NCBI GenBank assembly: GCA_029863005.1 | Contig: JAOTWF010000005.1 | Coordinates: 1 to 64,000 of the forward strand | Direction: 5' to 3' | From: Gammaproteobacteria bacterium | GTDB taxonomy: Bacteria > Pseudomonadota > Gammaproteobacteria > Acidiferrobacterales > Sulfurifustaceae | DNA: 64,000 bases | In this document: positions 1-64,000 of the stretch, one piece after another | How positions within the stretch are numbered: the stretch's first letter is position 1 | Layout: each line of letters starts with the position of its first letter | Notes under the pieces: model-generated | What the model saw: the letters and a program-made list of their open reading frames with translations, nothing else | Databases searched by the model: none | What the model was told of the DNA's origin: nothing | Made by a program: the position numbers and the translations under genes

Positions 1-185
1 GGTTTTTCCGCCGGTTTGCTCAAGCTGGTGAAGAGATTCGTAAGGCCGCTGCGGCCGTCACTGCGGTGCGTATACATTTGCCACAGCATGACACTGGCCA
101 TGCCGATGCCGATGCCCAGCAGCAGGAATAGCCATCCCGGCTTGCGGAATCGTCGTACGGAGAAACTTCTGCGCCGGCGCGCCAT
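1..185 (-). CDS. SPOR-domain/FtsN-like membrane protein, N-terminal part only (runs off the window)
   Basis: Minus-strand reading from CAT at 183-185 gives MARRRRSFSVRRFRKPGWLFLLLGIGIGMASVMLWQMYTHRSDGRSGLTNLFTSLSKPAEKP: basic N-terminus plus one TM helix, just downstream of argS, where SPOR proteins are commonly found. Absent from the ORF track because it is truncated. SPOR domain itself not visible. Confidence 0.6.
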   Translation of the reverse strand, partial: MARRRRSFSVRRFRKPGWLFLLLGIGIGMASVMLWQMYTHRSDGRSGLTNLFTSLSKPAEK

Positions 186-236
186 AAATATAGCCCTACT
201 CGCTGCGCTCGTTCGTCCTGAGATATGCCATGTACT

Positions 237-2066
237 TTACATCGACTCAGGAGCCGACACACCCAGTAATTGAAGTCCGTTGGCAATCACCTGGCGTGTC
301 GCCACGATCAGGTTGAGCCGCGCATCGCGCAGTGCGGGATCGTCGACCAAGAAGGTGTGGGTCCCGTAATAGGTGTGAAAGTCATAGGCGAGTTCGCGTA
401 AATAGTAGGCGAGCTGGTGCGGTTCGTGATCCCGCGCTGCGGCTTCCAATATATCCGGGTAGCGCGCCAGCCGCTGGATCAGCGTTATTTCATGGGTCTC
501 CGTCAGACGCACGAGGTGACGGTCGCCGTTCGCGGGATCGTGTTGGAAACCCTTTTCCTGCATCTGCCGGAACACGCTGTGAATGCGCGCGTGTGCGTAT
601 TGCACGTAAAACACCGGGTTGTCGTTGGACTGACTCTTGGCCAGATCGAGGTCGAAATCCATGTGTTGCTCGCACCTGCGCAGCACGTAAAAAAACCGCG
701 CGGCGTCATTGCCGACTTCATCGCGCAACTCGCGCAGCGTGACGAACTCGCCGCTACGCGTGGACATCTGCATGCGTTCGCCGCCTTGGTAAAGGATGGC
801 GAACTGCACCAGCAGCACATGCAGGCGTTCGGGATTATCCCCGATGGCCGCGAGCGCCGCCTTGATGCGTGGCACGTAGCCGTGATGGTCCGCGCCCCAA
901 ATGTCGATCACTTGGTCGTTGCCACGCTCGAGCTTGTCCATGTGATAGGCAATGTCGTGAGCGAAATATGTCTTCTGGCCGTTTTCGCGCACCAGCACGC
1001 GGTCTTTCTCATCGCCGTAGTCGGTCGAGCGGAACCACAGTGCGCCATCTTTTTCGTACACGTGCCCGGATTTTTTCAGGCGCGCGATGGCGCGATCCGC
1101 CGCACCGGATTCCACCAACGCGCGTTCGGAATACCACTGGTCGTAATTGACCCCGAACTCTTCCAGGTCTTGGCGGATATCATCGAGGATGACCTTAAGC
1201 CCGAGATCGAAGACCTTGCGATAATTCGCGGTGCCGAGCAGGGATTTGGCGCGCTCGATCAGGGCATCGATATGCGTTTCCTTGTCGCCGCCTTGGGGTT
1301 CGTCGGGCAGAAGATCTTCGAAAATCTTGCCTGCCGCCTGACGGTACTTGTCCCCGTTCTCGCGATGCAGTGTGGCACCGATGTCATAGACATAGTCGCC
1401 CTTGTAGCCGTTGACCGGGAAGTCGAATTTTTCACCGCACAATTCGAGGTAGCGCAGCCACACGCTGGTCGCAAGGATGTCCATCTGTCGGCCGGCGTCG
1501 TTGATGTAGTATTCGCGATGGACCTGGTAACCCACCTTATCCAGCAGGTTCGCGAGTGTGGCGCCGTAGGCCGCGCCGCGCCCATGGCCGACGTGCAGCG
1601 GTCCCGTCGGGTTGGCCGAGACGAATTCCACCTGCACTTTGCGCCCGGCACCCATCCGGCTGTGACCGAATGTCCCGCGTTTTTCCAGAATATCTCGCAC
1701 CACCGAGTGATAGGCGGAGGGAGAAAGGAAAAAATTAATGAATCCCGGCCCGGCAATTTCAACCTTGGTGATTTTTCCCGAGGCGGGCAATGCCTTGATG
1801 ATTTTTTCAGCCAGCTCGCGGGGCTTGGCACGCACCTGCTTGGCCAGCACCAAGGCGATGTTGCAGGCAAAGTCGCCGTGCTCCTTGGACTTGGTGTGAT
1901 CCACCGTGACAGTGGCGCCGTGCCCGGAAGGCAACGCCCCAGTGGCCTCAAGGCCCGCGAGCGCCGAGGTGATCAGGTTTTCGATGTGGTGCTTCAAGCG
2001 GTGGTTGGGATGGTTGAGTGATACCGATTCTACCGGGCTGCCGGAGCCCCCGGAAGTCGTGACCAC
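237..2066 (-). CDS. argS: Arginyl-tRNA synthetase
   Basis: 609 aa; [23 protein letters not shown] (HIGH region), [22 protein letters not shown] (KMSKS-like). Exact start uncertain (GTG at the ORF 5' end). Confidence 0.97.
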
Positions 2067-2080
2067 GGTGTGCTGGCTGG

Positions 2081-2734
2081 TTACGGTTCAGCCGCTCCGT
2101 TCAAGAGATTTTCCACTTCCCGCAGATTCGCTCGTTTCATCGGTTTACCGTCTACCGGGCTCAGCGGCGACTCGCGAGCCTCGCGCCGGTCGAAGACGCA
2201 TAATTCGATCGGCACGTTGTCGGCGGTGAAGCGGTAGGCCGGGAACGTCTCCTGGCGGTCGCCGCCGAAGCGCAGACGGCGATTTGTCTGTTCGTAGGGG
2301 ATGTGGTGTTCCTGCAACCAGAAGCCGATTTCCTCCGGTGTGTCGGCGATGAGGTGAATTTCGATCTCGCTCGCCGAGGTGACGGTCCCGCTCAGAGCCG
2401 GGCCCACCAGTCGCGGGTCGTATTGGGTTAGAAAACGCATGGCCTCAGAAGCGATTTCGCGCAGCCGGCGCACGCTTTGTGTCAGGCGTCTCCCGTGAAA
2501 CAGCCGCAGATATTCCTGAAGCGCTGAATCCACTTCGTCATTCCCGGGCAGATGCTTGGTCTCGGGCAATCCTAAGCGCGCCGCCGCCTTGCGTTTGGCA
2601 GTCTGGAAATCGCGTACTCCCTCTTCCGCCATGATGCGAGCGGCATCGGTGGCGATGTGCTGGCGCAATTCATTCGTCGCCGGTGAATGGGGTTTGGACC
2701 GATGGACCAGGGGCGGACGGGTTTTTGGGCGCAT
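2081..2734 (-). CDS. Conserved hypothetical protein, possibly nucleotidyltransferase-like
   Basis: 217 aa ORF tightly packed between argS and mrcA on the same strand; C-terminal half ([37 protein letters not shown]...[12 protein letters not shown]) resembles nucleotidyltransferase-like folds; family not certain. Confidence 0.7.
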
Positions 2735-5265
2735 TAGAAAAGTTTCTCGCGGATGTTTTCCGGCACCTTTTGCGGGATCGACTCCTGTGTGGGTTCCCCC
2801 TCCAAACCGGGCAAAGGTTGTGGTGTTTCGGTGCCCTCCAAAAAATATTCCTCCATTGCTTGCGGATCATCGAGCAGGGTGGGTTTTCCAGTTTCGCTGT
2901 TGATGGTAATGCGTACCATGGTTTCCGGTGGTATCAGCGGTTTTTCCGGAATTTCCTCGAGCGCCGTGCGCATGAAATCGATCCATACAGGCAACGCGGT
3001 GCGTCCGCCGGTTTCGGCCCGTCCCAACGACACCGGCTGATCGAACCCGATCCAGGCGGTCGTCACTACCTCGCTGTTGAAGCCCGAAAACCAGGCGTCG
3101 CGATAGTCGTTGGTCGTGCCAGTCTTGCCCGCGATGTCCTTGCGCCCCAAGACTTGCGCGCCTCGACCGGTGCCGGTGCGAATAACCTCTTGCATCATGT
3201 CGGCCATGAGGAAACTGGTTTCAGGGCTTAGCACGCGTGGTGCGTAAATCGGTTTGTCAGGTTCCATGCCAGAAGCGGCCGCGGGGGAGGAAGGCGAATG
3301 GGACGCCGGTTGAATGGAATTCGATGATGTATCAGCGGTGGATATATCACATTCACGGCAGACCACCGCGGGCCGGGCCTGTTCGAGTATCGTGTGATTG
3401 GCATCCTCCACGCGAGCGATGAAGTACGGGCTGACGCGGTAACCTCCGTTGGCAAACACGGCGAACGCGTTCACCATCTGCATCGGCGTGGCCGAGGCGG
3501 TGCCAAGCGCCAGCGACAGGTTGCGAGGGATCTTGGCCGGGTCAAAGCCGAAACGCTGCATGTATTCGACGGTATAGGTTACGCCAAGAGCGCGCAACAG
3601 GCGCACGGCCACGAGATTCAGCGATTGCGCCAGTGCCTTGCGCAACCGTGTGGGGCCGTAGAATTTCCGACTGTAATCCTCGGGACGCCATTCTTCCTCA
3701 GGTGCGTCACCGCCATCCATGACGATGGGAGCTCCGCTGACCGTGCTGGCGGCGGTGAAACCCTTGTCCAGGGCCGCGCTGAAGATGAAGGGTTTGATGC
3801 TTGAGCCGGGCTGACGCTCCGCCTGCGTGGCACGGTTGAAACTGCTTTGGTAAAAATCAAAACCGCCGGTGAGGGCCAGCACGGCGCCATCGTACGGTCG
3901 CAGGGACACCAGCGCGCCCGATACTTCCGGAATTTGTGCCAGGCGCCACGGCCCGATGTCATTCAGTTTTTGCGCGTCCTCAATCGCCTCAAGGTAAATG
4001 ACATTGCCGGCCTTGAGAACGTCCGCCGCCTGTTTGGGTGCGGGACCCAAAGAATTTTCATCTAGATAGCTCCGCGCCCAGGATAATCCCCCCCATCCGA
4101 TTTCAACGATCGCGCCGTCTTGGGTATAAACATGCACCCGGTCTTTCTCGACCTTGAATACGATTCCCGGCAACAAACCTCCGGTGACGCGATAATCCTT
4201 GAGCACGTCATCCAGACGTTCCTTATCAGGCTCGCTCTTGATCGAAACGTGCCCCGCCGGTCCTCGGTATCCGTGCCGACGATCATATTCCAGTAAACCG
4301 GTGCGCAGTGCCTTGACCGCGGCTTGCTGGTACTTGCTGTTGAGCGTGGTGTAAACATGGAAACCCCCGGCATAGGTTTTTTCGTCATACGTCTGGACCA
4401 TGTATTGGCGTACCAGCTCGGCGACATAAGGTGCCGCGGTGTCGGATTTAAGAGTGTGTTTGGCGGCGGCGAGAGGTGTTTTCACCGCTTCGGCATAGAT
4501 TGCCTCATTGATGAATCCGTTATTCAGCATCTGTTTCAGGATGGTATTGCGTCTTTCGTAGGCATTCCCCGGGTTGGTCAGCGGGTTATCGCGCGACGGC
4601 GCCTTGGGCAGTCCGGCAAGCATGGCCATTTCCGGCAGGTTGAGCTGGTGCAGCGCCTTCCCGTAATAGATCTGGGCGGCCGCGGCAAAGCCATAGGAGC
4701 GGTGACCGAGAAAAATCTTGTTGAAATAAAGCTCAAGGATCTGCTGTTTGCTCAGTTCACGTTCGATCTTGAAGGCCAGCAAAACTTCCTTGATTTTTCG
4801 TGTGTAGGTTTTTTCGGGACTGAGAAAAAAATTGCGTGCCACCTGCATCGTGATGGTGCTCGCCCCTTGTGACGTCGACCGGGTGCGCAGGTTGTGCAGG
4901 GCCGCCCGCAGTATCCCGGCGAAATCCACCCCATGATGAAAGAAAAAGGAGCGGTCTTCGGCAGCCAGCACCGCGTTGATGAGCATCGCCGGCACTTCCT
5001 CGATTTTGACGGGGATGCGTTTTTCCTCACCGAACTCGGCGATCAACTGCCCATCGGCGGTGTAAACCCGCATTGGCACTTTCAACTGTGCCCCTGAGAG
5101 ATCCTCGAGGGATGGAAGCGTAGGCGTGAGCACGAGCGCGACCAGCGTCAGGATCACCACGCCGGTTGCGAGGAGCCCGAAAAGACCGATAAGCACCCGC
5201 TGCCACCATTTTGTGGGCATATGCTGGCGGGTCCAGCGGGAGAAAAGGCTCCCAGAATCGTTCAT
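2734..5265 (-). CDS. mrcA: Penicillin-binding protein 1A (bifunctional glycosyltransferase/transpeptidase)
   Basis: 843 aa; N-terminal TM; GT51 motifs AAEDRSFFFHHGVD, QGASTITMQVARNFFL; transpeptidase SxxK in RQPGSSIKPFIF and KTGTT. Confidence 0.97.
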   Translation of the reverse strand: MNDSGSLFSRWTRQHMPTKWWQRVLIGLFGLLATGVVILTLVALVLTPTLPSLEDLSGAQLKVPMRVYTADGQLIAEFGEEKRIPVKIEEVPAMLINAVLAAEDRSFFFHHGVDFAGILRAALHNLRTRSTSQGASTITMQVARNFFLSPEKTYTRKIKEVLLAFKIERELSKQQILELYFNKIFLGHRSYGFAAAAQIYYGKALHQLNLPEMAMLAGLPKAPSRDNPLTNPGNAYERRNTILKQMLNNGFINEAIYAEAVKTPLAAAKHTLKSDTAAPYVAELVRQYMVQTYDEKTYAGGFHVYTTLNSKYQQAAVKALRTGLLEYDRRHGYRGPAGHVSIKSEPDKERLDDVLKDYRVTGGLLPGIVFKVEKDRVHVYTQDGAIVEIGWGGLSWARSYLDENSLGPAPKQAADVLKAGNVIYLEAIEDAQKLNDIGPWRLAQIPEVSGALVSLRPYDGAVLALTGGFDFYQSSFNRATQAERQPGSSIKPFIFSAALDKGFTAASTVSGAPIVMDGGDAPEEEWRPEDYSRKFYGPTRLRKALAQSLNLVAVRLLRALGVTYTVEYMQRFGFDPAKIPRNLSLALGTASATPMQMVNAFAVFANGGYRVSPYFIARVEDANHTILEQARPAVVCRECDISTADTSSNSIQPASHSPSSPAAASGMEPDKPIYAPRVLSPETSFLMADMMQEVIRTGTGRGAQVLGRKDIAGKTGTTNDYRDAWFSGFNSEVVTTAWIGFDQPVSLGRAETGGRTALPVWIDFMRTALEEIPEKPLIPPETMVRITINSETGKPTLLDDPQAMEEYFLEGTETPQPLPGLEGEPTQESIPQKVPENIREKLF

Positions 5266-5426
5266 GGCGGGCGAGACTTGTGGAATTCCGTGTCAGGGAG
5301 CATCCGAATACAACGCGACGGACAGTATAAACCACTGTCTGTCAGCCGGGGTATTTTGGATAGGGTGACCTCGTTTCATGAATAAAAAATGCTGAAAAAC
5401 CCATCATTTCCGGCAAATTCAATAAA

Positions 5427-5456
5427 TTGTCATTTCTAAAATCTATGGTCTATATT
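5427..5456 (+). promoter_or_regulatory. Candidate sigma70 promoter for the pilMNOPQ operon
   Basis: TTGTCA (5427-5432), 18-bp spacer, TATATT (5451-5456) in the AT-rich divergent region between mrcA and pilM. Confidence 0.4.
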
Positions 5457-5522
5457 TGGTTTTAGCATTTAATCTACATTATCTGTATCAATCATAACTC
5501 AAGGATTTTGAGAGGAAAATAA

Positions 5523-6599
5523 ATGAGTGCCCTCACCGGGTTATTTTCCAAAAAGAAGCCGCCACTGATAGGGATCGACATCAGTTCCTCCGCTGTCAAG
5601 GTGCTCGAGTTGAGCAAGAATGGTGAGCATATTCGCGTCGAGCGTTATGCGGTGGAACCGTTGCCGCAAAATGCGGTGGTGGAGCATGCGATCACGGAAG
5701 TCGAACAGGTGGCGCAGGTCGTGGAGCGCGCCGTCAAAAAGTCCGGGACCAAGGTCAAGCATGCCGCGGTGGCGGTTCCGGCGGCGCATGTCATCACCAA
5801 GACCATCAAGATGACCGCCAACCTAAGCGACCAGGACCGCCAGATGCAGGTGGAAATGGAAGCGGATCACTATATCCCTTATCCCTTGAACGAAATCAAT
5901 CTTGATTTCCAGGTGTTGGGTCCGTCGGAAAGCAATCCGGAAGAGGTTGACGTGCTAATGGCCGCTTGCCGTAAGGAAATCGTGGATGACTATCTCGCCG
6001 TTATCCAGGGACCGGGTTTGACTCCGCTGGTGGTGGATGTCGAAACCTACGCCATGGAAAACGCTTTCTCGCTAATCACCAGCCACATGCCCGGTGGCGG
6101 TATGGAGAAAACCATCGCCGTGCTGGATATCGGCGCCACGGCTACCACCATTAATGTGGTTCACAACAACCGTTCCGTTTATACCCGCGATCATGCCTTT
6201 GGCGGGCGCCAACTCACGGAAGAGATTCAACGCCGGTATGGACTCTCTTATGAAGAAGCCGGCCTGGCCAAAAAACAGGGTGGGCTGCCGGACAACTATC
6301 AGACCGATGTGCTGCGGCCATTCATGGAAGCCATGTGTCAGGAAATCATGCGCGCATTGCAATTTTTCTATTCCTCCACGCCGTTCAACAGCGTGGATCA
6401 ATTATTGCTCGCGGGCGGATGCGGACAGATCGGCGGTATCGATGAGCTTGTGGCCGCCCGCATTGGCGTCCCGGCGATCGTGGCCAATCCCTTCGCGAGC
6501 ATGTCGCTGGCCTCGCGCATCAAACCACAACATCTTTCCAACGACGCGCCCTCCCTCATGATCAGCTGTGGGCTGGCAATGCGGAGTTTTGACGAATGA
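5523..6599 (+). CDS. pilM: Type IV pilus assembly protein PilM
   Basis: 358 aa, IGIDISSSAVKVLEL, actin-like ATPase fold motifs; start of a pilMNOPQ series. Confidence 0.96.
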   Translation: MSALTGLFSKKKPPLIGIDISSSAVKVLELSKNGEHIRVERYAVEPLPQNAVVEHAITEVEQVAQVVERAVKKSGTKVKHAAVAVPAAHVITKTIKMTANLSDQDRQMQVEMEADHYIPYPLNEINLDFQVLGPSESNPEEVDVLMAACRKEIVDDYLAVIQGPGLTPLVVDVETYAMENAFSLITSHMPGGGMEKTIAVLDIGATATTINVVHNNRSVYTRDHAFGGRQLTEEIQRRYGLSYEEAGLAKKQGGLPDNYQTDVLRPFMEAMCQEIMRALQFFYSSTPFNSVDQLLLAGGCGQIGGIDELVAARIGVPAIVANPFASMSLASRIKPQHLSNDAPSLMISCGLAMRSFDE

Positions 6600-7171
6600 C
6601 AACAAGAATCAACTTACTTCCCTGGCGCGAGATGCACCGCAAGGAGCAAGATCGTCAGTTGCTGACGATTGCCGTGGGTGCATGGATTCTGATGGGGGTC
6701 ATTATTTTTTATGCCCACGTGCACGTGACGGCTCTGATCGAGAATCAGAACAAGCGCAACGAATTCCTGAACCAGGAAATTGCCAAGGTTGAAAAAGAAA
6801 TCAAGGAAATCGCAGAACTGAAAAAGAAGCGCGCGGATTTGATTGCCCGTATGAACGTGATTTACCAGCTACAAGGCGATCGCACGCAGGTGGTGCATCT
6901 TTTTGACGAATTGGCACGAAAACTTCCTGATGGCATTTATCTGGCGTCGCTGAGCCACGCGGGGAGCGGCATCGCGCTCAAGGGGGTAGCACAGTCGAAT
7001 GCGCGGGTATCGGCGCTGATGCGCAATTTGGCCGCTTCGGAATGGTTCGCCGAACCCGAGCTCGAGGTGATCACGGTAAAGGCCAAAGGCAGCGACCGTG
7101 TCAGTGAATTTTCGCTCAAGGTCAAGCAGGTCACCAAGCAGCAGAAAAAGTTAGAGGACACCGGATCATGA
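6596..7171 (+). CDS. pilN: Type IV pilus inner-membrane protein PilN
   Basis: 191 aa; TRINLLPWRE N-terminus, single TM, coiled coil; 4-bp overlap with pilM. Confidence 0.95.
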   Translation: MTTRINLLPWREMHRKEQDRQLLTIAVGAWILMGVIIFYAHVHVTALIENQNKRNEFLNQEIAKVEKEIKEIAELKKKRADLIARMNVIYQLQGDRTQVVHLFDELARKLPDGIYLASLSHAGSGIALKGVAQSNARVSALMRNLAASEWFAEPELEVITVKAKGSDRVSEFSLKVKQVTKQQKKLEDTGS

Positions 7172-7788
7172 CCCTGGATGATCTGAAAAATATTGACGTC
7201 AACAATCTGAGCTCGTGGCCGGTACCGATCAAGATTGCCAGTATATTGATTGTGTGCGTGATTATCCTTTTCGCCGGTTACTGGTTTCTGATTCAGGGTG
7301 AAATCGAGGAATACGGATCCGCGCAACAGAAAGAAGTTTCTCTGCGCGATACATACTTGAACAAGAAAGGCCTGGCGGTCAATTTACCGGCCTACAAGCA
7401 ACAGATGGAGGAAATGGAGCAGACTTTCGGCAGCCTTCTGCGGCAATTGCCTAACACCACGGAAGTGCCGGATCTGTTGGTGGATATTACTCAAGCCGGG
7501 TTGGGCCGCGGGTTGGAATTCACACTGTTCCGGCCGGAGAAGGAACTCCCGAAGGATTTCTATGCCGAGATGCCGATCAGCGTTCAGGTTCGCGGGAACT
7601 ATCACGAACTTGCACTGTTCGTCAGCGATGTTGCCTCGCTTCCCCGCATCGTCACGTTTGGCGATATCAACATCACCTCGACCGGAAAGGACAACAAGCT
7701 GACGATGTCGGCAAAGGCGAAAACCTATCGTTATCTCGAAGAAGGCAGCGTGGCCAAACCGGTCAGCCGTCCAAGGGGACGGAGGTGA
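7168..7788 (+). CDS. pilO: Type IV pilus protein PilO
   Basis: 206 aa; TM then coiled coil; position in operon; 4-bp overlap with pilN. Confidence 0.95.
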   Translation: MTLDDLKNIDVNNLSSWPVPIKIASILIVCVIILFAGYWFLIQGEIEEYGSAQQKEVSLRDTYLNKKGLAVNLPAYKQQMEEMEQTFGSLLRQLPNTTEVPDLLVDITQAGLGRGLEFTLFRPEKELPKDFYAEMPISVQVRGNYHELALFVSDVASLPRIVTFGDINITSTGKDNKLTMSAKAKTYRYLEEGSVAKPVSRPRGRR

Positions 7789-7793
7789 GAGCC

Positions 7794-8312
7794 ATGAAAA
7801 GATTTATATCACTTTTATCGGCAGCCCTGATAAGCGCCTCACTCGCTGCTTGCAGCAGCGATGGACTCGATGATTTACGCGAATTTGTCAAAAACGCCCA
7901 TGCTGATAAAAAACCGAGGGTGGAACCGCTCCCTGATATTAAAATGCAGGAGACATTCATTTATAACGCGGCCAACCTGACCGATCCGTTCGCCGCTTTC
8001 AATCTCATGCCTCAGGGCCTGAAAAGCGCCAGCGGCCCGAGACCGGATCCAAAGCGCCGGAAAGAGCCGCTCGAAGACTATCCATTGGATTCGCTGAAGA
8101 TGGTGGGTACGCTCATGCGCGGCAAACAGGCATGGGCGGTGATCCAGGCACCGGATGGCACCGTCCATCGCGCCCAGGTGGGCGATCACTTGGGGCAGAA
8201 TTCCGGCATGATCCACAAGATCAGCGATGAAAAAGTCGATCTGATCGAATTGATACAGGGAACGCTGGGTGATTGGATCGAACGCGAAGCCAATCTGTCG
8301 TTGTTGCAATGA
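7794..8312 (+). CDS. pilP: Type IV pilus lipoprotein PilP
   Basis: MKRFISLLSAALISASLAACSSDGLDDL lipoprotein signal; LTDPFAAFN and PLEDYPLDSLKMVGTLMRGKQAWAVIQAPDGTVHRAQVGDHLGQNSG are typical of PilP. ORF track starts at 7785; ATG at 7794 preferred. Confidence 0.94.
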   Translation: MKRFISLLSAALISASLAACSSDGLDDLREFVKNAHADKKPRVEPLPDIKMQETFIYNAANLTDPFAAFNLMPQGLKSASGPRPDPKRRKEPLEDYPLDSLKMVGTLMRGKQAWAVIQAPDGTVHRAQVGDHLGQNSGMIHKISDEKVDLIELIQGTLGDWIEREANLSLLQ

Positions 8313-8337
8313 ACGGGACTAACAAGGCGGAAACATC

Positions 8338-10923
8338 ATGAAACAGCACTCACAACTCTTGCGCAAGATGGCGCTTGCGACCGGTCGATGCCTAGTGTTT
8401 CTTTTCGCCATGGCCGGGATGACGGCTGCGGCGATCGGTGCAGAAATCCAGTCTTTGGCCTGGGAGCCGGGCAGTGAAGCGTCGGTACTCCAGATTCGCG
8501 CCACGGGCGAAGGCACCTATTCCACAGAAGTGTTGGAAGAAGGAAAACGGTTGCGTGTCAGCTTCCCGGACAGCAGCATGGGTCCTTCACTGACCGAAAT
8601 ACAGGGCAGGGAAAAGGCGAAAGGGGTTTATCCTTATCTGGCCGATAATGGCACCACCGTGGTGGTCGATCTGTTAATGAATGAGCCCGGCACGCTCAAT
8701 GTGGAGAAGGCCGAATACGGATTTCGCGTGGCGGCCTCCACAATACCGACGGCAGCCGTGACTCCGCCGGTGGCCTCGGAGATGCCGGCCAAGAACATGG
8801 ATGCCGCGACCACCGCCTTGGTCGTCTCTGAACCGACATCCGTGGCCCCCGTTGCGCAGGGAAAAAATACCATCGAGGACATCGTCTACGCCAAATTGCC
8901 CGGTGACCGGATCCAGATCACATTCAAAATGATGCAACCACCCACGGAACCGAATGCCTTTACCATCACGAACCCGGCGCGGATATCAATGGATTTCGCC
9001 GATACACGTGTCGGGCTGGTGAAGAAGAGCCTCGCGGTCAAGGAAGCCGCAGTTACCAGTGTGACCGCCATCGAGGCGGAAAACCGCTCGCGTATCGTGA
9101 TCAGCCTGATTAAGCCTGTCGCGTATACCACGAATATTGACGGCAACAATTTCATCGTGACCGTGGAAGCGCCTGTCAGTGCCATTGCCGGCGCGGTGGA
9201 GCCGAAGACAACGCATTTTGCCAGCACCCGTAAGTCTGGAAAATACAATCTCACAGGCATCGATTTTCGTCGTGGACCGCAGGGCGATGGCAAGATCATC
9301 ATTAACCTTTCCGATCCCACCGTGGGGATTGATATCCGTGAGCAAGCCGGCGAAATCATGCTCGATTTCCTGAATACTTCGGCCTCCGCCGAGTTGCAAC
9401 GCCGCCTCGACGTCGTAGATTTTGCGACCCCGGTCCAGACTATCGATACATTTGCGCAAGGAAAAAATACGCGCATGATCATCACGCCCAAGGGCAAGTA
9501 TGAGCACTTGGCGTACCAGACGGGCAATATTTTCACTGTCAGCATCAAGCCGATTATTGAAAAGCCGGACGAGAAAAAGGTGGATGAATTCGGCTATTCC
9601 GGAGAGAAACTGTCACTCAATTTCCAGAACATTGAGGCGCGTGCCGCTCTGCAGGTATTGGCAGATTTCACCGGACTCAATTTCGTCGTGAGCGATACGG
9701 TCAAGGGATCCTTGACATTGCGTCTGAAGGATGTGCCCTGGGATCAGGCGCTCGACCTTATCCTCGATAGCAAAAACCTGGCGATGCGCCAAAAGGGCAA
9801 TGTGATCACGGTGGCCCCGGCGCCCGAGGTGGCGGCCAAGGAAAAGGCCAATTTGGAGGCTACCAAAGCCGTCATCGATCTAGAGCCGCTGGTATCCGAG
9901 CTCATTCAGATCAATTACGCCAAGGCCGAAGACATCGCCGTATTACTGAAGTCCATCAAGGCTATTTCCACCATCGCCGGGCAGCATCCGGTATTCGGCC
10001 AGGCTGTGGCGGTCACGAAGGAGAGCACCGACTCCAACACGCTGCTTTCGCCACGGGGACAGGTGACCGTGGATACGCGCACGAATTCGATTCTTATCCA
10101 GGACACCGCCGGCAAGATCAGGGAAATCCGCAAGCTGATTTCCAAGCTCGATCAGCCGGTACGTCAGGTTATGGTGGAAACCCGTCTCGTCGAGGCAACC
10201 GATAATTTCGCCAGAACCTTGGGCGCACGGCTCGCTCATGCCACACAGCGCGTGAAGGGGAGCACCCTTCAGACCACGACCGGCTCGATCGACGCCCTGG
10301 AACCGCTATACAACAGCAGCCTTTACGAGTGGCCGAGCGTTTTCAACGTCAACCTCCCGTCCCCCGGCATCGGCACGTCACCGGCCGGCGTCTTCACGCT
10401 CAGCTTAATCAAAGGTGCCAAGCAGCTGGATCTCGAACTTTCCGCCCTCGAACAGGACGGCAATGGCAAGATCATCTCGAGTCCGCGCGTGATCACCGCC
10501 AATCAGCAAAAGGCAATAATCGAACAGGGCCAGGAGCGGGTCTTCACCACCAGCGTGCTTGGTGTCGGCACGGTGGTGACAAAAAAGGCAACTCTGAAGC
10601 TTGAAGTCACGCCACAGATCACGCCAGACGATCGCATAAATCTGAACGTGGATATTTCCAAGGACAATTTCGTGGACGCGGTTTCGGGTCTCCTGAACGT
10701 CAAGCAGGTCAAAACTCAAGTGCTGCTCGATAACGGTGAGACCGTGGTGATCGGCGGTATCTACGAACAGGACAAAGCCGATTCCGTTACCAAGGTGCCC
10801 TTCTTCGGGGATATTCCCCTGCTGGGCTGGCTGTTCAAGAATAAGGAAGTCAAGGATAACAAGACCGAACTGCTGATTTTCCTGACCCCCCGCATTCTTT
10901 CAGACAATCTGAGCCTGCGCTGA
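8338..10923 (+). CDS. pilQ: Type IV pilus secretin PilQ
   Basis: 861 aa; AMIN domains, STN-like domain (EKLSLNFQNIEARAALQVLADFTGLNFVVSDTVKG), secretin C-terminus (VVIGGIYEQ...VPFFGDIPLLGWLFKN). Confidence 0.97.
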   Translation: MKQHSQLLRKMALATGRCLVFLFAMAGMTAAAIGAEIQSLAWEPGSEASVLQIRATGEGTYSTEVLEEGKRLRVSFPDSSMGPSLTEIQGREKAKGVYPYLADNGTTVVVDLLMNEPGTLNVEKAEYGFRVAASTIPTAAVTPPVASEMPAKNMDAATTALVVSEPTSVAPVAQGKNTIEDIVYAKLPGDRIQITFKMMQPPTEPNAFTITNPARISMDFADTRVGLVKKSLAVKEAAVTSVTAIEAENRSRIVISLIKPVAYTTNIDGNNFIVTVEAPVSAIAGAVEPKTTHFASTRKSGKYNLTGIDFRRGPQGDGKIIINLSDPTVGIDIREQAGEIMLDFLNTSASAELQRRLDVVDFATPVQTIDTFAQGKNTRMIITPKGKYEHLAYQTGNIFTVSIKPIIEKPDEKKVDEFGYSGEKLSLNFQNIEARAALQVLADFTGLNFVVSDTVKGSLTLRLKDVPWDQALDLILDSKNLAMRQKGNVITVAPAPEVAAKEKANLEATKAVIDLEPLVSELIQINYAKAEDIAVLLKSIKAISTIAGQHPVFGQAVAVTKESTDSNTLLSPRGQVTVDTRTNSILIQDTAGKIREIRKLISKLDQPVRQVMVETRLVEATDNFARTLGARLAHATQRVKGSTLQTTTGSIDALEPLYNSSLYEWPSVFNVNLPSPGIGTSPAGVFTLSLIKGAKQLDLELSALEQDGNGKIISSPRVITANQQKAIIEQGQERVFTTSVLGVGTVVTKKATLKLEVTPQITPDDRINLNVDISKDNFVDAVSGLLNVKQVKTQVLLDNGETVVIGGIYEQDKADSVTKVPFFGDIPLLGWLFKNKEVKDNKTELLIFLTPRILSDNLSLR

Positions 10924-10939
10924 TTCATCTTGCCTTTCC

Positions 10940-10967
10940 GAACCGGCCACCGCAGGGTGGCCGGTTC
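10940..10967 (+). terminator. Inverted repeat downstream of pilQ (possible attenuating terminator)
   Basis: Perfect 12-bp arms GAACCGGCCACC / GGTGGCCGGTTC with a 4-nt loop, 17 bp after the pilQ stop; weak T tract follows. Confidence 0.5.
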
Positions 10968-11004
10968 GCTTGATTTATACCTTAGTTGCTGGCATACCTG
11001 CGCC

Positions 11005-11547
11005 ATGAGCCGGCCGGACAATCTCTTTCTGATCGGGCCAATGGGAGCAGGCAAATCCACCATCGGCCGGCATCTGGCTGAGCTGTTGAATAAGGATTTC
11101 CGGGATTCCGACTCAGAAATCGAAAAGCGGACCGGGGCGGGCATCCCGCTTATTTTCGAGATTGAGGGTGAAACTGGTTTTCGCGCGCGCGAATCATCGA
11201 TCCTTGACGATCTGACGCGCCTGTCCAATACAGTACTGGCCACCGGCGGCGGTGCCGTGCTGTCCGAGGATAATCGAAAAATCCTGCGCGAGCGGGGTGT
11301 TGTGGTGTATCTGCATGCTCCGCTGGAAACCCTGTTGCAACGCACACGTCGTGACCGCCACCGTCCGCTGCTGCAGACGACCGACCGTCGTCGCACGTTG
11401 GAGGACATCCTCAAGGCGCGCGAACCGGTGTATCGACAAGCTGCGGACATGGTCATCGAGACCTCGCACCGCTCCCCCGTGAGCGTCGCACGCGAGATTG
11501 CGCGCAAACTGGAGTCGCTTTTGAAAAATGAAAATCTTGCATCTTGA
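11005..11547 (+). CDS. aroK: Shikimate kinase
   Basis: [20 protein letters not shown] Walker [14 protein letters not shown]; typical position after pilQ and before aroB. ATG 11005 preferred over the 10930 start in the ORF track. Confidence 0.96.
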
Positions 11548-12613
11548 CCTCGGGGACCGGAGCTATCCGATCTATATCGGTTCCGGCCTCATCGACCAAT
11601 CCGATCTGCTGAAAAAGCATATTGCCGGCCAACGCGTCGCCATCGTGACCAATGAAACAGTGGCGCCGCTGTATCTGGCGAAGGTGCGAGTTCACCTGGA
11701 TACGCTCCAGCCATTGGATGTGATTTTGCCGGACGGGGAACAATACAAGTCACTCGAAGTTTTGAACCGCGTATTCGATGCGCTGCTGAATGCGCACTGC
11801 GACCGACGCACCACTCTCATCGCGCTGGGCGGCGGGGTAATTGGCGACATGGCCGGTTTCGCCGCTGCCAGCTACCAGCGCGGCGTGCCATTCATCCAGA
11901 TCCCGACCACACTGCTGTCGCAGGTGGATTCCTCGGTCGGCGGCAAAACCGGGGTCAATCATCCCCTGGGCAAGAACATGATCGGGGCGTTCTACCAGCC
12001 GCGCGCCGTGATCATTGACACTGACACGCTCGATACTTTGCCGGACCGTGAACTCTCCGCCGGACTGGCCGAGGTGATCAAGTACGGCCTGATCCGCGAT
12101 CCCGAATTTTTCAGCTGGCTCGAGCACAATCTCGACAAACTGCTGGCACGCGATGCCGAAACACTGGCCTTCGCCATACACCGTTCCTGTCGCAACAAGG
12201 CCGAGGTGGTGGCGGCGGACGAGCGCGAATCTGGTGTGCGCGCCACCTTGAACCTCGGACACACTTTCGGCCACGCCATCGAGACCGGCCTGGGATACGG
12301 AGAATGGCTGCACGGCGAGGCCATTGCGGCGGGCATGGCCATGGCGACGGATCTGTCACGTCGGCTCGGCTGGTTGCCGGGCGCGGATGTCACCCGCATC
12401 GAAAAGTTAATCCGCCGCGCGCGGCTCCCGGTGCGCGCACCGGGAGCGCTTTCACCGGGGCGGTTTCTCGAACTCATGGCCGTAGACAAGAAAGTGCAGG
12501 ATGGCCGTCTGCGGCTGGTGCTTCTCAAACGCCTCGGCGAAGCCGTGGTGACCGACGAATTTCCACGGGTGGAGCTTGAGAAAACGCTCATGACCATGCG
12601 GGAAGCGGCATAA
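11528..12613 (+). CDS. aroB: 3-dehydroquinate synthase
   Basis: 361 aa; [57 protein letters not shown]. Confidence 0.97.
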
Positions 12614-13740
12614 TGCTGACGCCTTTCGCCGCGCACGATACCTCCTCGCGCGGCCGACGATATCCCGAGCCCTCGCCCGCGAATCGTTCCGAATACCAGC
12701 GTGACCGCGATCGCATCATCCACAGCGCCGCGTTTCGTCGTCTCGAATACAAAACCCAGGTTTTCATCAACCACGAGGGTGACTTGTTCCGCACGCGCCT
12801 GACGCATTCCATCGAGGTGGCGCAAATCGCGCGCTCGATCGCCCGTGCGCTCGGTCTCAACGAGGACCTTACCGAAGCCATCGCGCTGGCGCATGACCTT
12901 GGGCACACGCCCTTCGGCCATTCAGGGCAAGAGGCGCTGAACGAATGCCTGCGCGACCATGGCGGTTTCGAGCATAACCTGCAATCGTTGCGGGTGGTGG
13001 ACGTGTTGGAGGAACGCTACGCCGAATTTCCCGGACTCAATCTTACATTCGAAACCCGTGAGGGCATTCTCAAGCATTGCTCTCAAAAAAATGCCCGCGA
13101 GCTCGGTGAATTGGGACAACGATTCCTGGATAAAACTCAGCCTAGTCTCGAGGCACAGCTGGTCAATATGGCGGACGAGATTGCCTACAATAACCATGAC
13201 GTTGACGACGGGTTACGCTCGGAGCTGCTGACCATTGACCAGTTGATGTCAGTCTCCTTATTCGCCATGCAATATGAAGAAGTCAGGCGTCGCTACCCGC
13301 ACATCCCGGTACGCCGCGCAATCTATGAAACCATCCGTCGCATGATCAATTATGTAGTGACTGACTTGATCGAGAACAGCCGGCGACGAATAAACCACGC
13401 CGGAATAAAGAGCCTGGAAGACGTCCGGCGATACCCCGAGTCCCTGATCGCCTACTCCGCCGAAGTGTCGGGAAAATCTCGCGAACTCAAGCGATTTTTG
13501 CGACAGCACCTCTACGCGCACGAGCAGGTGACCCGGATCATGGATGAGGCGGTGAAGATCGTGCGCGAGTTGTTCGAGGCCTTCATGCACGAGCCGGCAT
13601 CGCTGCCGCCCCAATACCGTGAAAAACTTCGGCAGCAAAACGGGACTCGGGAACAGGCCCGGACCGTCGCGGATTACATTGCCGGCATGACTGACCGCTA
13701 CGCCATGCGCGAACACGCCCGCCTGTTTCCCGACGACTGA
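12613..13740 (+). CDS. dgt: dGTP triphosphohydrolase-like protein (HD domain)
   Basis: 375 aa; [54 protein letters not shown]. Confidence 0.93.
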
Positions 13741-13762
13741 CCGGAAAAGATGTTTCCGGTCA
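13738..13762 (+). terminator. Rho-independent-like terminator after dgt
   Basis: TGACCGGAAA / TTTCCGGTCA inverted repeat spanning the stop codon, followed by the pyrimidine-rich GGCCTTTCTTGCTC. Confidence 0.5.
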
Positions 13763-14015
13763 GGCCTTTCTTGCTCGATCTCCGGCAAAGCCCCCAATCG
13801 TTAAATAGATTCCATTGAACCCGCCCCGGTGGGCCGGTATACTTTTTGGCCCTTTTGCTCTGATTTTTCTTGGTTTTTCCGGGCAAAAGAACGAATTTCC
13901 CCGATCCGGGCAGAGTCCCCGCTGGCGAGTTCGAATAAGCATACGGCCAATCGGCGCACCCAGCGATGCTCGGTGCCGGACGGTGCCGGCGGAGAATGAA
14001 TAATGAATACGGTGG

Positions 14016-17000
14016 ATGACTTTGAAACTGCTTAAAACACAACAGGGTCTATACGATCCGGCCTACGAGCACGACGCCTGCGGCGTCGGTTTCGTGGTCG
14101 ATATGAAAGGCCGGCGTTCGCACAAGATCGTCGCCCAGGCACTCACCGTGCTGCGTAACCTCATGCATCGCGGCGCCTGCGGTTGCGAGGAAAATACCGG
14201 CGATGGCGCCGGCATTCTGATTCAGTTGCCGCACGCCTTTCTGGAACGTGAAACCGGCAAGCTCGGGATCAAACTTCCTAAGCCCGGCCATTATGGTACC
14301 GGCCTCATTTTTCTCCCGCGCCATCCAGACGAGGCGCGCCGTTGCCAGGATCTGTTCGCCGAGATCGTGCGCGAAGAGGGTCAGCAGCTTCTGGGCTGGC
14401 GCGACGTGCCCGTCGACGATTCCGCGATTGGTCCGACGGCGCGTTCGGCCGAACCTGTCTTTCGGCAGATAGTCATCGGCCGTGCTCCTGGCCTTGCCGA
14501 CGAACAGGCCTTCGAGCGCAAGCTCTATGTGATTCGCAAGCGTGTCGAGCAGGCGATCTGGAATTCAGAGATAACGGAACGTTCGCTGTTTTACATCCCG
14601 AGCCTCTCGGCGCGCACCCTGATTTACAAGGGCATGCTCACGCCGACCCAGGTGGCGCCAATGTTTCCCGATCTGGCCGATCCGGCGATGGAATCGGCGC
14701 TGGCGCTGGTGCATTCACGCTTCTCGACCAACACTTTCCCGTCCTGGCCGCTGGCGCACCCGTACCGCTATATCGCTCACAACGGCGAGATCAATACCTT
14801 GCGCGGCAACATCAACTGGATGCGCGCGCGCGAGGCGCTGTGCGAATCGCCGCTGTTTGGCGATGACCTGAAAAAAATTCTCCCGATCGTGATGGAGGGC
14901 GGTTCCGACTCGGCCACCTTCGACAATGTGCTCGAATTCCTCTACATGGCCGGGCGCGAACTGCCGCACGCCGTGCTCATGATGATTCCCGAGGCCTGGA
15001 GTGGGCACGAAATGATGGATGAGGAGCGCAAGGCGTTCTACGAATACCACGGCTGCCTGATGGAGCCGTGGGACGGTCCGGCCTCGATCGCCTTCACCGA
15101 CGGTACGGTGATCGGCGCCGTGCTCGACCGCAACGGGTTGCGTCCCTCGCGTTATTACGTCACCAAGGACGGCCTCGTGGTCATGGCTTCCGAGGTCGGC
15201 GTGCTCGACATTCCGCCGGAGAACGTGCTCATCAAGGAGCGCCTGCACCCGGGCCGCATCTTCCTGGTCGACACGCGCGCCGGCCGCATCATCGACGACG
15301 CCGAACTCAAGCAGCGCTACACCTCAGCGCATCCGTATCGCGACTGGCTCATGCAAAACCTGGTGCCACTCGACCAGTTACCGAAATCACCGCAACTCCC
15401 CGAACCGGATCATGAAACCGTGCTGCAACGCCAGCAGGCCTTCGGCTACACGCACGAGGATCTGCGCATCCTGATGGCGCCGATGGCGCAGCAGGGCATG
15501 GAGCCGGTGGGTTCCATGGGCAACGACGCGGCACTGGCCGTGCTCTCGGACAAGCCACGCCTGCTCTACGATTACTTCAAGCAGCTGTTCGCGCAGGTGA
15601 CCAACCCGCCGCTCGATGCCATCCGCGAGGAACTGGTGACGCAGATCGAGACGCCGCTTGGCCCCGAGAGCAACCTGCTGAATCCCGGTCCGGAAAGCTG
15701 CCGTATGCTCAAGCTCAAGACGGCGATCCTTAGCAACGAGGAGCTGGCCAAGATCCGCCACCTCGACCGCCCTGGTTTCAAGACCGTCACGCTGCCCATG
15801 CTGTTTCCGGCCGGCTCGGACGGGCAGGGACTCGCCCGCGCGCTCAAGGAATTGTGTCAGAAGGCGAGCACCGCCATCGAGGCGGGGAACACCTTCATCA
15901 TCCTCTCGGATCGTGGCGTGGACGCCAAGCACATGCCGATACCGGCGCTGCTGGCCACGGCGGGCGTGCACCATCACCTGGTGCGTGAAGGCACGCGCGT
16001 CAAGGTCGGGCTGATCGTTGAGTCCGGTGAGCCACGCGAGACGCACCACATGGCGTTGTTGCTGGGTTACGGCGCCGGCGCGATCAATCCGTATCTCGCG
16101 TTTGAGACGCTCGACGACATGATCCGCAGCCAGCTCCTGAACAGCCTGGATCACGCCCAGGCGGTCAAGCATTACATCAAGGCGCTGAACAAGGGTGTGG
16201 TCAAGATCACCTCCAAGATGGGCATCTCCACCATCCAGTCCTACCGCGGCGCGCAGATTTTTGAGGCCATTGGCCTCGAAAAGCATTTCGTCGATCAGTA
16301 TTTCACCTGGACCGCTTCGCGCGTCGGCGGAATCGGCATCGACGTGGTCGCGCAGGAGACGTCCATGCGCCATCACAGTGCCTTCCCCGAGCGTCCGGTG
16401 GGCCCGCCCGAACTCGACTGGGGCGGACAGTACCAGTGGCGCCGCGACGGCGAGTACCACATGCTCAATCCCGACACGGTGGCCAAGCTGCAGCATGCCA
16501 CCCGTGCCAACTCCTTCGAGTTATTCAGGGAATTCTCGCGCGCCTGCGACGACAGTGCGCAGCACCGGGCGACACTGCGCGGGTTGATGGAACTGAAATT
16601 CGCCGACCGGCCGATCCCGATTGCGGACGTCGAGCCGGTGGAATCCATCATGCAGCGCTTCGCCACCGGCGCCATGTCCTACGGCTCGATCAGCCTGGAG
16701 GCGCACGAGGCGCTGGCGGTCGCCATGAACAAGGTCGGCGGGCGTTCCAATTGCGGCGAAGGCGGCGAAGACCCGGCACGTTACGGTACCATCCGGAACT
16801 CGCGCATCAAGCAGGTCGCCTCGGGCCGCTTCGGCGTCACCAGTCATTACCTGGTGAATGCCACTGACATCCAGATCAAGATGGCCCAGGGTGCCAAGCC
16901 CGGCGAGGGCGGGCAGCTCCCCGGGCACAAGGTGTATCCGTGGATCGCCAAGGTGCGTTTTTCTACTCCCGGCGTGGGCCTGATCTCACCACCGCCGCAC

Positions 17001-18566
17001 CATGACATTTACTCGATCGAGGACTTGGCGCAGCTAATTCACGACTTGAAAAACGCCAACCGCGAGGCGCGCATCCACGTCAAGCTCGTTTCCGAAATCG
17101 GCGTGGGCACGATCGCGGCCGGCGTCGCCAAGGCGCACGCCGACGTGGTGCTCATCTCCGGCCACGACGGCGGCACCGGCGCGAGCCCGCTATCCTCCCT
17201 CAAGCATGCGGGCCTGCCGTGGGAACTGGGCGTGGCCGAGACCCAGCAGGTGCTGGTGATGAACAAGCTGCGTGACCGCATCACGGTCCAGACCGACGGA
17301 CAGATGAAGACCGGCCGTGACGTGGTCATCGCGGCATTGCTCGGCGCCGAGGAATTCGGCTTTTCGATCGCGCCGCTGGTCGTGCTCGGCTGCGTCATGA
17401 TGCGCGTGTGCCACCTGAACACCTGCCCGGTCGGCATCGCCACCCAGGATCCGGAGCTGCGCAAGAAATTCGCCGGCAACCCGGAACACGTCGTCAACTT
17501 TTTCCGCTTCGTGGCGCAGGAGGCGCGCGAGCTGATGACGCAACTCGGCTTCCGCACCATGGATGAGATGATCGGACGGGTGGATCGCCTGAACGTGAAA
17601 AAGGCGGTGGATCACTGGAAAGCCCGCGGTCTTGATTTTTCACAGATTCTTTTTCAGCCCGACATGGGACCCGAGGTCGCGACCCACCGCGTGCGCGATC
17701 AGGATCACGGCCTCGACAACTCGCTGGACGTGGTCACCATCCTGCCATTGGCGCGCGAAGCGCTTGAGTCGAAAAAGCCGGTGGACATTATTCTGCCAAT
17801 TCGCAACGTCAACCGCACGGTGGGCACGATCCTGGGCGCGGAGGTCTCGCGCCGTTACGGCGCCGAGGGTTTGCCCGAGGACACGATTCGGATCCACTTC
17901 AACGGCTCCGCCGGCCAGAGCTTTGGCGCCTTTCTCCCGCGCGGCATCACCTTCACGCTTGAAGGCGATTCCAATGACTACATCGGCAAGGGACTGTCCG
18001 GCGGAAAGCTCATTGTTTATCCCCCGCGCCAAGCGACTTTTGTGGCGGAGGAGAACATCCTTATCGGCAATGTCGCACTGTATGGCGCCACCGGGGGCGA
18101 GGCCTACTTCCGCGGTGTCGCGGGCGAACGCTTCGGCGTGCGCAATTCCGGCGCGTACACTGTGGTCGAAGGTGTCGGTGACCATGGTTGTGAATACATG
18201 ACCGGCGGACGCGTGGTGGTGATCGGTCCCACGGGCCGCAATTTCGCGGCCGGCATGTCTGGCGGCGTGGCCTACGTGCTCGATAAGGCGGGTGACTTCA
18301 AACGCCGCTGCAATCTCGCCATGGTCGATATCGAACCCTTGGGCGATGCCGAAGACGCGGATCTGGTGAAGGACCTGCTCAAGCGCCATGCACACCTCAC
18401 GGCCAGCCTGGTCGCGGAAGATATTCTGGCGCACTGGAAAAATCTGCAGCCGAAGTTTTTCAAGGTTACGCCCAAGGATTACAAGCGAGTGCTCGCCGCT
18501 ATTTCTAAAGCACGCCAGACGGGTATTCCGGAGGAGAAGGCAGTGATGGAAGCGGCGCATGGGTAA
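14016..18566 (+). CDS. gltB: Glutamate synthase (NADPH) large subunit
   Basis: 1516 aa; N-terminal class II amidotransferase starting [20 protein letters not shown]/3Fe-4S region ([23 protein letters not shown]). Confidence 0.98.
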
Positions 18567-20004
18567 GATCACGGGTTTTGTCGAATTTCACCGTGCCAAG
18601 CAGCCCTACCGTCCCGTCGCCGAAAGGCTTCGCGATTGGAAGCAGGTCATGCGCGCGTTCCCGGAAGACGAACTCAAGCAGCAGGGTGCGCGCTGCATGG
18701 ATTGCGGCATTCCGTTTTGCCACCAGGGTTGCCCGCTGGGCAACATCATCCCCGACTGGAACGATCTGGTCTACCGCGGTCAATGGCGCGAGGCCATCGA
18801 TCGTCTGCATGCCACCAACAATTTTCCGGAATTCACCGGTACGCTCTGCCCCGCCCCGTGCGAGGGCGCCTGTGTGCTCGGCATCAACGATGACCCGGTA
18901 ACCATCAAGGCGATCGAACTCGCTATCATTGACCGTGCCTTCCAGGAAGGCTGGATCAAGCCCGAAGCGCCCAAGGTGGAGACGGGCAAGAAGGTCGCCA
19001 TCGTCGGTTCCGGCCCGACAGGCCTGGCGGCGGCGCAGCAATTGCGGCGTGCCGGACACGCCGTCACGGTGTTCGAGCGTGACGACCGTATCGGCGGTTT
19101 ATTGCGTTACGGCATTCCCGAATTCAAGATGGAAAAACGTGTGCTCAACCGGCGTCAAAAACAGCTTGAAGACGAGGGCGTGACATTTCGTCCCAACGCC
19201 CATGTCGGCGTGAACGTGCCGGTCGAGGAACTGAAGAATAAGTTCGATGCGATCCTGCTCGCGGGCGGTGCCTGCGCCCCGCGCGATCTCCCGGTCCCGG
19301 GACGTGAGTTGAAAGGCGTGCATTTCGCCATGGAATATCTCACTCAGCAAAATCGCCGATGTGAAGGCGAAAAGGTCCACGCGGGAAAGGAAATCACTGC
19401 CAAGGGCAAGCATGTCGTGATCATCGGTGGCGGCGATACCGGCGCCGACTGTCTGGGCACGGTGCACCGCCAGGGCGCCGTCTCCGTGCACCAGCTGGAG
19501 ATCATGCCGCGTCCGCCGCAGACCCGCGCCTCGGACAATCCCTGGCCGCAATGGCCGTTCATCTATCGTGTTTCCTCGGCGCACGAAGAAGGCGGCGAGC
19601 GCCTGTTTTCGGTTTCTTCCAAGCGATTTATCGGCGACGACCAGGGGCGTGTCAAAAAGCTGGAGCGGGGCAAGGTCGAGATGGTGCGCGAACACGGGCG
19701 CGCCATTCTCAATGAAATCCCGGGCAGCACTTTCACGATCCCCTGTGATCTGACGCTGCTGGCCATGGGCTTCACCGGACCGGAACGCCCGGGCATGCTG
19801 GAGCAACTTGGCGTGAAATTTACCGACCGCGGGAATGTCTGGCGCGATGATAACTGGATGACCAGCGTGCCGGGAGTGTTCGCTGCCGGCGACATGCAAC
19901 ACGGTCAGTCGCTCATCGTCTGGGCCATTGCCGAGGGACGCTCGGCCGCGCGCGGCATCGACAAGTATCTTACGGGCACCTCGGACCTGCCGGCGCCTTT
20001 GTAA
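18559..20004 (+). CDS. gltD: Glutamate synthase small subunit
   Basis: 481 aa; [29 protein letters not shown]; two nucleotide-binding motifs ([27 protein letters not shown]). Confidence 0.98.
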
Positions 20005-20093
20005 GCTATTCCACCGCCAGGACTTCCCAAGCGCCAAAGAATGGTTTGATTTATCGTCTAGGCTTTCCCGGCGCCATGGTAATGAAAACACTG

Positions 20094-21161
20094 ATGGCAG
20101 AACTCAAGAACGACAGATTACTGCGCGCGCTGTTCCGCCAGCCGGTGGACGAGACGCCCGTGTGGATCATGCGTCAGGCCGGGCGCTATCTCCCCGAGTA
20201 CCGTGCGGTGCGCGAGAAAGCTGGCGATTTCCGCACACTTTGCACCACACCCGAGCTCGCCTGCGAGGTGACGTTGCAACCGCTGCGGCGCTTTCCCCTG
20301 GATGCCGCGATTTTGTTCTCCGACATCCTCACGATTCCGGATGCCATGGGACTCGGGCTTTATTTCACCGAGGGTGAGGGGCCGCGTTTCACCAAACCGG
20401 TGCGCACGGCCGACGATGTGAAGGCGCTTACGGTCCCGGACCCCGAAGTCGAACTGCGCTACGTCATAGACGCCGTGCGCCTGATTCGCCGCGAATTGGA
20501 CGGCAAGGTCCCGCTCATCGGCTTTGCTGGCAGCCCGTGGACGCTCGCGACCTACATGGTCGAGGGCAGCGGCAGCAAGGAATTCGGTTTAGTGAAAGCC
20601 ATGATGTTCGACCAGCCCAAGCTCATGCACCATCTGCTTTCTGTGCTGGCGGAATCCGTGACCGCCTATCTCAACGCGCAGGTGGCCGCCGGCGCCCAGG
20701 CGCTAATGCTGTTCGACACCTGGGGCGGCGTGCTGACCCCGCGCGATTATCGTGCGTTCTCGCTAGATTACATGGAGCAGATCGTGCGTGGGCTCACCCG
20801 CGAACATGAAGGACGGCGGGTGCCGGTGATTCTGTTCACCAAGAACGGCGGTCAGTGGCTGGAGGCCATGGCCGCCAGCGGTTGTGATGCCCTCGGTGTG
20901 GATTGGACCACAGACCTGAAGGAGGCACGCGCGCGCGTCGGCCACAGCGTATCCCTTCAAGGCAACATGGATCCGTCCATGTTGTACGCTTCGGATAAGC
21001 GCCTGCGCGATGAAGTCGGATCCGTTCTGGAAAGTTATGGCCGCGGCAACGGACATATTTTCAATCTGGGGCACGGGATTCATCCACAGGTCCATCCGGA
21101 TAAAGTCGCAGTCCTCGTCGACACCGTGCATGCCTTGAGTCGTCCTTATCATCGGAAGTAA
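20094..21161 (+). CDS. hemE: Uroporphyrinogen decarboxylase
   Basis: [35 protein letters not shown] 20094 chosen from the ORF starting at 20046. Confidence 0.97.
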
Positions 21162-21166
21162 CCCGG

Positions 21167-21589
21167 ATGGAGCATGGCCGCTGCCCGTTTGAGAAAGCCA
21201 TTCTGAGCGCGCAATGCGAATGTGAGCTGGCCACGCGTTTTTCCGTGGCGGAGCGCATGGGCGTCAATTGCCGCGACAACATCGCCCGCAACAATTGCAC
21301 GACGCTACTGGCACTGATGCGCGACCGCGCCCGGTTTGCGCTGAAAGTTACGGACACCTCCGACCATCTTCCGTTCGGCAAGGAGATCAAGGTGATGATC
21401 GGAGGGCTGATCGGCCTGCAGCGCTTGTTCGCGCCAGGCGATGTCAGCCGGGTCGATAATGTCCACGGGCTGGTGGGGCTGGCGCAGGAGCAATTTGGCT
21501 CGCTGGAATCGATCCCTTTTCATGAAGTGGTGAAGTCCATCGCGTCCTACCAGCCCAAACGACGCGGCCGGGGACGTCCCGGGCGTTGA
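21167..21589 (+). CDS. Small cysteine-containing conserved hypothetical protein
   Basis: 140 aa ORF 6 bp after hemE; N-terminal cysteines C6, C17, C19, C35, C44 suggest metal binding; basic tail QPKRRGRGRPGR. Confidence 0.65.
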   Translation: MEHGRCPFEKAILSAQCECELATRFSVAERMGVNCRDNIARNNCTTLLALMRDRARFALKVTDTSDHLPFGKEIKVMIGGLIGLQRLFAPGDVSRVDNVHGLVGLAQEQFGSLESIPFHEVVKSIASYQPKRRGRGRPGR

Positions 21590-21855
21590 TTTCCTGCTTA
21601 AGACGGATTCTCCACTATCGGTGGTAAGTCTTTGATGTGCGTCGATTCCACCTGTATTCTCGTGCAATGTTTGTTATTTTGAATCGGCACGAGTAAATTG
21701 GTCATTGAGTAGTAATAAATGGAACAATTGTTTCAAGAAGATCTATAAACAGATCTCGATTGGCGGCAGCTCCACAGGGATAAGGGTGTCCACGCCGCGC
21801 CAGCCGGCGGCATGCGTCTAGCACTGCCGCCGATTCAGCAGGAGGTGGGGTTCAT

Positions 21856-23211
21856 TTGGTACAAAATGAAGCGGAGGCGAATGGAGCGTCGTCCTCGAAA
21901 AAACTGCTTGGATTGCTGGAAGGTCTTAAACGCACTCCGGTCGGCGCCGTCATCTACGACCAGATCGCGCGGATCGTGGATGAGCAGGAGGGCGTGCAGG
22001 CCAAGGTCGACCATGTCTATGCCTCGCTGCTGCACCTGCTCCTGAACGCCTACGCCCGCGACCCAAGCGCGGATCACATTACTCGCATCAATGCCCGCCT
22101 GATCCAGTTGCGCCGCGGCCCGATTGCGGCCGGGGGAGCCCCTCAGTTCACGAAAGAAGCCATCGAAGAGAAGCTCAGCCAGGCGGCTTCCTCGCAGTTT
22201 CGTACGGAAGTGACAGACTTCCGGGTGCCCGAATCCCGGCCACCTCCGCCCGCGCGTTCGACCTCACCTAGGCCAGAAACGCCGATCCCTCCCACGCCCC
22301 GTCCCGGGAACGGGAATGGCACACCGAATGTCAAGCCAAATGGCGCCCCGGAGGTCGAACGCCGCGTCGATACCGCCTACCGTCAGCATCTCGAGCAGCA
22401 GCGCAATGAAATTTCGAAATTGCAGGAGACTCTCGCAAATACTGTCATCGATGCTATCACCCAGAACCGTGAGTTCGGCGCACTGTTGCAAATCGAATTG
22501 CGCGCCCTGCATCAGGCCAATAGCGACAAGGAAGTCGAGCACTTGCGGCAAATCCTGGTCGGTGGCCTGGAAGAATTGATCCAGGGCCAGCACTCGCTCG
22601 ACGTCAAGCTGCACAAGACTGGTGGCTATCTCAAGCTCATCAAGGCCGACAGCGAGCGCCTGCATAAGGAACTGAATAAGGTGCGGCTGCTCTCGATGAC
22701 CGACGAATTCACCGGCCTTCCCAATCGCCGCGCGTTCGTACAGCGGCTTCAGGACGAAATCAGCCGCGCCCAGCGTTACGGTTCGCCGCTGGCGCTGGCC
22801 ATGATCGACCTGGACGAGTTCAAGAACATCAACGATATGCACGGCCACGCCGCCGGCGATGCCATCCTGCGCAGTTATGCCGTCGACGTGCTGACGGTGC
22901 TGCGCCACCATGATTTGGTGGCGCGCTACGGTGGCGAGGAATTCGCGGTCCTGCTGCCCAACACCACCCAGGAAGGAGCCGTTGCCGCCATCACCAAGGC
23001 CAAGAACCGCGCGCTGCAAGTTGAGTGCGAATTCCAGGGCCGGACCTTCAAGTTGCCCACCTTCTCCACCGGCATCTCGCTGTATTCGGTTGGTGAGTCG
23101 CATATCGACCTCATTGACCGCGCCGACCGCGCCCTCTACCGCGCCAAGCGCCTGGGCCGCAACCGCATTGAGCTCGAAATCGGCTTACCGCCGGCCACCC
23201 TGAAAAGCTAG
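21856..23211 (+). CDS. GGDEF-domain diguanylate cyclase with a proline-rich linker
   Basis: TTG start 8 bp after GGAGG; DEFTGLPNRRAF, DLDEFKNINDMHGHAAGD, RHHDLVARYGGEEF (RxxD I-site plus active GGEEF). Confidence 0.9.
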   Translation: MVQNEAEANGASSSKKLLGLLEGLKRTPVGAVIYDQIARIVDEQEGVQAKVDHVYASLLHLLLNAYARDPSADHITRINARLIQLRRGPIAAGGAPQFTKEAIEEKLSQAASSQFRTEVTDFRVPESRPPPPARSTSPRPETPIPPTPRPGNGNGTPNVKPNGAPEVERRVDTAYRQHLEQQRNEISKLQETLANTVIDAITQNREFGALLQIELRALHQANSDKEVEHLRQILVGGLEELIQGQHSLDVKLHKTGGYLKLIKADSERLHKELNKVRLLSMTDEFTGLPNRRAFVQRLQDEISRAQRYGSPLALAMIDLDEFKNINDMHGHAAGDAILRSYAVDVLTVLRHHDLVARYGGEEFAVLLPNTTQEGAVAAITKAKNRALQVECEFQGRTFKLPTFSTGISLYSVGESHIDLIDRADRALYRAKRLGRNRIELEIGLPPATLKS

Positions 23212-23302
23212 GTCATCGGCCGCGAGGCCCAATCCGGGGCCATCAGGTTGTGAACAGGGTGTCGGGCGACTAATCTCCTAAAAGGCAGGTTTTTTCAACC
23301 CT

Positions 23303-24718
23303 TTGACCCAGGAGATGGATTTGACGGATTCCCGTGACACTTCAACTTCAGCCGATCCGTCGCTGCTGCAAAGTCTGAAGCTCCATCTCGAAGGTCTGAA
23401 GCGAACCCAGCACGGGCAGATTCTCTACAACCAGATTCAGCGCGGCTTGGAAAAATACGGCCATGAGGACGGGCGCCTTGAACTGGTCTTCGTCACTTTC
23501 CTGCACGCGTTGCTGGGGAAGTACGCCATGAGCCCGGCCTGCGATCCGCCCACACGCGTCAAGGCGCGTCTCATCCAGCAGCGGCTCACGATCTATCTCC
23601 CCAAGAATTCCCCGGCTAAAGCGGCCCCGAAACCGGCCGCGCCACCGCCGGCTTCCGCGACCGAGAAAGCGGAATCCGCACCACCGCCGGTGGAGCCACC
23701 TGAGCCTGCCATCCCTGCGGCACCGGTAGTCGAGAAGCCCCCGGAGCCGATTGTTGAAGCGAAACCGGAAATGGCACCGGAACCGCCCTTCAGTCCCGAA
23801 CCCGTACCGGCGCCGATCGCGGAGACCGTGACGTCGCCGCCGGTCGAGGCTGATACGTCAGCACCACCGGTCGAGGCAGAGGTGCTCGAGCCCCCACCCG
23901 CGGAGTCGGCACCGGCTTCGCGGCAGGAGAATATCGAGGCGCTGGAAAACACGTTGGCCGGACAGGTGACCAAAAGTTTTACAATCGACAAGAAGTTCGG
24001 CGAGCTGCTGGAAAACGAACGTGAGACGCTTAAGAATTACGACAGCCCACTCGGCGAGTTCAACGATCTCAAGCAGATCCTGGTCAAGGGGTTGAGCGAG
24101 CTGATTGAGGAACGCCAGGCGCTGATTGAAAAGATGTCGAGCGCCGGGGATTATCTCAAGGCCGTGGAAACGGATCGCGAGCGCCTGCGCCAGGAACTCA
24201 CCCATGCGCGCAAACACAGCATGGCGGACGAGCTGACCGGCCTGCCCAAGCGCGACGTGTTCGTCAAGCAACTCGAGGCGGAAATCGGCCGCGTGAAACG
24301 CTACGGTTTCGCGCTCGCGGTGGCGGTCATCGACGTGGACAATCTGGAATCCGTCAACAAGCGCTACGGGCGAACCGCGGGGGATGCGGTGTTGCGCTGT
24401 TACGCCGGCCAGATCCTGGGCAAGTTCCGAACTTACGACCTGGTGGCGCGCTACGGCGAGGACGAATTCGCGGTGCTGTTCCCGAACACGCAGAAGGACG
24501 GTGCCATGCACGCGCTGGAAAAGGCGCGCAAGTCCGCGGCCAGCACCTTCATCCGCGAGGATGGAAAAAATATTCCGCTGCCGAGTTTCTCCAGCGTGCT
24601 CACCCAATACGCCCCGGGTGAGCCGGCCTCGGCGCTGCTCCAACGCGCGGACCAGACACTCAGCCAGGCCAGATTGACCGGTTACAACCGCATGGTGGTG
24701 GCGCTTCCCACGGCCTAG
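23303..24718 (+). CDS. GGDEF-like protein with degenerate active site (GEDEF), paralogue of the preceding gene
   Basis: 471 aa; N-terminus LHLEGLKRTQHGQILYNQIQRG aligns with LLEGLKRTPVGAVIYDQIARI of the upstream gene; RTYDLVARYGEDEF. Confidence 0.88.
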   Translation: MTQEMDLTDSRDTSTSADPSLLQSLKLHLEGLKRTQHGQILYNQIQRGLEKYGHEDGRLELVFVTFLHALLGKYAMSPACDPPTRVKARLIQQRLTIYLPKNSPAKAAPKPAAPPPASATEKAESAPPPVEPPEPAIPAAPVVEKPPEPIVEAKPEMAPEPPFSPEPVPAPIAETVTSPPVEADTSAPPVEAEVLEPPPAESAPASRQENIEALENTLAGQVTKSFTIDKKFGELLENERETLKNYDSPLGEFNDLKQILVKGLSELIEERQALIEKMSSAGDYLKAVETDRERLRQELTHARKHSMADELTGLPKRDVFVKQLEAEIGRVKRYGFALAVAVIDVDNLESVNKRYGRTAGDAVLRCYAGQILGKFRTYDLVARYGEDEFAVLFPNTQKDGAMHALEKARKSAASTFIREDGKNIPLPSFSSVLTQYAPGEPASALLQRADQTLSQARLTGYNRMVVALPTA

Positions 24719-24807
24719 CGGGCAATTTTTTCTCGCACCGGTTCTGGCCGACGATTCCTTGATACGTTACTATCTCTCCGTCACGATCACATGGAGGAGA
24801 GATTGGC

Positions 24808-25359
24808 ATGCGACTTCGGTTTATTCTGGCTGTTTTGACGGCGGGTTTCAGCGGCACGGTGGCGGCCGATTCCATCGACATCAATCTCAATGACGACAGC
24901 ATCCAGGCGATGTACGCCACCAACTGGCGCGCGGCGGATTTGAATATCGGGTTCCTGTCCAACACCGACCAGCACGACTGGGCCGCCCATGTCGGCCTGC
25001 TGGCCCTGGGCGAGCGACAGAGCGGTAACACGCGTATCGAGGGCGGTCTCGGCGGGAGAATTTACCTCGCGGATGTGGCCAATAAAGACGTGCTGGCGCT
25101 GGCCTTGGGCGGCCAGGTTCGGACCTTTCCGAACAACGGCCCCATCGGCTTCACCGGTTACCTGTATTACGCCCCGGATATCGTGACGGCAATGGACGGA
25201 GAGAAATTCTGGGAGTGGGGCGCGCGTGTCGAATTCGAGATGGTCAAGAAAACCGCGAATGTTTATCTTGGCTACCGCAAAATGCGTGCGGATCTTGATG
25301 ACGGTCGGGACATCAACGTGGACTCCGGCCTGCACGTGGGAGTCAAAATCTCCTTCTAA
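24808..25359 (+). CDS. YfaZ-like outer-membrane beta-barrel protein
   Basis: 183 aa; signal peptide; alternating beta-strand pattern ending in ...LHVGVKISF (C-terminal F typical of OMPs). Confidence 0.7.
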   Translation: MRLRFILAVLTAGFSGTVAADSIDINLNDDSIQAMYATNWRAADLNIGFLSNTDQHDWAAHVGLLALGERQSGNTRIEGGLGGRIYLADVANKDVLALALGGQVRTFPNNGPIGFTGYLYYAPDIVTAMDGEKFWEWGARVEFEMVKKTANVYLGYRKMRADLDDGRDINVDSGLHVGVKISF

Positions 25360-25389
25360 CGTCGACATCCTTCTTCGCCGCCGGTCAAC

Positions 25390-27360
25390 GTGAACAGCCT
25401 CTGGAGCGACAGCGAGGCCGAGGCGTTTCCGGGTGACTTGGGGCAGCGTATCTACACCTCGCGCCTGCTCGGGCGCGAAAAATCCTTGGTGCTCCACGGC
25501 GGCGGCAACACCTCGGTCAAGGTCACGGAAAAAAACCTCCTCGGCGAGGACGAAACCCGGCTATACGTGAAAGGCAGCGGCTGGGACCTGGAGCACATTG
25601 AGGCCGCCGGGTTCTCGCCGGTGCGCATCGATCGGCTGCTCAAGCTCGCCAAGCTCAAGCAGCTCTCCGACCCGCAGATGGTGAATGAACTGCGCACGCA
25701 GATGACGCTGGCATCGGCACCTACGCCTTCGGTCGAGGCGATCCTGCACGCCATCCTCCCGTACCAGTATGTCGACCACACTCACGCCGACGCCGTGATC
25801 ACCATCACCAACACGGCCGATGGCCTGACGCGTATCCGCGAAATTTACGGCGATAATGTCGTTATCGTGCCCTATGTCATGCCGGGCTTTGATCTCGCGC
25901 GCCGTTGTGCCGAGCAGTTCGCCACCGACGTACGCAAGAACACGATTGGCATGGTGCTCATGAATCACGGGATATTTTCCTTCGGCAAGACCGCGCAGGA
26001 ATCCTACGAGCGCATGATCGATCTCGTGACGTGGGCGGAAAATTACCTCGCCAAGCAAAAAGCCTGGGTGCTGCCGGAATCGAGCGAAAAGCCGCAGGCT
26101 AAACCCCTGCGCCGGGAACTCGCGGCGCTGCGCCGCGATCTGTCCGTGACCGCGGGCTTCCCGGTTATCTTGGCGGCGCACGATGACCCCGCGAGCCTCG
26201 CCTTCGCGCGTCGCGACGACGTTGCCATCATCTCGCAACAGGGACCGGCCACCCCAGACCATGTGATCCGTACCAAACGTGTCCCGATGATTGGACGCGA
26301 CTCGAAGGCTTACGCCAAAGCGTACAAAAAATATTTCGATGAAAATTTACCGAAATCAACAGAGCCGAAGACCATGCTTGATCCCTCCCCGCGCGTGATC
26401 CTCGATCGCGAATTTGGCGTGGCCACGGCCGGGCGCAGCGCGAAGGACGCCGCCATCGTGTTCGACATCTATGCGCACACCATGGAGATCCTTCAGCGCG
26501 CGACTCTCCTCGGCGGCTATAAGGCCTTGCCGGCAAAGGATATTTTCGATGTGGAGTACTGGGACCTGGAGCAGGCCAAGCTCAAGGGCGCCGGCAAACC
26601 GCCGTTCGCGGGCGAGATCGCGCTCGTCACCGGTGCCGCCTCCGGCATCGGCAAGGCCTGCGTGGACTCGTTGCTCGCGCGCGGCGCGGCAGTGGTCGGA
26701 CTCGATATCAATGCTTCTATTTCGAGTTTGTACAACCGTCCGGATTATCTCGGCCTCGTTTGCGATGTGACGGATGAAAAGCAGTTGGCCGAGGCGCTGG
26801 AGAAAACCGCACGCACCTTCGGCGGGCTCGACATGCTAATCCTGAACGCCGGCATGTTCCCACCCGGTTGTCGCATCGATGCCTTGGGCACCGCGGAGTG
26901 GGGTAAGGTCATGCGGCTCAATCTCGATGCCAACCTGATGCTGATGCGCGAGGCACATCCGCTCCTGAAACTTGCGCCCAATGGCGGGTGCGTGGTGGTG
27001 ATTGGCTCGAAGAACGTCCCGGCGCCCGGTCCCGGCGCCGCGGCCTACTCGGCTTCCAAGGCCGCGCTCAATCAGCTCGCGCGCGTGGCGGCCTTGGAGT
27101 GGGGTGCCGACAACATCCGGATTAATTCTTTGCATCCGAATGCCGTGTTTGACACCGGTATCTGGACCGAGGAAGTGTTACAGACGCGCGCGAAACACTA
27201 CGGGCTCACGGTCGAGGAGTACAAAAGAAGAAATGTTTTGAAAACTGAAGTGACCAGCCGTGACGTGGCTGAACTGGCGGCCGAGATGTGCGGCCCGCTG
27301 TTTGCCAAGACCACTGCCGCGCAGGTGCCGGTGGATGGCGGGAATGAACGGGTGATTTGA
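25390..27360 (+). CDS. Bifunctional class II aldolase / short-chain dehydrogenase
   Basis: 656 aa; N-terminal class II aldolase (LHGGGNTSVK, DHTHADAVI, MNHGIFSFG); C-terminal SDR (VTGAASGIGKAC, YSASKAALNQLARVAALEWG). Confidence 0.93.
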   Translation: MNSLWSDSEAEAFPGDLGQRIYTSRLLGREKSLVLHGGGNTSVKVTEKNLLGEDETRLYVKGSGWDLEHIEAAGFSPVRIDRLLKLAKLKQLSDPQMVNELRTQMTLASAPTPSVEAILHAILPYQYVDHTHADAVITITNTADGLTRIREIYGDNVVIVPYVMPGFDLARRCAEQFATDVRKNTIGMVLMNHGIFSFGKTAQESYERMIDLVTWAENYLAKQKAWVLPESSEKPQAKPLRRELAALRRDLSVTAGFPVILAAHDDPASLAFARRDDVAIISQQGPATPDHVIRTKRVPMIGRDSKAYAKAYKKYFDENLPKSTEPKTMLDPSPRVILDREFGVATAGRSAKDAAIVFDIYAHTMEILQRATLLGGYKALPAKDIFDVEYWDLEQAKLKGAGKPPFAGEIALVTGAASGIGKACVDSLLARGAAVVGLDINASISSLYNRPDYLGLVCDVTDEKQLAEALEKTARTFGGLDMLILNAGMFPPGCRIDALGTAEWGKVMRLNLDANLMLMREAHPLLKLAPNGGCVVVIGSKNVPAPGPGAAAYSASKAALNQLARVAALEWGADNIRINSLHPNAVFDTGIWTEEVLQTRAKHYGLTVEEYKRRNVLKTEVTSRDVAELAAEMCGPLFAKTTAAQVPVDGGNERVI

Positions 27361-27545
27361 ATCCGTGTAACCCACCTGGTGCTTATGCAAGCAATCTTGA
27401 GCCTCCCATGTCGTGTTTTTTATTTTTAATATTTGAGGTACAGAAGTTTATAACTATATGAAATATAAAGATCTATTATGATTTGTAACTCCGATATACA
27501 GTATTATGCTGCTTTGTAAAACGACATTTAGGTCGTCTAATTCTA

Positions 27546-27552
27546 GTTAGGC
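27546..27552 (+). other. Integron recombination core site GTTAGGC (left cassette boundary; attI or attC 3' core)
   Basis: Exact match to GTTRRRY, located 6 bp upstream of the first cassette ORF start (TTG 27559). Confidence 0.6.
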
Positions 27553-27558
27553 CTTGAT

Positions 27559-27993
27559 TTGAGCATCGTCGATATTTTCGAGAGATTTGCCGCGGATTTT
27601 GAGGACGCCGTACGAGATGACAATTGGCTGCGGCTAGAGAAATACTTCGCAAAGGACGCCACATATTTGAACCTTGGAGGGCCAGACCCGAAATGTATGG
27701 GTCGTGACGCGATACTGGCTTATTTCAAAAAGGACGTTACAAACACCGACCGGAAATTCGACTCTCGTACTCTCGTTGCCATTTCGCCGCCTGTCGCCGA
27801 CGGAGATTTTCTATCTCGCGAATGGCGCTGCACATATACGCTCAATGGCGTTCCTGACCTTGTTCTTGAAGGGGAATCCAGGTATCTGTTTGAGAATAAG
27901 CTTATTAAGTCACTTGAAGTGGAACTTACAGAGGACTCAATGCAAACGCTAGACAGCTGGATGCGGGAAAACGGTGACAAGCTACAAATCTAA
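27559..27993 (+). CDS. NTF2/SnoaL-like small protein (cassette 1)
   Basis: 144 aa; IFERFAADFEDAVRDDNWLRLEKYFAKDATYLNLGGPDPKCMGRDAILAYFKK is typical of NTF2-like/SnoaL folds. Confidence 0.8.
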   Translation: MSIVDIFERFAADFEDAVRDDNWLRLEKYFAKDATYLNLGGPDPKCMGRDAILAYFKKDVTNTDRKFDSRTLVAISPPVADGDFLSREWRCTYTLNGVPDLVLEGESRYLFENKLIKSLEVELTEDSMQTLDSWMRENGDKLQI

Positions 27994-28017
27994 TGTCCGA
28001 CATACGTTACGGTACAG

Positions 28018-28104
28018 GCCTAACAAGGCGCTGCAGCGGACGCGGATAAGCGTTGGCTGCTTTCCTTGGCGATCCATCCGCGCCGCTGAGCGTGGTCGTT
28101 GGAA
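28018..28104 (+). mobile_element. attC-like site 1
   Basis: R'' GCCTAAC (28018-28024, exact RYYYAAC); arm GGCGCTGCAGCGGACGCGGAT (28027-28047) pairs with ATCCGCGCCGCTGAGCG (28076-28092) leaving extra bases in the 5' arm; 3' core GTTGGAA (28098-28104, 6/7 of GTTRRRY). Confidence 0.75.
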
Positions 28105-28205
28105 GTCAGATCAAATTGCGCGCTGAGATAAATTCTGCAAAGGCTCTATTTGGTGCCCAATTGAAGCACGATGCCCGCCCGCGGGTGAACGGCGTCAGCA
28201 GGGGG

Positions 28206-29132
28206 ATGCCATCACACTGGCTTTTCTGGGTGTTCTTGATCCTGCTCGTTACATCGACACAGGAAGCGAGTTCTCAGGCGAGTGGCAGCAACACTTATGC
28301 TGATCTCGCGCCTATCCTCGTCCAGCGCTGCGTGATGTGCCACTCAGGCGATGCGGCTCCTCTTGGTCTGCGCCTGGACAATTTCGAATCGGTGTTGAAG
28401 GGAAGCACCAGAGGCCCAGTGGTAAAAGCGGGTGATCCTTCGGGTAGTGAGCTTATTCGACGTCTTAAGGGTATCAGCCAGCCACGCATGCCAATGACCG
28501 GGCCGCCGTTTTTGTCCGACAGCGAAATCGCCCTTTTCGAGCGTTGGGTGACCGCCGGGTTGCCCAGGGGCGGCGTTGCACAGGATGCGCCCCCTTCTAA
28601 GCCGACGACTCTGCGACCCGAGGCAGGTCAAGCGGTCACGTATCTCCATGTTGCACCGATCTTGGCCACTCGTTGCTCCAAGTGCCATGCCGAGAAAGGC
28701 TTGATGGGTGCCGCACCGGAAGGTTATCGGCTGACTTCATATGATTCGACACTCTCGACGGCTGATCGTGTGCGCGTGGTTCCTGGAAAGCCAGACGCCA
28801 GCGAACTGGTTCGGCGCATTCGTGGCCAGGCACTTCCCAGAATGCCCTTCGACGGCCCGCCGTATCTTTCCAATGACGAGATTCGCCTGATGGAAGCCTG
28901 GGTCGCACAAGGCGCACGCGATGCCAACGGCAAGGTCGCGCCCAACCCGACCGGCGCCGCCGTGCGCCTGCACGGAACGCTGCGATCGGGATGGCGATTG
29001 GATGGCCTTGATCTGGACATCGGTGCGCACACCCGTATCGACAAGTCGCCAAAGTCGGGGGACTTCGTTGAGGTCCGCGGTCGTCTGGACGAGGCCGCGA
29101 ACATCAAGGTCGAGCGGCTCAGACGACGGTGA
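28206..29132 (+). CDS. Exported diheme cytochrome c (planctomycete-cytochrome-like repeats) with C-terminal DUF5666-like region (cassette 2)
   Basis: Signal peptide MPSHWLFWVFLILLVTSTQEASSQA; RCVMCH and RCSKCH heme motifs in two homologous modules. ORF track start 28053 lies inside attC1; ATG 28206 is in frame and has the signal peptide. Confidence 0.85.
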   Translation: MPSHWLFWVFLILLVTSTQEASSQASGSNTYADLAPILVQRCVMCHSGDAAPLGLRLDNFESVLKGSTRGPVVKAGDPSGSELIRRLKGISQPRMPMTGPPFLSDSEIALFERWVTAGLPRGGVAQDAPPSKPTTLRPEAGQAVTYLHVAPILATRCSKCHAEKGLMGAAPEGYRLTSYDSTLSTADRVRVVPGKPDASELVRRIRGQALPRMPFDGPPYLSNDEIRLMEAWVAQGARDANGKVAPNPTGAAVRLHGTLRSGWRLDGLDLDIGAHTRIDKSPKSGDFVEVRGRLDEAANIKVERLRRR

Positions 29133-29166
29133 ACTTCATTCTCATGCGCGCAAGGTGAATCATGGC

Positions 29167-29230
29167 TTTCAACTTTTCGCTTCACGCGGACGCGCGGCAA
29201 GCCGCGCGCCGGTGAGCTCTGGCATTAGCC
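29167..29230 (+). mobile_element. attC-like site 2
   Basis: TTTCAAC (29167-29173, 6/7 of RYYYAAC); CGCTTCACGCGGACGCGCGGC (29178-29198) pairs with GCCGCGCGCCGGTGAGCT (29201-29218) with extrahelical bases in the 5' arm; 3' core ATTAGCC (29224-29230, degenerate). Confidence 0.65.
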
Positions 29231-29248
29231 ACCAATAAAGGCACAGCC

Positions 29249-29709
29249 ATGCGCTGCACACGAATGATATTAGCTTGCCTACTTACCATTTTTTCGCTGG
29301 GTGCAGATCCGGTTCGCCATCACTTGTTGATATATCCTGGAAATCATTGGAGGTAGAGTATTGCCTACCCTCTGGTGAAACGAAAACATGGAGGAGCACA
29401 GATTCCGCTGAGCTGGAAGTGCTCAGGGCATCGATGCAACCGCAAAGACCTCAAGGACTGACCATGCTTTTAAAAAGCTATACCAATGAGCTGCGGTTGG
29501 GGCTTAGTTCCGGCCAAGCGTGGAACCTTTACTATCGAGACAAACATAACCGCATTACCTTTTTTGACCCGAACAACATCAATCAGTCTTTCGTGGTTGG
29601 TATTTCTGGCGATCTGTATTCTGAGCTCTCTAAGCGCCTTGTCACTCACGGAGGCAGTGCAATTGCATTAGACGGAAGCTGTCGTATTCCCGAAATGGCT
29701 GGCAAGTAG
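29249..29709 (+). pseudogene. Unknown exported protein, probably frameshifted (cassette 3)
   Basis: ATG 29249 encodes the secretory N-terminus MRCTRMILACLLTIFSLGADP in one frame; the body (SLVDISWKSLEVEYCLPSGETKTW...SCRIPEMAGK) continues in the neighbouring frame (ORF 29275-29709). One missing nucleotide near the T6 run would join them. Confidence 0.5.
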
Positions 29710-29712
29710 TGT

Positions 29713-29772
29713 GACTAACCATTGCTCGGAGTGGACGGCAATAGCGCCGCCCGCTCAGGAACAATGTTAAGG
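29713..29772 (+). mobile_element. attC-like site 3
   Basis: GACTAAC (29713-29719, 6/7 of RYYYAAC); CATTGCTCGGAGTGGACGGC (29720-29739) pairs with GCCGCCCGCTCAGGAACAATG (29746-29766); 3' core GTTAAGG (29766-29772, 6/7). Length 60 bp. Confidence 0.7.
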
Positions 29773-29842
29773 CACGCTCAATACCTCCGACCTATGCCAA
29801 GTTTGGCTGGATCTGGAATCCGACTCGAAGTTCACAATCGTC

Positions 29843-30613
29843 TTAATTAGCCACGCCACGCAGCAAGCTATTTTTTGTACCCACTTCGCGCATCTGAGCG
29901 CATTGCGCGCCGGTGAGCCGCGTGTTTTCCGGTGCCGTCTCCGCTCGCATTAAATTGCCCGGCCGTTCGATGTGTTCGCCGCTGTCCGTCAGGACATGCA
30001 CGAGTTCGTGGGTAAGGGCAATGCCCACGTCGCGCGTGGCGCGCGTCACCCACACGCTGTCGGTGAGTTCCGGGCGTGTTTGGCTGTTGCCCCGGCCAAT
30101 GGCCTCGGCGTCAAAGGCCGGCTGGTGGCGGGTGTCGGCCACGAAATACACCGTGGGCCTGGCAAGCTGCAGGGTACGCGCCAGCTCGCGTGATACCGGT
30201 GTATCGAGATAATGATAACGCTGCGGCGCATCGACTCGCACGAGCTCGACCTGCCGCAGTAGCAGGCCGCACTGCTCCAGTATTTCTGCGACATTGCGAA
30301 CTGCTTCTTCCATGGTTTCGCGTGGCCAGTCGCTGCCGGTGAAATAAACCAGCGTCAGCGTCAGTTGATGCGTCGGGTTGTCCCGTGCTGGGCTGCGGTG
30401 GTAAATCTGCTCCGCCGCCAGGGTGTATCGTTCCACCACCTTGATCTTTATCGTTTCCTGCGCAACTGCCGGACTGAGAATCAGCGCGGATCCCAAAATC
30501 AAGGCGAGCAAGCGAAAACGTAGCCTCATCGGTGGAAAGCTGGTAGGAATATTCATCACCGGCAAGCCGTGGATTCGTCTTGCGCGTAAATGATGTGCGG
30601 ATTTCGTGGACAC
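29843..30613 (-). CDS. Putative exported zinc metalloprotease-like protein
   Basis: 256 aa; signal peptide (MRLRFRLLALILGSALILSPAVAQ) and HExxH motif in GIALTHELVHVLTDSGEH. Confidence 0.6.
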   Translation of the reverse strand: MSTKSAHHLRARRIHGLPVMNIPTSFPPMRLRFRLLALILGSALILSPAVAQETIKIKVVERYTLAAEQIYHRSPARDNPTHQLTLTLVYFTGSDWPRETMEEAVRNVAEILEQCGLLLRQVELVRVDAPQRYHYLDTPVSRELARTLQLARPTVYFVADTRHQPAFDAEAIGRGNSQTRPELTDSVWVTRATRDVGIALTHELVHVLTDSGEHIERPGNLMRAETAPENTRLTGAQCAQMREVGTKNSLLRGVAN

Positions 30614-30702
30614 TGTCAGACCAATGGAGAAACAATAAGGGAAAGAGATATTTTTAATAGTTCAGCTCGTGCTATGTAATGTCGACACGTTTCTGCTAAC
30701 GC

Positions 30703-31125
30703 TCAACCAGCAATTTTTCCTGCCCAATCCAAAATTACCTGCACGCGCGGCACCAGCAGCCCCCGTGCCGCGTCGTATTCCATCCAGCGAAATTCCTCAT
30801 GCTCCGGCTTGCCGAGTTCCTCCGTGACGGGCAGAAAGACCTCCCCCGTGGGCGATTCCGCGAAATAATAGCGCGCGATCTTGTTCTTGCCGTAGGGCTC
30901 GGTTTCGATGAAGCCATGACCCCAGCGGAAATTGAGACCGGTCAGCGTGGTTTCTTCCTCGACCTCGCGGATTGCCGCCGCCAGCGGGTCTTCGCTGGGC
31001 TCGACTATGCCCTTGGCAAAATCCCAGTAATCACGCACACGCAGCAGCAGGTAACGGTACCGGTCATCGAAGCGCCGAACAACGACAACGCCGGCGGAAA
31101 GGGTGGGCGGGGCATTCATGCTCAT
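30703..31125 (-). CDS. NUDIX hydrolase (diadenosine tetraphosphatase-like)
   Basis: 140 aa; Nudix box GIVEPSEDPLAAAIREVEEETTLTG. Confidence 0.9.
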   Translation of the reverse strand: MSMNAPPTLSAGVVVVRRFDDRYRYLLLRVRDYWDFAKGIVEPSEDPLAAAIREVEEETTLTGLNFRWGHGFIETEPYGKNKIARYYFAESPTGEVFLPVTEELGKPEHEEFRWMEYDAARGLLVPRVQVILDWAGKIAG

Positions 31126-31146
31126 GAAGTCATCTCATGCGTACGT

Positions 31147-31179
31147 AAAAAAAACAAGGGCGGCCGAAGCCGCCCTTGT
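31147..31179 (-). terminator. Rho-independent terminator for the fccAB operon
   Basis: ACAAGGGCGGC-CGAA-GCCGCCCTTGT hairpin (31154-31179) with a U tract on the minus strand, just downstream of the stop at 31212. Confidence 0.85.
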
Positions 31180-31211
31180 CATACCGCGTTGCTGCGATAT
31201 CGATACCGCTA

Positions 31212-32510
31212 TTAGCCCCAGCTGTCGGCGGCGATGCTCTCGTACCAGCCGAAGGCGTACTTGGCCTCTTCCTCGCGGAACGAATCCGGCGCGTCCTTGG
31301 GGCTCACGCCGCCTGAGCCTTCGATCGACGTAATGCCCTTCTCCGTGTTGTTGTACACGCCCGCTACCGAGATGCCGTACTTCGGCCCGACGAAGCTATA
31401 GCAGGTGTTGGAGAAGGAGTTCGCGGCCGGGGTCTCGCCCTTGAGCATGGCCACAATCGCTGCGGCGCACATCTTGGCCTCGCTGGTGGCGGCGAAGCCC
31501 GATTTCGGCAGTGCACCGGCGATCGAGGAATCGCCAATGACATGAACGCCGGCATGCATCTTGGACTCGAAGGATACTGGGTCCACCGGGCACCAACCCT
31601 TGTCGTCGGCCAGCCCGGAAGTCAGCGCGATCTTGCCCGCGGTCTGCGCCGGGATGAGGTTCACCACGTCGGCCTTGTGCTTGGCCATTTCGGCGTCGAG
31701 GGTCATCTTCTTGACGTCGACCGACTTCACCGTACCGCCCCTGTTGCCCGGGATCCACTCGATCATGCCGGGATAAAGCTTCTGCCAGCCGGCCTCGAAC
31801 AGGCCCTGCTTCGCGAAGTTGTCCTTGGCATCCAATATAAGAATTTTGGACTTGGGTTTTTGCTCCTTGAAATAGTGGGCGACCATGCTGGCCCGTTCGT
31901 ACGGCCCGGGCGGGCAGCGGAACGGATTGGGCGGCGCAACGATCACGAAGGTGCCGCCGTTTTTCATGGCCTTGAGTTTTTTCTGCAACAGCACTGTCTG
32001 CGGCCCGGCATTCCAGGCGTGCGGCATGACCTCCACCGCCTTGGCGCTGTAGCCTTGGATGGCGTCGTACTTGAAGTCAATGCCTGGCGAGACCACCAGC
32101 CGATCGTAAGCGAGCGTCTTGCCGCTCTTGAGTTTAACTTTTTTGCCAGCGGCATCGATGGACGTCACCGTGTCATGCACGACATTGACACCATGCTTCT
32201 TTTTGAGCGCATCAAAGCTTTGAGTGATGGAATCCATGGTGCGCAGGCCGCCCAGCACCAGATTGCTGAATGGGCAGGTGATGTATTTCGAGCTCGGCTC
32301 GACCAGCGTCACGGCGACGCCCGGATCGAGCCGGCGCAGGTACTTGGCGCAAGTCGCGCCGCCAAACCCTCCGCCCACCACGACGACGCGGGCGGAACCT
32401 TTGCTCATGCCATGCTTGGCGGCATGCGCCAGTGGGGCATGACCGAGCACACCGGCCGCGGAAGCCGCGCCGGCAATTTTGAGGAAATCTCTGCGAGTAA
32501 TTTTGCTCAT
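31212..32510 (-). CDS. fccB: Flavocytochrome c sulfide dehydrogenase, flavoprotein subunit
   Basis: 432 aa; Tat signal SKITRRDFLKIAGAASAAG; FAD motif VVVVGGGFGGATCAKYLRR; C-terminal FCSD-type region; adjacent cytochrome gene. Confidence 0.9.
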   Translation of the reverse strand: MSKITRRDFLKIAGAASAAGVLGHAPLAHAAKHGMSKGSARVVVVGGGFGGATCAKYLRRLDPGVAVTLVEPSSKYITCPFSNLVLGGLRTMDSITQSFDALKKKHGVNVVHDTVTSIDAAGKKVKLKSGKTLAYDRLVVSPGIDFKYDAIQGYSAKAVEVMPHAWNAGPQTVLLQKKLKAMKNGGTFVIVAPPNPFRCPPGPYERASMVAHYFKEQKPKSKILILDAKDNFAKQGLFEAGWQKLYPGMIEWIPGNRGGTVKSVDVKKMTLDAEMAKHKADVVNLIPAQTAGKIALTSGLADDKGWCPVDPVSFESKMHAGVHVIGDSSIAGALPKSGFAATSEAKMCAAAIVAMLKGETPAANSFSNTCYSFVGPKYGISVAGVYNNTEKGITSIEGSGGVSPKDAPDSFREEEAKYAFGWYESIAADSWG

Positions 32511-32519
32511 GTCATCCCC

Positions 32520-32873
32520 CTATTTCAGGTTGTTGCCGATGTAGTTGGCCATTGCCTCGAGTTCGGCGTCGGTGTAACCCTTGATGTGGCGCGACATGAC
32601 CGTGGAGGGCAATTGACCGGACTTATATTGCTTGAGCATCAGTAAGACCTGTTCGGCATTCTTGCCGGTCAGGCTCGGGATGCTGCCGGGGCTGCGGCCG
32701 TCGGTGCCGTGACAGGAAAAACAGGTATTGACCATGTTCACGACTGCCGCGGGGCTGGGAGGCGCGGATGCCGGACCAGCAGCCGGGGCCTCGGCCGCCG
32801 TGGCGGCAAGCGGCACGGCGCTCAGGCACATCGCCCCGAGCGCCATGACAAATAGTGTGCGATTGACTTTCAT
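32520..32873 (-). CDS. fccA: Flavocytochrome c cytochrome subunit (monoheme class I cytochrome c)
   Basis: Signal peptide MKVNRTLFVMALGAMCLSAVPLAATAA; NTCFSCHGTDGRSPGSIPSL; ATG 32873 chosen from ORF 32520-32936. Confidence 0.85.
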   Translation of the reverse strand: MKVNRTLFVMALGAMCLSAVPLAATAAEAPAAGPASAPPSPAAVVNMVNTCFSCHGTDGRSPGSIPSLTGKNAEQVLLMLKQYKSGQLPSTVMSRHIKGYTDAELEAMANYIGNNLK

Positions 32874-33013
32874 GGGTGACCTCCTAATGTGGATTACATC
32901 TTTGGAATAATAAAAACGACTTTCTCTCTGCTGCACGCAGATTCATACAGTTTGCTCACGTATAAATTTATTAAATAAGAATATAATTACCACACACCGG
33001 ATATTTCCCATCC

Positions 33014-33027
33014 TTGACTTGGGTCAA
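33014..33027 (-). promoter_or_regulatory. FNR/CRP-family-type palindrome upstream of fccAB
   Basis: TTGACTTGGGTCAA (TTGAC-N4-GTCAA); on the minus strand it is followed about 31 nt after its centre by TAATTATATT, a spacing consistent with a class II activator site. Confidence 0.45.
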
Positions 33028-33166
33028 ACTCTAATGACCGATTTACGTTTGCCCACGGACAGGAAATCCGTTTCGATCATCTAACTCCTATATTTTCACG
33101 GTTGCAAGCAACGGGTATGTGACACCGTACACACGCCCGGGCCGCAGCCGGAAAACGCTTGTGGCG

Positions 33167-34576
33167 TCAGCGGTTTTTGGGTGCCGGGGAAAGGAGGTCC
33201 AGACGTTCGCTGGATTGCGGGATTATCACCCGGGCGCGTGTCGATTCCAGACGTTGCGCCAGTGCCTGCATCGGTTCCGGTTCTCCGTGCACCAGCGCCA
33301 CGGGCGGGCGCTGTGAAAAATTCTGATACCACTTAAGCAGGCCCGATTGCCCGGCGTGCGCCGACAGCCCGCCGACGGTGTGGATTTGCGCACTGACGCG
33401 CACGGACTCACTCCAGAGCTTCACGGTTTTGGCGCCATCCACGATGCGCCGGCCGAGGGTGCCTTGCGCCTGGAAGCCGGCGAAGATGACGTGACATTGG
33501 CTGCGCCAGAGATTGTGCTTGAAGTGATGCCGGATGCGGCCACCGTCGCACATGCCGCTGCCGGCGATCACGATGGCACCGCGGCGCACGCGGTTGATGG
33601 CCATGGACTGAGCGGCGGTGCGGCTGAAATGCAGGTTCGGCATGGAAAAGGGGTCGCCGTGCTTTTTGCGGCGATGGTTCGCCTCGGCGTCGAACAGCTT
33701 CCAGTACCGCCCGTAGACCTCGGTGGCCTCGATCGCCATCGGGCTATCGAGGAACACAGTCCAGTCGCCAACGCCCCACTCCCGCGAGTGATGTTTGAGG
33801 AAATAGAGGAGTTCCTGACTGCGGCCGATAGCGAAGGCGGGGATAAGTATATTGCCTTGGGCTTGACGCGCTGCGCGAAACACCTCGCCCAATTCCGTGA
33901 GCGTCTCGTCCCAGGAGCGGTGCTCGCGATCGCCATAGGTGCTCTCGAGAACCACGAGATCAGCCTCACGAACACACTCCGGGTTGCGCAGGATCGGCGC
34001 CCCGGCATGCCCCAAGTCGCCGCTGAAGACAAGCTTGCGGCGCGCGCCATTTTCTTCCAGCCACAGTTCCACAATGGCCGAACCAAGGATGTGGCCAGCG
34101 TCCCGCAAACACAGCCGCACGCCCGGGAGGATTTCCCGCGCGGCACCGTAATCGAGCGCCTTAAACTGGCGCACGGCCTTGTCGGCGTCCTGGCGCGAGT
34201 ACAAAGGTTCGACCAGGCGCTGGCCGAGACGCAGGCGGCGGCGGTTTTCATGTTCGGCGTCTTTCTCGTTCAGCAATGCCGCGTCTGTCAGCATGATCTG
34301 ACACAGGTCGCGCGTGGCGCGGTGCGTGTGGATCGGTCCGCGAAAGCCGGCCTTCACCAGCAGGGGCAAGCGGCCGGAATGGTCGAGATGGGCGTGTGTC
34401 AGTACGACGGCATCAAGGCGAGAGGGATCAAAAGGAAAGGGCCGGCGGTTGCGCGCCTCGTCCGCGGGCGCGCCCTGGATCAGACCGCAATCGACGAGCA
34501 GCTGCCGATCACCGCAATGCAGCAGAAAACAAGATCCGGTTACTTCGCCGGCGGCACCGTGAAACTCGATATCCAT
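33167..34576 (-). CDS. MBL-fold beta-CASP ribonuclease (Ysh1/RNase J-like family)
   Basis: 469 aa; VVLTHAHLDHSGRLPLL, STYGDREH, SGMCDGGRIRHH, HTVGGLSAHAGQ. Confidence 0.92.
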   Translation of the reverse strand: MDIEFHGAAGEVTGSCFLLHCGDRQLLVDCGLIQGAPADEARNRRPFPFDPSRLDAVVLTHAHLDHSGRLPLLVKAGFRGPIHTHRATRDLCQIMLTDAALLNEKDAEHENRRRLRLGQRLVEPLYSRQDADKAVRQFKALDYGAAREILPGVRLCLRDAGHILGSAIVELWLEENGARRKLVFSGDLGHAGAPILRNPECVREADLVVLESTYGDREHRSWDETLTELGEVFRAARQAQGNILIPAFAIGRSQELLYFLKHHSREWGVGDWTVFLDSPMAIEATEVYGRYWKLFDAEANHRRKKHGDPFSMPNLHFSRTAAQSMAINRVRRGAIVIAGSGMCDGGRIRHHFKHNLWRSQCHVIFAGFQAQGTLGRRIVDGAKTVKLWSESVRVSAQIHTVGGLSAHAGQSGLLKWYQNFSQRPPVALVHGEPEPMQALAQRLESTRARVIIPQSSERLDLLSPAPKNR

Positions 34577-34659
34577 TATTGTTTTATTCGCTGACCCGGT
34601 ATTTTATCCCATCGATTCTTTTCTGAATGGCAAGGCATTGCTTTGACCTCAAGCAAGTT

Positions 34660-35538
34660 TCAGCGCAGTTCGCCGAGTAATGCCTCCATCATGCGTTCGG
34701 CCTGGGATCCGTAACCGCCGCCGAACAGGTTGAAGTGATTCAGAACGTGGTAGAGGTTATAGAGCGTCTTGCGAACTTTGTAGCCGGCCTCGAGTGGCCA
34801 GGCTTCCTGATATGCCTGGTAAAACCGGGAGGAAAACCCGCCGAACAATTCCGTCATCGCGAGGTCCGCCTCGCGGTCGCCGTAATAAACGGCTGGATCG
34901 AAGATCACCGGACGTTCCCCGGCGGCACTCACGTTTCCGCCCCAGAGGTCACCATGCAGCAATGAAGGTGTCGGCTGGTAGCGGCGGAAAAATTCTCCCA
35001 GATCCGCCATCAACCGTTCGCCCTGGCGCATCAGGTTGCGCCCGTGGCGCGCGGCCAGATCAAGCTGAAAGCCCAAGCGATGTTCGCGCCAGAACTGGAC
35101 CCAGTCAGTGTCCGGCGTGTTGATTTGTGGTGTGGAACCAATGGTATTGTCGAGTCGCCAGCCGAATTGTTTTTGTGTCGCACGATGCATCTGCGCCAGC
35201 TCCCGCCCGAGCTGTTCGAAACAGCGCCCGTCCGCGCCCGACAGTTCCAGGTGTTCCAGCACGAGGTAGGCGGAGTCACCCACCGTGCCGGCACACACCG
35301 GTTGCGGTACTCGCACGCTGCGCGACTGGGTGATTTCCTTTAGCCCCTCGGCTTCGGCCTCGAACATGGCGAGGCGCCCTGCGTCGTTGAGCTTCACGAA
35401 GAAACGTCTGCGGCCGTCTTCCAATACCGTGGTGGAATTAATGCACCCGCCACCGACGGCGTCATGCGACTTAACGATGAAAGGAGTACCGGTGGCCTCA
35501 GATATGCGATTCGCGATGCTTCTCCAGGTTGTGTCCAT
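34660..35538 (-). CDS. Fructosamine kinase family protein
   Basis: 292 aa; TPSLLHGDLWGGNVSAAGERPVIFDPAVYYGDREADLAMTELFGGF. Confidence 0.93.
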   Translation of the reverse strand: MDTTWRSIANRISEATGTPFIVKSHDAVGGGCINSTTVLEDGRRRFFVKLNDAGRLAMFEAEAEGLKEITQSRSVRVPQPVCAGTVGDSAYLVLEHLELSGADGRCFEQLGRELAQMHRATQKQFGWRLDNTIGSTPQINTPDTDWVQFWREHRLGFQLDLAARHGRNLMRQGERLMADLGEFFRRYQPTPSLLHGDLWGGNVSAAGERPVIFDPAVYYGDREADLAMTELFGGFSSRFYQAYQEAWPLEAGYKVRKTLYNLYHVLNHFNLFGGGYGSQAERMMEALLGELR

Positions 35539-35865
35539 TCTTTACCTTTCCACCGCTCCCAGACCGGTAATGTAGGTCCATTGCCCGGGGGCGAGAAGCC
35601 TGATTTTGTCCAATATCGGCGCCGGAAAACGGCAACTGGAAGACGAAAGCTTGCCAGGCCCCGTCCTTTTTCCAGGTTTCACAATCATCTTTAAAAAAAG
35701 CCTTGTTTAAAGCCATTTTTTTCACAATCCATGGATTCTTCTCATACGGGTATATGGCACCAGATTTGCAGGATTTACCGGGCGCCACCCGCTTGGGAGC
35801 AAGGGAAAGTCCTCGCGGGCGGCTAAATGGGACAGGGACATAACAGGAGGTGACCAAGGTTTCCA

Positions 35866-38304
35866 ATGGAACGGGAACAAAAACGAACGGATTCGCATCG
35901 GCGTTTAATCGTCTTCAGGCGGTTTTGGCGTTTAAGAATAACGATGCTGCTGAATCAAATATCGATACGCATGAGCCTTATCATCGGAATGACGGTGGTG
36001 GGACTGCTCGGCGTGTTTTTTTTGTTGGCGAGCGGCATCTCCCACCGCGACGTCAGCATGGCACAACGTCAGGCCGTGCTCGGCGAGCAGGTAAAGACGC
36101 GTCTCATCGATCTTCGCCGGGAGCTGGAGGCAGAGTCTCAACGTATCGCTCTGTTGGCCAGCGCTGAACCTGGATTGTTGCAATCGGTAAAAAGCGGCAA
36201 AACCGCGACGATCGTGCGTCACCTGGATCAGGCGTTTGACCGCCCCGGTGCGACTTCCAGCCGTATTTCGCTGGCCAAGCTGCAAGTGCTGGATCAAAAC
36301 TTGAACACGCAGGCCTCTTCCGGCAAGGGCGTCCCCGAATCTCTGCTGGAACATACCAATTGCGTCAACCTGCGCGCCGTGGCGGCCAAGCGCAAGGGCG
36401 CGGAAATCCAGAAGCCCATCTCGAGCGTGTGTATTGCGGAGAAAAATATTTTTCATCTTTTGATTCAATTATTGGGGGAAAGCCCGGCTTCCGGTTTTCT
36501 GCTCGTCGCGACTGATATGACGCCGCGCCTGACCGCGGTCGACGGTCTATTCAACATGCCGGTGCGTCTCACTTACCCTGACGGATCCCTGCTGTATCGT
36601 TCTGCCAACTGGCCGCGCGATGATGAACTGAAAAATTTTCTCTTCTCGGAACAACCCTTCGGTGGCGTGCGCACGATATTTCAAGTTTCCGTGAGCCAGG
36701 ATGTCCGTGGGGCGGTTGATGCCTGGGAGCAGGTCGAACACAAGATTATAGGCAGCGCGATATTCGCGCTGCTGCTGGCCGGGTTGCTGGTCTGGTTCAT
36801 TTTGCAGAAGACGGCCATCAAACCGCTGCGAATGCTGGTGACGCAATTACGCAAGGCGCGTTCCGACAAGAACCGTCTCGGCGAACACGTGGTGGTCGCC
36901 GGAAATACCGAAGTTGCCGAACTGGGCTCCGCTTTCAACAGCCTGACGACACAGCTCAAGGAACTGTATGAAAGCCTGGAAAGCCTCGCCTTCACCGATC
37001 CGCTGACGAAATTGCCGAACCGCACGCTGTTCCATGATCGCCTGGAGCAGGCCATCGAGGACGCCAAGCGCGATTACAAGCCCTTTGCCCTGTTCCTGAT
37101 GGACCTCGACCGATTCAAGGACATCAACGACACCCTGGGCCATCAGGTGGGTGATTTGCTGCTGCAACAGGTCGCGGCGCGCCTACGCAGCAAGCTGCGT
37201 GATATCGACACGGTCGCGCGCATGGGCGGCGATGAGTTCGCCATCCTGCTGCCCGCGGTGAACGAAAAGCACGCGACCATGGCCGCGCGCATGCTGCTTC
37301 AGGCCCTGCGGGCGCCGTTCCAAATCGAGGAGCAGAGTCTCGATATCGGTGCCAGCATCGGTATTGCGCTCTATCCCGATCACGGCGTGGACGCCAATAT
37401 CCTGATACAGCGATCGGATGTCGCCATGTATTCCGCCAAGCACGCCAACAGCGGGCACGCCTTTTACGACGGCAATAACGATCAACACAACCCGACACAC
37501 CTGATGTTGCTCGGTGAATTACGCCACGCCGTGGAGCAGGAGCAGTTCGTGCTGTATTACCAGCCGAAAGTGGATCTCAAGAATTACCAGGTTACGGGGG
37601 TGGAGGCGCTGGTGCGCTGGAAACATCCGCGCGAGGACCTGATGCTGCCCGATACTTTCATTCCGTTGCTCGAGCAGACCGGCTTGATCCGAAGCCTGAC
37701 GCCGTGGGTGCTGAATGAGTCCCTGCGCCAGGGTCAGGAACTGCAGGAACAGGGTGTGCCTATCACCATTTCCATGAACTTGTCTGTGCGCGACTTGCAG
37801 GATCCGTATCTGGCGGATGCTTTTGCCGAGCAACTGGCGGCGCTGCAGATCTCACCACGCTGGCTGGAGCTGGAGATCACCGAGAGCGCGGTGATGACCG
37901 AGCCGGAGCGCGCCCTCAATGTGCTCTCGCGCCTGTCCGCGATGGGGCTGCGCATCGCCATTGATGATTTCGGCACCGGGTATTCGTCACTTTCGTACCT
38001 GAAGAAATTGCCAGTCAATACCATCAAGATCGACAAGTCGTTTGTCATCGGCATGGTGCGTGATGATAACGACGCCGCCATCGTCCACACCAGCGTGAAC
38101 CTGGCGCACAACCTCAAGCTCGAGGTGGTGGCGGAAGGGGTGGAGAACGAGGAAACCCTCACACGGCTAATCGAGTTGGGTTGTGATATTGCGCAGGGGC
38201 ATTACATCAGTCGTCCGCTGTCAGCGGAAGAGCTTTCCGTCTGGCTCAAGCAGTCATCCTGGGCGCTCAAGCGCAATCCCAAGCTGGTCCGTCTGCACAA
38301 GTAG
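35866..38304 (+). CDS. Membrane GGDEF/EAL bifunctional c-di-GMP protein with periplasmic sensor region
   Basis: 812 aa; two TM segments, RDIDTVARMGGDEFAILL, EALVRWKHP; RBS AGGAGGTGA upstream. Confidence 0.93.
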   Translation: MEREQKRTDSHRRLIVFRRFWRLRITMLLNQISIRMSLIIGMTVVGLLGVFFLLASGISHRDVSMAQRQAVLGEQVKTRLIDLRRELEAESQRIALLASAEPGLLQSVKSGKTATIVRHLDQAFDRPGATSSRISLAKLQVLDQNLNTQASSGKGVPESLLEHTNCVNLRAVAAKRKGAEIQKPISSVCIAEKNIFHLLIQLLGESPASGFLLVATDMTPRLTAVDGLFNMPVRLTYPDGSLLYRSANWPRDDELKNFLFSEQPFGGVRTIFQVSVSQDVRGAVDAWEQVEHKIIGSAIFALLLAGLLVWFILQKTAIKPLRMLVTQLRKARSDKNRLGEHVVVAGNTEVAELGSAFNSLTTQLKELYESLESLAFTDPLTKLPNRTLFHDRLEQAIEDAKRDYKPFALFLMDLDRFKDINDTLGHQVGDLLLQQVAARLRSKLRDIDTVARMGGDEFAILLPAVNEKHATMAARMLLQALRAPFQIEEQSLDIGASIGIALYPDHGVDANILIQRSDVAMYSAKHANSGHAFYDGNNDQHNPTHLMLLGELRHAVEQEQFVLYYQPKVDLKNYQVTGVEALVRWKHPREDLMLPDTFIPLLEQTGLIRSLTPWVLNESLRQGQELQEQGVPITISMNLSVRDLQDPYLADAFAEQLAALQISPRWLELEITESAVMTEPERALNVLSRLSAMGLRIAIDDFGTGYSSLSYLKKLPVNTIKIDKSFVIGMVRDDNDAAIVHTSVNLAHNLKLEVVAEGVENEETLTRLIELGCDIAQGHYISRPLSAEELSVWLKQSSWALKRNPKLVRLHK

Positions 38305-38375
38305 GTGCGGTATCAATCCGCAGATCGAATCCATCCGCGCTGGCGCCTGATCCCCCGTAGTAAACTTCTGTCTTT

Positions 38376-38804
38376 TTAGCAGTTGTCCTTTCCGAGACTG
38401 TAGGGTCCGGTTCCTTGCGCGACGATGAACAACAGCGCGCCCATGATTGCCAGGTTTTTCTGGAACTGGATGAACTGCATTTGCATCTGGTCTGGCGGCA
38501 ATCCCCAATAGGGGTGAAAGAGATAGGTCACCGGGATCATCCACAAGAAGATAATGGTCGCCGCCCAGCGCGCCTGCCAGCCGACCAGAATCATCAGCCC
38601 GCCGCCCAGTTCGATGGCAATCGTTAAAACCAGCATAATTTTAATCAGGTTAGGATCGAGGCTCGGCATCTTGGCGGCCATGTAACCTGCCGTCCCGGCA
38701 AAACCGGCGATTTTTTTGAAGCCGGCGACGATGAATAGGTTGGACAACAACAAACGCCCGATTAACGGCCCGTATTGTTTCACCCACTTGCAAGCGTCCT
38801 TCAT
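38376..38804 (-). CDS. DoxX family membrane protein
   Basis: 142 aa, four hydrophobic segments; LLLSNLFIVAGFKKIAGFAG, ELGGGLMILVGWQARWAA. Confidence 0.85.
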   Translation of the reverse strand: MKDACKWVKQYGPLIGRLLLSNLFIVAGFKKIAGFAGTAGYMAAKMPSLDPNLIKIMLVLTIAIELGGGLMILVGWQARWAATIIFLWMIPVTYLFHPYWGLPPDQMQMQFIQFQKNLAIMGALLFIVAQGTGPYSLGKDNC

Positions 38805-39277
38805 GTGCGTCCTCCTTAATTCAGTGATCTGGTTTATCGTAAACTTTGTTTTTCCGGCTTACCAGAAAGGAATTGTTCGTGAATCCTTCTAATTTCCGCT
38901 AATGGCGAGCCACCAGCGGTCTGCTTTATGCACAGCGCTCATCGCTCGAAAAAATTCCTGACGCGTTAGGGGAAAAATCCTTGAAAAAAATCGATTGTTT
39001 TTTTGTTAACTTGTTGATCTGAATGAAACTAATACGTTAGTTTATTTTTTAATCAATTTAACAAAATCCCCGGAAATTGCCGTGTAGCAAAATACGTACC
39101 CTGTCATCATCAACATTGTTATCCACAGTTTCTGTGAGTAACGTCGGCGTCTTTGGATACAAGCAGTTAGAAGCACTTCGTGAAAAAACTGTGAGCGTGG
39201 AGCGCGCGTGTTTCACACATTGCTCAGAAAATCTTCAATACATTTTCCTTCATAAGCCGTGTGATAAAGTCGCCGCC

Positions 39278-41476
39278 ATGTCTGCGACGTTGCGAATCTA
39301 TCAGGTAGCCGTCCCTGCTCCCTTGTATCGCGAATTTGATTACGTGGCTTCCATGTCACTGACCACGGGAGCGCGTGTCCGGGTGCCGTTCGGGCGCCGC
39401 GAACTGGTAGGTGTGGTGTTAGGCGAAGTGGCGCGCAGTGAACTGCCCCGCGGCCGGTTGAAGCCCATCACTCAACCACTGGATGCGAGCGCCATCCTGC
39501 CACCGTCCATCCTGAGCCTGCTTCGATGGGCGGCGAATTATTATCACCATCCCCTCGGTGAAGTCATTCACGCCGCCTTGCCGGTCCGATTGCGGCAGGG
39601 CCGTGCGCCGGTCGCGGCGGGAGTAAAGGTTTGGACGCTGACTCCCGAGGGGCGTGCTGTGGATTTCCAGGCGTTGAAACGCGCCCCGGCCCAAAAACAC
39701 ATGCTCGAAGTGCTGGCAGAGGCCTTGGACGGTCTCGATCAGGTGCAGCTCGCCCGGATCTCGCCTCGCTCATCAGCCGTGCTCAAGGCCTTGCGCGCCA
39801 AAGGGTGGGTGAGCAGTCACCAACGTGAGCTGCGGCCAGTCATGAACGGGGATAAACAATTGGCTCCGGAACTCAATCGAGGACAGAAATTTGCCGTGAG
39901 CAGCCTGCTTGCCGGCCTTAAGGGTTTTCATCCATTTCTGCTGCACGGTGTGACCGGCAGTGGCAAGACTGAGGTCTACTTGAGCGTGATTGGAGAAATA
40001 CTCGCTCAGGGAAAGCAGGCGCTGGTGCTGGTGCCGGAAATCAGCTTGACCCCGCAACTGGTGGGCCGGTTCGAGCGCCGCTTTCGTCTGCCGATCGCAG
40101 TATTGCACTCCGGACTCAATGAGCAGGAGCGTTTGAACGCTTGGGTGAAAGCGGCGGAGGGCAATGCCCCCATCGTGCTGGGGACGCGCTCGGCCGTCTT
40201 CACACCGCTACGGAATCCCGGGCTCATCGTTGTGGACGAGGAGCACGATGCTTCCTATAAACAACAGGACGGTTTTCGCTATTCGGCGCGGGATATCGCG
40301 GTCATGCGTGCCGCGCGTGAAGAAATTCCGATCATCCTGGGCTCGGCGACACCTTCGCTGGAGAGCCTTAAGAATGCGCGCCAGGAGACCTATACCCTGA
40401 TCGAATTGCCCCAGCGGACCGGCTGCGCAGTGATGCCGGACGTACGGCTGCTCGACATGCGCCGGCTCAAGCCGAGCGAAGGGTTATCATTCCCGTTGCG
40501 TGAGGCGCTCACGGACAGGCTGAAAAAAAATGAGCAAAGCATCCTGTTTTTGAACCGGCGCGGGTTTTCTCCGGTATGGATGTGCTACGACTGTGGCTGG
40601 GTGGCGCCGTGCCAGCGTTGCGACGCCCAGCTCACCCTTCACCAGAAAAGAAATAAATTACTCTGTCATCATTGTGGTGCGGAAGCGAAAGTGATCCAGC
40701 GCTGCCCGTCCTGTCAGGGCGAGAACTTGCATCCGCTGGGCGAAGGCACAGAACGGGTGGAGGAAGCGCTGCAGAAGTTTTTTCCGCAGGCGCGTATCGA
40801 GCGTATAGATCGCGACAGCACCGCGCGCCGTGGCGCGCTGGAGGAAAAACTGCGCCGGGTGCATGAGGGCGAAGCCGATATCCTGGTTGGTACCCAGATG
40901 CTATCGAAGGGACATGATTTTCCCAATGTCACGCTGGTCGGGATTTTGAACGCCGACCAAGGACTCTACGGAACCGATTTCCGTTCGGGCGAAAGGCTGT
41001 TCCAGCTGATCATGCAGGTGAGCGGGCGCGCCGGGCGTGCAGACAAGCCGGGCGAGGTGCTGATTCAGACCTGGCATCCTGAACATCCGTTGTTCGCTGC
41101 GCTCGCACGGCACGATTTTCATGGATACGCCGAGTATGCATTGAGTGAGCGGCGCGAAGCCGGGTATCCGCCATACAGTCATCTGGCCCTGTTGCGTGCC
41201 GAATCACCGGCGCCCGGTGCCGCCATAGAATTTTTACTCGCCGCGCGCACGCTCGCTGTGCGGCTTTCGCCCGCGAAGGACGTGCAGATTCTGTCACCGT
41301 TGCCCGCGCCCATGGAACGGCGCGCCGGACGTTACCGCGCGCAAATGCTGGTGCAATCCTCGCGCCGTGCTCCGTTACACGACTTTTTGGAGCAATGGGT
41401 AATGCAACTGTCTGAGGCGAAATTCTCGAAAAAGACCCGATGGTCGCTGGATGTCGACCCGCTTGACATGTATTGA
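39278..41476 (+). CDS. priA: Primosomal protein N' (PriA helicase)
   Basis: LLHGVTGSGKTEVYL, VDEEHDASYKQ, zinc-binding cysteines (CYDCGWVAPCQRCDAQLTLHQKRNKLLCHHCG). ATG 39278 chosen from ORF 39077. Confidence 0.97.
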   Translation: MSATLRIYQVAVPAPLYREFDYVASMSLTTGARVRVPFGRRELVGVVLGEVARSELPRGRLKPITQPLDASAILPPSILSLLRWAANYYHHPLGEVIHAALPVRLRQGRAPVAAGVKVWTLTPEGRAVDFQALKRAPAQKHMLEVLAEALDGLDQVQLARISPRSSAVLKALRAKGWVSSHQRELRPVMNGDKQLAPELNRGQKFAVSSLLAGLKGFHPFLLHGVTGSGKTEVYLSVIGEILAQGKQALVLVPEISLTPQLVGRFERRFRLPIAVLHSGLNEQERLNAWVKAAEGNAPIVLGTRSAVFTPLRNPGLIVVDEEHDASYKQQDGFRYSARDIAVMRAAREEIPIILGSATPSLESLKNARQETYTLIELPQRTGCAVMPDVRLLDMRRLKPSEGLSFPLREALTDRLKKNEQSILFLNRRGFSPVWMCYDCGWVAPCQRCDAQLTLHQKRNKLLCHHCGAEAKVIQRCPSCQGENLHPLGEGTERVEEALQKFFPQARIERIDRDSTARRGALEEKLRRVHEGEADILVGTQMLSKGHDFPNVTLVGILNADQGLYGTDFRSGERLFQLIMQVSGRAGRADKPGEVLIQTWHPEHPLFAALARHDFHGYAEYALSERREAGYPPYSHLALLRAESPAPGAAIEFLLAARTLAVRLSPAKDVQILSPLPAPMERRAGRYRAQMLVQSSRRAPLHDFLEQWVMQLSEAKFSKKTRWSLDVDPLDMY

Positions 41477-41509
41477 GGTCGCTCGTGGAGATGGCGTACT
41501 GGTTTCGAA

Positions 41510-42583
41510 TCATTCTGGAATGAGTTCGAAAATTTCCTGTCCGTTATCGTCGTTCAGCAGGCGATAAATGCGCCAAGCCGCCTCTTTTCCATTGCGGCAG
41601 GCGCCATAGCGAAATGGCATGTTTCTTCCGGCTAAAGCAAACCGCAAGTCGCTGAACCACACGCACACCCTGTCCTGGACGCGATCCACACCATGCAACG
41701 CCGGGAACAGGGTGAAGCGACGATAGGGCGCCAGTATCTCCAAGTTCCAAACCTGTTCTGACAGCATTGCTTGCTTGCCTTCACCGAATCGTGGGACTTG
41801 CTGCCATACGGCATCCCGAACCGGATAGTAAGAGGCGTATATCTGCCGGAACCAGTTGGCATCTTCGGGTGGAAATTCCGGTATTTCTTTGCGCCAGAGA
41901 CTCACGTTGGTAATGGAATAAATATCCTTCTGCGGGATCACGATCATCCAATGAAATGGCGAGAAAGGTTGGGGGATGGCCTTAACTGTGGCCCCTAGCA
42001 GCTGATGCCGGGCGACGTACGCATCCCCAACCGCAACGGCATGTTGATGCTGAATTCCCTGGAAACCGACATAGACGGCCAGCACCGCCAGCCCGATCAC
42101 GGCCGGTGTGCGCGTGAGCTTCCACACCATCGATGCCAACAGTCCAGCAATGATAATCGCCGTAAAGTACGGATCGATGATGAATGTCGTCGGTATCTGT
42201 GCGCGCCAAGTGGAAAACGGAGCGAAGATCATGGTGCCGAAGGCCGTGATGACATCGCCCAAAATATGGATGCCGATGCCTAAGGCCACCACGCCCGCGA
42301 AAGCGCGCCAGGAATATTTTCCGCGCACGAGCAGCATGAACAGCAACGACAGGCCCAATGCCCACAACGGCAGCATGACCACGGAGTGGGTGATGCCGCG
42401 GTGCACAGTGAGATAAGTCAGGGGATCAATAAAGCGTGTGATGAAGTCGCTGTCGGGAAACGCCGCTGCCCAAAAACCAACCCACAGACGCGTGCGCCGC
42501 GGCAGTTGATCGTGTCTGGGATGATTCGGTTCAGTGGCGCGCGCCAGCAAAGCACCGCTCAGCGCGTGCGTCAACGTGTCCAT
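41510..42583 (-). CDS. Membrane-bound metal-dependent hydrolase (YdjM/DUF457-like)
   Basis: 357 aa; MDTLTHALSGALLARA, FPDSDFI, HRGITHSV, HILGDVITAFG. Confidence 0.85.
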   Translation of the reverse strand: MDTLTHALSGALLARATEPNHPRHDQLPRRTRLWVGFWAAAFPDSDFITRFIDPLTYLTVHRGITHSVVMLPLWALGLSLLFMLLVRGKYSWRAFAGVVALGIGIHILGDVITAFGTMIFAPFSTWRAQIPTTFIIDPYFTAIIIAGLLASMVWKLTRTPAVIGLAVLAVYVGFQGIQHQHAVAVGDAYVARHQLLGATVKAIPQPFSPFHWMIVIPQKDIYSITNVSLWRKEIPEFPPEDANWFRQIYASYYPVRDAVWQQVPRFGEGKQAMLSEQVWNLEILAPYRRFTLFPALHGVDRVQDRVCVWFSDLRFALAGRNMPFRYGACRNGKEAAWRIYRLLNDDNGQEIFELIPE

Positions 42584-42710
42584 ATTTTCAATTTACAGAC
42601 CATGACAAAGTATATCGTGGTGTCCACGTTCGTTTCGGAGATGATCCATGAGGTATCTGTTTGTTTATTGGGTTATTCCCGGTGTTTAAGGTGTGAATGA
42701 AACTGATCTG

Positions 42711-42739
42711 TTTGACAGTTAAATATTAGTATTCCATAA
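42711..42739 (+). promoter_or_regulatory. sigma70-type promoter upstream of the DsrE2-like gene
   Basis: TTGACA (42711-42716), 17-bp spacer, CATAAT (42734-42739) in an AT-rich intergenic region. Confidence 0.6.
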
Positions 42740-42915
42740 TTTATTCACATAACTAAGTAATATATGTATTTGAATTTAAAAAAGAAGCAACAGAAGAGGA
42801 TCAGCAGCTTGTTGGTGTCGTCCGAGGAGAACGGCGACAAAGATGTTCTCCAGATTTGCGAGTACTGATCAAGTCCTTGCCCACACAACCCGCCAACCTG
42901 AACAAGGAGGCAATC

Positions 42916-43545
42916 ATGTCTAACCAAGCCGAAAAGTCATCCGCCGGTTTACCGGCCGACCTGCAGAAGCACGGCGCCGCGCTCGATGCCTGGTTCGATC
43001 AGCGCCTTGAGAAAAAACTGAAGGAGGTCGAAGAGAACAAGACACCGTCGCTCTCGATCATCGCGACCAAGGGCACCATGGACTGGGCCTATCCGCCGTT
43101 CATTCTTGCGTCCACCGCCTCGGCCTTGGGTTGGGAAGTGAATATCTTCTTCACTTTCTATGGCCTGGAATTGCTTAAGAAGGATTTGCACCTGGAGGTC
43201 AGCGCGCTTGGCAACCCGAGCATGCCCATGAAAATGCCGTTTGGGCCGAAATGGTTCCAAGGCATTAACTGGAACATCCCAAATCTGGTGATGGCCGGTG
43301 TCCCGGGATTCGAAAAAGTGGCCACGGGGCTCATGAAGAAAACTGTGAAAAACAATGGGGTGGCCTCGATAGAGGAATTACGCGATGCCTGCATCGAAGC
43401 CGATGTCAAACTACTGGCCTGCCAGATGACGGTCGACCTGTTTGGCTACAAGCATGAAGAGTTTATTCCTGAGGTCAAGGACTGGGTCGGTGCCGCCTGG
43501 TTCCTGCCGGTTGCACAAAAATCCGATGTGTGTCTGTTCATCTGA
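42916..43545 (+). CDS. DsrE/DsrF/DsrE2-like sulfur-relay family protein
   Basis: SLSIIATKGTMDWAYPPFILASTASALGWEVNIFFTFYGLELLKKD and AGVPGFEKVATGLMKK; RBS AAGGAGG before ATG 42916 (ORF track start 42856). Confidence 0.85.
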   Translation: MSNQAEKSSAGLPADLQKHGAALDAWFDQRLEKKLKEVEENKTPSLSIIATKGTMDWAYPPFILASTASALGWEVNIFFTFYGLELLKKDLHLEVSALGNPSMPMKMPFGPKWFQGINWNIPNLVMAGVPGFEKVATGLMKKTVKNNGVASIEELRDACIEADVKLLACQMTVDLFGYKHEEFIPEVKDWVGAAWFLPVAQKSDVCLFI

Positions 43546-43591
43546 CCGATTTCGGAATTGTCTGGCGCAATAATCCGATAAGATCGCGCGC

Positions 43592-44056
43592 ATGCCGTCT
43601 GTTGTTAAAGTAAAACAAGATCCTTTCATGTCCGCATTCCGCGGCCATTTCACCGGCGTCCTGAGTTGGGAAGAACTCGACGCCTTTTGGAAAGTGGTGC
43701 GGAAGCGTGACAACGCCGGCTGGTATGTTTATGCCATCAGTGAATCACCCCCCACCATGCCGGCCAGCGCCGAGCAGGTCAATCAGTTTATATCTGAAAT
43801 TGATGCGCTGCTGCGGAAGGAACACCAGGAGGACTATTGCGGCATCGTCTACACAGACAACAAGACCGAGCCGACGATGATCAAGATTTTCGATCCGAAC
43901 AACCTCGGAGTACAGTGCGGCTTCAGCGATAATCCACCGCTGCCGGGCTGGGTCATGAGTCGCCTTCCACCGGTGACGCTGCCAGATAAATCGCGCCTTC
44001 CGGATAATCGCAAGCGCTGGTGGCAGAAATTGTGGAACTCAAAAGTAATGGCCTAG
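43592..44056 (+). CDS. Conserved hypothetical protein
   Basis: 154 aa ORF downstream of the DsrE2-like gene; ends convergently with a 4-bp overlap against the RND permease gene. Confidence 0.65.
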   Translation: MPSVVKVKQDPFMSAFRGHFTGVLSWEELDAFWKVVRKRDNAGWYVYAISESPPTMPASAEQVNQFISEIDALLRKEHQEDYCGIVYTDNKTEPTMIKIFDPNNLGVQCGFSDNPPLPGWVMSRLPPVTLPDKSRLPDNRKRWWQKLWNSKVMA

Positions 44057-47000
44057 TCGGAAGTCGCGGAAGCCGCGACATCGCGGCGTTTCTCATAAAG
44101 AAAATAGATCAAAGGGATCACCAGCAGTGTCAGCACGGTCGAGGCGAACGTGCCGTAGATGAGCGATACTGCCAACCCGCCGAACACCGGATCGAAGATC
44201 ATGATGAAGGTGCCGAGGATGATGGCGAACGCGGTCAATAAGATTGGCCGCAGGCGCGTGATCCCGGCTTGGAGCACGGCCTCGTCCAGGCCGTGGCCGG
44301 CGCGGCGATACTCGAGGATGAAGTCGATCAGCAGCAGCGAGTTGCGTACCACAATGCCGGCCAGCGCGATCACGCCGATCATGGACGTAGCCGTGAAGTA
44401 CTGGCCCATCACGGCATGCCCCGGCAACACGCCCACCACTGTCAACGGAATCGCGCCCATGACGATAAGCGGGATGGCGAACGAGCGGTAATACCCGACC
44501 AGCACGAGGTAGATCAGGATAATCGCCACCGCGAACGCTGAGCCGAGGTCGCGAAACACATCCAGCGTCAAGCGCATCTCCCCGTCCCAGCGCAGACCGT
44601 AACCCGTCGTTTCCGGATCGGTCAGGAAGTACTGCTGCAGTTTCACTCCCGAAGGCAGCGGATTGTCACTGAGGTAATTCCACATCTTGAGTACTGCGTA
44701 CACCTGGCTCGTCCGCGCCAGCTCGCCGGTCACGTATACCACCGGGTATTGGTCCTTGTGCAAAATCGGTTTGGGGGTGACGTGCGAGTCGACACGTGCA
44801 ATATCGATTAGCGGCACCCTCCGTCCCTGAGGACTGATAAAGAACACTTTGGACAGATCGGACGGGCCGGTGCGGTCGCCGGCCGGCACGCGGAAGCGGA
44901 TTGGCACCGGTTCTTTCTCAAACTCCAGGTGCACCATGCCCGCGTCCACGCCCGCCAGAAAGGCACGCAGGGTCTCGGCAACCTGCGAGGGCGTAATACC
45001 AACGAGCATGGCCTTCTCGCGGTTCACGACGATGTGATACTCGGTGTAGTCGTCCGTGACCGAATCGTCCACGTCCACCACGTCCTCTGTTTTTTTGAAC
45101 ACCGCGGTGCGCAGCTCGCTGGCAATTTTACGCAGTTCCCTGTAATCAGGCCCGTAGAGTTCGGCCAGGAGAGTCGCGCGCACTGGTGGTCCCGGCGGGT
45201 CCTCAACGAGCTTGATGCTGGCCCCGGTCAGTTTTGCCAATTCCGCCAATGGCGGACGCAAATCGAGCACGATATCGATCGAAGAATCGCGGCGCTCGTG
45301 CTTGTTGCGCAGGTTCACGCGTATCTCGGCCACGTGCGAACCGGACTTGAGCCCGGCCCCGCGCAACAAACCGTTGAAATCGATCACGCCGGATTCACCC
45401 ACGCTGGTTTCGTAAGTCTCGACTTGCGGGTGCTGGCGCAAGACATCACCTGCGAGCCGGGAGACGCGATCGGTTTCCTCGAGAGTCGTGCCCTCGGGCA
45501 TGTCGAGAGTGACGTTAAAGGTGTTGGTGTTGTTCTTGGGCAGCATCTTAAACAGCACCATGTCGAAAACCGGCATCGTCAGGACGGCGAGCATCAAGAC
45601 GATCACTCCGAGAAAGAATCCGCGGCGCGCCAAGGAGCTGTCCAGCAGCCTGCGCAGCAGCGCGCCGTAGCCACGCTCGAGCCAGCCAGGACCATGATGC
45701 TCGAGGCCTTCGCCTTCCTGCCCATGCACGTGCAGGAAACGATAGGCCGCCCACGGTGCCACGGTATAGGCGATGATCAGCGAAGTAATCATCGCCACCG
45801 GCACGTTGAAAGGGATCGGTGCCATGTATGGGCCCATCATGCCGGTGACCCAGAACATCGGCAGGAACGCGAGGATCACCGTGAGGGTCGCGAGGTTGGT
45901 GGGTTTGCCGATCTCGTTTACCGCCTCTACGGCCTGCCGTAGGCGGTCCGCACTTTCGCGGGTGTAGTGACGAAAAATATTTTCGATGACGACTATGGAA
46001 TCGTCCACCAGCAAGCCGAGCGAAAGGATCAGCGCGAACAAAGTGATGCGATTAATGCTTTGTCCAGCAATGAGGCCCACTGCCAACGTGATGAAGAGTA
46101 TCAGCGGGATCGTGATCGTCACGATCGAGGCTGCGCGCCAGCCAAGAAAGATCACCAGCAACACCACCACGGTGCCGATGGCGATCGCAAGATGTTCCAT
46201 GAGTGTGTTAACCGCGTCGTTGGCCTTGGCGCCATCGTTGCGCGTGATATTTACGTGCACTTCCGGCGGGATCAGCAAAGGCTTGAGGCGCTCCAGTTCC
46301 GCCAGCACGTTCTCGGCGACAGTGACGGCATTCGTCCCTGCGCGTTTGGCCAGCGCCAGTGTCACCGCTGGGACTTCGAAATCCGCCGGACGCGGGCCGG
46401 CATGGGCCGGGCCGTAGCCGATCCGGTGCGCGCGTTCGATGTCCTCGGGTCCGTCGGTGATCATGGCTACCTGTTTCAGGTACACCGGCCGGTGCGCCGC
46501 GAGCGCCACCACCAGATTGCCGACATCGGAGGCGGTCTTGAGCAGGCCGCCGGCCTGTACCGTGGCCACGCGATTGCCGCCGACGAAGGCGCCGGACGGA
46601 ATTTCCACGTTGGTGGCATCGACCACCCGGCGAATGTCGGCGAGGCTCACGTTGTAGGCATGCATGCGCTCGAGATCGAGGCTGACATTGATTGCGCGCC
46701 GGCGCCCGCCATGCACATAGGAGAGCGAGGTACCTTCCACGCGCCGCAGATGCTCGAGCACCGTGTTGGCCACACGCCGCAAATGGCAGTCATCGGCCGC
46801 GGCGCAGGAAAGCGATATCGTCAGGATCGGCACGTCGTCGACATCGGCCGGCTTGATCAGGGGTTGCAAAGTTCCCGGGGGCATGCGATCGATGTTGCTC
46901 ATGATCCGGTCGTAAAGTTTCACGAGCGAGTCTTCCTTGTCCTGACCGACCCTGAATTGCACACTCACCACGCCCTGCGAGTTCATGGCCAGCCCGAAGG

Positions 47001-47292
47001 TATGATCGATCCCGGCCAGCCCCTGCAGGATGGCCTCCAGTGGCTTGAGGATGAGTTGCTGAATTTCCTCGGGCGAAGCACCAGGCTTCTGCACGAAGAT
47101 GTTCGCCGCCGGTACGATGATCCGGGGATTCTCCTCGCGCGGAGTGACCAGGAAGGCAAACACCCCAGCGAGGAAGGCAAACAGCATGATCAGTAACGTG
47201 AGCTTGCTGTTGATGAAATAACGCGCCGTGCGACCGGCGAGATTGAGGTCGTTGCCGTTACCAGGGACATCACTGGTTTTATGTCGAGCCAT
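44053..47292 (-). CDS. RND efflux transporter permease subunit (AcrB/AcrF family)
   Basis: 1079 aa; multiple TM segments, large periplasmic loops, LLVDDSIVVIENIFRHY, ALAGIVVRNSLLLIDFI. Confidence 0.95.
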   Translation of the reverse strand: MARHKTSDVPGNGNDLNLAGRTARYFINSKLTLLIMLFAFLAGVFAFLVTPREENPRIIVPAANIFVQKPGASPEEIQQLILKPLEAILQGLAGIDHTFGLAMNSQGVVSVQFRVGQDKEDSLVKLYDRIMSNIDRMPPGTLQPLIKPADVDDVPILTISLSCAAADDCHLRRVANTVLEHLRRVEGTSLSYVHGGRRRAINVSLDLERMHAYNVSLADIRRVVDATNVEIPSGAFVGGNRVATVQAGGLLKTASDVGNLVVALAAHRPVYLKQVAMITDGPEDIERAHRIGYGPAHAGPRPADFEVPAVTLALAKRAGTNAVTVAENVLAELERLKPLLIPPEVHVNITRNDGAKANDAVNTLMEHLAIAIGTVVVLLVIFLGWRAASIVTITIPLILFITLAVGLIAGQSINRITLFALILSLGLLVDDSIVVIENIFRHYTRESADRLRQAVEAVNEIGKPTNLATLTVILAFLPMFWVTGMMGPYMAPIPFNVPVAMITSLIIAYTVAPWAAYRFLHVHGQEGEGLEHHGPGWLERGYGALLRRLLDSSLARRGFFLGVIVLMLAVLTMPVFDMVLFKMLPKNNTNTFNVTLDMPEGTTLEETDRVSRLAGDVLRQHPQVETYETSVGESGVIDFNGLLRGAGLKSGSHVAEIRVNLRNKHERRDSSIDIVLDLRPPLAELAKLTGASIKLVEDPPGPPVRATLLAELYGPDYRELRKIASELRTAVFKKTEDVVDVDDSVTDDYTEYHIVVNREKAMLVGITPSQVAETLRAFLAGVDAGMVHLEFEKEPVPIRFRVPAGDRTGPSDLSKVFFISPQGRRVPLIDIARVDSHVTPKPILHKDQYPVVYVTGELARTSQVYAVLKMWNYLSDNPLPSGVKLQQYFLTDPETTGYGLRWDGEMRLTLDVFRDLGSAFAVAIILIYLVLVGYYRSFAIPLIVMGAIPLTVVGVLPGHAVMGQYFTATSMIGVIALAGIVVRNSLLLIDFILEYRRAGHGLDEAVLQAGITRLRPILLTAFAIILGTFIMIFDPVFGGLAVSLIYGTFASTVLTLLVIPLIYFLYEKRRDVAASATSD

Positions 47293-47306
47293 GGTATTTC
47301 CGGGGA

Positions 47307-47678
47307 TTATTTTTTGATGACGGTTACCGGGCTGCCATCGTGTACGGCCGTCAGGTCGCCCCGTACCAGCGTCTCGTTGCCCAGCAGCCCGCTCATGATC
47401 TCAACCTGTGAGGCCAGGAAACGGCCCGTGCGCACCATGCGAAAACGCGCCCGTCCGTCTTGACTCAGCACGAACACGCCGGGCACCCCACCACGCTCTA
47501 CCAGCGTCTGGCGTGGAATGCGAATGGTCAATGTCGTACCCGTTTTGAAATTCAGGACATGGACGGGACGCTCGACCTTCGGGAGGGAAGGAGGCGGTAC
47601 TTCCGGTTTCTTCTGGCAGGCGGGAAGCCAAACCACGCTCAAGAACAATGCGACGTTAAATAAGCCTGACAGTTTCAC
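47307..47678 (-). CDS. Very short RND periplasmic adaptor-like lipoprotein
   Basis: 123 aa; lipoprotein signal (FLSVVWLPACQKK); only the adaptor C-terminal part (LTIRIPRQTLVERGGVPGVFVLSQDGRARFRMVRTG...LVRGDLTAVHDGSPVTV); lies between TolC-like and RND genes. Confidence 0.75.
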   Translation of the reverse strand: MKLSGLFNVALFLSVVWLPACQKKPEVPPPSLPKVERPVHVLNFKTGTTLTIRIPRQTLVERGGVPGVFVLSQDGRARFRMVRTGRFLASQVEIMSGLLGNETLVRGDLTAVHDGSPVTVIKK

Positions 47679-49039
47679 GGGGCTGTTCCCGATGGGATGG
47701 CCAGGGTACCTTCCGCCAGACGCTGTGCCGCCTGCCCCACCAGCAACCCATGCCGCGAGATCAATTCTTCTTGGCGCGTCTCGGTGTAGCTGCGTTCAGC
47801 CTGCAACAGGTCGATCAGTATCGTGCGGCCCTGGCCGTAGCGCTGCTTGATTAGTCGTACATTTTCCCGCGCGCGCTCGACATTTTCGATAGCGCGGGTG
47901 TGACGTGCATGCCCCTCGCGCAGGTTTTCATGCGTTTCGCGTACTTCATTGCGCACGGCTTGTTCCAACGACTGCACGCGCCAATGCGCCGCGCGCTCCT
48001 CGGCCAAGGCAGCGCCGATTTCGCCCTGATGACGACCGCCGGCGTAAAGATCAAGGCTCACCACGCCCATGACGCTGGAGGAATGGGCATCGAAACCCGG
48101 ATTGTCGTCATACCAGTTCGTTGTGGCGATGAGATCGACTCTGGGTTTCTGCACCGCGCGCGCCGCCTGCACCCGTGAGCGGATGGCCTGGCTCAAGGCA
48201 CGGGAAGCCGCCAGGTCCTTGCGGCTGGCAAGCGCGCGCGCTTCGCTGTCGGGGAGGCTCGAGGCAGGGAATGGCTCGATATCGAGACGTGCGGGTGTCA
48301 GTTCGATTTCGCTGTCGAGGGGGAGGCCCATGACAAGTTTCAGCTGGTTGCGCGCCGATGCCAGGCGTGTCACGGCCTGCTCGCGCCGCGATTGCACGGC
48401 GGAAAGATTCACTTCAGCCGTGAGTTTGTCGGATATCACTATTCGGCCTGCGCGCGCGAGCTGTGCTGTGGTGTACGCATGTTCCTCCGCCGCTTTAACC
48501 GCGTCGTCTACAATGGCGAGTTCTTCCTGAGCCGACTGGAGAGCGACGTAAGCGCGTAAAGTTTGGAAGGCCGTCACTTCACGCGCCCGTTCGTATTCCA
48601 GTCGAGCGTTCTGTTCCGTCGCTTCAGCGCCTGTAACTGAGGCCGTGAGCCGACCCCCGCTGTACACGGGAAGCCGCATCGCCAGTTGTGTCGCATGCAG
48701 GTCACTGGTGCCCGGATGGTTCAGCCTCGCGGGGTCGAAATCGGGCGTGGTGACGCGACGGGTGTTGAGTTTGTCGGCAAAGGCATCGAGTGGATTGTTA
48801 CTCGCGCGTGCCATGTAGGACAGGCCCAGACTCGGCAGCCGTTCTCCCACGGCCGTCTGCGTGCGCGCCGTGGCCGCCTCGCTTCGGGCACGCAGGGTCA
48901 GCAGGTCTGGATTGTGCTCGAGGGCGTACCCCACGGCCCGGTCGAGGTTGAAAGATTCAGCCGCCAGAACCGTGCCGACACCATGCACCCAACATAAGAT
49001 AATGATCGCAACAAAATGCTGCCACATGCGATTCTCCAA
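47675..49039 (-). CDS. TolC family outer-membrane efflux protein
   Basis: 454 aa; signal peptide; repeated TolC features (AVGYALEHNPDLLTLRARSEAA; QGRTILIDLLQAERSYTETRQE). Confidence 0.93.
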   Translation of the reverse strand: MENRMWQHFVAIIILCWVHGVGTVLAAESFNLDRAVGYALEHNPDLLTLRARSEAATARTQTAVGERLPSLGLSYMARASNNPLDAFADKLNTRRVTTPDFDPARLNHPGTSDLHATQLAMRLPVYSGGRLTASVTGAEATEQNARLEYERAREVTAFQTLRAYVALQSAQEELAIVDDAVKAAEEHAYTTAQLARAGRIVISDKLTAEVNLSAVQSRREQAVTRLASARNQLKLVMGLPLDSEIELTPARLDIEPFPASSLPDSEARALASRKDLAASRALSQAIRSRVQAARAVQKPRVDLIATTNWYDDNPGFDAHSSSVMGVVSLDLYAGGRHQGEIGAALAEERAAHWRVQSLEQAVRNEVRETHENLREGHARHTRAIENVERARENVRLIKQRYGQGRTILIDLLQAERSYTETRQEELISRHGLLVGQAAQRLAEGTLAIPSGTAP

Positions 49040-49145
49040 ATTTTTTTAACTTCCCCCACGTTCCCTGATTATGAGACTTGGAATATACAAAACCAGTTCA
49101 TGGATACGTGTGATGGCACTGAAAAACAATGACACTCGTCAATAG

Positions 49146-49565
49146 TCAGAATGGCTTGACCACGGCCAGAATAACCCCGAAGACAAGGAGTAGGGTTGGA
49201 ATTTCGTTGAACCAGCGGTACCAGACATGGTCATGGCGGTTGCGGTCATACTTGAAATCCACCAGCAGCTTGCCGCAGTAAATATGGTAGAGAATCAGGA
49301 CGATGACGAGTGCGAGTTTTACGTGTAGCCAGCCGCCGCTGAAGCCGTAACCGAACCACAGCCATAGACCGAAAACAATGGTAAGGATCCCGCCGGGTGT
49401 CATGATCCCGAAGAACAGCTTGCGTTCCATCACCTTGAAGCGCTCGATGCCCTCGCGGTCGGTCGGCGCGGCCATGCTGTGATAGACGAACAACCGCGGC
49501 AGGTAAAATAGCCCGGCGAACCAGGTAACCAAAAAAATGATGTGCAGCGACTTGACCCAGAGCAT
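49146..49565 (-). CDS. hemJ: HemJ-type protoporphyrinogen oxidase / CopD-like membrane protein
   Basis: 139 aa; MLWVKSLHIIFLVTWFAGLFYLPRLFVYH...; four TM helices. Confidence 0.85.
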   Translation of the reverse strand: MLWVKSLHIIFLVTWFAGLFYLPRLFVYHSMAAPTDREGIERFKVMERKLFFGIMTPGGILTIVFGLWLWFGYGFSGGWLHVKLALVIVLILYHIYCGKLLVDFKYDRNRHDHVWYRWFNEIPTLLLVFGVILAVVKPF

Positions 49566-49598
49566 GGCTGGTAGTGAATTTTTTTCAGGAAGTTGAAA

Positions 49599-50111
49599 TC
49601 AGGAACCGGGTTCCTTCAGATGTCGCGAAATCATACGCCGGACCTTATCGATATCCAATCGACTGGTGGTGTTCAATTCGGTGATGCCATTCGGCCCAAT
49701 GAGAAAAGCGGCCGGGATATACGGTACACCCCCGAAGGCGCTGGTCACCTTGCCCTGCACATCGAGCGCGACCGGATAGGGGATGGCATGTTGTTTCACG
49801 AACTCCTGTACGCGAATGGGTGGATCGTAGGGCATGGCCACGGCCACCAGCTCGAAACCCCGTGGCTGCCATTCCCGGTATAGTCGAATAAGATCGGGCA
49901 GCTCTTCCACGCAAGGCGCGCAGGTCGTGGCCCAAAAGTTCACCAGCACCGGCCGGCCGCGCAGAGACGCCAAAGTAAGTTTCTTTCCATCAAGCAGGAG
50001 AAATTCTGTTTCCGGTGGCACGCGCGGGGCCGGCGGAAACAGCAGTGTAGCGAGCCCGGCGAGCACAGCGCCTGCCGCCAGGATGACCAGCAGCTTGGTG
50101 CTTTTTTTCAT
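49599..50111 (-). CDS. TlpA/ResA-like thiol:disulfide redoxin
   Basis: 170 aa; N-terminal anchor; VNFWATTCAPCVEELPDL. Confidence 0.9.
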   Translation of the reverse strand: MKKSTKLLVILAAGAVLAGLATLLFPPAPRVPPETEFLLLDGKKLTLASLRGRPVLVNFWATTCAPCVEELPDLIRLYREWQPRGFELVAVAMPYDPPIRVQEFVKQHAIPYPVALDVQGKVTSAFGGVPYIPAAFLIGPNGITELNTTSRLDIDKVRRMISRHLKEPGS

Positions 50112-51422
50112 TTACAGCATCTGCGCCATTAGCGTGGCGATGCCAAGAAAGGAAAAGAAACCCACCACGTCGGTTACCGTGGTCAGCACAATGGACGATG
50201 ACTGTGCTGGGTCTTGGCCCATGCGCGTGAGCGCGATCGGGATGATGGCACCGGAGAAGCCAGCCGCGATCATAGACAGGACCATCGAACTCGCAATGAC
50301 CAGTGAAAGCCCAAGGGACCCGCTCCAGAAATACACCGCCACCCCGGTGGTGACGGCAATTGCCAGTCCGTTGAGCAAGCCGACGTTGACTTCCTTGAAC
50401 ACTACCCTGGCCCAATGACGCACGCTGATCTCGCGCAGGGCCAGCCCGCGCATGGTCACGGCCAGCGCTTGCGCCCCGGCGTTGCCGGACTGGCCGGCCA
50501 CGACCGGCATCAGCACCGCCAGCGCGGTGAACTTGGCGATAGTGCTCTCAAACAGCCCGACCACGGCGGCGGCCAAGAACGCGGTGAGCAGGTTGATCTG
50601 CAGCCACGGCAGGCGCTTGATCACGGCGAACGGGACTTTTGACAACGCACGTTCGTCCTTGCTCGCGCCGACCATGGTCTGGATATCGAGACTGGTTTCC
50701 TGTTGCAGGGCGGCCAGCACCCCGGCCTGGTGAATGACACCTACCAGGTGTCCGCCGATGTCCACGACCGGCAGCACCAGCAGTTTGTTCTGCTCGAGGG
50801 TTTCGACCACTTCTTCGCGCGGCGTCAGGCTCTGCACCGCCGCCACGATGCGTCGCGTGATGTCGCCCAGTTTCTGGCCCGGTTCGGCCAGCGCCAGATC
50901 CTGCATCTCCACGCGTCCGTTCAGCCGGCCCTCCTCGTCGGTGACGTAGATTTCGCGCAAGCTGCGGGCCTTGCTGCGGCGCAGCCGCGTGAGCGCCTCG
51001 CGCGCGCCCATGTCGGCACGGTAGGCAATGACGCGCGGATCCATCAGGTATCCCGCAGTGTCCGACGGAAAGGCCATGAGTTCGCCTATTTCCCGGGAGA
51101 TCTCGGGATTGAGCGCGGCGAGGTAGCGCGTGCGTGTGTCGGGGTCGAGCCGGTTGAGCAGTGCGGCGCAGGGTGAGGGATCAAGCTCCGCCAGCAGCGG
51201 GGTGCGCTGTTTGTCGGGTAGCGCCGCCAGCAATCGTTCTTCCGTGTCCTGGGCGAGGTGCTGCCATACCGGTACGACGATGTGCACCGGCTGTTGTGCC
51301 AGGACTTCCGCGGCCTTGGTCGTGTCCAACGCCTCCAGACGCGCTGCCGCCTCGCGCGGGTAGTCGGTGAGGAAACGCCGGTTTAGGGCATCAATGGCCG
51401 CCGTCGCGTCAGGGCTCGCCAT
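50112..51422 (-). CDS. mgtE: Magnesium transporter MgtE
   Basis: 436 aa; MgtE N domain, CBS domains, C-terminal TM domain (VLMPVVAGQSGNAGAQALAVTMRGLA). Confidence 0.95.
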   Translation of the reverse strand: MASPDATAAIDALNRRFLTDYPREAAARLEALDTTKAAEVLAQQPVHIVVPVWQHLAQDTEERLLAALPDKQRTPLLAELDPSPCAALLNRLDPDTRTRYLAALNPEISREIGELMAFPSDTAGYLMDPRVIAYRADMGAREALTRLRRSKARSLREIYVTDEEGRLNGRVEMQDLALAEPGQKLGDITRRIVAAVQSLTPREEVVETLEQNKLLVLPVVDIGGHLVGVIHQAGVLAALQQETSLDIQTMVGASKDERALSKVPFAVIKRLPWLQINLLTAFLAAAVVGLFESTIAKFTALAVLMPVVAGQSGNAGAQALAVTMRGLALREISVRHWARVVFKEVNVGLLNGLAIAVTTGVAVYFWSGSLGLSLVIASSMVLSMIAAGFSGAIIPIALTRMGQDPAQSSSIVLTTVTDVVGFFSFLGIATLMAQML

Positions 51423-52266
51423 GTTTATCTTCCGCGAGCGGGTGGGTGGGAGGCAACAAGGTAATCAGGGCCTGCAATAGGTTGGCAAATACCATCCAGA
51501 GCGAACGCGTCAGCAAAGACAAGCTGTCGGCGGGCGTGGATGCCGTCACTTCGGCATGCGGTTGCTCGATGGCACGGTGCAATACCGTAAATTCCAGTGC
51601 ACCGATGAAGCGTTCTTGGCGTTCCAGCACCGGCAGGGCATGATATTCCTTCCAGCCTTGATGTTGGTGTGCCGCGGCCAGCGAGGCGCGCGCACTTAAG
51701 CGATGCCGGACTGACTGCATGGATTGCGCCACGGTGGTACCGCGCCCGGCGCGCAGCAAATCTGTTATCGCGGCCATCCCCTTCAGACGCCAGTCGGCAT
51801 CAACCACGTAAAGATACGTTCCGGCTGATTCCGGCGACTGGCGTAATCGCTCGAGCGCCTCGCTGGCGGGTGTCTCCGGTGTGACGGCGAGGCAATGCGT
51901 GTTAATCCAGGCGCCGACCGTATCTTCCGGATAGGTGAGCAACAAGCGGAACGCGAGCGCCGCGGTAGTCGGCAGTTGCGCGATCAGCTGATCGCGCCGC
52001 GGTTGTCTGACGTAACGCAGCACGGCGGATCCCGTCTGGGCGTCGAGATCGCGCACGAGACCGGCGGCGGTCTCGTCGTCGAGTTGTTCCAGGCAACGTG
52101 CCGCCGAGGTCGGAAGCATGTGACGCAGCACCGGCGCACCGAGCCGTACCGGCAGCAGTTTCAGGAACGCCGAGGTGTCATCGGTCGGAAGATGCTCCAG
52201 CACCCGCGCGGCATCGCCCGGGTGGCTTTCCACGAACGACAGAGAGAGTTCACGGGTGCGAGCCAT
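51409..52266 (-). CDS. MgtE-N/CBS-like protein lacking the transporter domain
   Basis: 285 aa; MgtE-N-like repeats (HPGDAARVLEHLPTDDTSAFLKLLPVRLGAPVLRHM), CBS-like region; only a short C-terminal hydrophobic segment. Overlaps mgtE by 14 bp. Confidence 0.8.
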   Translation of the reverse strand: MARTRELSLSFVESHPGDAARVLEHLPTDDTSAFLKLLPVRLGAPVLRHMLPTSAARCLEQLDDETAAGLVRDLDAQTGSAVLRYVRQPRRDQLIAQLPTTAALAFRLLLTYPEDTVGAWINTHCLAVTPETPASEALERLRQSPESAGTYLYVVDADWRLKGMAAITDLLRAGRGTTVAQSMQSVRHRLSARASLAAAHQHQGWKEYHALPVLERQERFIGALEFTVLHRAIEQPHAEVTASTPADSLSLLTRSLWMVFANLLQALITLLPPTHPLAEDKHGEP

Positions 52267-53125
52267 CTTGTCCGCCCATCAGCAGTACAATGGGCTCCTC
52301 GTTGTAAATTTTGGCCGGCAAGTTGACGCGGCCATCCGCCGTTTCCAGAACAATCGCCGTGGCGGTGAATTCCAGGATGCGCCCCTCGAAGTGGCCGATG
52401 CGCACCGACTGGCCGACGCGAAATTGCTGCTGAAGGTAATGCGCCCCGATGAGATTGCTGACATAGGTCCGTGACCCCAGGCTCAATGCCAGCGCCAATC
52501 CGCCGAGCAGGGCACTCGCCAGCACCGTGACCATGATGACGAGGAATGTGACCTTGATGCCGATCTGGTCGGCGCCGATGACCACCGCCGTGATCAGTAT
52601 CACGAGCTGCGACACGCGGCCGAGCAGCATGCGCTGGCTGTCACCCACCGGGGCAGTGGTGGTGACCACGTCGCGCACCAGGGCGCTCAACAGGAAGCCG
52701 GCCAGCACGATCAGGCCACCGGTCAATAGCGTAGGGAGATAGGCGACGACGCGATTGAGCCAGCCCAGAAACGCATCGAGCCCCAGCACCTGGGTGGCGG
52801 CAGTCAGGAAGAACAGGACGGTGACCCAGAAGACAATGCTGCCCAGTACGTCGGCCGACGCCGAGAGGAGTCCCGGCCGATCGCCATAACGCGTGGACAA
52901 GCGGCGCATCGCATGGTCTAGGAGGTGGATGAGTCGTACCGTCAGCGCGCGCAGCAGTTTGCCCACGAGCCAGCCGGCAAAGATTAATAACAGCGCGCCG
53001 ATGAAATTGGGGAGGTTTTCGCCCAGACGCTCCGTCAGGCCGCTGAAGGCCTTGTCGATCGTTGTGCGCCATTCTGAAAAGGAATTCATAGTCATCCTTC
53101 GCGCTGCGCCGTGAGGGAGTGCCAT
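52250..53125 (-). CDS. MscS-like mechanosensitive ion channel family protein
   Basis: 291 aa; several TM helices; LALALSLGSRTYVSNLIGAHYLQQQFRVGQSVRIGHFEGRILEFTATAIVLETADGRVNLPAKIYNEEPIVLL. Confidence 0.85.
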   Translation of the reverse strand: MALPHGAARRMTMNSFSEWRTTIDKAFSGLTERLGENLPNFIGALLLIFAGWLVGKLLRALTVRLIHLLDHAMRRLSTRYGDRPGLLSASADVLGSIVFWVTVLFFLTAATQVLGLDAFLGWLNRVVAYLPTLLTGGLIVLAGFLLSALVRDVVTTTAPVGDSQRMLLGRVSQLVILITAVVIGADQIGIKVTFLVIMVTVLASALLGGLALALSLGSRTYVSNLIGAHYLQQQFRVGQSVRIGHFEGRILEFTATAIVLETADGRVNLPAKIYNEEPIVLLMGGQDGSHP

Positions 53126-53194
53126 TCCTGGCAGGCGATCAAGGTATGCGAACCATAGGAGCGGCGCAAGCCCATCGACAGCGGTATGGCGGCG

Positions 53195-54346
53195 CTAGAA
53201 CATGGCAACCAGGTTATTGAGATAGCGGAAACCGGTATCCGTTGGTCGCATTGTTTCAATGTCCCAGGTAATCAATCCTTTTTGTTCCGCCTCCTGCAAG
53301 GGCCTGGCCGCCACCGAAATGGGCAGGCCGGTTCGCTCCGCGAACAGGCGCGAGGGAAACCCGCGGTTTAGTCGCAGGGCATTCATCATGAATTCGGTCA
53401 CGGTGTGCTGACGCGAAAGCGGCTGCTCGCCACCGATGTTTTCTGGCGCGCCGGCGGTACGAAGATATTCATTTGGCTGTTTCACTTTCCACAGCCGGGT
53501 AATGCCACCCGCCTGCGTAATCTTGGCGTGCGCGCCGGCGCCGATACCAAGGTAATCTCCGAACTCCCAATAGTTGAGATTGTGTCGGCACTCGAAGCCT
53601 TTCCGGGCGTAGGCCGAGACCTCGTATTGCCGGTAACCGGCCGCCGCCAGTTTGGTTTGTAACTGGATTTGCATCTCGCCAATGCTGTCATCGTCCGGAA
53701 GCTTTGGCGGGTGTGCGTGGAACAGGGTGTTGGGTTCAATAGTGAGCTGGTAAACAGAGAGATGGCTCGGTTCGAGTTCAATCGCCCTTCGGATGTCCGC
53801 GAGCGCCTCTTCCACCGACTGCTGCGGCAGGCCGAACATCAGGTCGAGATTGAAATTGTCAAAACCCGCCGCACGTGCGGCCTCGGCCGCGCGCAGCGCT
53901 TCCTCGCGACCATGAATGCGGCCCAGCGCCTTCAGTTTGGTTTCGTCAAAACTTTGAATACCGATGGACAGCCGATTGATCCCGGCCGCACGGAATCCTT
54001 TGAATCGATCAAGCTCGAACGTGCCGGGATTGGCCTCGAGGGTGATTTCAATGTTTTGATCCAACGGCAGTCGCGCCCGCAGGCCCGATAAGAGACGGTC
54101 GATGGATTCAGGGGAAAACAAACTCGGGGTGCCGCCGCCGATGAAGATGGAATACACCGGCCGTCCCCAGACGCGCGGCAAGTCCTGCTCCAGGTCGCGC
54201 AGCAGGGCATCGATATATTCCCGCTCCGGAATTTCTTGCCGTGCCTCGTGCGAATTGAAATCGCAATACGGGCATTTCCGCACACACCACGGGATGTGCA
54301 CGTACAGCGACAGCGGCGGAAGGGTGGCGAATTGCTGCATGGTCAC
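53195..54346 (-). CDS. hemW: Radical SAM heme chaperone HemW
   Basis: 383 aa; LYVHIPWCVRKCPYCDFNSH radical SAM cluster motif; IFIGGGTPSL. Confidence 0.96.
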   Translation of the reverse strand: MTMQQFATLPPLSLYVHIPWCVRKCPYCDFNSHEARQEIPEREYIDALLRDLEQDLPRVWGRPVYSIFIGGGTPSLFSPESIDRLLSGLRARLPLDQNIEITLEANPGTFELDRFKGFRAAGINRLSIGIQSFDETKLKALGRIHGREEALRAAEAARAAGFDNFNLDLMFGLPQQSVEEALADIRRAIELEPSHLSVYQLTIEPNTLFHAHPPKLPDDDSIGEMQIQLQTKLAAAGYRQYEVSAYARKGFECRHNLNYWEFGDYLGIGAGAHAKITQAGGITRLWKVKQPNEYLRTAGAPENIGGEQPLSRQHTVTEFMMNALRLNRGFPSRLFAERTGLPISVAARPLQEAEQKGLITWDIETMRPTDTGFRYLNNLVAMF

Positions 54347-54399
54347 ACGGAAACAGGAAAGGAGTGCGAATTATACCTCCGGACGTTGTTGACGCGGGA

Positions 54400-55317
54400 T
54401 CACGTCCGCAGGCTCGGGGCGGCGATGGCCTTGGGCCGCGCGATGCTGACCAGGATGACGCCGATCAGTATGACCACCATGCCCGCCAGCTGTTTGCCGC
54501 TGAGTGCTTCCTGCAATATCACCCAGCCGAGCACCACCGCCACGAGCGGATTGATGTAGGCATAGGTCCCGAGTGCCGCGGGACTGACTTCGTGCAACAG
54601 CCACACGTAGGCGGCGAAGGCGAAACAGGAACCAAACACGATCAGAAAACCGAGTGCCGCCAGCGCCTCCCTCGACCAGCTCCAACGCGCGGCCTCCCCA
54701 AGGGGAAAGCCGATACCGCAAAAGACGAGACCCGCGATCAGGGATTGCATGGCCGCGACCATGAGTGGTGCGGTGGTCAGCCGGCCACGCTTAGCCACCA
54801 TGGAACCGGCGGCCCACAGGGGGCAGGCCGCGAAAACCGCGAGCTGCGCCCCGAAGTGTTCCAGCGAAAATCCCCGCTCCGGCATCATCAATAAAGCGAC
54901 ACCGAAGAATCCAATCGTCAAACCGAGCACGGTGCGCGCCCCCAGTTTCTGGCCGGATGAACCGATCGTCCCGAAGCCCGCGAGCCACAGTGCCACCGTC
55001 GCGACGATCAATGCCGCCTGGTTCGAGGTTACCCATTGCTCACCCCAGACCACGAGGCCATTGGCACCGAACAGCATCAGTAAGCCCGAAATCGCAATCG
55101 TACGCCATTCGCGAAACTCCGTTGGAAATTTCTGCCCGCGCCAACGCGCGTACAGTGCCAGCAGGATCCCTGCCACCACAAATCGCGACCCGGCAAACAG
55201 CACAGGCGGCAATTGCTGCACGCCAACCCGGATCGCTAAATAAGTCGAACCCCAGATGATATACACCGCCGCGAAGGCGATGATGACTTTAGTCCGCCAT
55301 GCGGCATCATGTTCCAT
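54400..55317 (-). CDS. EamA/DMT family transporter
   Basis: 305 aa; 10 TM pattern; AVYIIWGSTYLAIRVGVQQLPPVLFAGSRF; YINPLVAVVLGWVILQE. Confidence 0.92.
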   Translation of the reverse strand: MEHDAAWRTKVIIAFAAVYIIWGSTYLAIRVGVQQLPPVLFAGSRFVVAGILLALYARWRGQKFPTEFREWRTIAISGLLMLFGANGLVVWGEQWVTSNQAALIVATVALWLAGFGTIGSSGQKLGARTVLGLTIGFFGVALLMMPERGFSLEHFGAQLAVFAACPLWAAGSMVAKRGRLTTAPLMVAAMQSLIAGLVFCGIGFPLGEAARWSWSREALAALGFLIVFGSCFAFAAYVWLLHEVSPAALGTYAYINPLVAVVLGWVILQEALSGKQLAGMVVILIGVILVSIARPKAIAAPSLRT

Positions 55318-55408
55318 CGCGCTATTCTACTTGTTATTTATTGAGCGGCCTGCGGCCACACTTGTGGGTCAGCCACCCAGAAGTGATACGCGGGCAAAGC
55401 CCGCTCGA

Positions 55409-56011
55409 CTAAAGGTGTGCATTCCCCAAAGCCGAAACCAGCGCCCTCAAGGCCTGCCCCCGATGACTCAATTTATTTTTCTCTTCCACCGGCAATTCGG
55501 CCGAAGAGCATTTGTGTGTTGGAACATAAAAAACCGGATCATAACCAAAACCGTTCTCGCCCCGTGGTTCCAATAAAATTCTTCCCTCCCAAGTACCCTG
55601 GCAGATGACCGGGGTGGGATCGAATTCATGCCGCAGGTACACCATCAGGCACTGAAAGCGCGCGGTGCGCTCCTTCTCGGAGATGCCTACCAGATCGGCG
55701 AGCAGTTTCATCAGGTTCTGTTCATCGGTCGCGTCCTTGCCCGCGTAACGCGCCGAGTAGATCCCGGGAGCCCCATTGAGATAATCCACTTCGATACCGG
55801 AATCATCCGCAATGGCAGGCAGGCCGGTATGGTGTGCGGCGTTGCGCGCCTTGATCAGGGCGTTTTCAACGAACGTCAGGCCGGTTTCATCGGCGTCCGG
55901 CACGTGGTAATCGGTTTGTGGAACAACGGTGAGCGCGAGGGTGGTTAAGATCTGATTGATCTCGCGCAGCTTGCCGGGGTTGCTGCTGGCGAGGACGACG
56001 GTTTTGCTCAC
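55409..56011 (-). CDS. rdgB: XTP/dITP diphosphatase (RdgB/HAM1)
   Basis: 200 aa; VLASSNPGKLREINQIL; ADDSGIEVDYLNGAPGIYSARYAG; ENGFGYDPVFYVP. Confidence 0.96.
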   Translation of the reverse strand: MSKTVVLASSNPGKLREINQILTTLALTVVPQTDYHVPDADETGLTFVENALIKARNAAHHTGLPAIADDSGIEVDYLNGAPGIYSARYAGKDATDEQNLMKLLADLVGISEKERTARFQCLMVYLRHEFDPTPVICQGTWEGRILLEPRGENGFGYDPVFYVPTHKCSSAELPVEEKNKLSHRGQALRALVSALGNAHL

Positions 56012-56114
56012 AGCCGCCTCCGTAATTCCGCAGAAAAAGCAATGCCTTCTTGTCGGCGTCCTGCGGCCTTCGCCGGTCGCATCCCCACCTGCGGTGGGGC
56101 CCCTGCTCTGCGGC

Positions 56115-56837
56115 TCATGCCGCTACGCCGAGGGCTTTTTTCTGCTGTGCGATGAGTTCCCGGATACCGGCTTGCGCCAATTTCGTCATCGCCAGCATGT
56201 CCTCGAGGCTGAAGGTTTTGCTTTCGGCGGTGCCCTGGATCTCGATGAAGCCGCCGCCATCGTCCATGACGAAATTCATGTCGGTACCGGCATTCGAATC
56301 CTCGGCGTAATCGAGGTCCAGCACCGCCTCGCCGCCGAAGATGCCGGTGGAGACGGAGGCGACCAAATGACGTAAAGGATCGTTGGTGATCAATCCACGT
56401 TTGCGCATATGGTGGATGGCGTCCACCAGCGCCACACAACCACCGGTGATCGAAGCGGTGCGTGTGCCGCCGTCGGCCTGAATGACATCGCAGTCGACGG
56501 TGAACGTGCGCTCGCCCAGTTGTTTCATGTCCACCGCCGCGCGCAACGCGCGCCCGATGAGGCGCTGGATTTCCAGAGTGCGTCCGCCCTGCTTGCCCGC
56601 GGCGGCTTCACGGTTCATGCGGCTGCCGGTGGAGCGCGGCAGCATGCCGTACTCCGCCGTGACCCAACCCTGGCTCTTGCCCTTGAGAAAGTTCGGAACC
56701 TTTTCATCGACGCTGACGTTGCATAACACGCGCGTCTCACCGAACTCGATGAGCACCGAGCCTTCGGCGTGCTTGGTGTAATTTCGGGTGATCCGGATGT
56801 CGCGTAACTGTTCGGGTCGGCGTCCGCTGGGTCGCAT
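56115..56837 (-). CDS. rph: Ribonuclease PH
   Basis: 240 aa; [43 protein letters not shown]. Confidence 0.97.
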
Positions 56838-56890
56838 CGCTAAGTGTGCTTCAAGAGTGGGAAACGCCGCGAAGTTTAGCAGGTTAAGGG

Positions 56891-57841
56891 TTAAGCCTCG
56901 AACTTCTTGAGAAAATCTTCAATCTCCTGGATGCGTTCTTGTAACGGCTTTTTCCGGTCATCATTAGCATCCTCGGTCAGGGCCGCGGGTTTTTGCGCCG
57001 GGCGCCTGACGATGCGCGGGAGATGGTGCCGGGCCTCTTCGCGCAGTTTCTCCTCGTCGATCTCAAGCGCCGTGTTGCCTTGCAGCGGCGCGCTCTTCGA
57101 GATCGCATCCTCCCAGCGCAGGCATATTGCGCTGACGTTGTCGCAACCCTGTTTCATTTTGCGTACCGCGTCATTGAGCATGTTCTCTACCGCCTCATCC
57201 AGTGCCGGGGCTTTCAGGTAACGCGTGATCTCCTCGGGAGTGAATGCCTCCCACAGGCCGTCGGAGCAGACGAGCAGCATGTCGCCCGGCTGCAGCAGGG
57301 TTTCCTCGCCCATGCTGATCTTGGGCTTGATCCCGCCGCCGAGGCAGTTGAGTAGGTGGCTCTTTTGAGGATGCTCAAGCATTTCCTCTTCCGTCAACAG
57401 CCCCCCCTGGTGCATTTCCTCGATGGCGGTGTGGTCCTGGGTGCGCAGCAGAACATGATTCTGGCGTATCAGGTAAAGGCGGCTGTCGCCCACATGCGCC
57501 CAGTAGGCATAGCCGTTCTGGACCAGGCAGACCACACAGGTCGTGCGTGGATCCATCGGCGGCAGCGCGGCTTGCCCGTGCGCGATGATGGCGTGATGCG
57601 CCTGCAGAATACCGAGCGCGAGAAACGCCGAGGGCCGTTCAATCATGGGTTGACGCAGCGACTGAAAGCCGTGCATCATCGTTTGCACCAAGATTTCCGA
57701 CGCCACCTCACCGCCACGATGCCCGCCGAGACCGTCGGCCACTGCTAGCAACACGGCGTTGTCACGCTCGGCGTATCCCACTCGGTCCTCGTTGGTCGCA
57801 CGCGCTCCCCGCAGGCTGTATTGGGTGATTTGATATTTCAT
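56891..57841 (-). CDS. PP2C-family Ser/Thr protein phosphatase
   Basis: 316 aa; [60 protein letters not shown]. Confidence 0.94.
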
Positions 57842-57854
57842 GTTGCGGTTGGCA

Positions 57855-58787
57855 TCACCAGGGAAATTTGTGTTTCAGCCGCTCAATCAGCGTTTCCGGC
57901 TTCGGCGCCGGCTGCTCGGAGGGTTCCCGGTTGAAAATATCGAGCAGGGCATCCACGTTTTGCGGGCGCGAGAACTGGTCCATCTGCAGGCACCAGTCGA
58001 TGGCCTCCAGAAGCTGGCGTGAGTAGTACGTCGAAAATTGGCGCACCGCGGGTTTGTAGCTGTCCTTCTCGGCGCGCTTCGTCGCTGGCGGTGGAGCCTT
58101 ACCGCACAGGCAGGCCCACATGGTGGCGCCGACGGCATAGAGATCGGTCCACGGTCCAATGTGGCCGCGCACGTGTTGTTCGATGGGTGCAAACCCGCGC
58201 GTGAGTGTATGCGGTAGCGCGCGCCGCTCGTTGACAAACGCCGACTGCGCGGCGCCGAAATCAAGCAGCAAGGGCGACCCTCCCGGCCGCAGGTAAACGT
58301 TCGCCGGCTTGATGTCGAGGTGCAGCATGTGATGATTGTGCAGTTCCCGCAGGCCGGTCAGCAGCGGAGGGAACACGGTGCGAATAAATTTCTCGCTCAT
58401 GCGCCCGTTGTGGCGCTTGATGTACCAGCGCAGGTCCTTGCCGTCCTCGTAGTTCATCACCATGTAAACGGTGTTGTTTTCGCGAAAAAAATCCGTGACA
58501 CGCACAATGTTGGGATGCCGGATCTTCGACAACGCCTTGGCCTCGTCGAAGAAACGCTTCATGCCGGTGTTGAAGTTATTGGTGGTTTGGTTCGACAGGC
58601 TTTCGACGGTCTCTCCGTCAATGCGCGCGATCTGTTTGTCCGGCAGGTATTCCTTGATAACCACCCACTTCCCGGTCTGGGTATTGCGGGCAAGATAGAC
58701 GATGCTGAAACCACCACCGCCGATGGTTTTGGCGATGCGGTAATGGTGCAACATGTAGCCCTCGGTCAGGGCATTATCGATATTCAT
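57855..58787 (-). CDS. Serine/threonine protein kinase
   Basis: 310 aa; IGGGGFSIVYLARN, WVVIKEYLP, HLDIKPANVYL, LLDFGAAQ. Confidence 0.93.
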   Translation of the reverse strand: MNIDNALTEGYMLHHYRIAKTIGGGGFSIVYLARNTQTGKWVVIKEYLPDKQIARIDGETVESLSNQTTNNFNTGMKRFFDEAKALSKIRHPNIVRVTDFFRENNTVYMVMNYEDGKDLRWYIKRHNGRMSEKFIRTVFPPLLTGLRELHNHHMLHLDIKPANVYLRPGGSPLLLDFGAAQSAFVNERRALPHTLTRGFAPIEQHVRGHIGPWTDLYAVGATMWACLCGKAPPPATKRAEKDSYKPAVRQFSTYYSRQLLEAIDWCLQMDQFSRPQNVDALLDIFNREPSEQPAPKPETLIERLKHKFPW

Positions 58788-58921
58788 GACTTCCGGTTCA
58801 TTCCTGGCCGACGGGCGGGAGCCGCCTTCGGCGTTTCTATCTTTAGATTATATATGCCCGGATTCGACAGGCAGAGGCTGGGTTTCGCCACTGCTGGATT
58901 AGGGTTACCATCCGACCCGCC

Positions 58922-59812
58922 ATGAAATCCGGTAAAACACCGCCCCAGACCACCAGCATGACCGCCTTTGCCCGGCATGAAGCGGCCGTGCCCTGGGGTG
59001 TGCTCACGTGGGAGCTGCGCTCGGTTAATCACCGCTATCTCGATATCGCCCTGCGCCTGCCGGAGGAGCTGCGCTCACTTGAACCGCGCGGGCGCGAAAT
59101 AATCAACGCGCATCTCTCCCGCGGTAAGGTAGATGGCACCCTGCGCTATCAGCCGAACGAAGCCGTGGCCGGGGCAATCGAAATGAGCGCGGAACAGGTA
59201 CAGCGCCTGCTGGCCGCCTCGGATCACCTGCGAAGCTTAGCGCCTGATGTCGCACCCCTGCGTGCCGTTGACATACTGCGCTGGCCCGGCGTGATCAAGG
59301 CACCACCGCTGGATGTCGAGAGCTTAGGCGCGGCCGCGTTGGAGGCGTTGTCTACGACACTGACAGAGCTGGTTGTGACACGAAACCGTGAAGGCGCACG
59401 TCTGCAGGAGTACATGCTGGCGCGCTTGCAATCCATGGAAGAGATGGCAGAAAAGGCAAAAACGCTGTCCCCCGAAGCCGCGCGGTTGTTCCGAGAACGG
59501 TTGGAAGCGCGCCTGAAAGAGTTGAAGCAACAGCTCGATTCCGCGCGCCTGGAACAGGAGATTGTCCTGTTTGCGCAGAAGGCGGATGTCACCGAGGAGA
59601 TTGACCGTCTCACGGCACACTTCGCCGAAATCCGGCGCGTGTTCACTCAGCCCGGTCCCGTCGGCCGTCGGCTCGACTTTCTGATGCAGGAATTGAACCG
59701 CGAAGCCAATACCCTTTCGTCCAAGTCCACTGACACGCGCCTGACCAACATTGCGGTCGAACTCAAGGTACTGATCGAGCAGATGCGCGAGCAGGTCCAG
59801 AACATTGAGTAA
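58922..59812 (+). CDS. yicC: YicC family protein (endoribonuclease YicC-like)
   Basis: 296 aa; MTAFARHEAAVPWGVLTWELRSVNHRYLDIALRLPEELR; GRRLDFLMQELNREANTLSSKSTD. Confidence 0.96.
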   Translation: MKSGKTPPQTTSMTAFARHEAAVPWGVLTWELRSVNHRYLDIALRLPEELRSLEPRGREIINAHLSRGKVDGTLRYQPNEAVAGAIEMSAEQVQRLLAASDHLRSLAPDVAPLRAVDILRWPGVIKAPPLDVESLGAAALEALSTTLTELVVTRNREGARLQEYMLARLQSMEEMAEKAKTLSPEAARLFRERLEARLKELKQQLDSARLEQEIVLFAQKADVTEEIDRLTAHFAEIRRVFTQPGPVGRRLDFLMQELNREANTLSSKSTDTRLTNIAVELKVLIEQMREQVQNIE

Positions 59813-60413
59813 CGAAGGTCGGCTGTTCATCTTTTCTGCCGCTTCCGGGACCGGTAAAACGAGTCTCGCCAAGGCGCTGGTGCAGCAGATGCCGGAGGCG
59901 GCGTTCTCGGTGTCGCACACCACGCGCGCGCCACGGCCGGGCGAGGAGCAAGGCGTGCATTATTATTTTGTTAACCAGGCGCAGTTCGACGAGATGGTGG
60001 CGGCCGATCGGTTTCTCGAACACGCTAAGGTCTTCGGCCATTCCTACGGGACCTCGCGCGCGGCGACGGAAAATCTGCGGCGGCAAGGCAAGCACATCAT
60101 TTTCGATATCGACTGGCAAGGCGCGCGTGCCATCAAGGAAAAAATGCCGGAAGCGGTCAGCATTTTTATTCTGCCCCCCTCGCGTGCGGCACTCGAAGAA
60201 CGCCTGACCGGCCGGGGTCAAGATGCGCCCGAGGTCATCGCCCGGCGCATGCGTGAGGCGGTGTCTGAGATCAGTCACTATAAGGAATTCGACCATCTGG
60301 TGGTGAACGATGACTTCGAGGCGGCGCTGGCTGACCTCAAGGCCATCATCCTCGGGGAAGGCCGCCCGCGGACGGTCCGGGTGGATATGAATACCTTGCT
60401 CTCCGGGGGCTAG
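59805..60413 (+). CDS. gmk: Guanylate kinase
   Basis: 202 aa; GRLFIFSAASGTGKTSLAKALV; VSHTTRAPRPGEEQGVHYYFV. Confidence 0.97.
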   Translation: MSNEGRLFIFSAASGTGKTSLAKALVQQMPEAAFSVSHTTRAPRPGEEQGVHYYFVNQAQFDEMVAADRFLEHAKVFGHSYGTSRAATENLRRQGKHIIFDIDWQGARAIKEKMPEAVSIFILPPSRAALEERLTGRGQDAPEVIARRMREAVSEISHYKEFDHLVVNDDFEAALADLKAIILGEGRPRTVRVDMNTLLSGG

Positions 60414-60576
60414 CAACGGGCCAAGTGGCAAAAACCGCCCTATATCAGTAAGATGCAGTACAGCCCCTGTTCCTGGCCCTTCCCAGTTCTGGCAGGAGTC
60501 GGGGCGCGTGCTTTAGTTTTATGTGAAACCCTGCGGCGAAACCGCGTTTCCTTATTGAAGATTGAGGTATTTAGGT

Positions 60577-60882
60577 ATGGCTCGTATCACGGTAGAAGAT
60601 TGTCTGGACAACGTCGATAACCGCTTCCAGCTCGTGCTGGTGGCCACGCGCCGCGCGCGTCAGCTGATCAATGGCGCGGATTCACATGTTCCGCGGGAAA
60701 ACGACAAACCCACGGTCATTGCGCTGCGCGAGATCGCCGACGGTTACGTGACCAACGCCATCCTGGACGAAGAAGCGCTGCCAGCCGGACTCGAGGCCGA
60801 TGAAAACACAGCCGACCAAGCCCAAACAGGCGGGCTCGATAGCAGCCCGGCCCCCGACAAAGAGGGCGGAATCGAAGCCTGA
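60577..60882 (+). CDS. rpoZ: DNA-directed RNA polymerase omega subunit
   Basis: [33 protein letters not shown] 60577 in ORF 60562-60882. Confidence 0.97.
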
Positions 60883-63052
60883 ACCGTTTCCCGGCAGCCC
60901 CGGGGAGCGGTTTCAGATCAGTGACCTGTGCGCCATTCTCGAATCCTATCTCGAGCCCCGGGACGTTGCTGACGTTTATTCGGCCTATCTGTTTGGCGCC
61001 GAGGCCCATGACGGGCAGCGACGTATCAGCGGCGAACCCTACATTTACCATCCCATCGAAGTCGCCCGCATCCTGGCGGTCATGCACCTCGACGCCAAGA
61101 GCATCATGGCCGCCATTCTGCACGATGTTATCGAAGATACCCCCACGGCGAAGGAGCACATCGCCGAACAGTTCGGGGAGGATGTGGCTTTGCTCGTGGA
61201 CGGCGTTTCCAAAATTACTCGCATCGAATTTCAGTCACAGGAAGAAGCACAGGCCGAGAATTTCCGCAAGATGTTGCTTGCCATGGCGAGCGACATCCGT
61301 GTCATCCTGATCAAGCTCGCCGACCGCCTGCACAACATGCGCACCATCGCCGCGCTCAGTCCCGAGCGTCGGCGCGCCATCGCGCGCGAGACCCTCGATA
61401 TCTACGCGCCGATCGCCAACCGTCTGGGTGTGCGCCAGTGGGCGGCGGAATTGGGTGATCTCGGATTCTCCGCGCTCTACCCGCTGCGCTATCGCATCAT
61501 TGCCGACGCCGTGCGCAAGCGCCATGGCAACCGCAAGGCCATCATCGAAAAAATCCGTGCTGCCATTGTCAGTCAACTGGAGCACGAAGGACTCGCGGCG
61601 GAAGTGAGTGGGCGTGAGAAAAGCCTGTATGGGGTCTACCGCAAGATGGAGCAGAAGCACCTGTCGTTCGACCAGGTCTACGACATCTACGGGGTGCGCG
61701 TGATCGTGGACAAGGCCGACAATTGTTACCGCGCGCTTGGTGTGATCCACAACCTGTACAAGCCCATCCCTGGGCGGTTCAAGGATTACATCGCCATCCC
61801 CAAGGCCAACGGCTACCAGTCATTGCACACCGTGGTGTTTGGCCCTTTTGGCGTCTCCCTCGAAGCGCAGATCCGTACGAACGAGATGAACCGCGTGGCC
61901 GAGGCCGGCGTCGCTTCGCACTGGCTATACAAGAGTGGCGAACGCGGCGCCGATCCGGCGCAGCAGCGCGCGTTGACGTGGCTTAAGGACCTGCTGGACA
62001 CCCAGCAGAAGGCCGGCAATCCGCGCGAATTCCTCGAACACCTGAAGGTAGATCTGTTCCCGGACGAGGTCTACGTGTTCACGCCCAACGGCGAGATCAA
62101 GAAGATGCCACGCGACGCCACGGTTATCGATTTTGCTTACGACGTGCACACCGATATCGGCAACCGTTGTGTCGGTGCCAAGATCAACCACCAGTTGGTG
62201 CCGCTGCGTACAACGCTGCGCAACGGCGATCACGTTGAGATTATTACCGCCCCCACCAGCCGCCCCAATCCCGCCTGGCTCAATTATGTCGTCACCAGCA
62301 AGGCGCGAGCGCATATCCGTAACTTCCTCAAGAACCAGAAGGTTGAGGAATCGACCTCGCTCGGCGATCGTCTTCTCTGCACGGCGCTCGAGGACATTGG
62401 TGCCGATCTAGAGAAAGTCTCGGAAGCCGCCCGCAAGACACTGCTGAAATCCCTCAAACTGAAAACCTGGAATGACCTGCTGGGCGAAATCGGGCTTGGC
62501 AACCGCCTGGCCTCGGTGGTGGCGCGCCAGTTGGTCCCGCAGACCGAAAAAGACGAGGCCAGCCGTTTCCTGCGGTTGTTTCGCCGCCGCAGCCAGCGGC
62601 CCAAAGAACCGGCGCTCGCCATCCACGGGACCGAAGGGGTAGTGGTCAACTACGCGCGCTGCTGCCGTCCGATCCCCGGCGATCCTATCCTCGGCTTTCT
62701 CACGGCCGGGCGCGGCATCGTGGTGCATACCGAGGATTGCCCGAATGTAGCGCGTTACCGCAAACATCCGGAGCAATGGATCGACGTGCAGTGGGAAAAG
62801 GACATCAAGGGCGTGTACCCGGTGTATTTCCGAGTCGAGGCGAAGAACCAGCGCGGCGTACTCGCATCCGTGGCCGCGACGATCGCCGAACAGGAGGCTA
62901 ACATCGACTCGGTATCGTTCGATGACCGCGACGGGCAGTACACCACCATGAGCTTTACCGTCGAAGTGCGCGACCGCGTTCACTTGGCGCACATCATGCG
63001 CCGCATCCGCTCGCTCGAGTCGGTGGTCCGGATTATTCGTAAGAAAGGCTGA
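60800..63052 (+). CDS. spoT: Bifunctional (p)ppGpp synthetase/hydrolase SpoT
   Basis: 750 aa; HD hydrolase ([15 protein letters not shown]), RelA/SpoT synthetase region ([11 protein letters not shown]), TGS, ACT domain. Start uncertain (see finding). Confidence 0.96.
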
Positions 63053-63068
63053 TCGGCCAGGAACGAAT

Positions 63069-63512
63069 ATGACGCGAAAAGTTATCAAGACCGACAAGGC
63101 ACCGCAGGCGATCGGGACGTATTCTCAGGCCGTAAAGACCGGCAATACGGTTTACCTGGCCGGCCAAATCCCGCTCATTCCCGAGACCATGGAGCTGGAA
63201 GTTGGTGACATGCGCGCCCAGATCCGGCGCGTGTTTGAAAACCTGGCCGCGGTCGCGAAGGCCGCCGGCGGTGGGCTCCCGGACATAGTGAAATTGAATG
63301 TGTATCTCACGGATCTTTCGCACTTTCCCCTGGTGAATGAAGTGATGGCGCAGTATTTCCACGAGCCCTATCCGGCGCGCGCGGCCGTGGGCGTGGCGTC
63401 GCTGCCCAAGGGCGCGGCGGTGGAAATGGATGCGATCATGGTCCTGGAGAAAATCGCTTCATCCTCAAAATCCGGGAAGCCACGGAGAATAAAGAAAAAA
63501 GGCCGAAGCTGA
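63069..63512 (+). CDS. ridA: RidA family reactive intermediate/imine deaminase
   Basis: 147 aa; [49 protein letters not shown]; extended basic tail [14 protein letters not shown]. Confidence 0.95.
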
Positions 63513-63563
63513 GCACCGGTCGATACGATAACCCATTCGGGGTTCTACTCGGTTTTGAATAAC

Positions 63564-64000
63564 ATGGATATTGCCACTCTGCCGGTGACCGCGCTCAAGG
63601 GGGTCGGACCGAAGCTCGCGGACAAGCTCAAGCGTCTCAACCTGCACACTGTGCAGGATGTCCTGTTCCATCTTCCTCTGCGCTATCAGGATCGCACCCG
63701 TCTGATGCGCATCGGCAGCTTGCGGCCCGGCAGGGAGGCAGTGGTGGAGGGTGAGATCGAACTGGCAGATGTGGTATTTCGTGGACGGCGCAGCCTTATC
63801 TGCCGCGTGAGCGACGGGACCGGCCACCTGCACCTGCGGTTTTTCTATTTCAATGCAATTCAGCAGCAAAACCTCGCGCGCGGCCGGCGCTTGCGGCTGT
63901 TTGGCCTGGTGCGCTTCGGCGCGGTCGGGCTCGAGATGATTCATCCTGAATATGAATTCACCGATGGTGCGCAGCCGGCGCCGGCAGAGGAAAACCTGAC
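63564..64000 (+). CDS. recG: ATP-dependent DNA helicase RecG, N-terminal part (runs off the window)
   Basis: ATG 63564: MDIATLPVTALKGVGPKLADKLKRLNLHTVQDVLFHLPLRYQDRTRL..., the RecG N-terminal wedge region. Confidence 0.92.
   Translation, partial: MDIATLPVTALKGVGPKLADKLKRLNLHTVQDVLFHLPLRYQDRTRLMRIGSLRPGREAVVEGEIELADVVFRGRRSLICRVSDGTGHLHLRFFYFNAIQQQNLARGRRLRLFGLVRFGAVGLEMIHPEYEFTDGAQPAPAEENL

Follow-up and report, generated by a model that had tools for sequence, protein, structure and literature searches.

How did three gene cassettes come to lie, in a single orientation and with no integrase gene beside them, between two core genes of a bacterial chromosome, and are they still able to move? 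The array in question is found in the window (by which the whole 64-kb stretch of DNA analyzed is meant), and a preliminary description had labeled it "CALIN-like", leaving its origin between a relic of a larger integron and an off-site insertion of cassettes. The reading favored here, to which a probability of roughly 0.8 is given, is that 27361-29772 is an integron platform that has lost its own intI, that the attI platforms of the genus are served in trans, and that the array in the window is probably frozen.

The Array and Its attC Sites

An exact GTTAGGC core at 27546-27552 is followed by three same-strand units, each made of an ORF and an inverted repeat, as had been noticed from the sequence, and an independently built attC model singles out the same places: covariance model R1, derived from 24 sites of the intI-linked arrays of relatives only (the window sequence being excluded), has its top three matches in the 64-kb window at attC1, attC2, and attC3, all on the + strand. 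attC1 (28018-28104, 87 bp) scores 54.2 bits (E 1.6e-10 over 579 kb) and attC2 (29167-29230, 64 bp) 33.8 bits (E 2.7e-5 over 579 kb; 3e-6 in the window alone); it is only the weak attC3 (29713-29772, 60 bp; 11.6 bits, E 1.4 in the window), and not all three sites, that scores near background, yet it sits at the predicted position and folds well. The bottom strands of the three fold better than shuffles (z = -2.6, -3.4, and -3.1, respectively), and their 3' core sites read GTTGGAA (28098), ATTAGCC (29224), and GTTAAGG (29766), that of attC2 carrying a mutation of the cleaved G to A (GTT to ATT).

With the cassette limits set from the core sites, cassette 1 (27547-28098, + strand) contains a TTG-started ORF (27559-27993) for a SnoaL/NTF2-like protein (Pfam PF12680, E 4.4e-7), cassette 2 (28099-29224, + strand) encodes an exported two-heme cytochrome c (PSCyt1, E 7.9e-18; motifs CVMCH and CSKCH), whose coding frame is most likely the ORF 28206-29132 with its ATG and signal peptide, and cassette 3 (29225-29766, + strand) contains an ORF (29275-29709) for an unknown protein that had no match in a Pfam search; Pfam and the motifs thus bear out the functions proposed earlier. 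Among the ATG codons of cassette 3 (window 29249-29300), the best one with a lipoprotein-like signal, at 29249, does not share the frame of this ORF, which suggests a frameshift or a sequencing error.

An Insertion between Two Core Genes

The left host gene is a core gene for an aldolase-II/short-chain dehydrogenase fusion (25390-27360, + strand; Pfam), conserved in the genus, with full-length, 82-90% identical orthologues in G011, G012, and G015-G018 and partial ones at contig ends in others, and the right host gene is a core NUDIX hydrolase gene (30703-31125, - strand; Pfam). That the block interrupts conserved chromosome, as had been claimed, is confirmed by G009 and G012, in which the whole stretch 27361-30712 is missing and the two genes are merely 31 and 109 bp apart, respectively. 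Cassette-type insertions are present at this aldolase-NUDIX locus (hereafter locus A) in the window genome (G000), G015, G016, G017, and G018, and their contents differ.

Both boundaries given in the preliminary description have to be moved outward. The left one had been placed at 27546, and the real one is at or just past the aldolase stop codon (27360); the right one had been placed at about 29766, and conserved chromosome restarts at about 30713, in the NUDIX gene. Between the array and the latter lies a non-conserved segment (29773-30702) with an HExxH metalloprotease-like gene (29843-30613, - strand; no match in a Pfam search) that had been taken for the chromosomal flank; it is present in just 2 of the 20 genomes of the family, G004 alone having a homologue, and is therefore not the conserved flank, which leaves the NUDIX gene as the right boundary. 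As no attC above background was found to the right of this segment with R1 in the 64-kb window, it is not assignable to a cassette.

An attI in Front of the First Cassette

The first cassette is preceded by a full attI homologue. Profile R2, built from 13 attI modules (the window copy is itself one of the 13 rows), assigns 92.7 bits (E 3.1e-26) to 145 bp at 27407-27551 (+ strand), and, independently of R2, 27406-27552 is 74% identical over 147 bp to the intI-proximal attI of G011, a close relative with a complete genome, i.e., the region between its intI and first cassette (E 2.7e-16). The conserved attI core (27493-27552, + strand) ends in the GTTAGGC core site. Module alignments place the right half of a LexA (SOS) box, ATATACAGTA, at 27494-27503; its left half is eroded in the window, whereas the intI-linked copy of G011 and the locus A copy of G015 retain the complete CTGT-N8-ACAG. 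The locus A copies of G015 and G018 cluster with the intI-linked attI of G011 (support 0.95-0.98). When the module was scanned for promoters, the window copy showed no + strand sigma-70 site across its attI region, and because of this no Pc promoter is claimed for it. In the module alignments, the attI core half (ATGTCGCTTTATAAA..TTTAGGTCGTCTA) seems to recur, as a degenerate direct repeat, at the left end of the module (ATGTCGTGTTTG..TTAGGCGGTACTAAAA); these might perhaps be accessory IntI sites.

The gap between the aldolase stop codon and the module (27361-27406) probably holds a decayed 5' end of intI, the coding strand of which would be the - strand: its 46 bp can be aligned colinearly with the start of G011 intI, Shine-Dalgarno region and first codons included, an alignment that shuffles find significant in the window genome (local p 0.005; anchored p about 0.007) and, at the same locus, in G015 (p about 0.017). 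At other module loci, where the module may lie as close as 5-7 bp to the upstream stop codon, no significant remnant was found, save for a Shine-Dalgarno-like C-rich tract. Loss of intI in place is hence put forward for the window locus only, where, short as the remnant is, it is probable: the locus would have been a small chromosomal platform of attI plus three cassettes, once with its own integrase beside the aldolase gene, from which the integrase would have been lost and the attI kept.

These observations bear directly on whether the array is a "plain" CALIN, i.e., cassettes inserted off-site at non-classical attG sites with no involvement of an attI. The operational definition of a CALIN, at least two attC sites and no intI, does describe the array, which has sites of 54.2 and 33.8 bits next to the weak third (11.6 bits) and no integrase gene nearby, and attC clusters lacking a detectable module exist elsewhere, e.g., in G011 at 817 kb, 1336 kb, 2094 kb, and 2233 kb. 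However, attG insertion brings only cassettes, neither an attI nor a 5' remnant of intI, and should leave a left junction devoid of attI with a short G-T-type target, which is not what the window array displays; the attI homologue ahead of the first core site therefore speaks against off-site insertion, making this explanation very improbable, and for the integron relic, which is the half of the earlier alternative that stands, with the colinear intI 5' end on the same side. As for the features of a complete integron, an attI adjoining the first cassette and same-orientation cassettes, each with an attC (the third being marginal), are all present, and the intI is not, apart from its probable 46-bp remnant.

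The Missing Integrase

The claim that the window has no integrase extends to the whole genome: no frame passes the IntI cut-off in the 64-kb window or in the 2.45 Mb, 95%-complete assembly, in which the Phage_integrase matches are limited to two frames, both Xer-like. Contig 47 of the same genome contains a second lexA gene (lexA2) without its first 36 codons, after which come a 120-bp attI-like stretch, 72% like that of G017, and four attC sites, but no intI. As lexA2 is linked to intI in G011, G016, and G017, contig 47 is most likely a former intI locus, and the window genome, to go by its draft assembly, has most likely lost its integrase, with its lexA2 retained in 5'-truncated form. In the three relatives, intI lies directly upstream of lexA2 in one operon behind a LexA box (G011, L045:13594-15260; G016, contig C278; G017, contig C16), and lexA2 is about 36% identical to the core LexA. 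Since the other integron locus of the window genome is thus without intI as well, the window array is probably frozen and decaying now, as its mutated attC2 core and weak attC3 also suggest; a second intI could be hidden in the missing 5% of the assembly.

attI-Headed Platforms Elsewhere in the Genus

The attI module recurs at several further loci in the genus and family, usually in 2-4 copies per genome, most of which head cassettes of their own, and among the strong copies only one adjoins an intI. The window genome has copies on C26 (the window contig), C45, and C90; G011 (probably Sulfuricaulis limicola) has one beside intI at 435 kb and others without intI at 1981, 2181, and 2590 kb; G015, G017, G018, and G012 have two each, G007 one, and G016 one clear and one weak copy. 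At the orphan loci examined, tblastn found no intI. Same-strand attC sites following orphan modules number seven at locus B of G011, three at locus B of G018, two each at loci A and C of G015, and one in others. Locus B lies behind a Vgb-like lyase gene (G000, G011, and G018), locus C behind a ksgA or HlyIII gene (G011, G015, G016, and G017), and locus E behind a TPR-like gene (in G007 and on one contig from a metagenome). G013 has locus C in the empty state, with 2 bp between the convergent neighbors. In this genus the same attI module heads cassette arrays at several chromosomal sites.

At most loci the layout is that of an ORF followed by the module, which, where the left gene is clear, begins 5-112 bp past the stop codon of a same-strand gene. 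Might the module, then, have moved as a unit, alone or together with its upstream gene as an "attI-type cassette", without an intI ever having been at the window locus? The 5-112 bp spacing is reminiscent of attC sites in cassettes, the upstream genes of loci B and C (Vgb-like lyase and HlyIII) occur in the genus only alongside the module, with the exception of locus C of G011, which has the module without HlyIII, and cassettes with a truncated attI, present in class 1 arrays, are known to be recombined by IntI1 (PMC12901181). Yet the upstream gene in the window is a core gene found in all genus members, intI-like remnants intervene between it and the module, and a free or circular module is not known; movement as a unit is accordingly held to be unlikely, if the most serious of the competitors to a platform that lost its intI in place.

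R2 matched nothing at E<=1e-4 in 48 genomes that belong to the order but not to the genus, G007 excepted, and no R2 module lies beside the intI of G013, G014, or G017; the intI-linked attI of further family members have diverged, and still share a GTCTA..CTAGTT-like core. The intI-linked attI of G017 is unlike the modules, and a species may thus have an IntI that does not match its module. A pattern scan of 85,000 species genomes returned 13 contigs, among which R2 confirmed those from Sulfuricaulis/Muproteobacteria MAGs, one Centralia Gammaproteobacteria MAG, and one "Armatimonadota" bin, the last coming from a sample that also gave a Sulfuricaulis MAG. The remaining contigs, which R2 did not confirm, look like chance matches, and one viral contig with a pattern match had neither R2 nor attC support.

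The genus is, besides, unusually rich in dispersed cassettes: in addition to the G011 clusters already named, G015 has attC clusters with no detectable module on contigs C4, C5, C9, C13, C16, C20, C23, C24, and C30, with up to about 14 such loci and no intI, 99% complete as this genome is.

Cassette Exchange and Constraint

Orphan array B and the intI array of G011 have two segments in common, 405 and 628 bp long and 100% identical, which in the intI array are cassettes 1 and 2, the identity beginning and ending at GTT core sites; in array B another cassette separates the two. The two arrays have recently traded cassettes, and the exchange bears the mark of IntI having moved cassettes from one to the other in either direction (excision or insertion in trans), lending indirect support to attI x attC recombination by IntI. 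IntI made elsewhere in the same cell would, in the mechanism proposed, remove cassettes from intI-less platforms in trans, and would probably also insert them there, insertion at an orphan attI being the more conjectural of the two steps. Across species, the first cassette behind the orphan attI at locus C of G017 is 81% identical over 280 bp to a cassette of G009, a member of another genus, in which it is the first behind the intI-linked attI.

Orphan attI cores are 85-91% identical between species vs. 57-70% at 4-fold sites of the aldolase gene. For the window core against the locus A copies of G015, G017, and G018, the figures are 85-88% vs. 57-67% (Fisher p 0.003 to 3e-5 for the three pairs with the window genome, which are not independent of one another); gene conversion between copies could account for part of this high identity. 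The locus A copy of G016, with 69% core identity and no attC found, shows what an unconstrained attI looks like.

Such decay is what one would look for if the array were a dead relic, i.e., an old integron without intI that was never active in trans, the species differences stemming from deletion and decay of one large ancestral array; the mutated attC2 core, the weak attC3, and the lost LexA half-site of the window copy fit this as well. It is nevertheless rather improbable, as the cassettes of the orphan and intI arrays in G011 are identical up to the core sites, the attI cores are conserved beyond the 4-fold sites, and no cassette common to two species at the same locus was found by tblastx at the shared loci. 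A platform that lost its intI and belonged to a set served in trans is preferred over it. The wider notion of a "distributed integron", in which one integrase would serve several attI platforms scattered along the chromosome, each behind a host gene of its own and with a separate cassette array, cassettes would circulate in trans, and platforms would outlive their own intI, might with equal justice be affirmed or doubted at present.

Relation to Known Integrons

CALINs occur about as often as complete integrons and, on one proposal, derive from them by degradation (PMC9024848); they are seen either as such remains or as trans-mobilizable cassette clusters (PMC9024848, PMC12444791). The window array resembles them in being chromosomal, in having a few attC-bearing cassettes and no neighboring intI (PMC9024848), and in occupying a locus common to several species, as CALINs of Xanthomonas do (PMC12444791), but differs in having its own attI ahead of cassette 1 and a probable intI remnant. 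Such attI heads would be invisible to IntegronFinder, since it detects no attI outside class 1; beyond that class, attI sites are poorly described and are not looked for (PMC9024848). The ilvD-locus integrons of Xanthomonas are similar as ancestral sedentary integrons that often lost intI while cassettes remained, with additional cassette clusters elsewhere in the chromosome (PMC12444791); theirs, however, is one ilvD platform, with CALINs not reported to have an attI, whereas several attI-headed platforms per genome are seen here. The delta-attI cassettes of class 1 (PMC12901181) likewise have an attI away from intI and yet used by IntI, though in them a truncated attI replaces the attC in a mobile array, while here an approximately 145-bp module heads chromosomal arrays.

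The closest counterpart is the sedentary chromosomal integron of Sulfuricaulis (G011) with its intI-lexA2 operon, which has the same attI module and attC type and shares cassettes between its intI array and an orphan array; the window copy differs in lacking intI and a complete LexA box. In a literature search of partial coverage, no account came up of a genome with more than one attI-headed array; the arrangement is best seen as an integron with several platforms served in trans. If some CALINs were indeed attI-headed platforms still trading cassettes in trans, integrons would not necessarily be single-locus devices, and one integrase could add new genes downstream of several host genes. As a natural test set for this, the genus offers species that have intI and species that lack it, loci in common, sites that are empty, and one complete genome in which an exchange is recent.

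Other Insertions at the Same Loci

Beyond the inserted genes, the host gene at the flank has its 3' end repeated in part in G015 (L058:5023-5098), G018 (L062:1279-1354), and G017 (L089:9228-9410), the genes concerned being the aldolase gene at locus A and a plsC-like gene at locus C. The locus A insert in G015 and G018 is a YefM/RelE-like gene pair, followed in G015 by a large restriction/defense-like island. Another type of element, by which the 3' ends of genes are restored, seems to be using the same hotspots.
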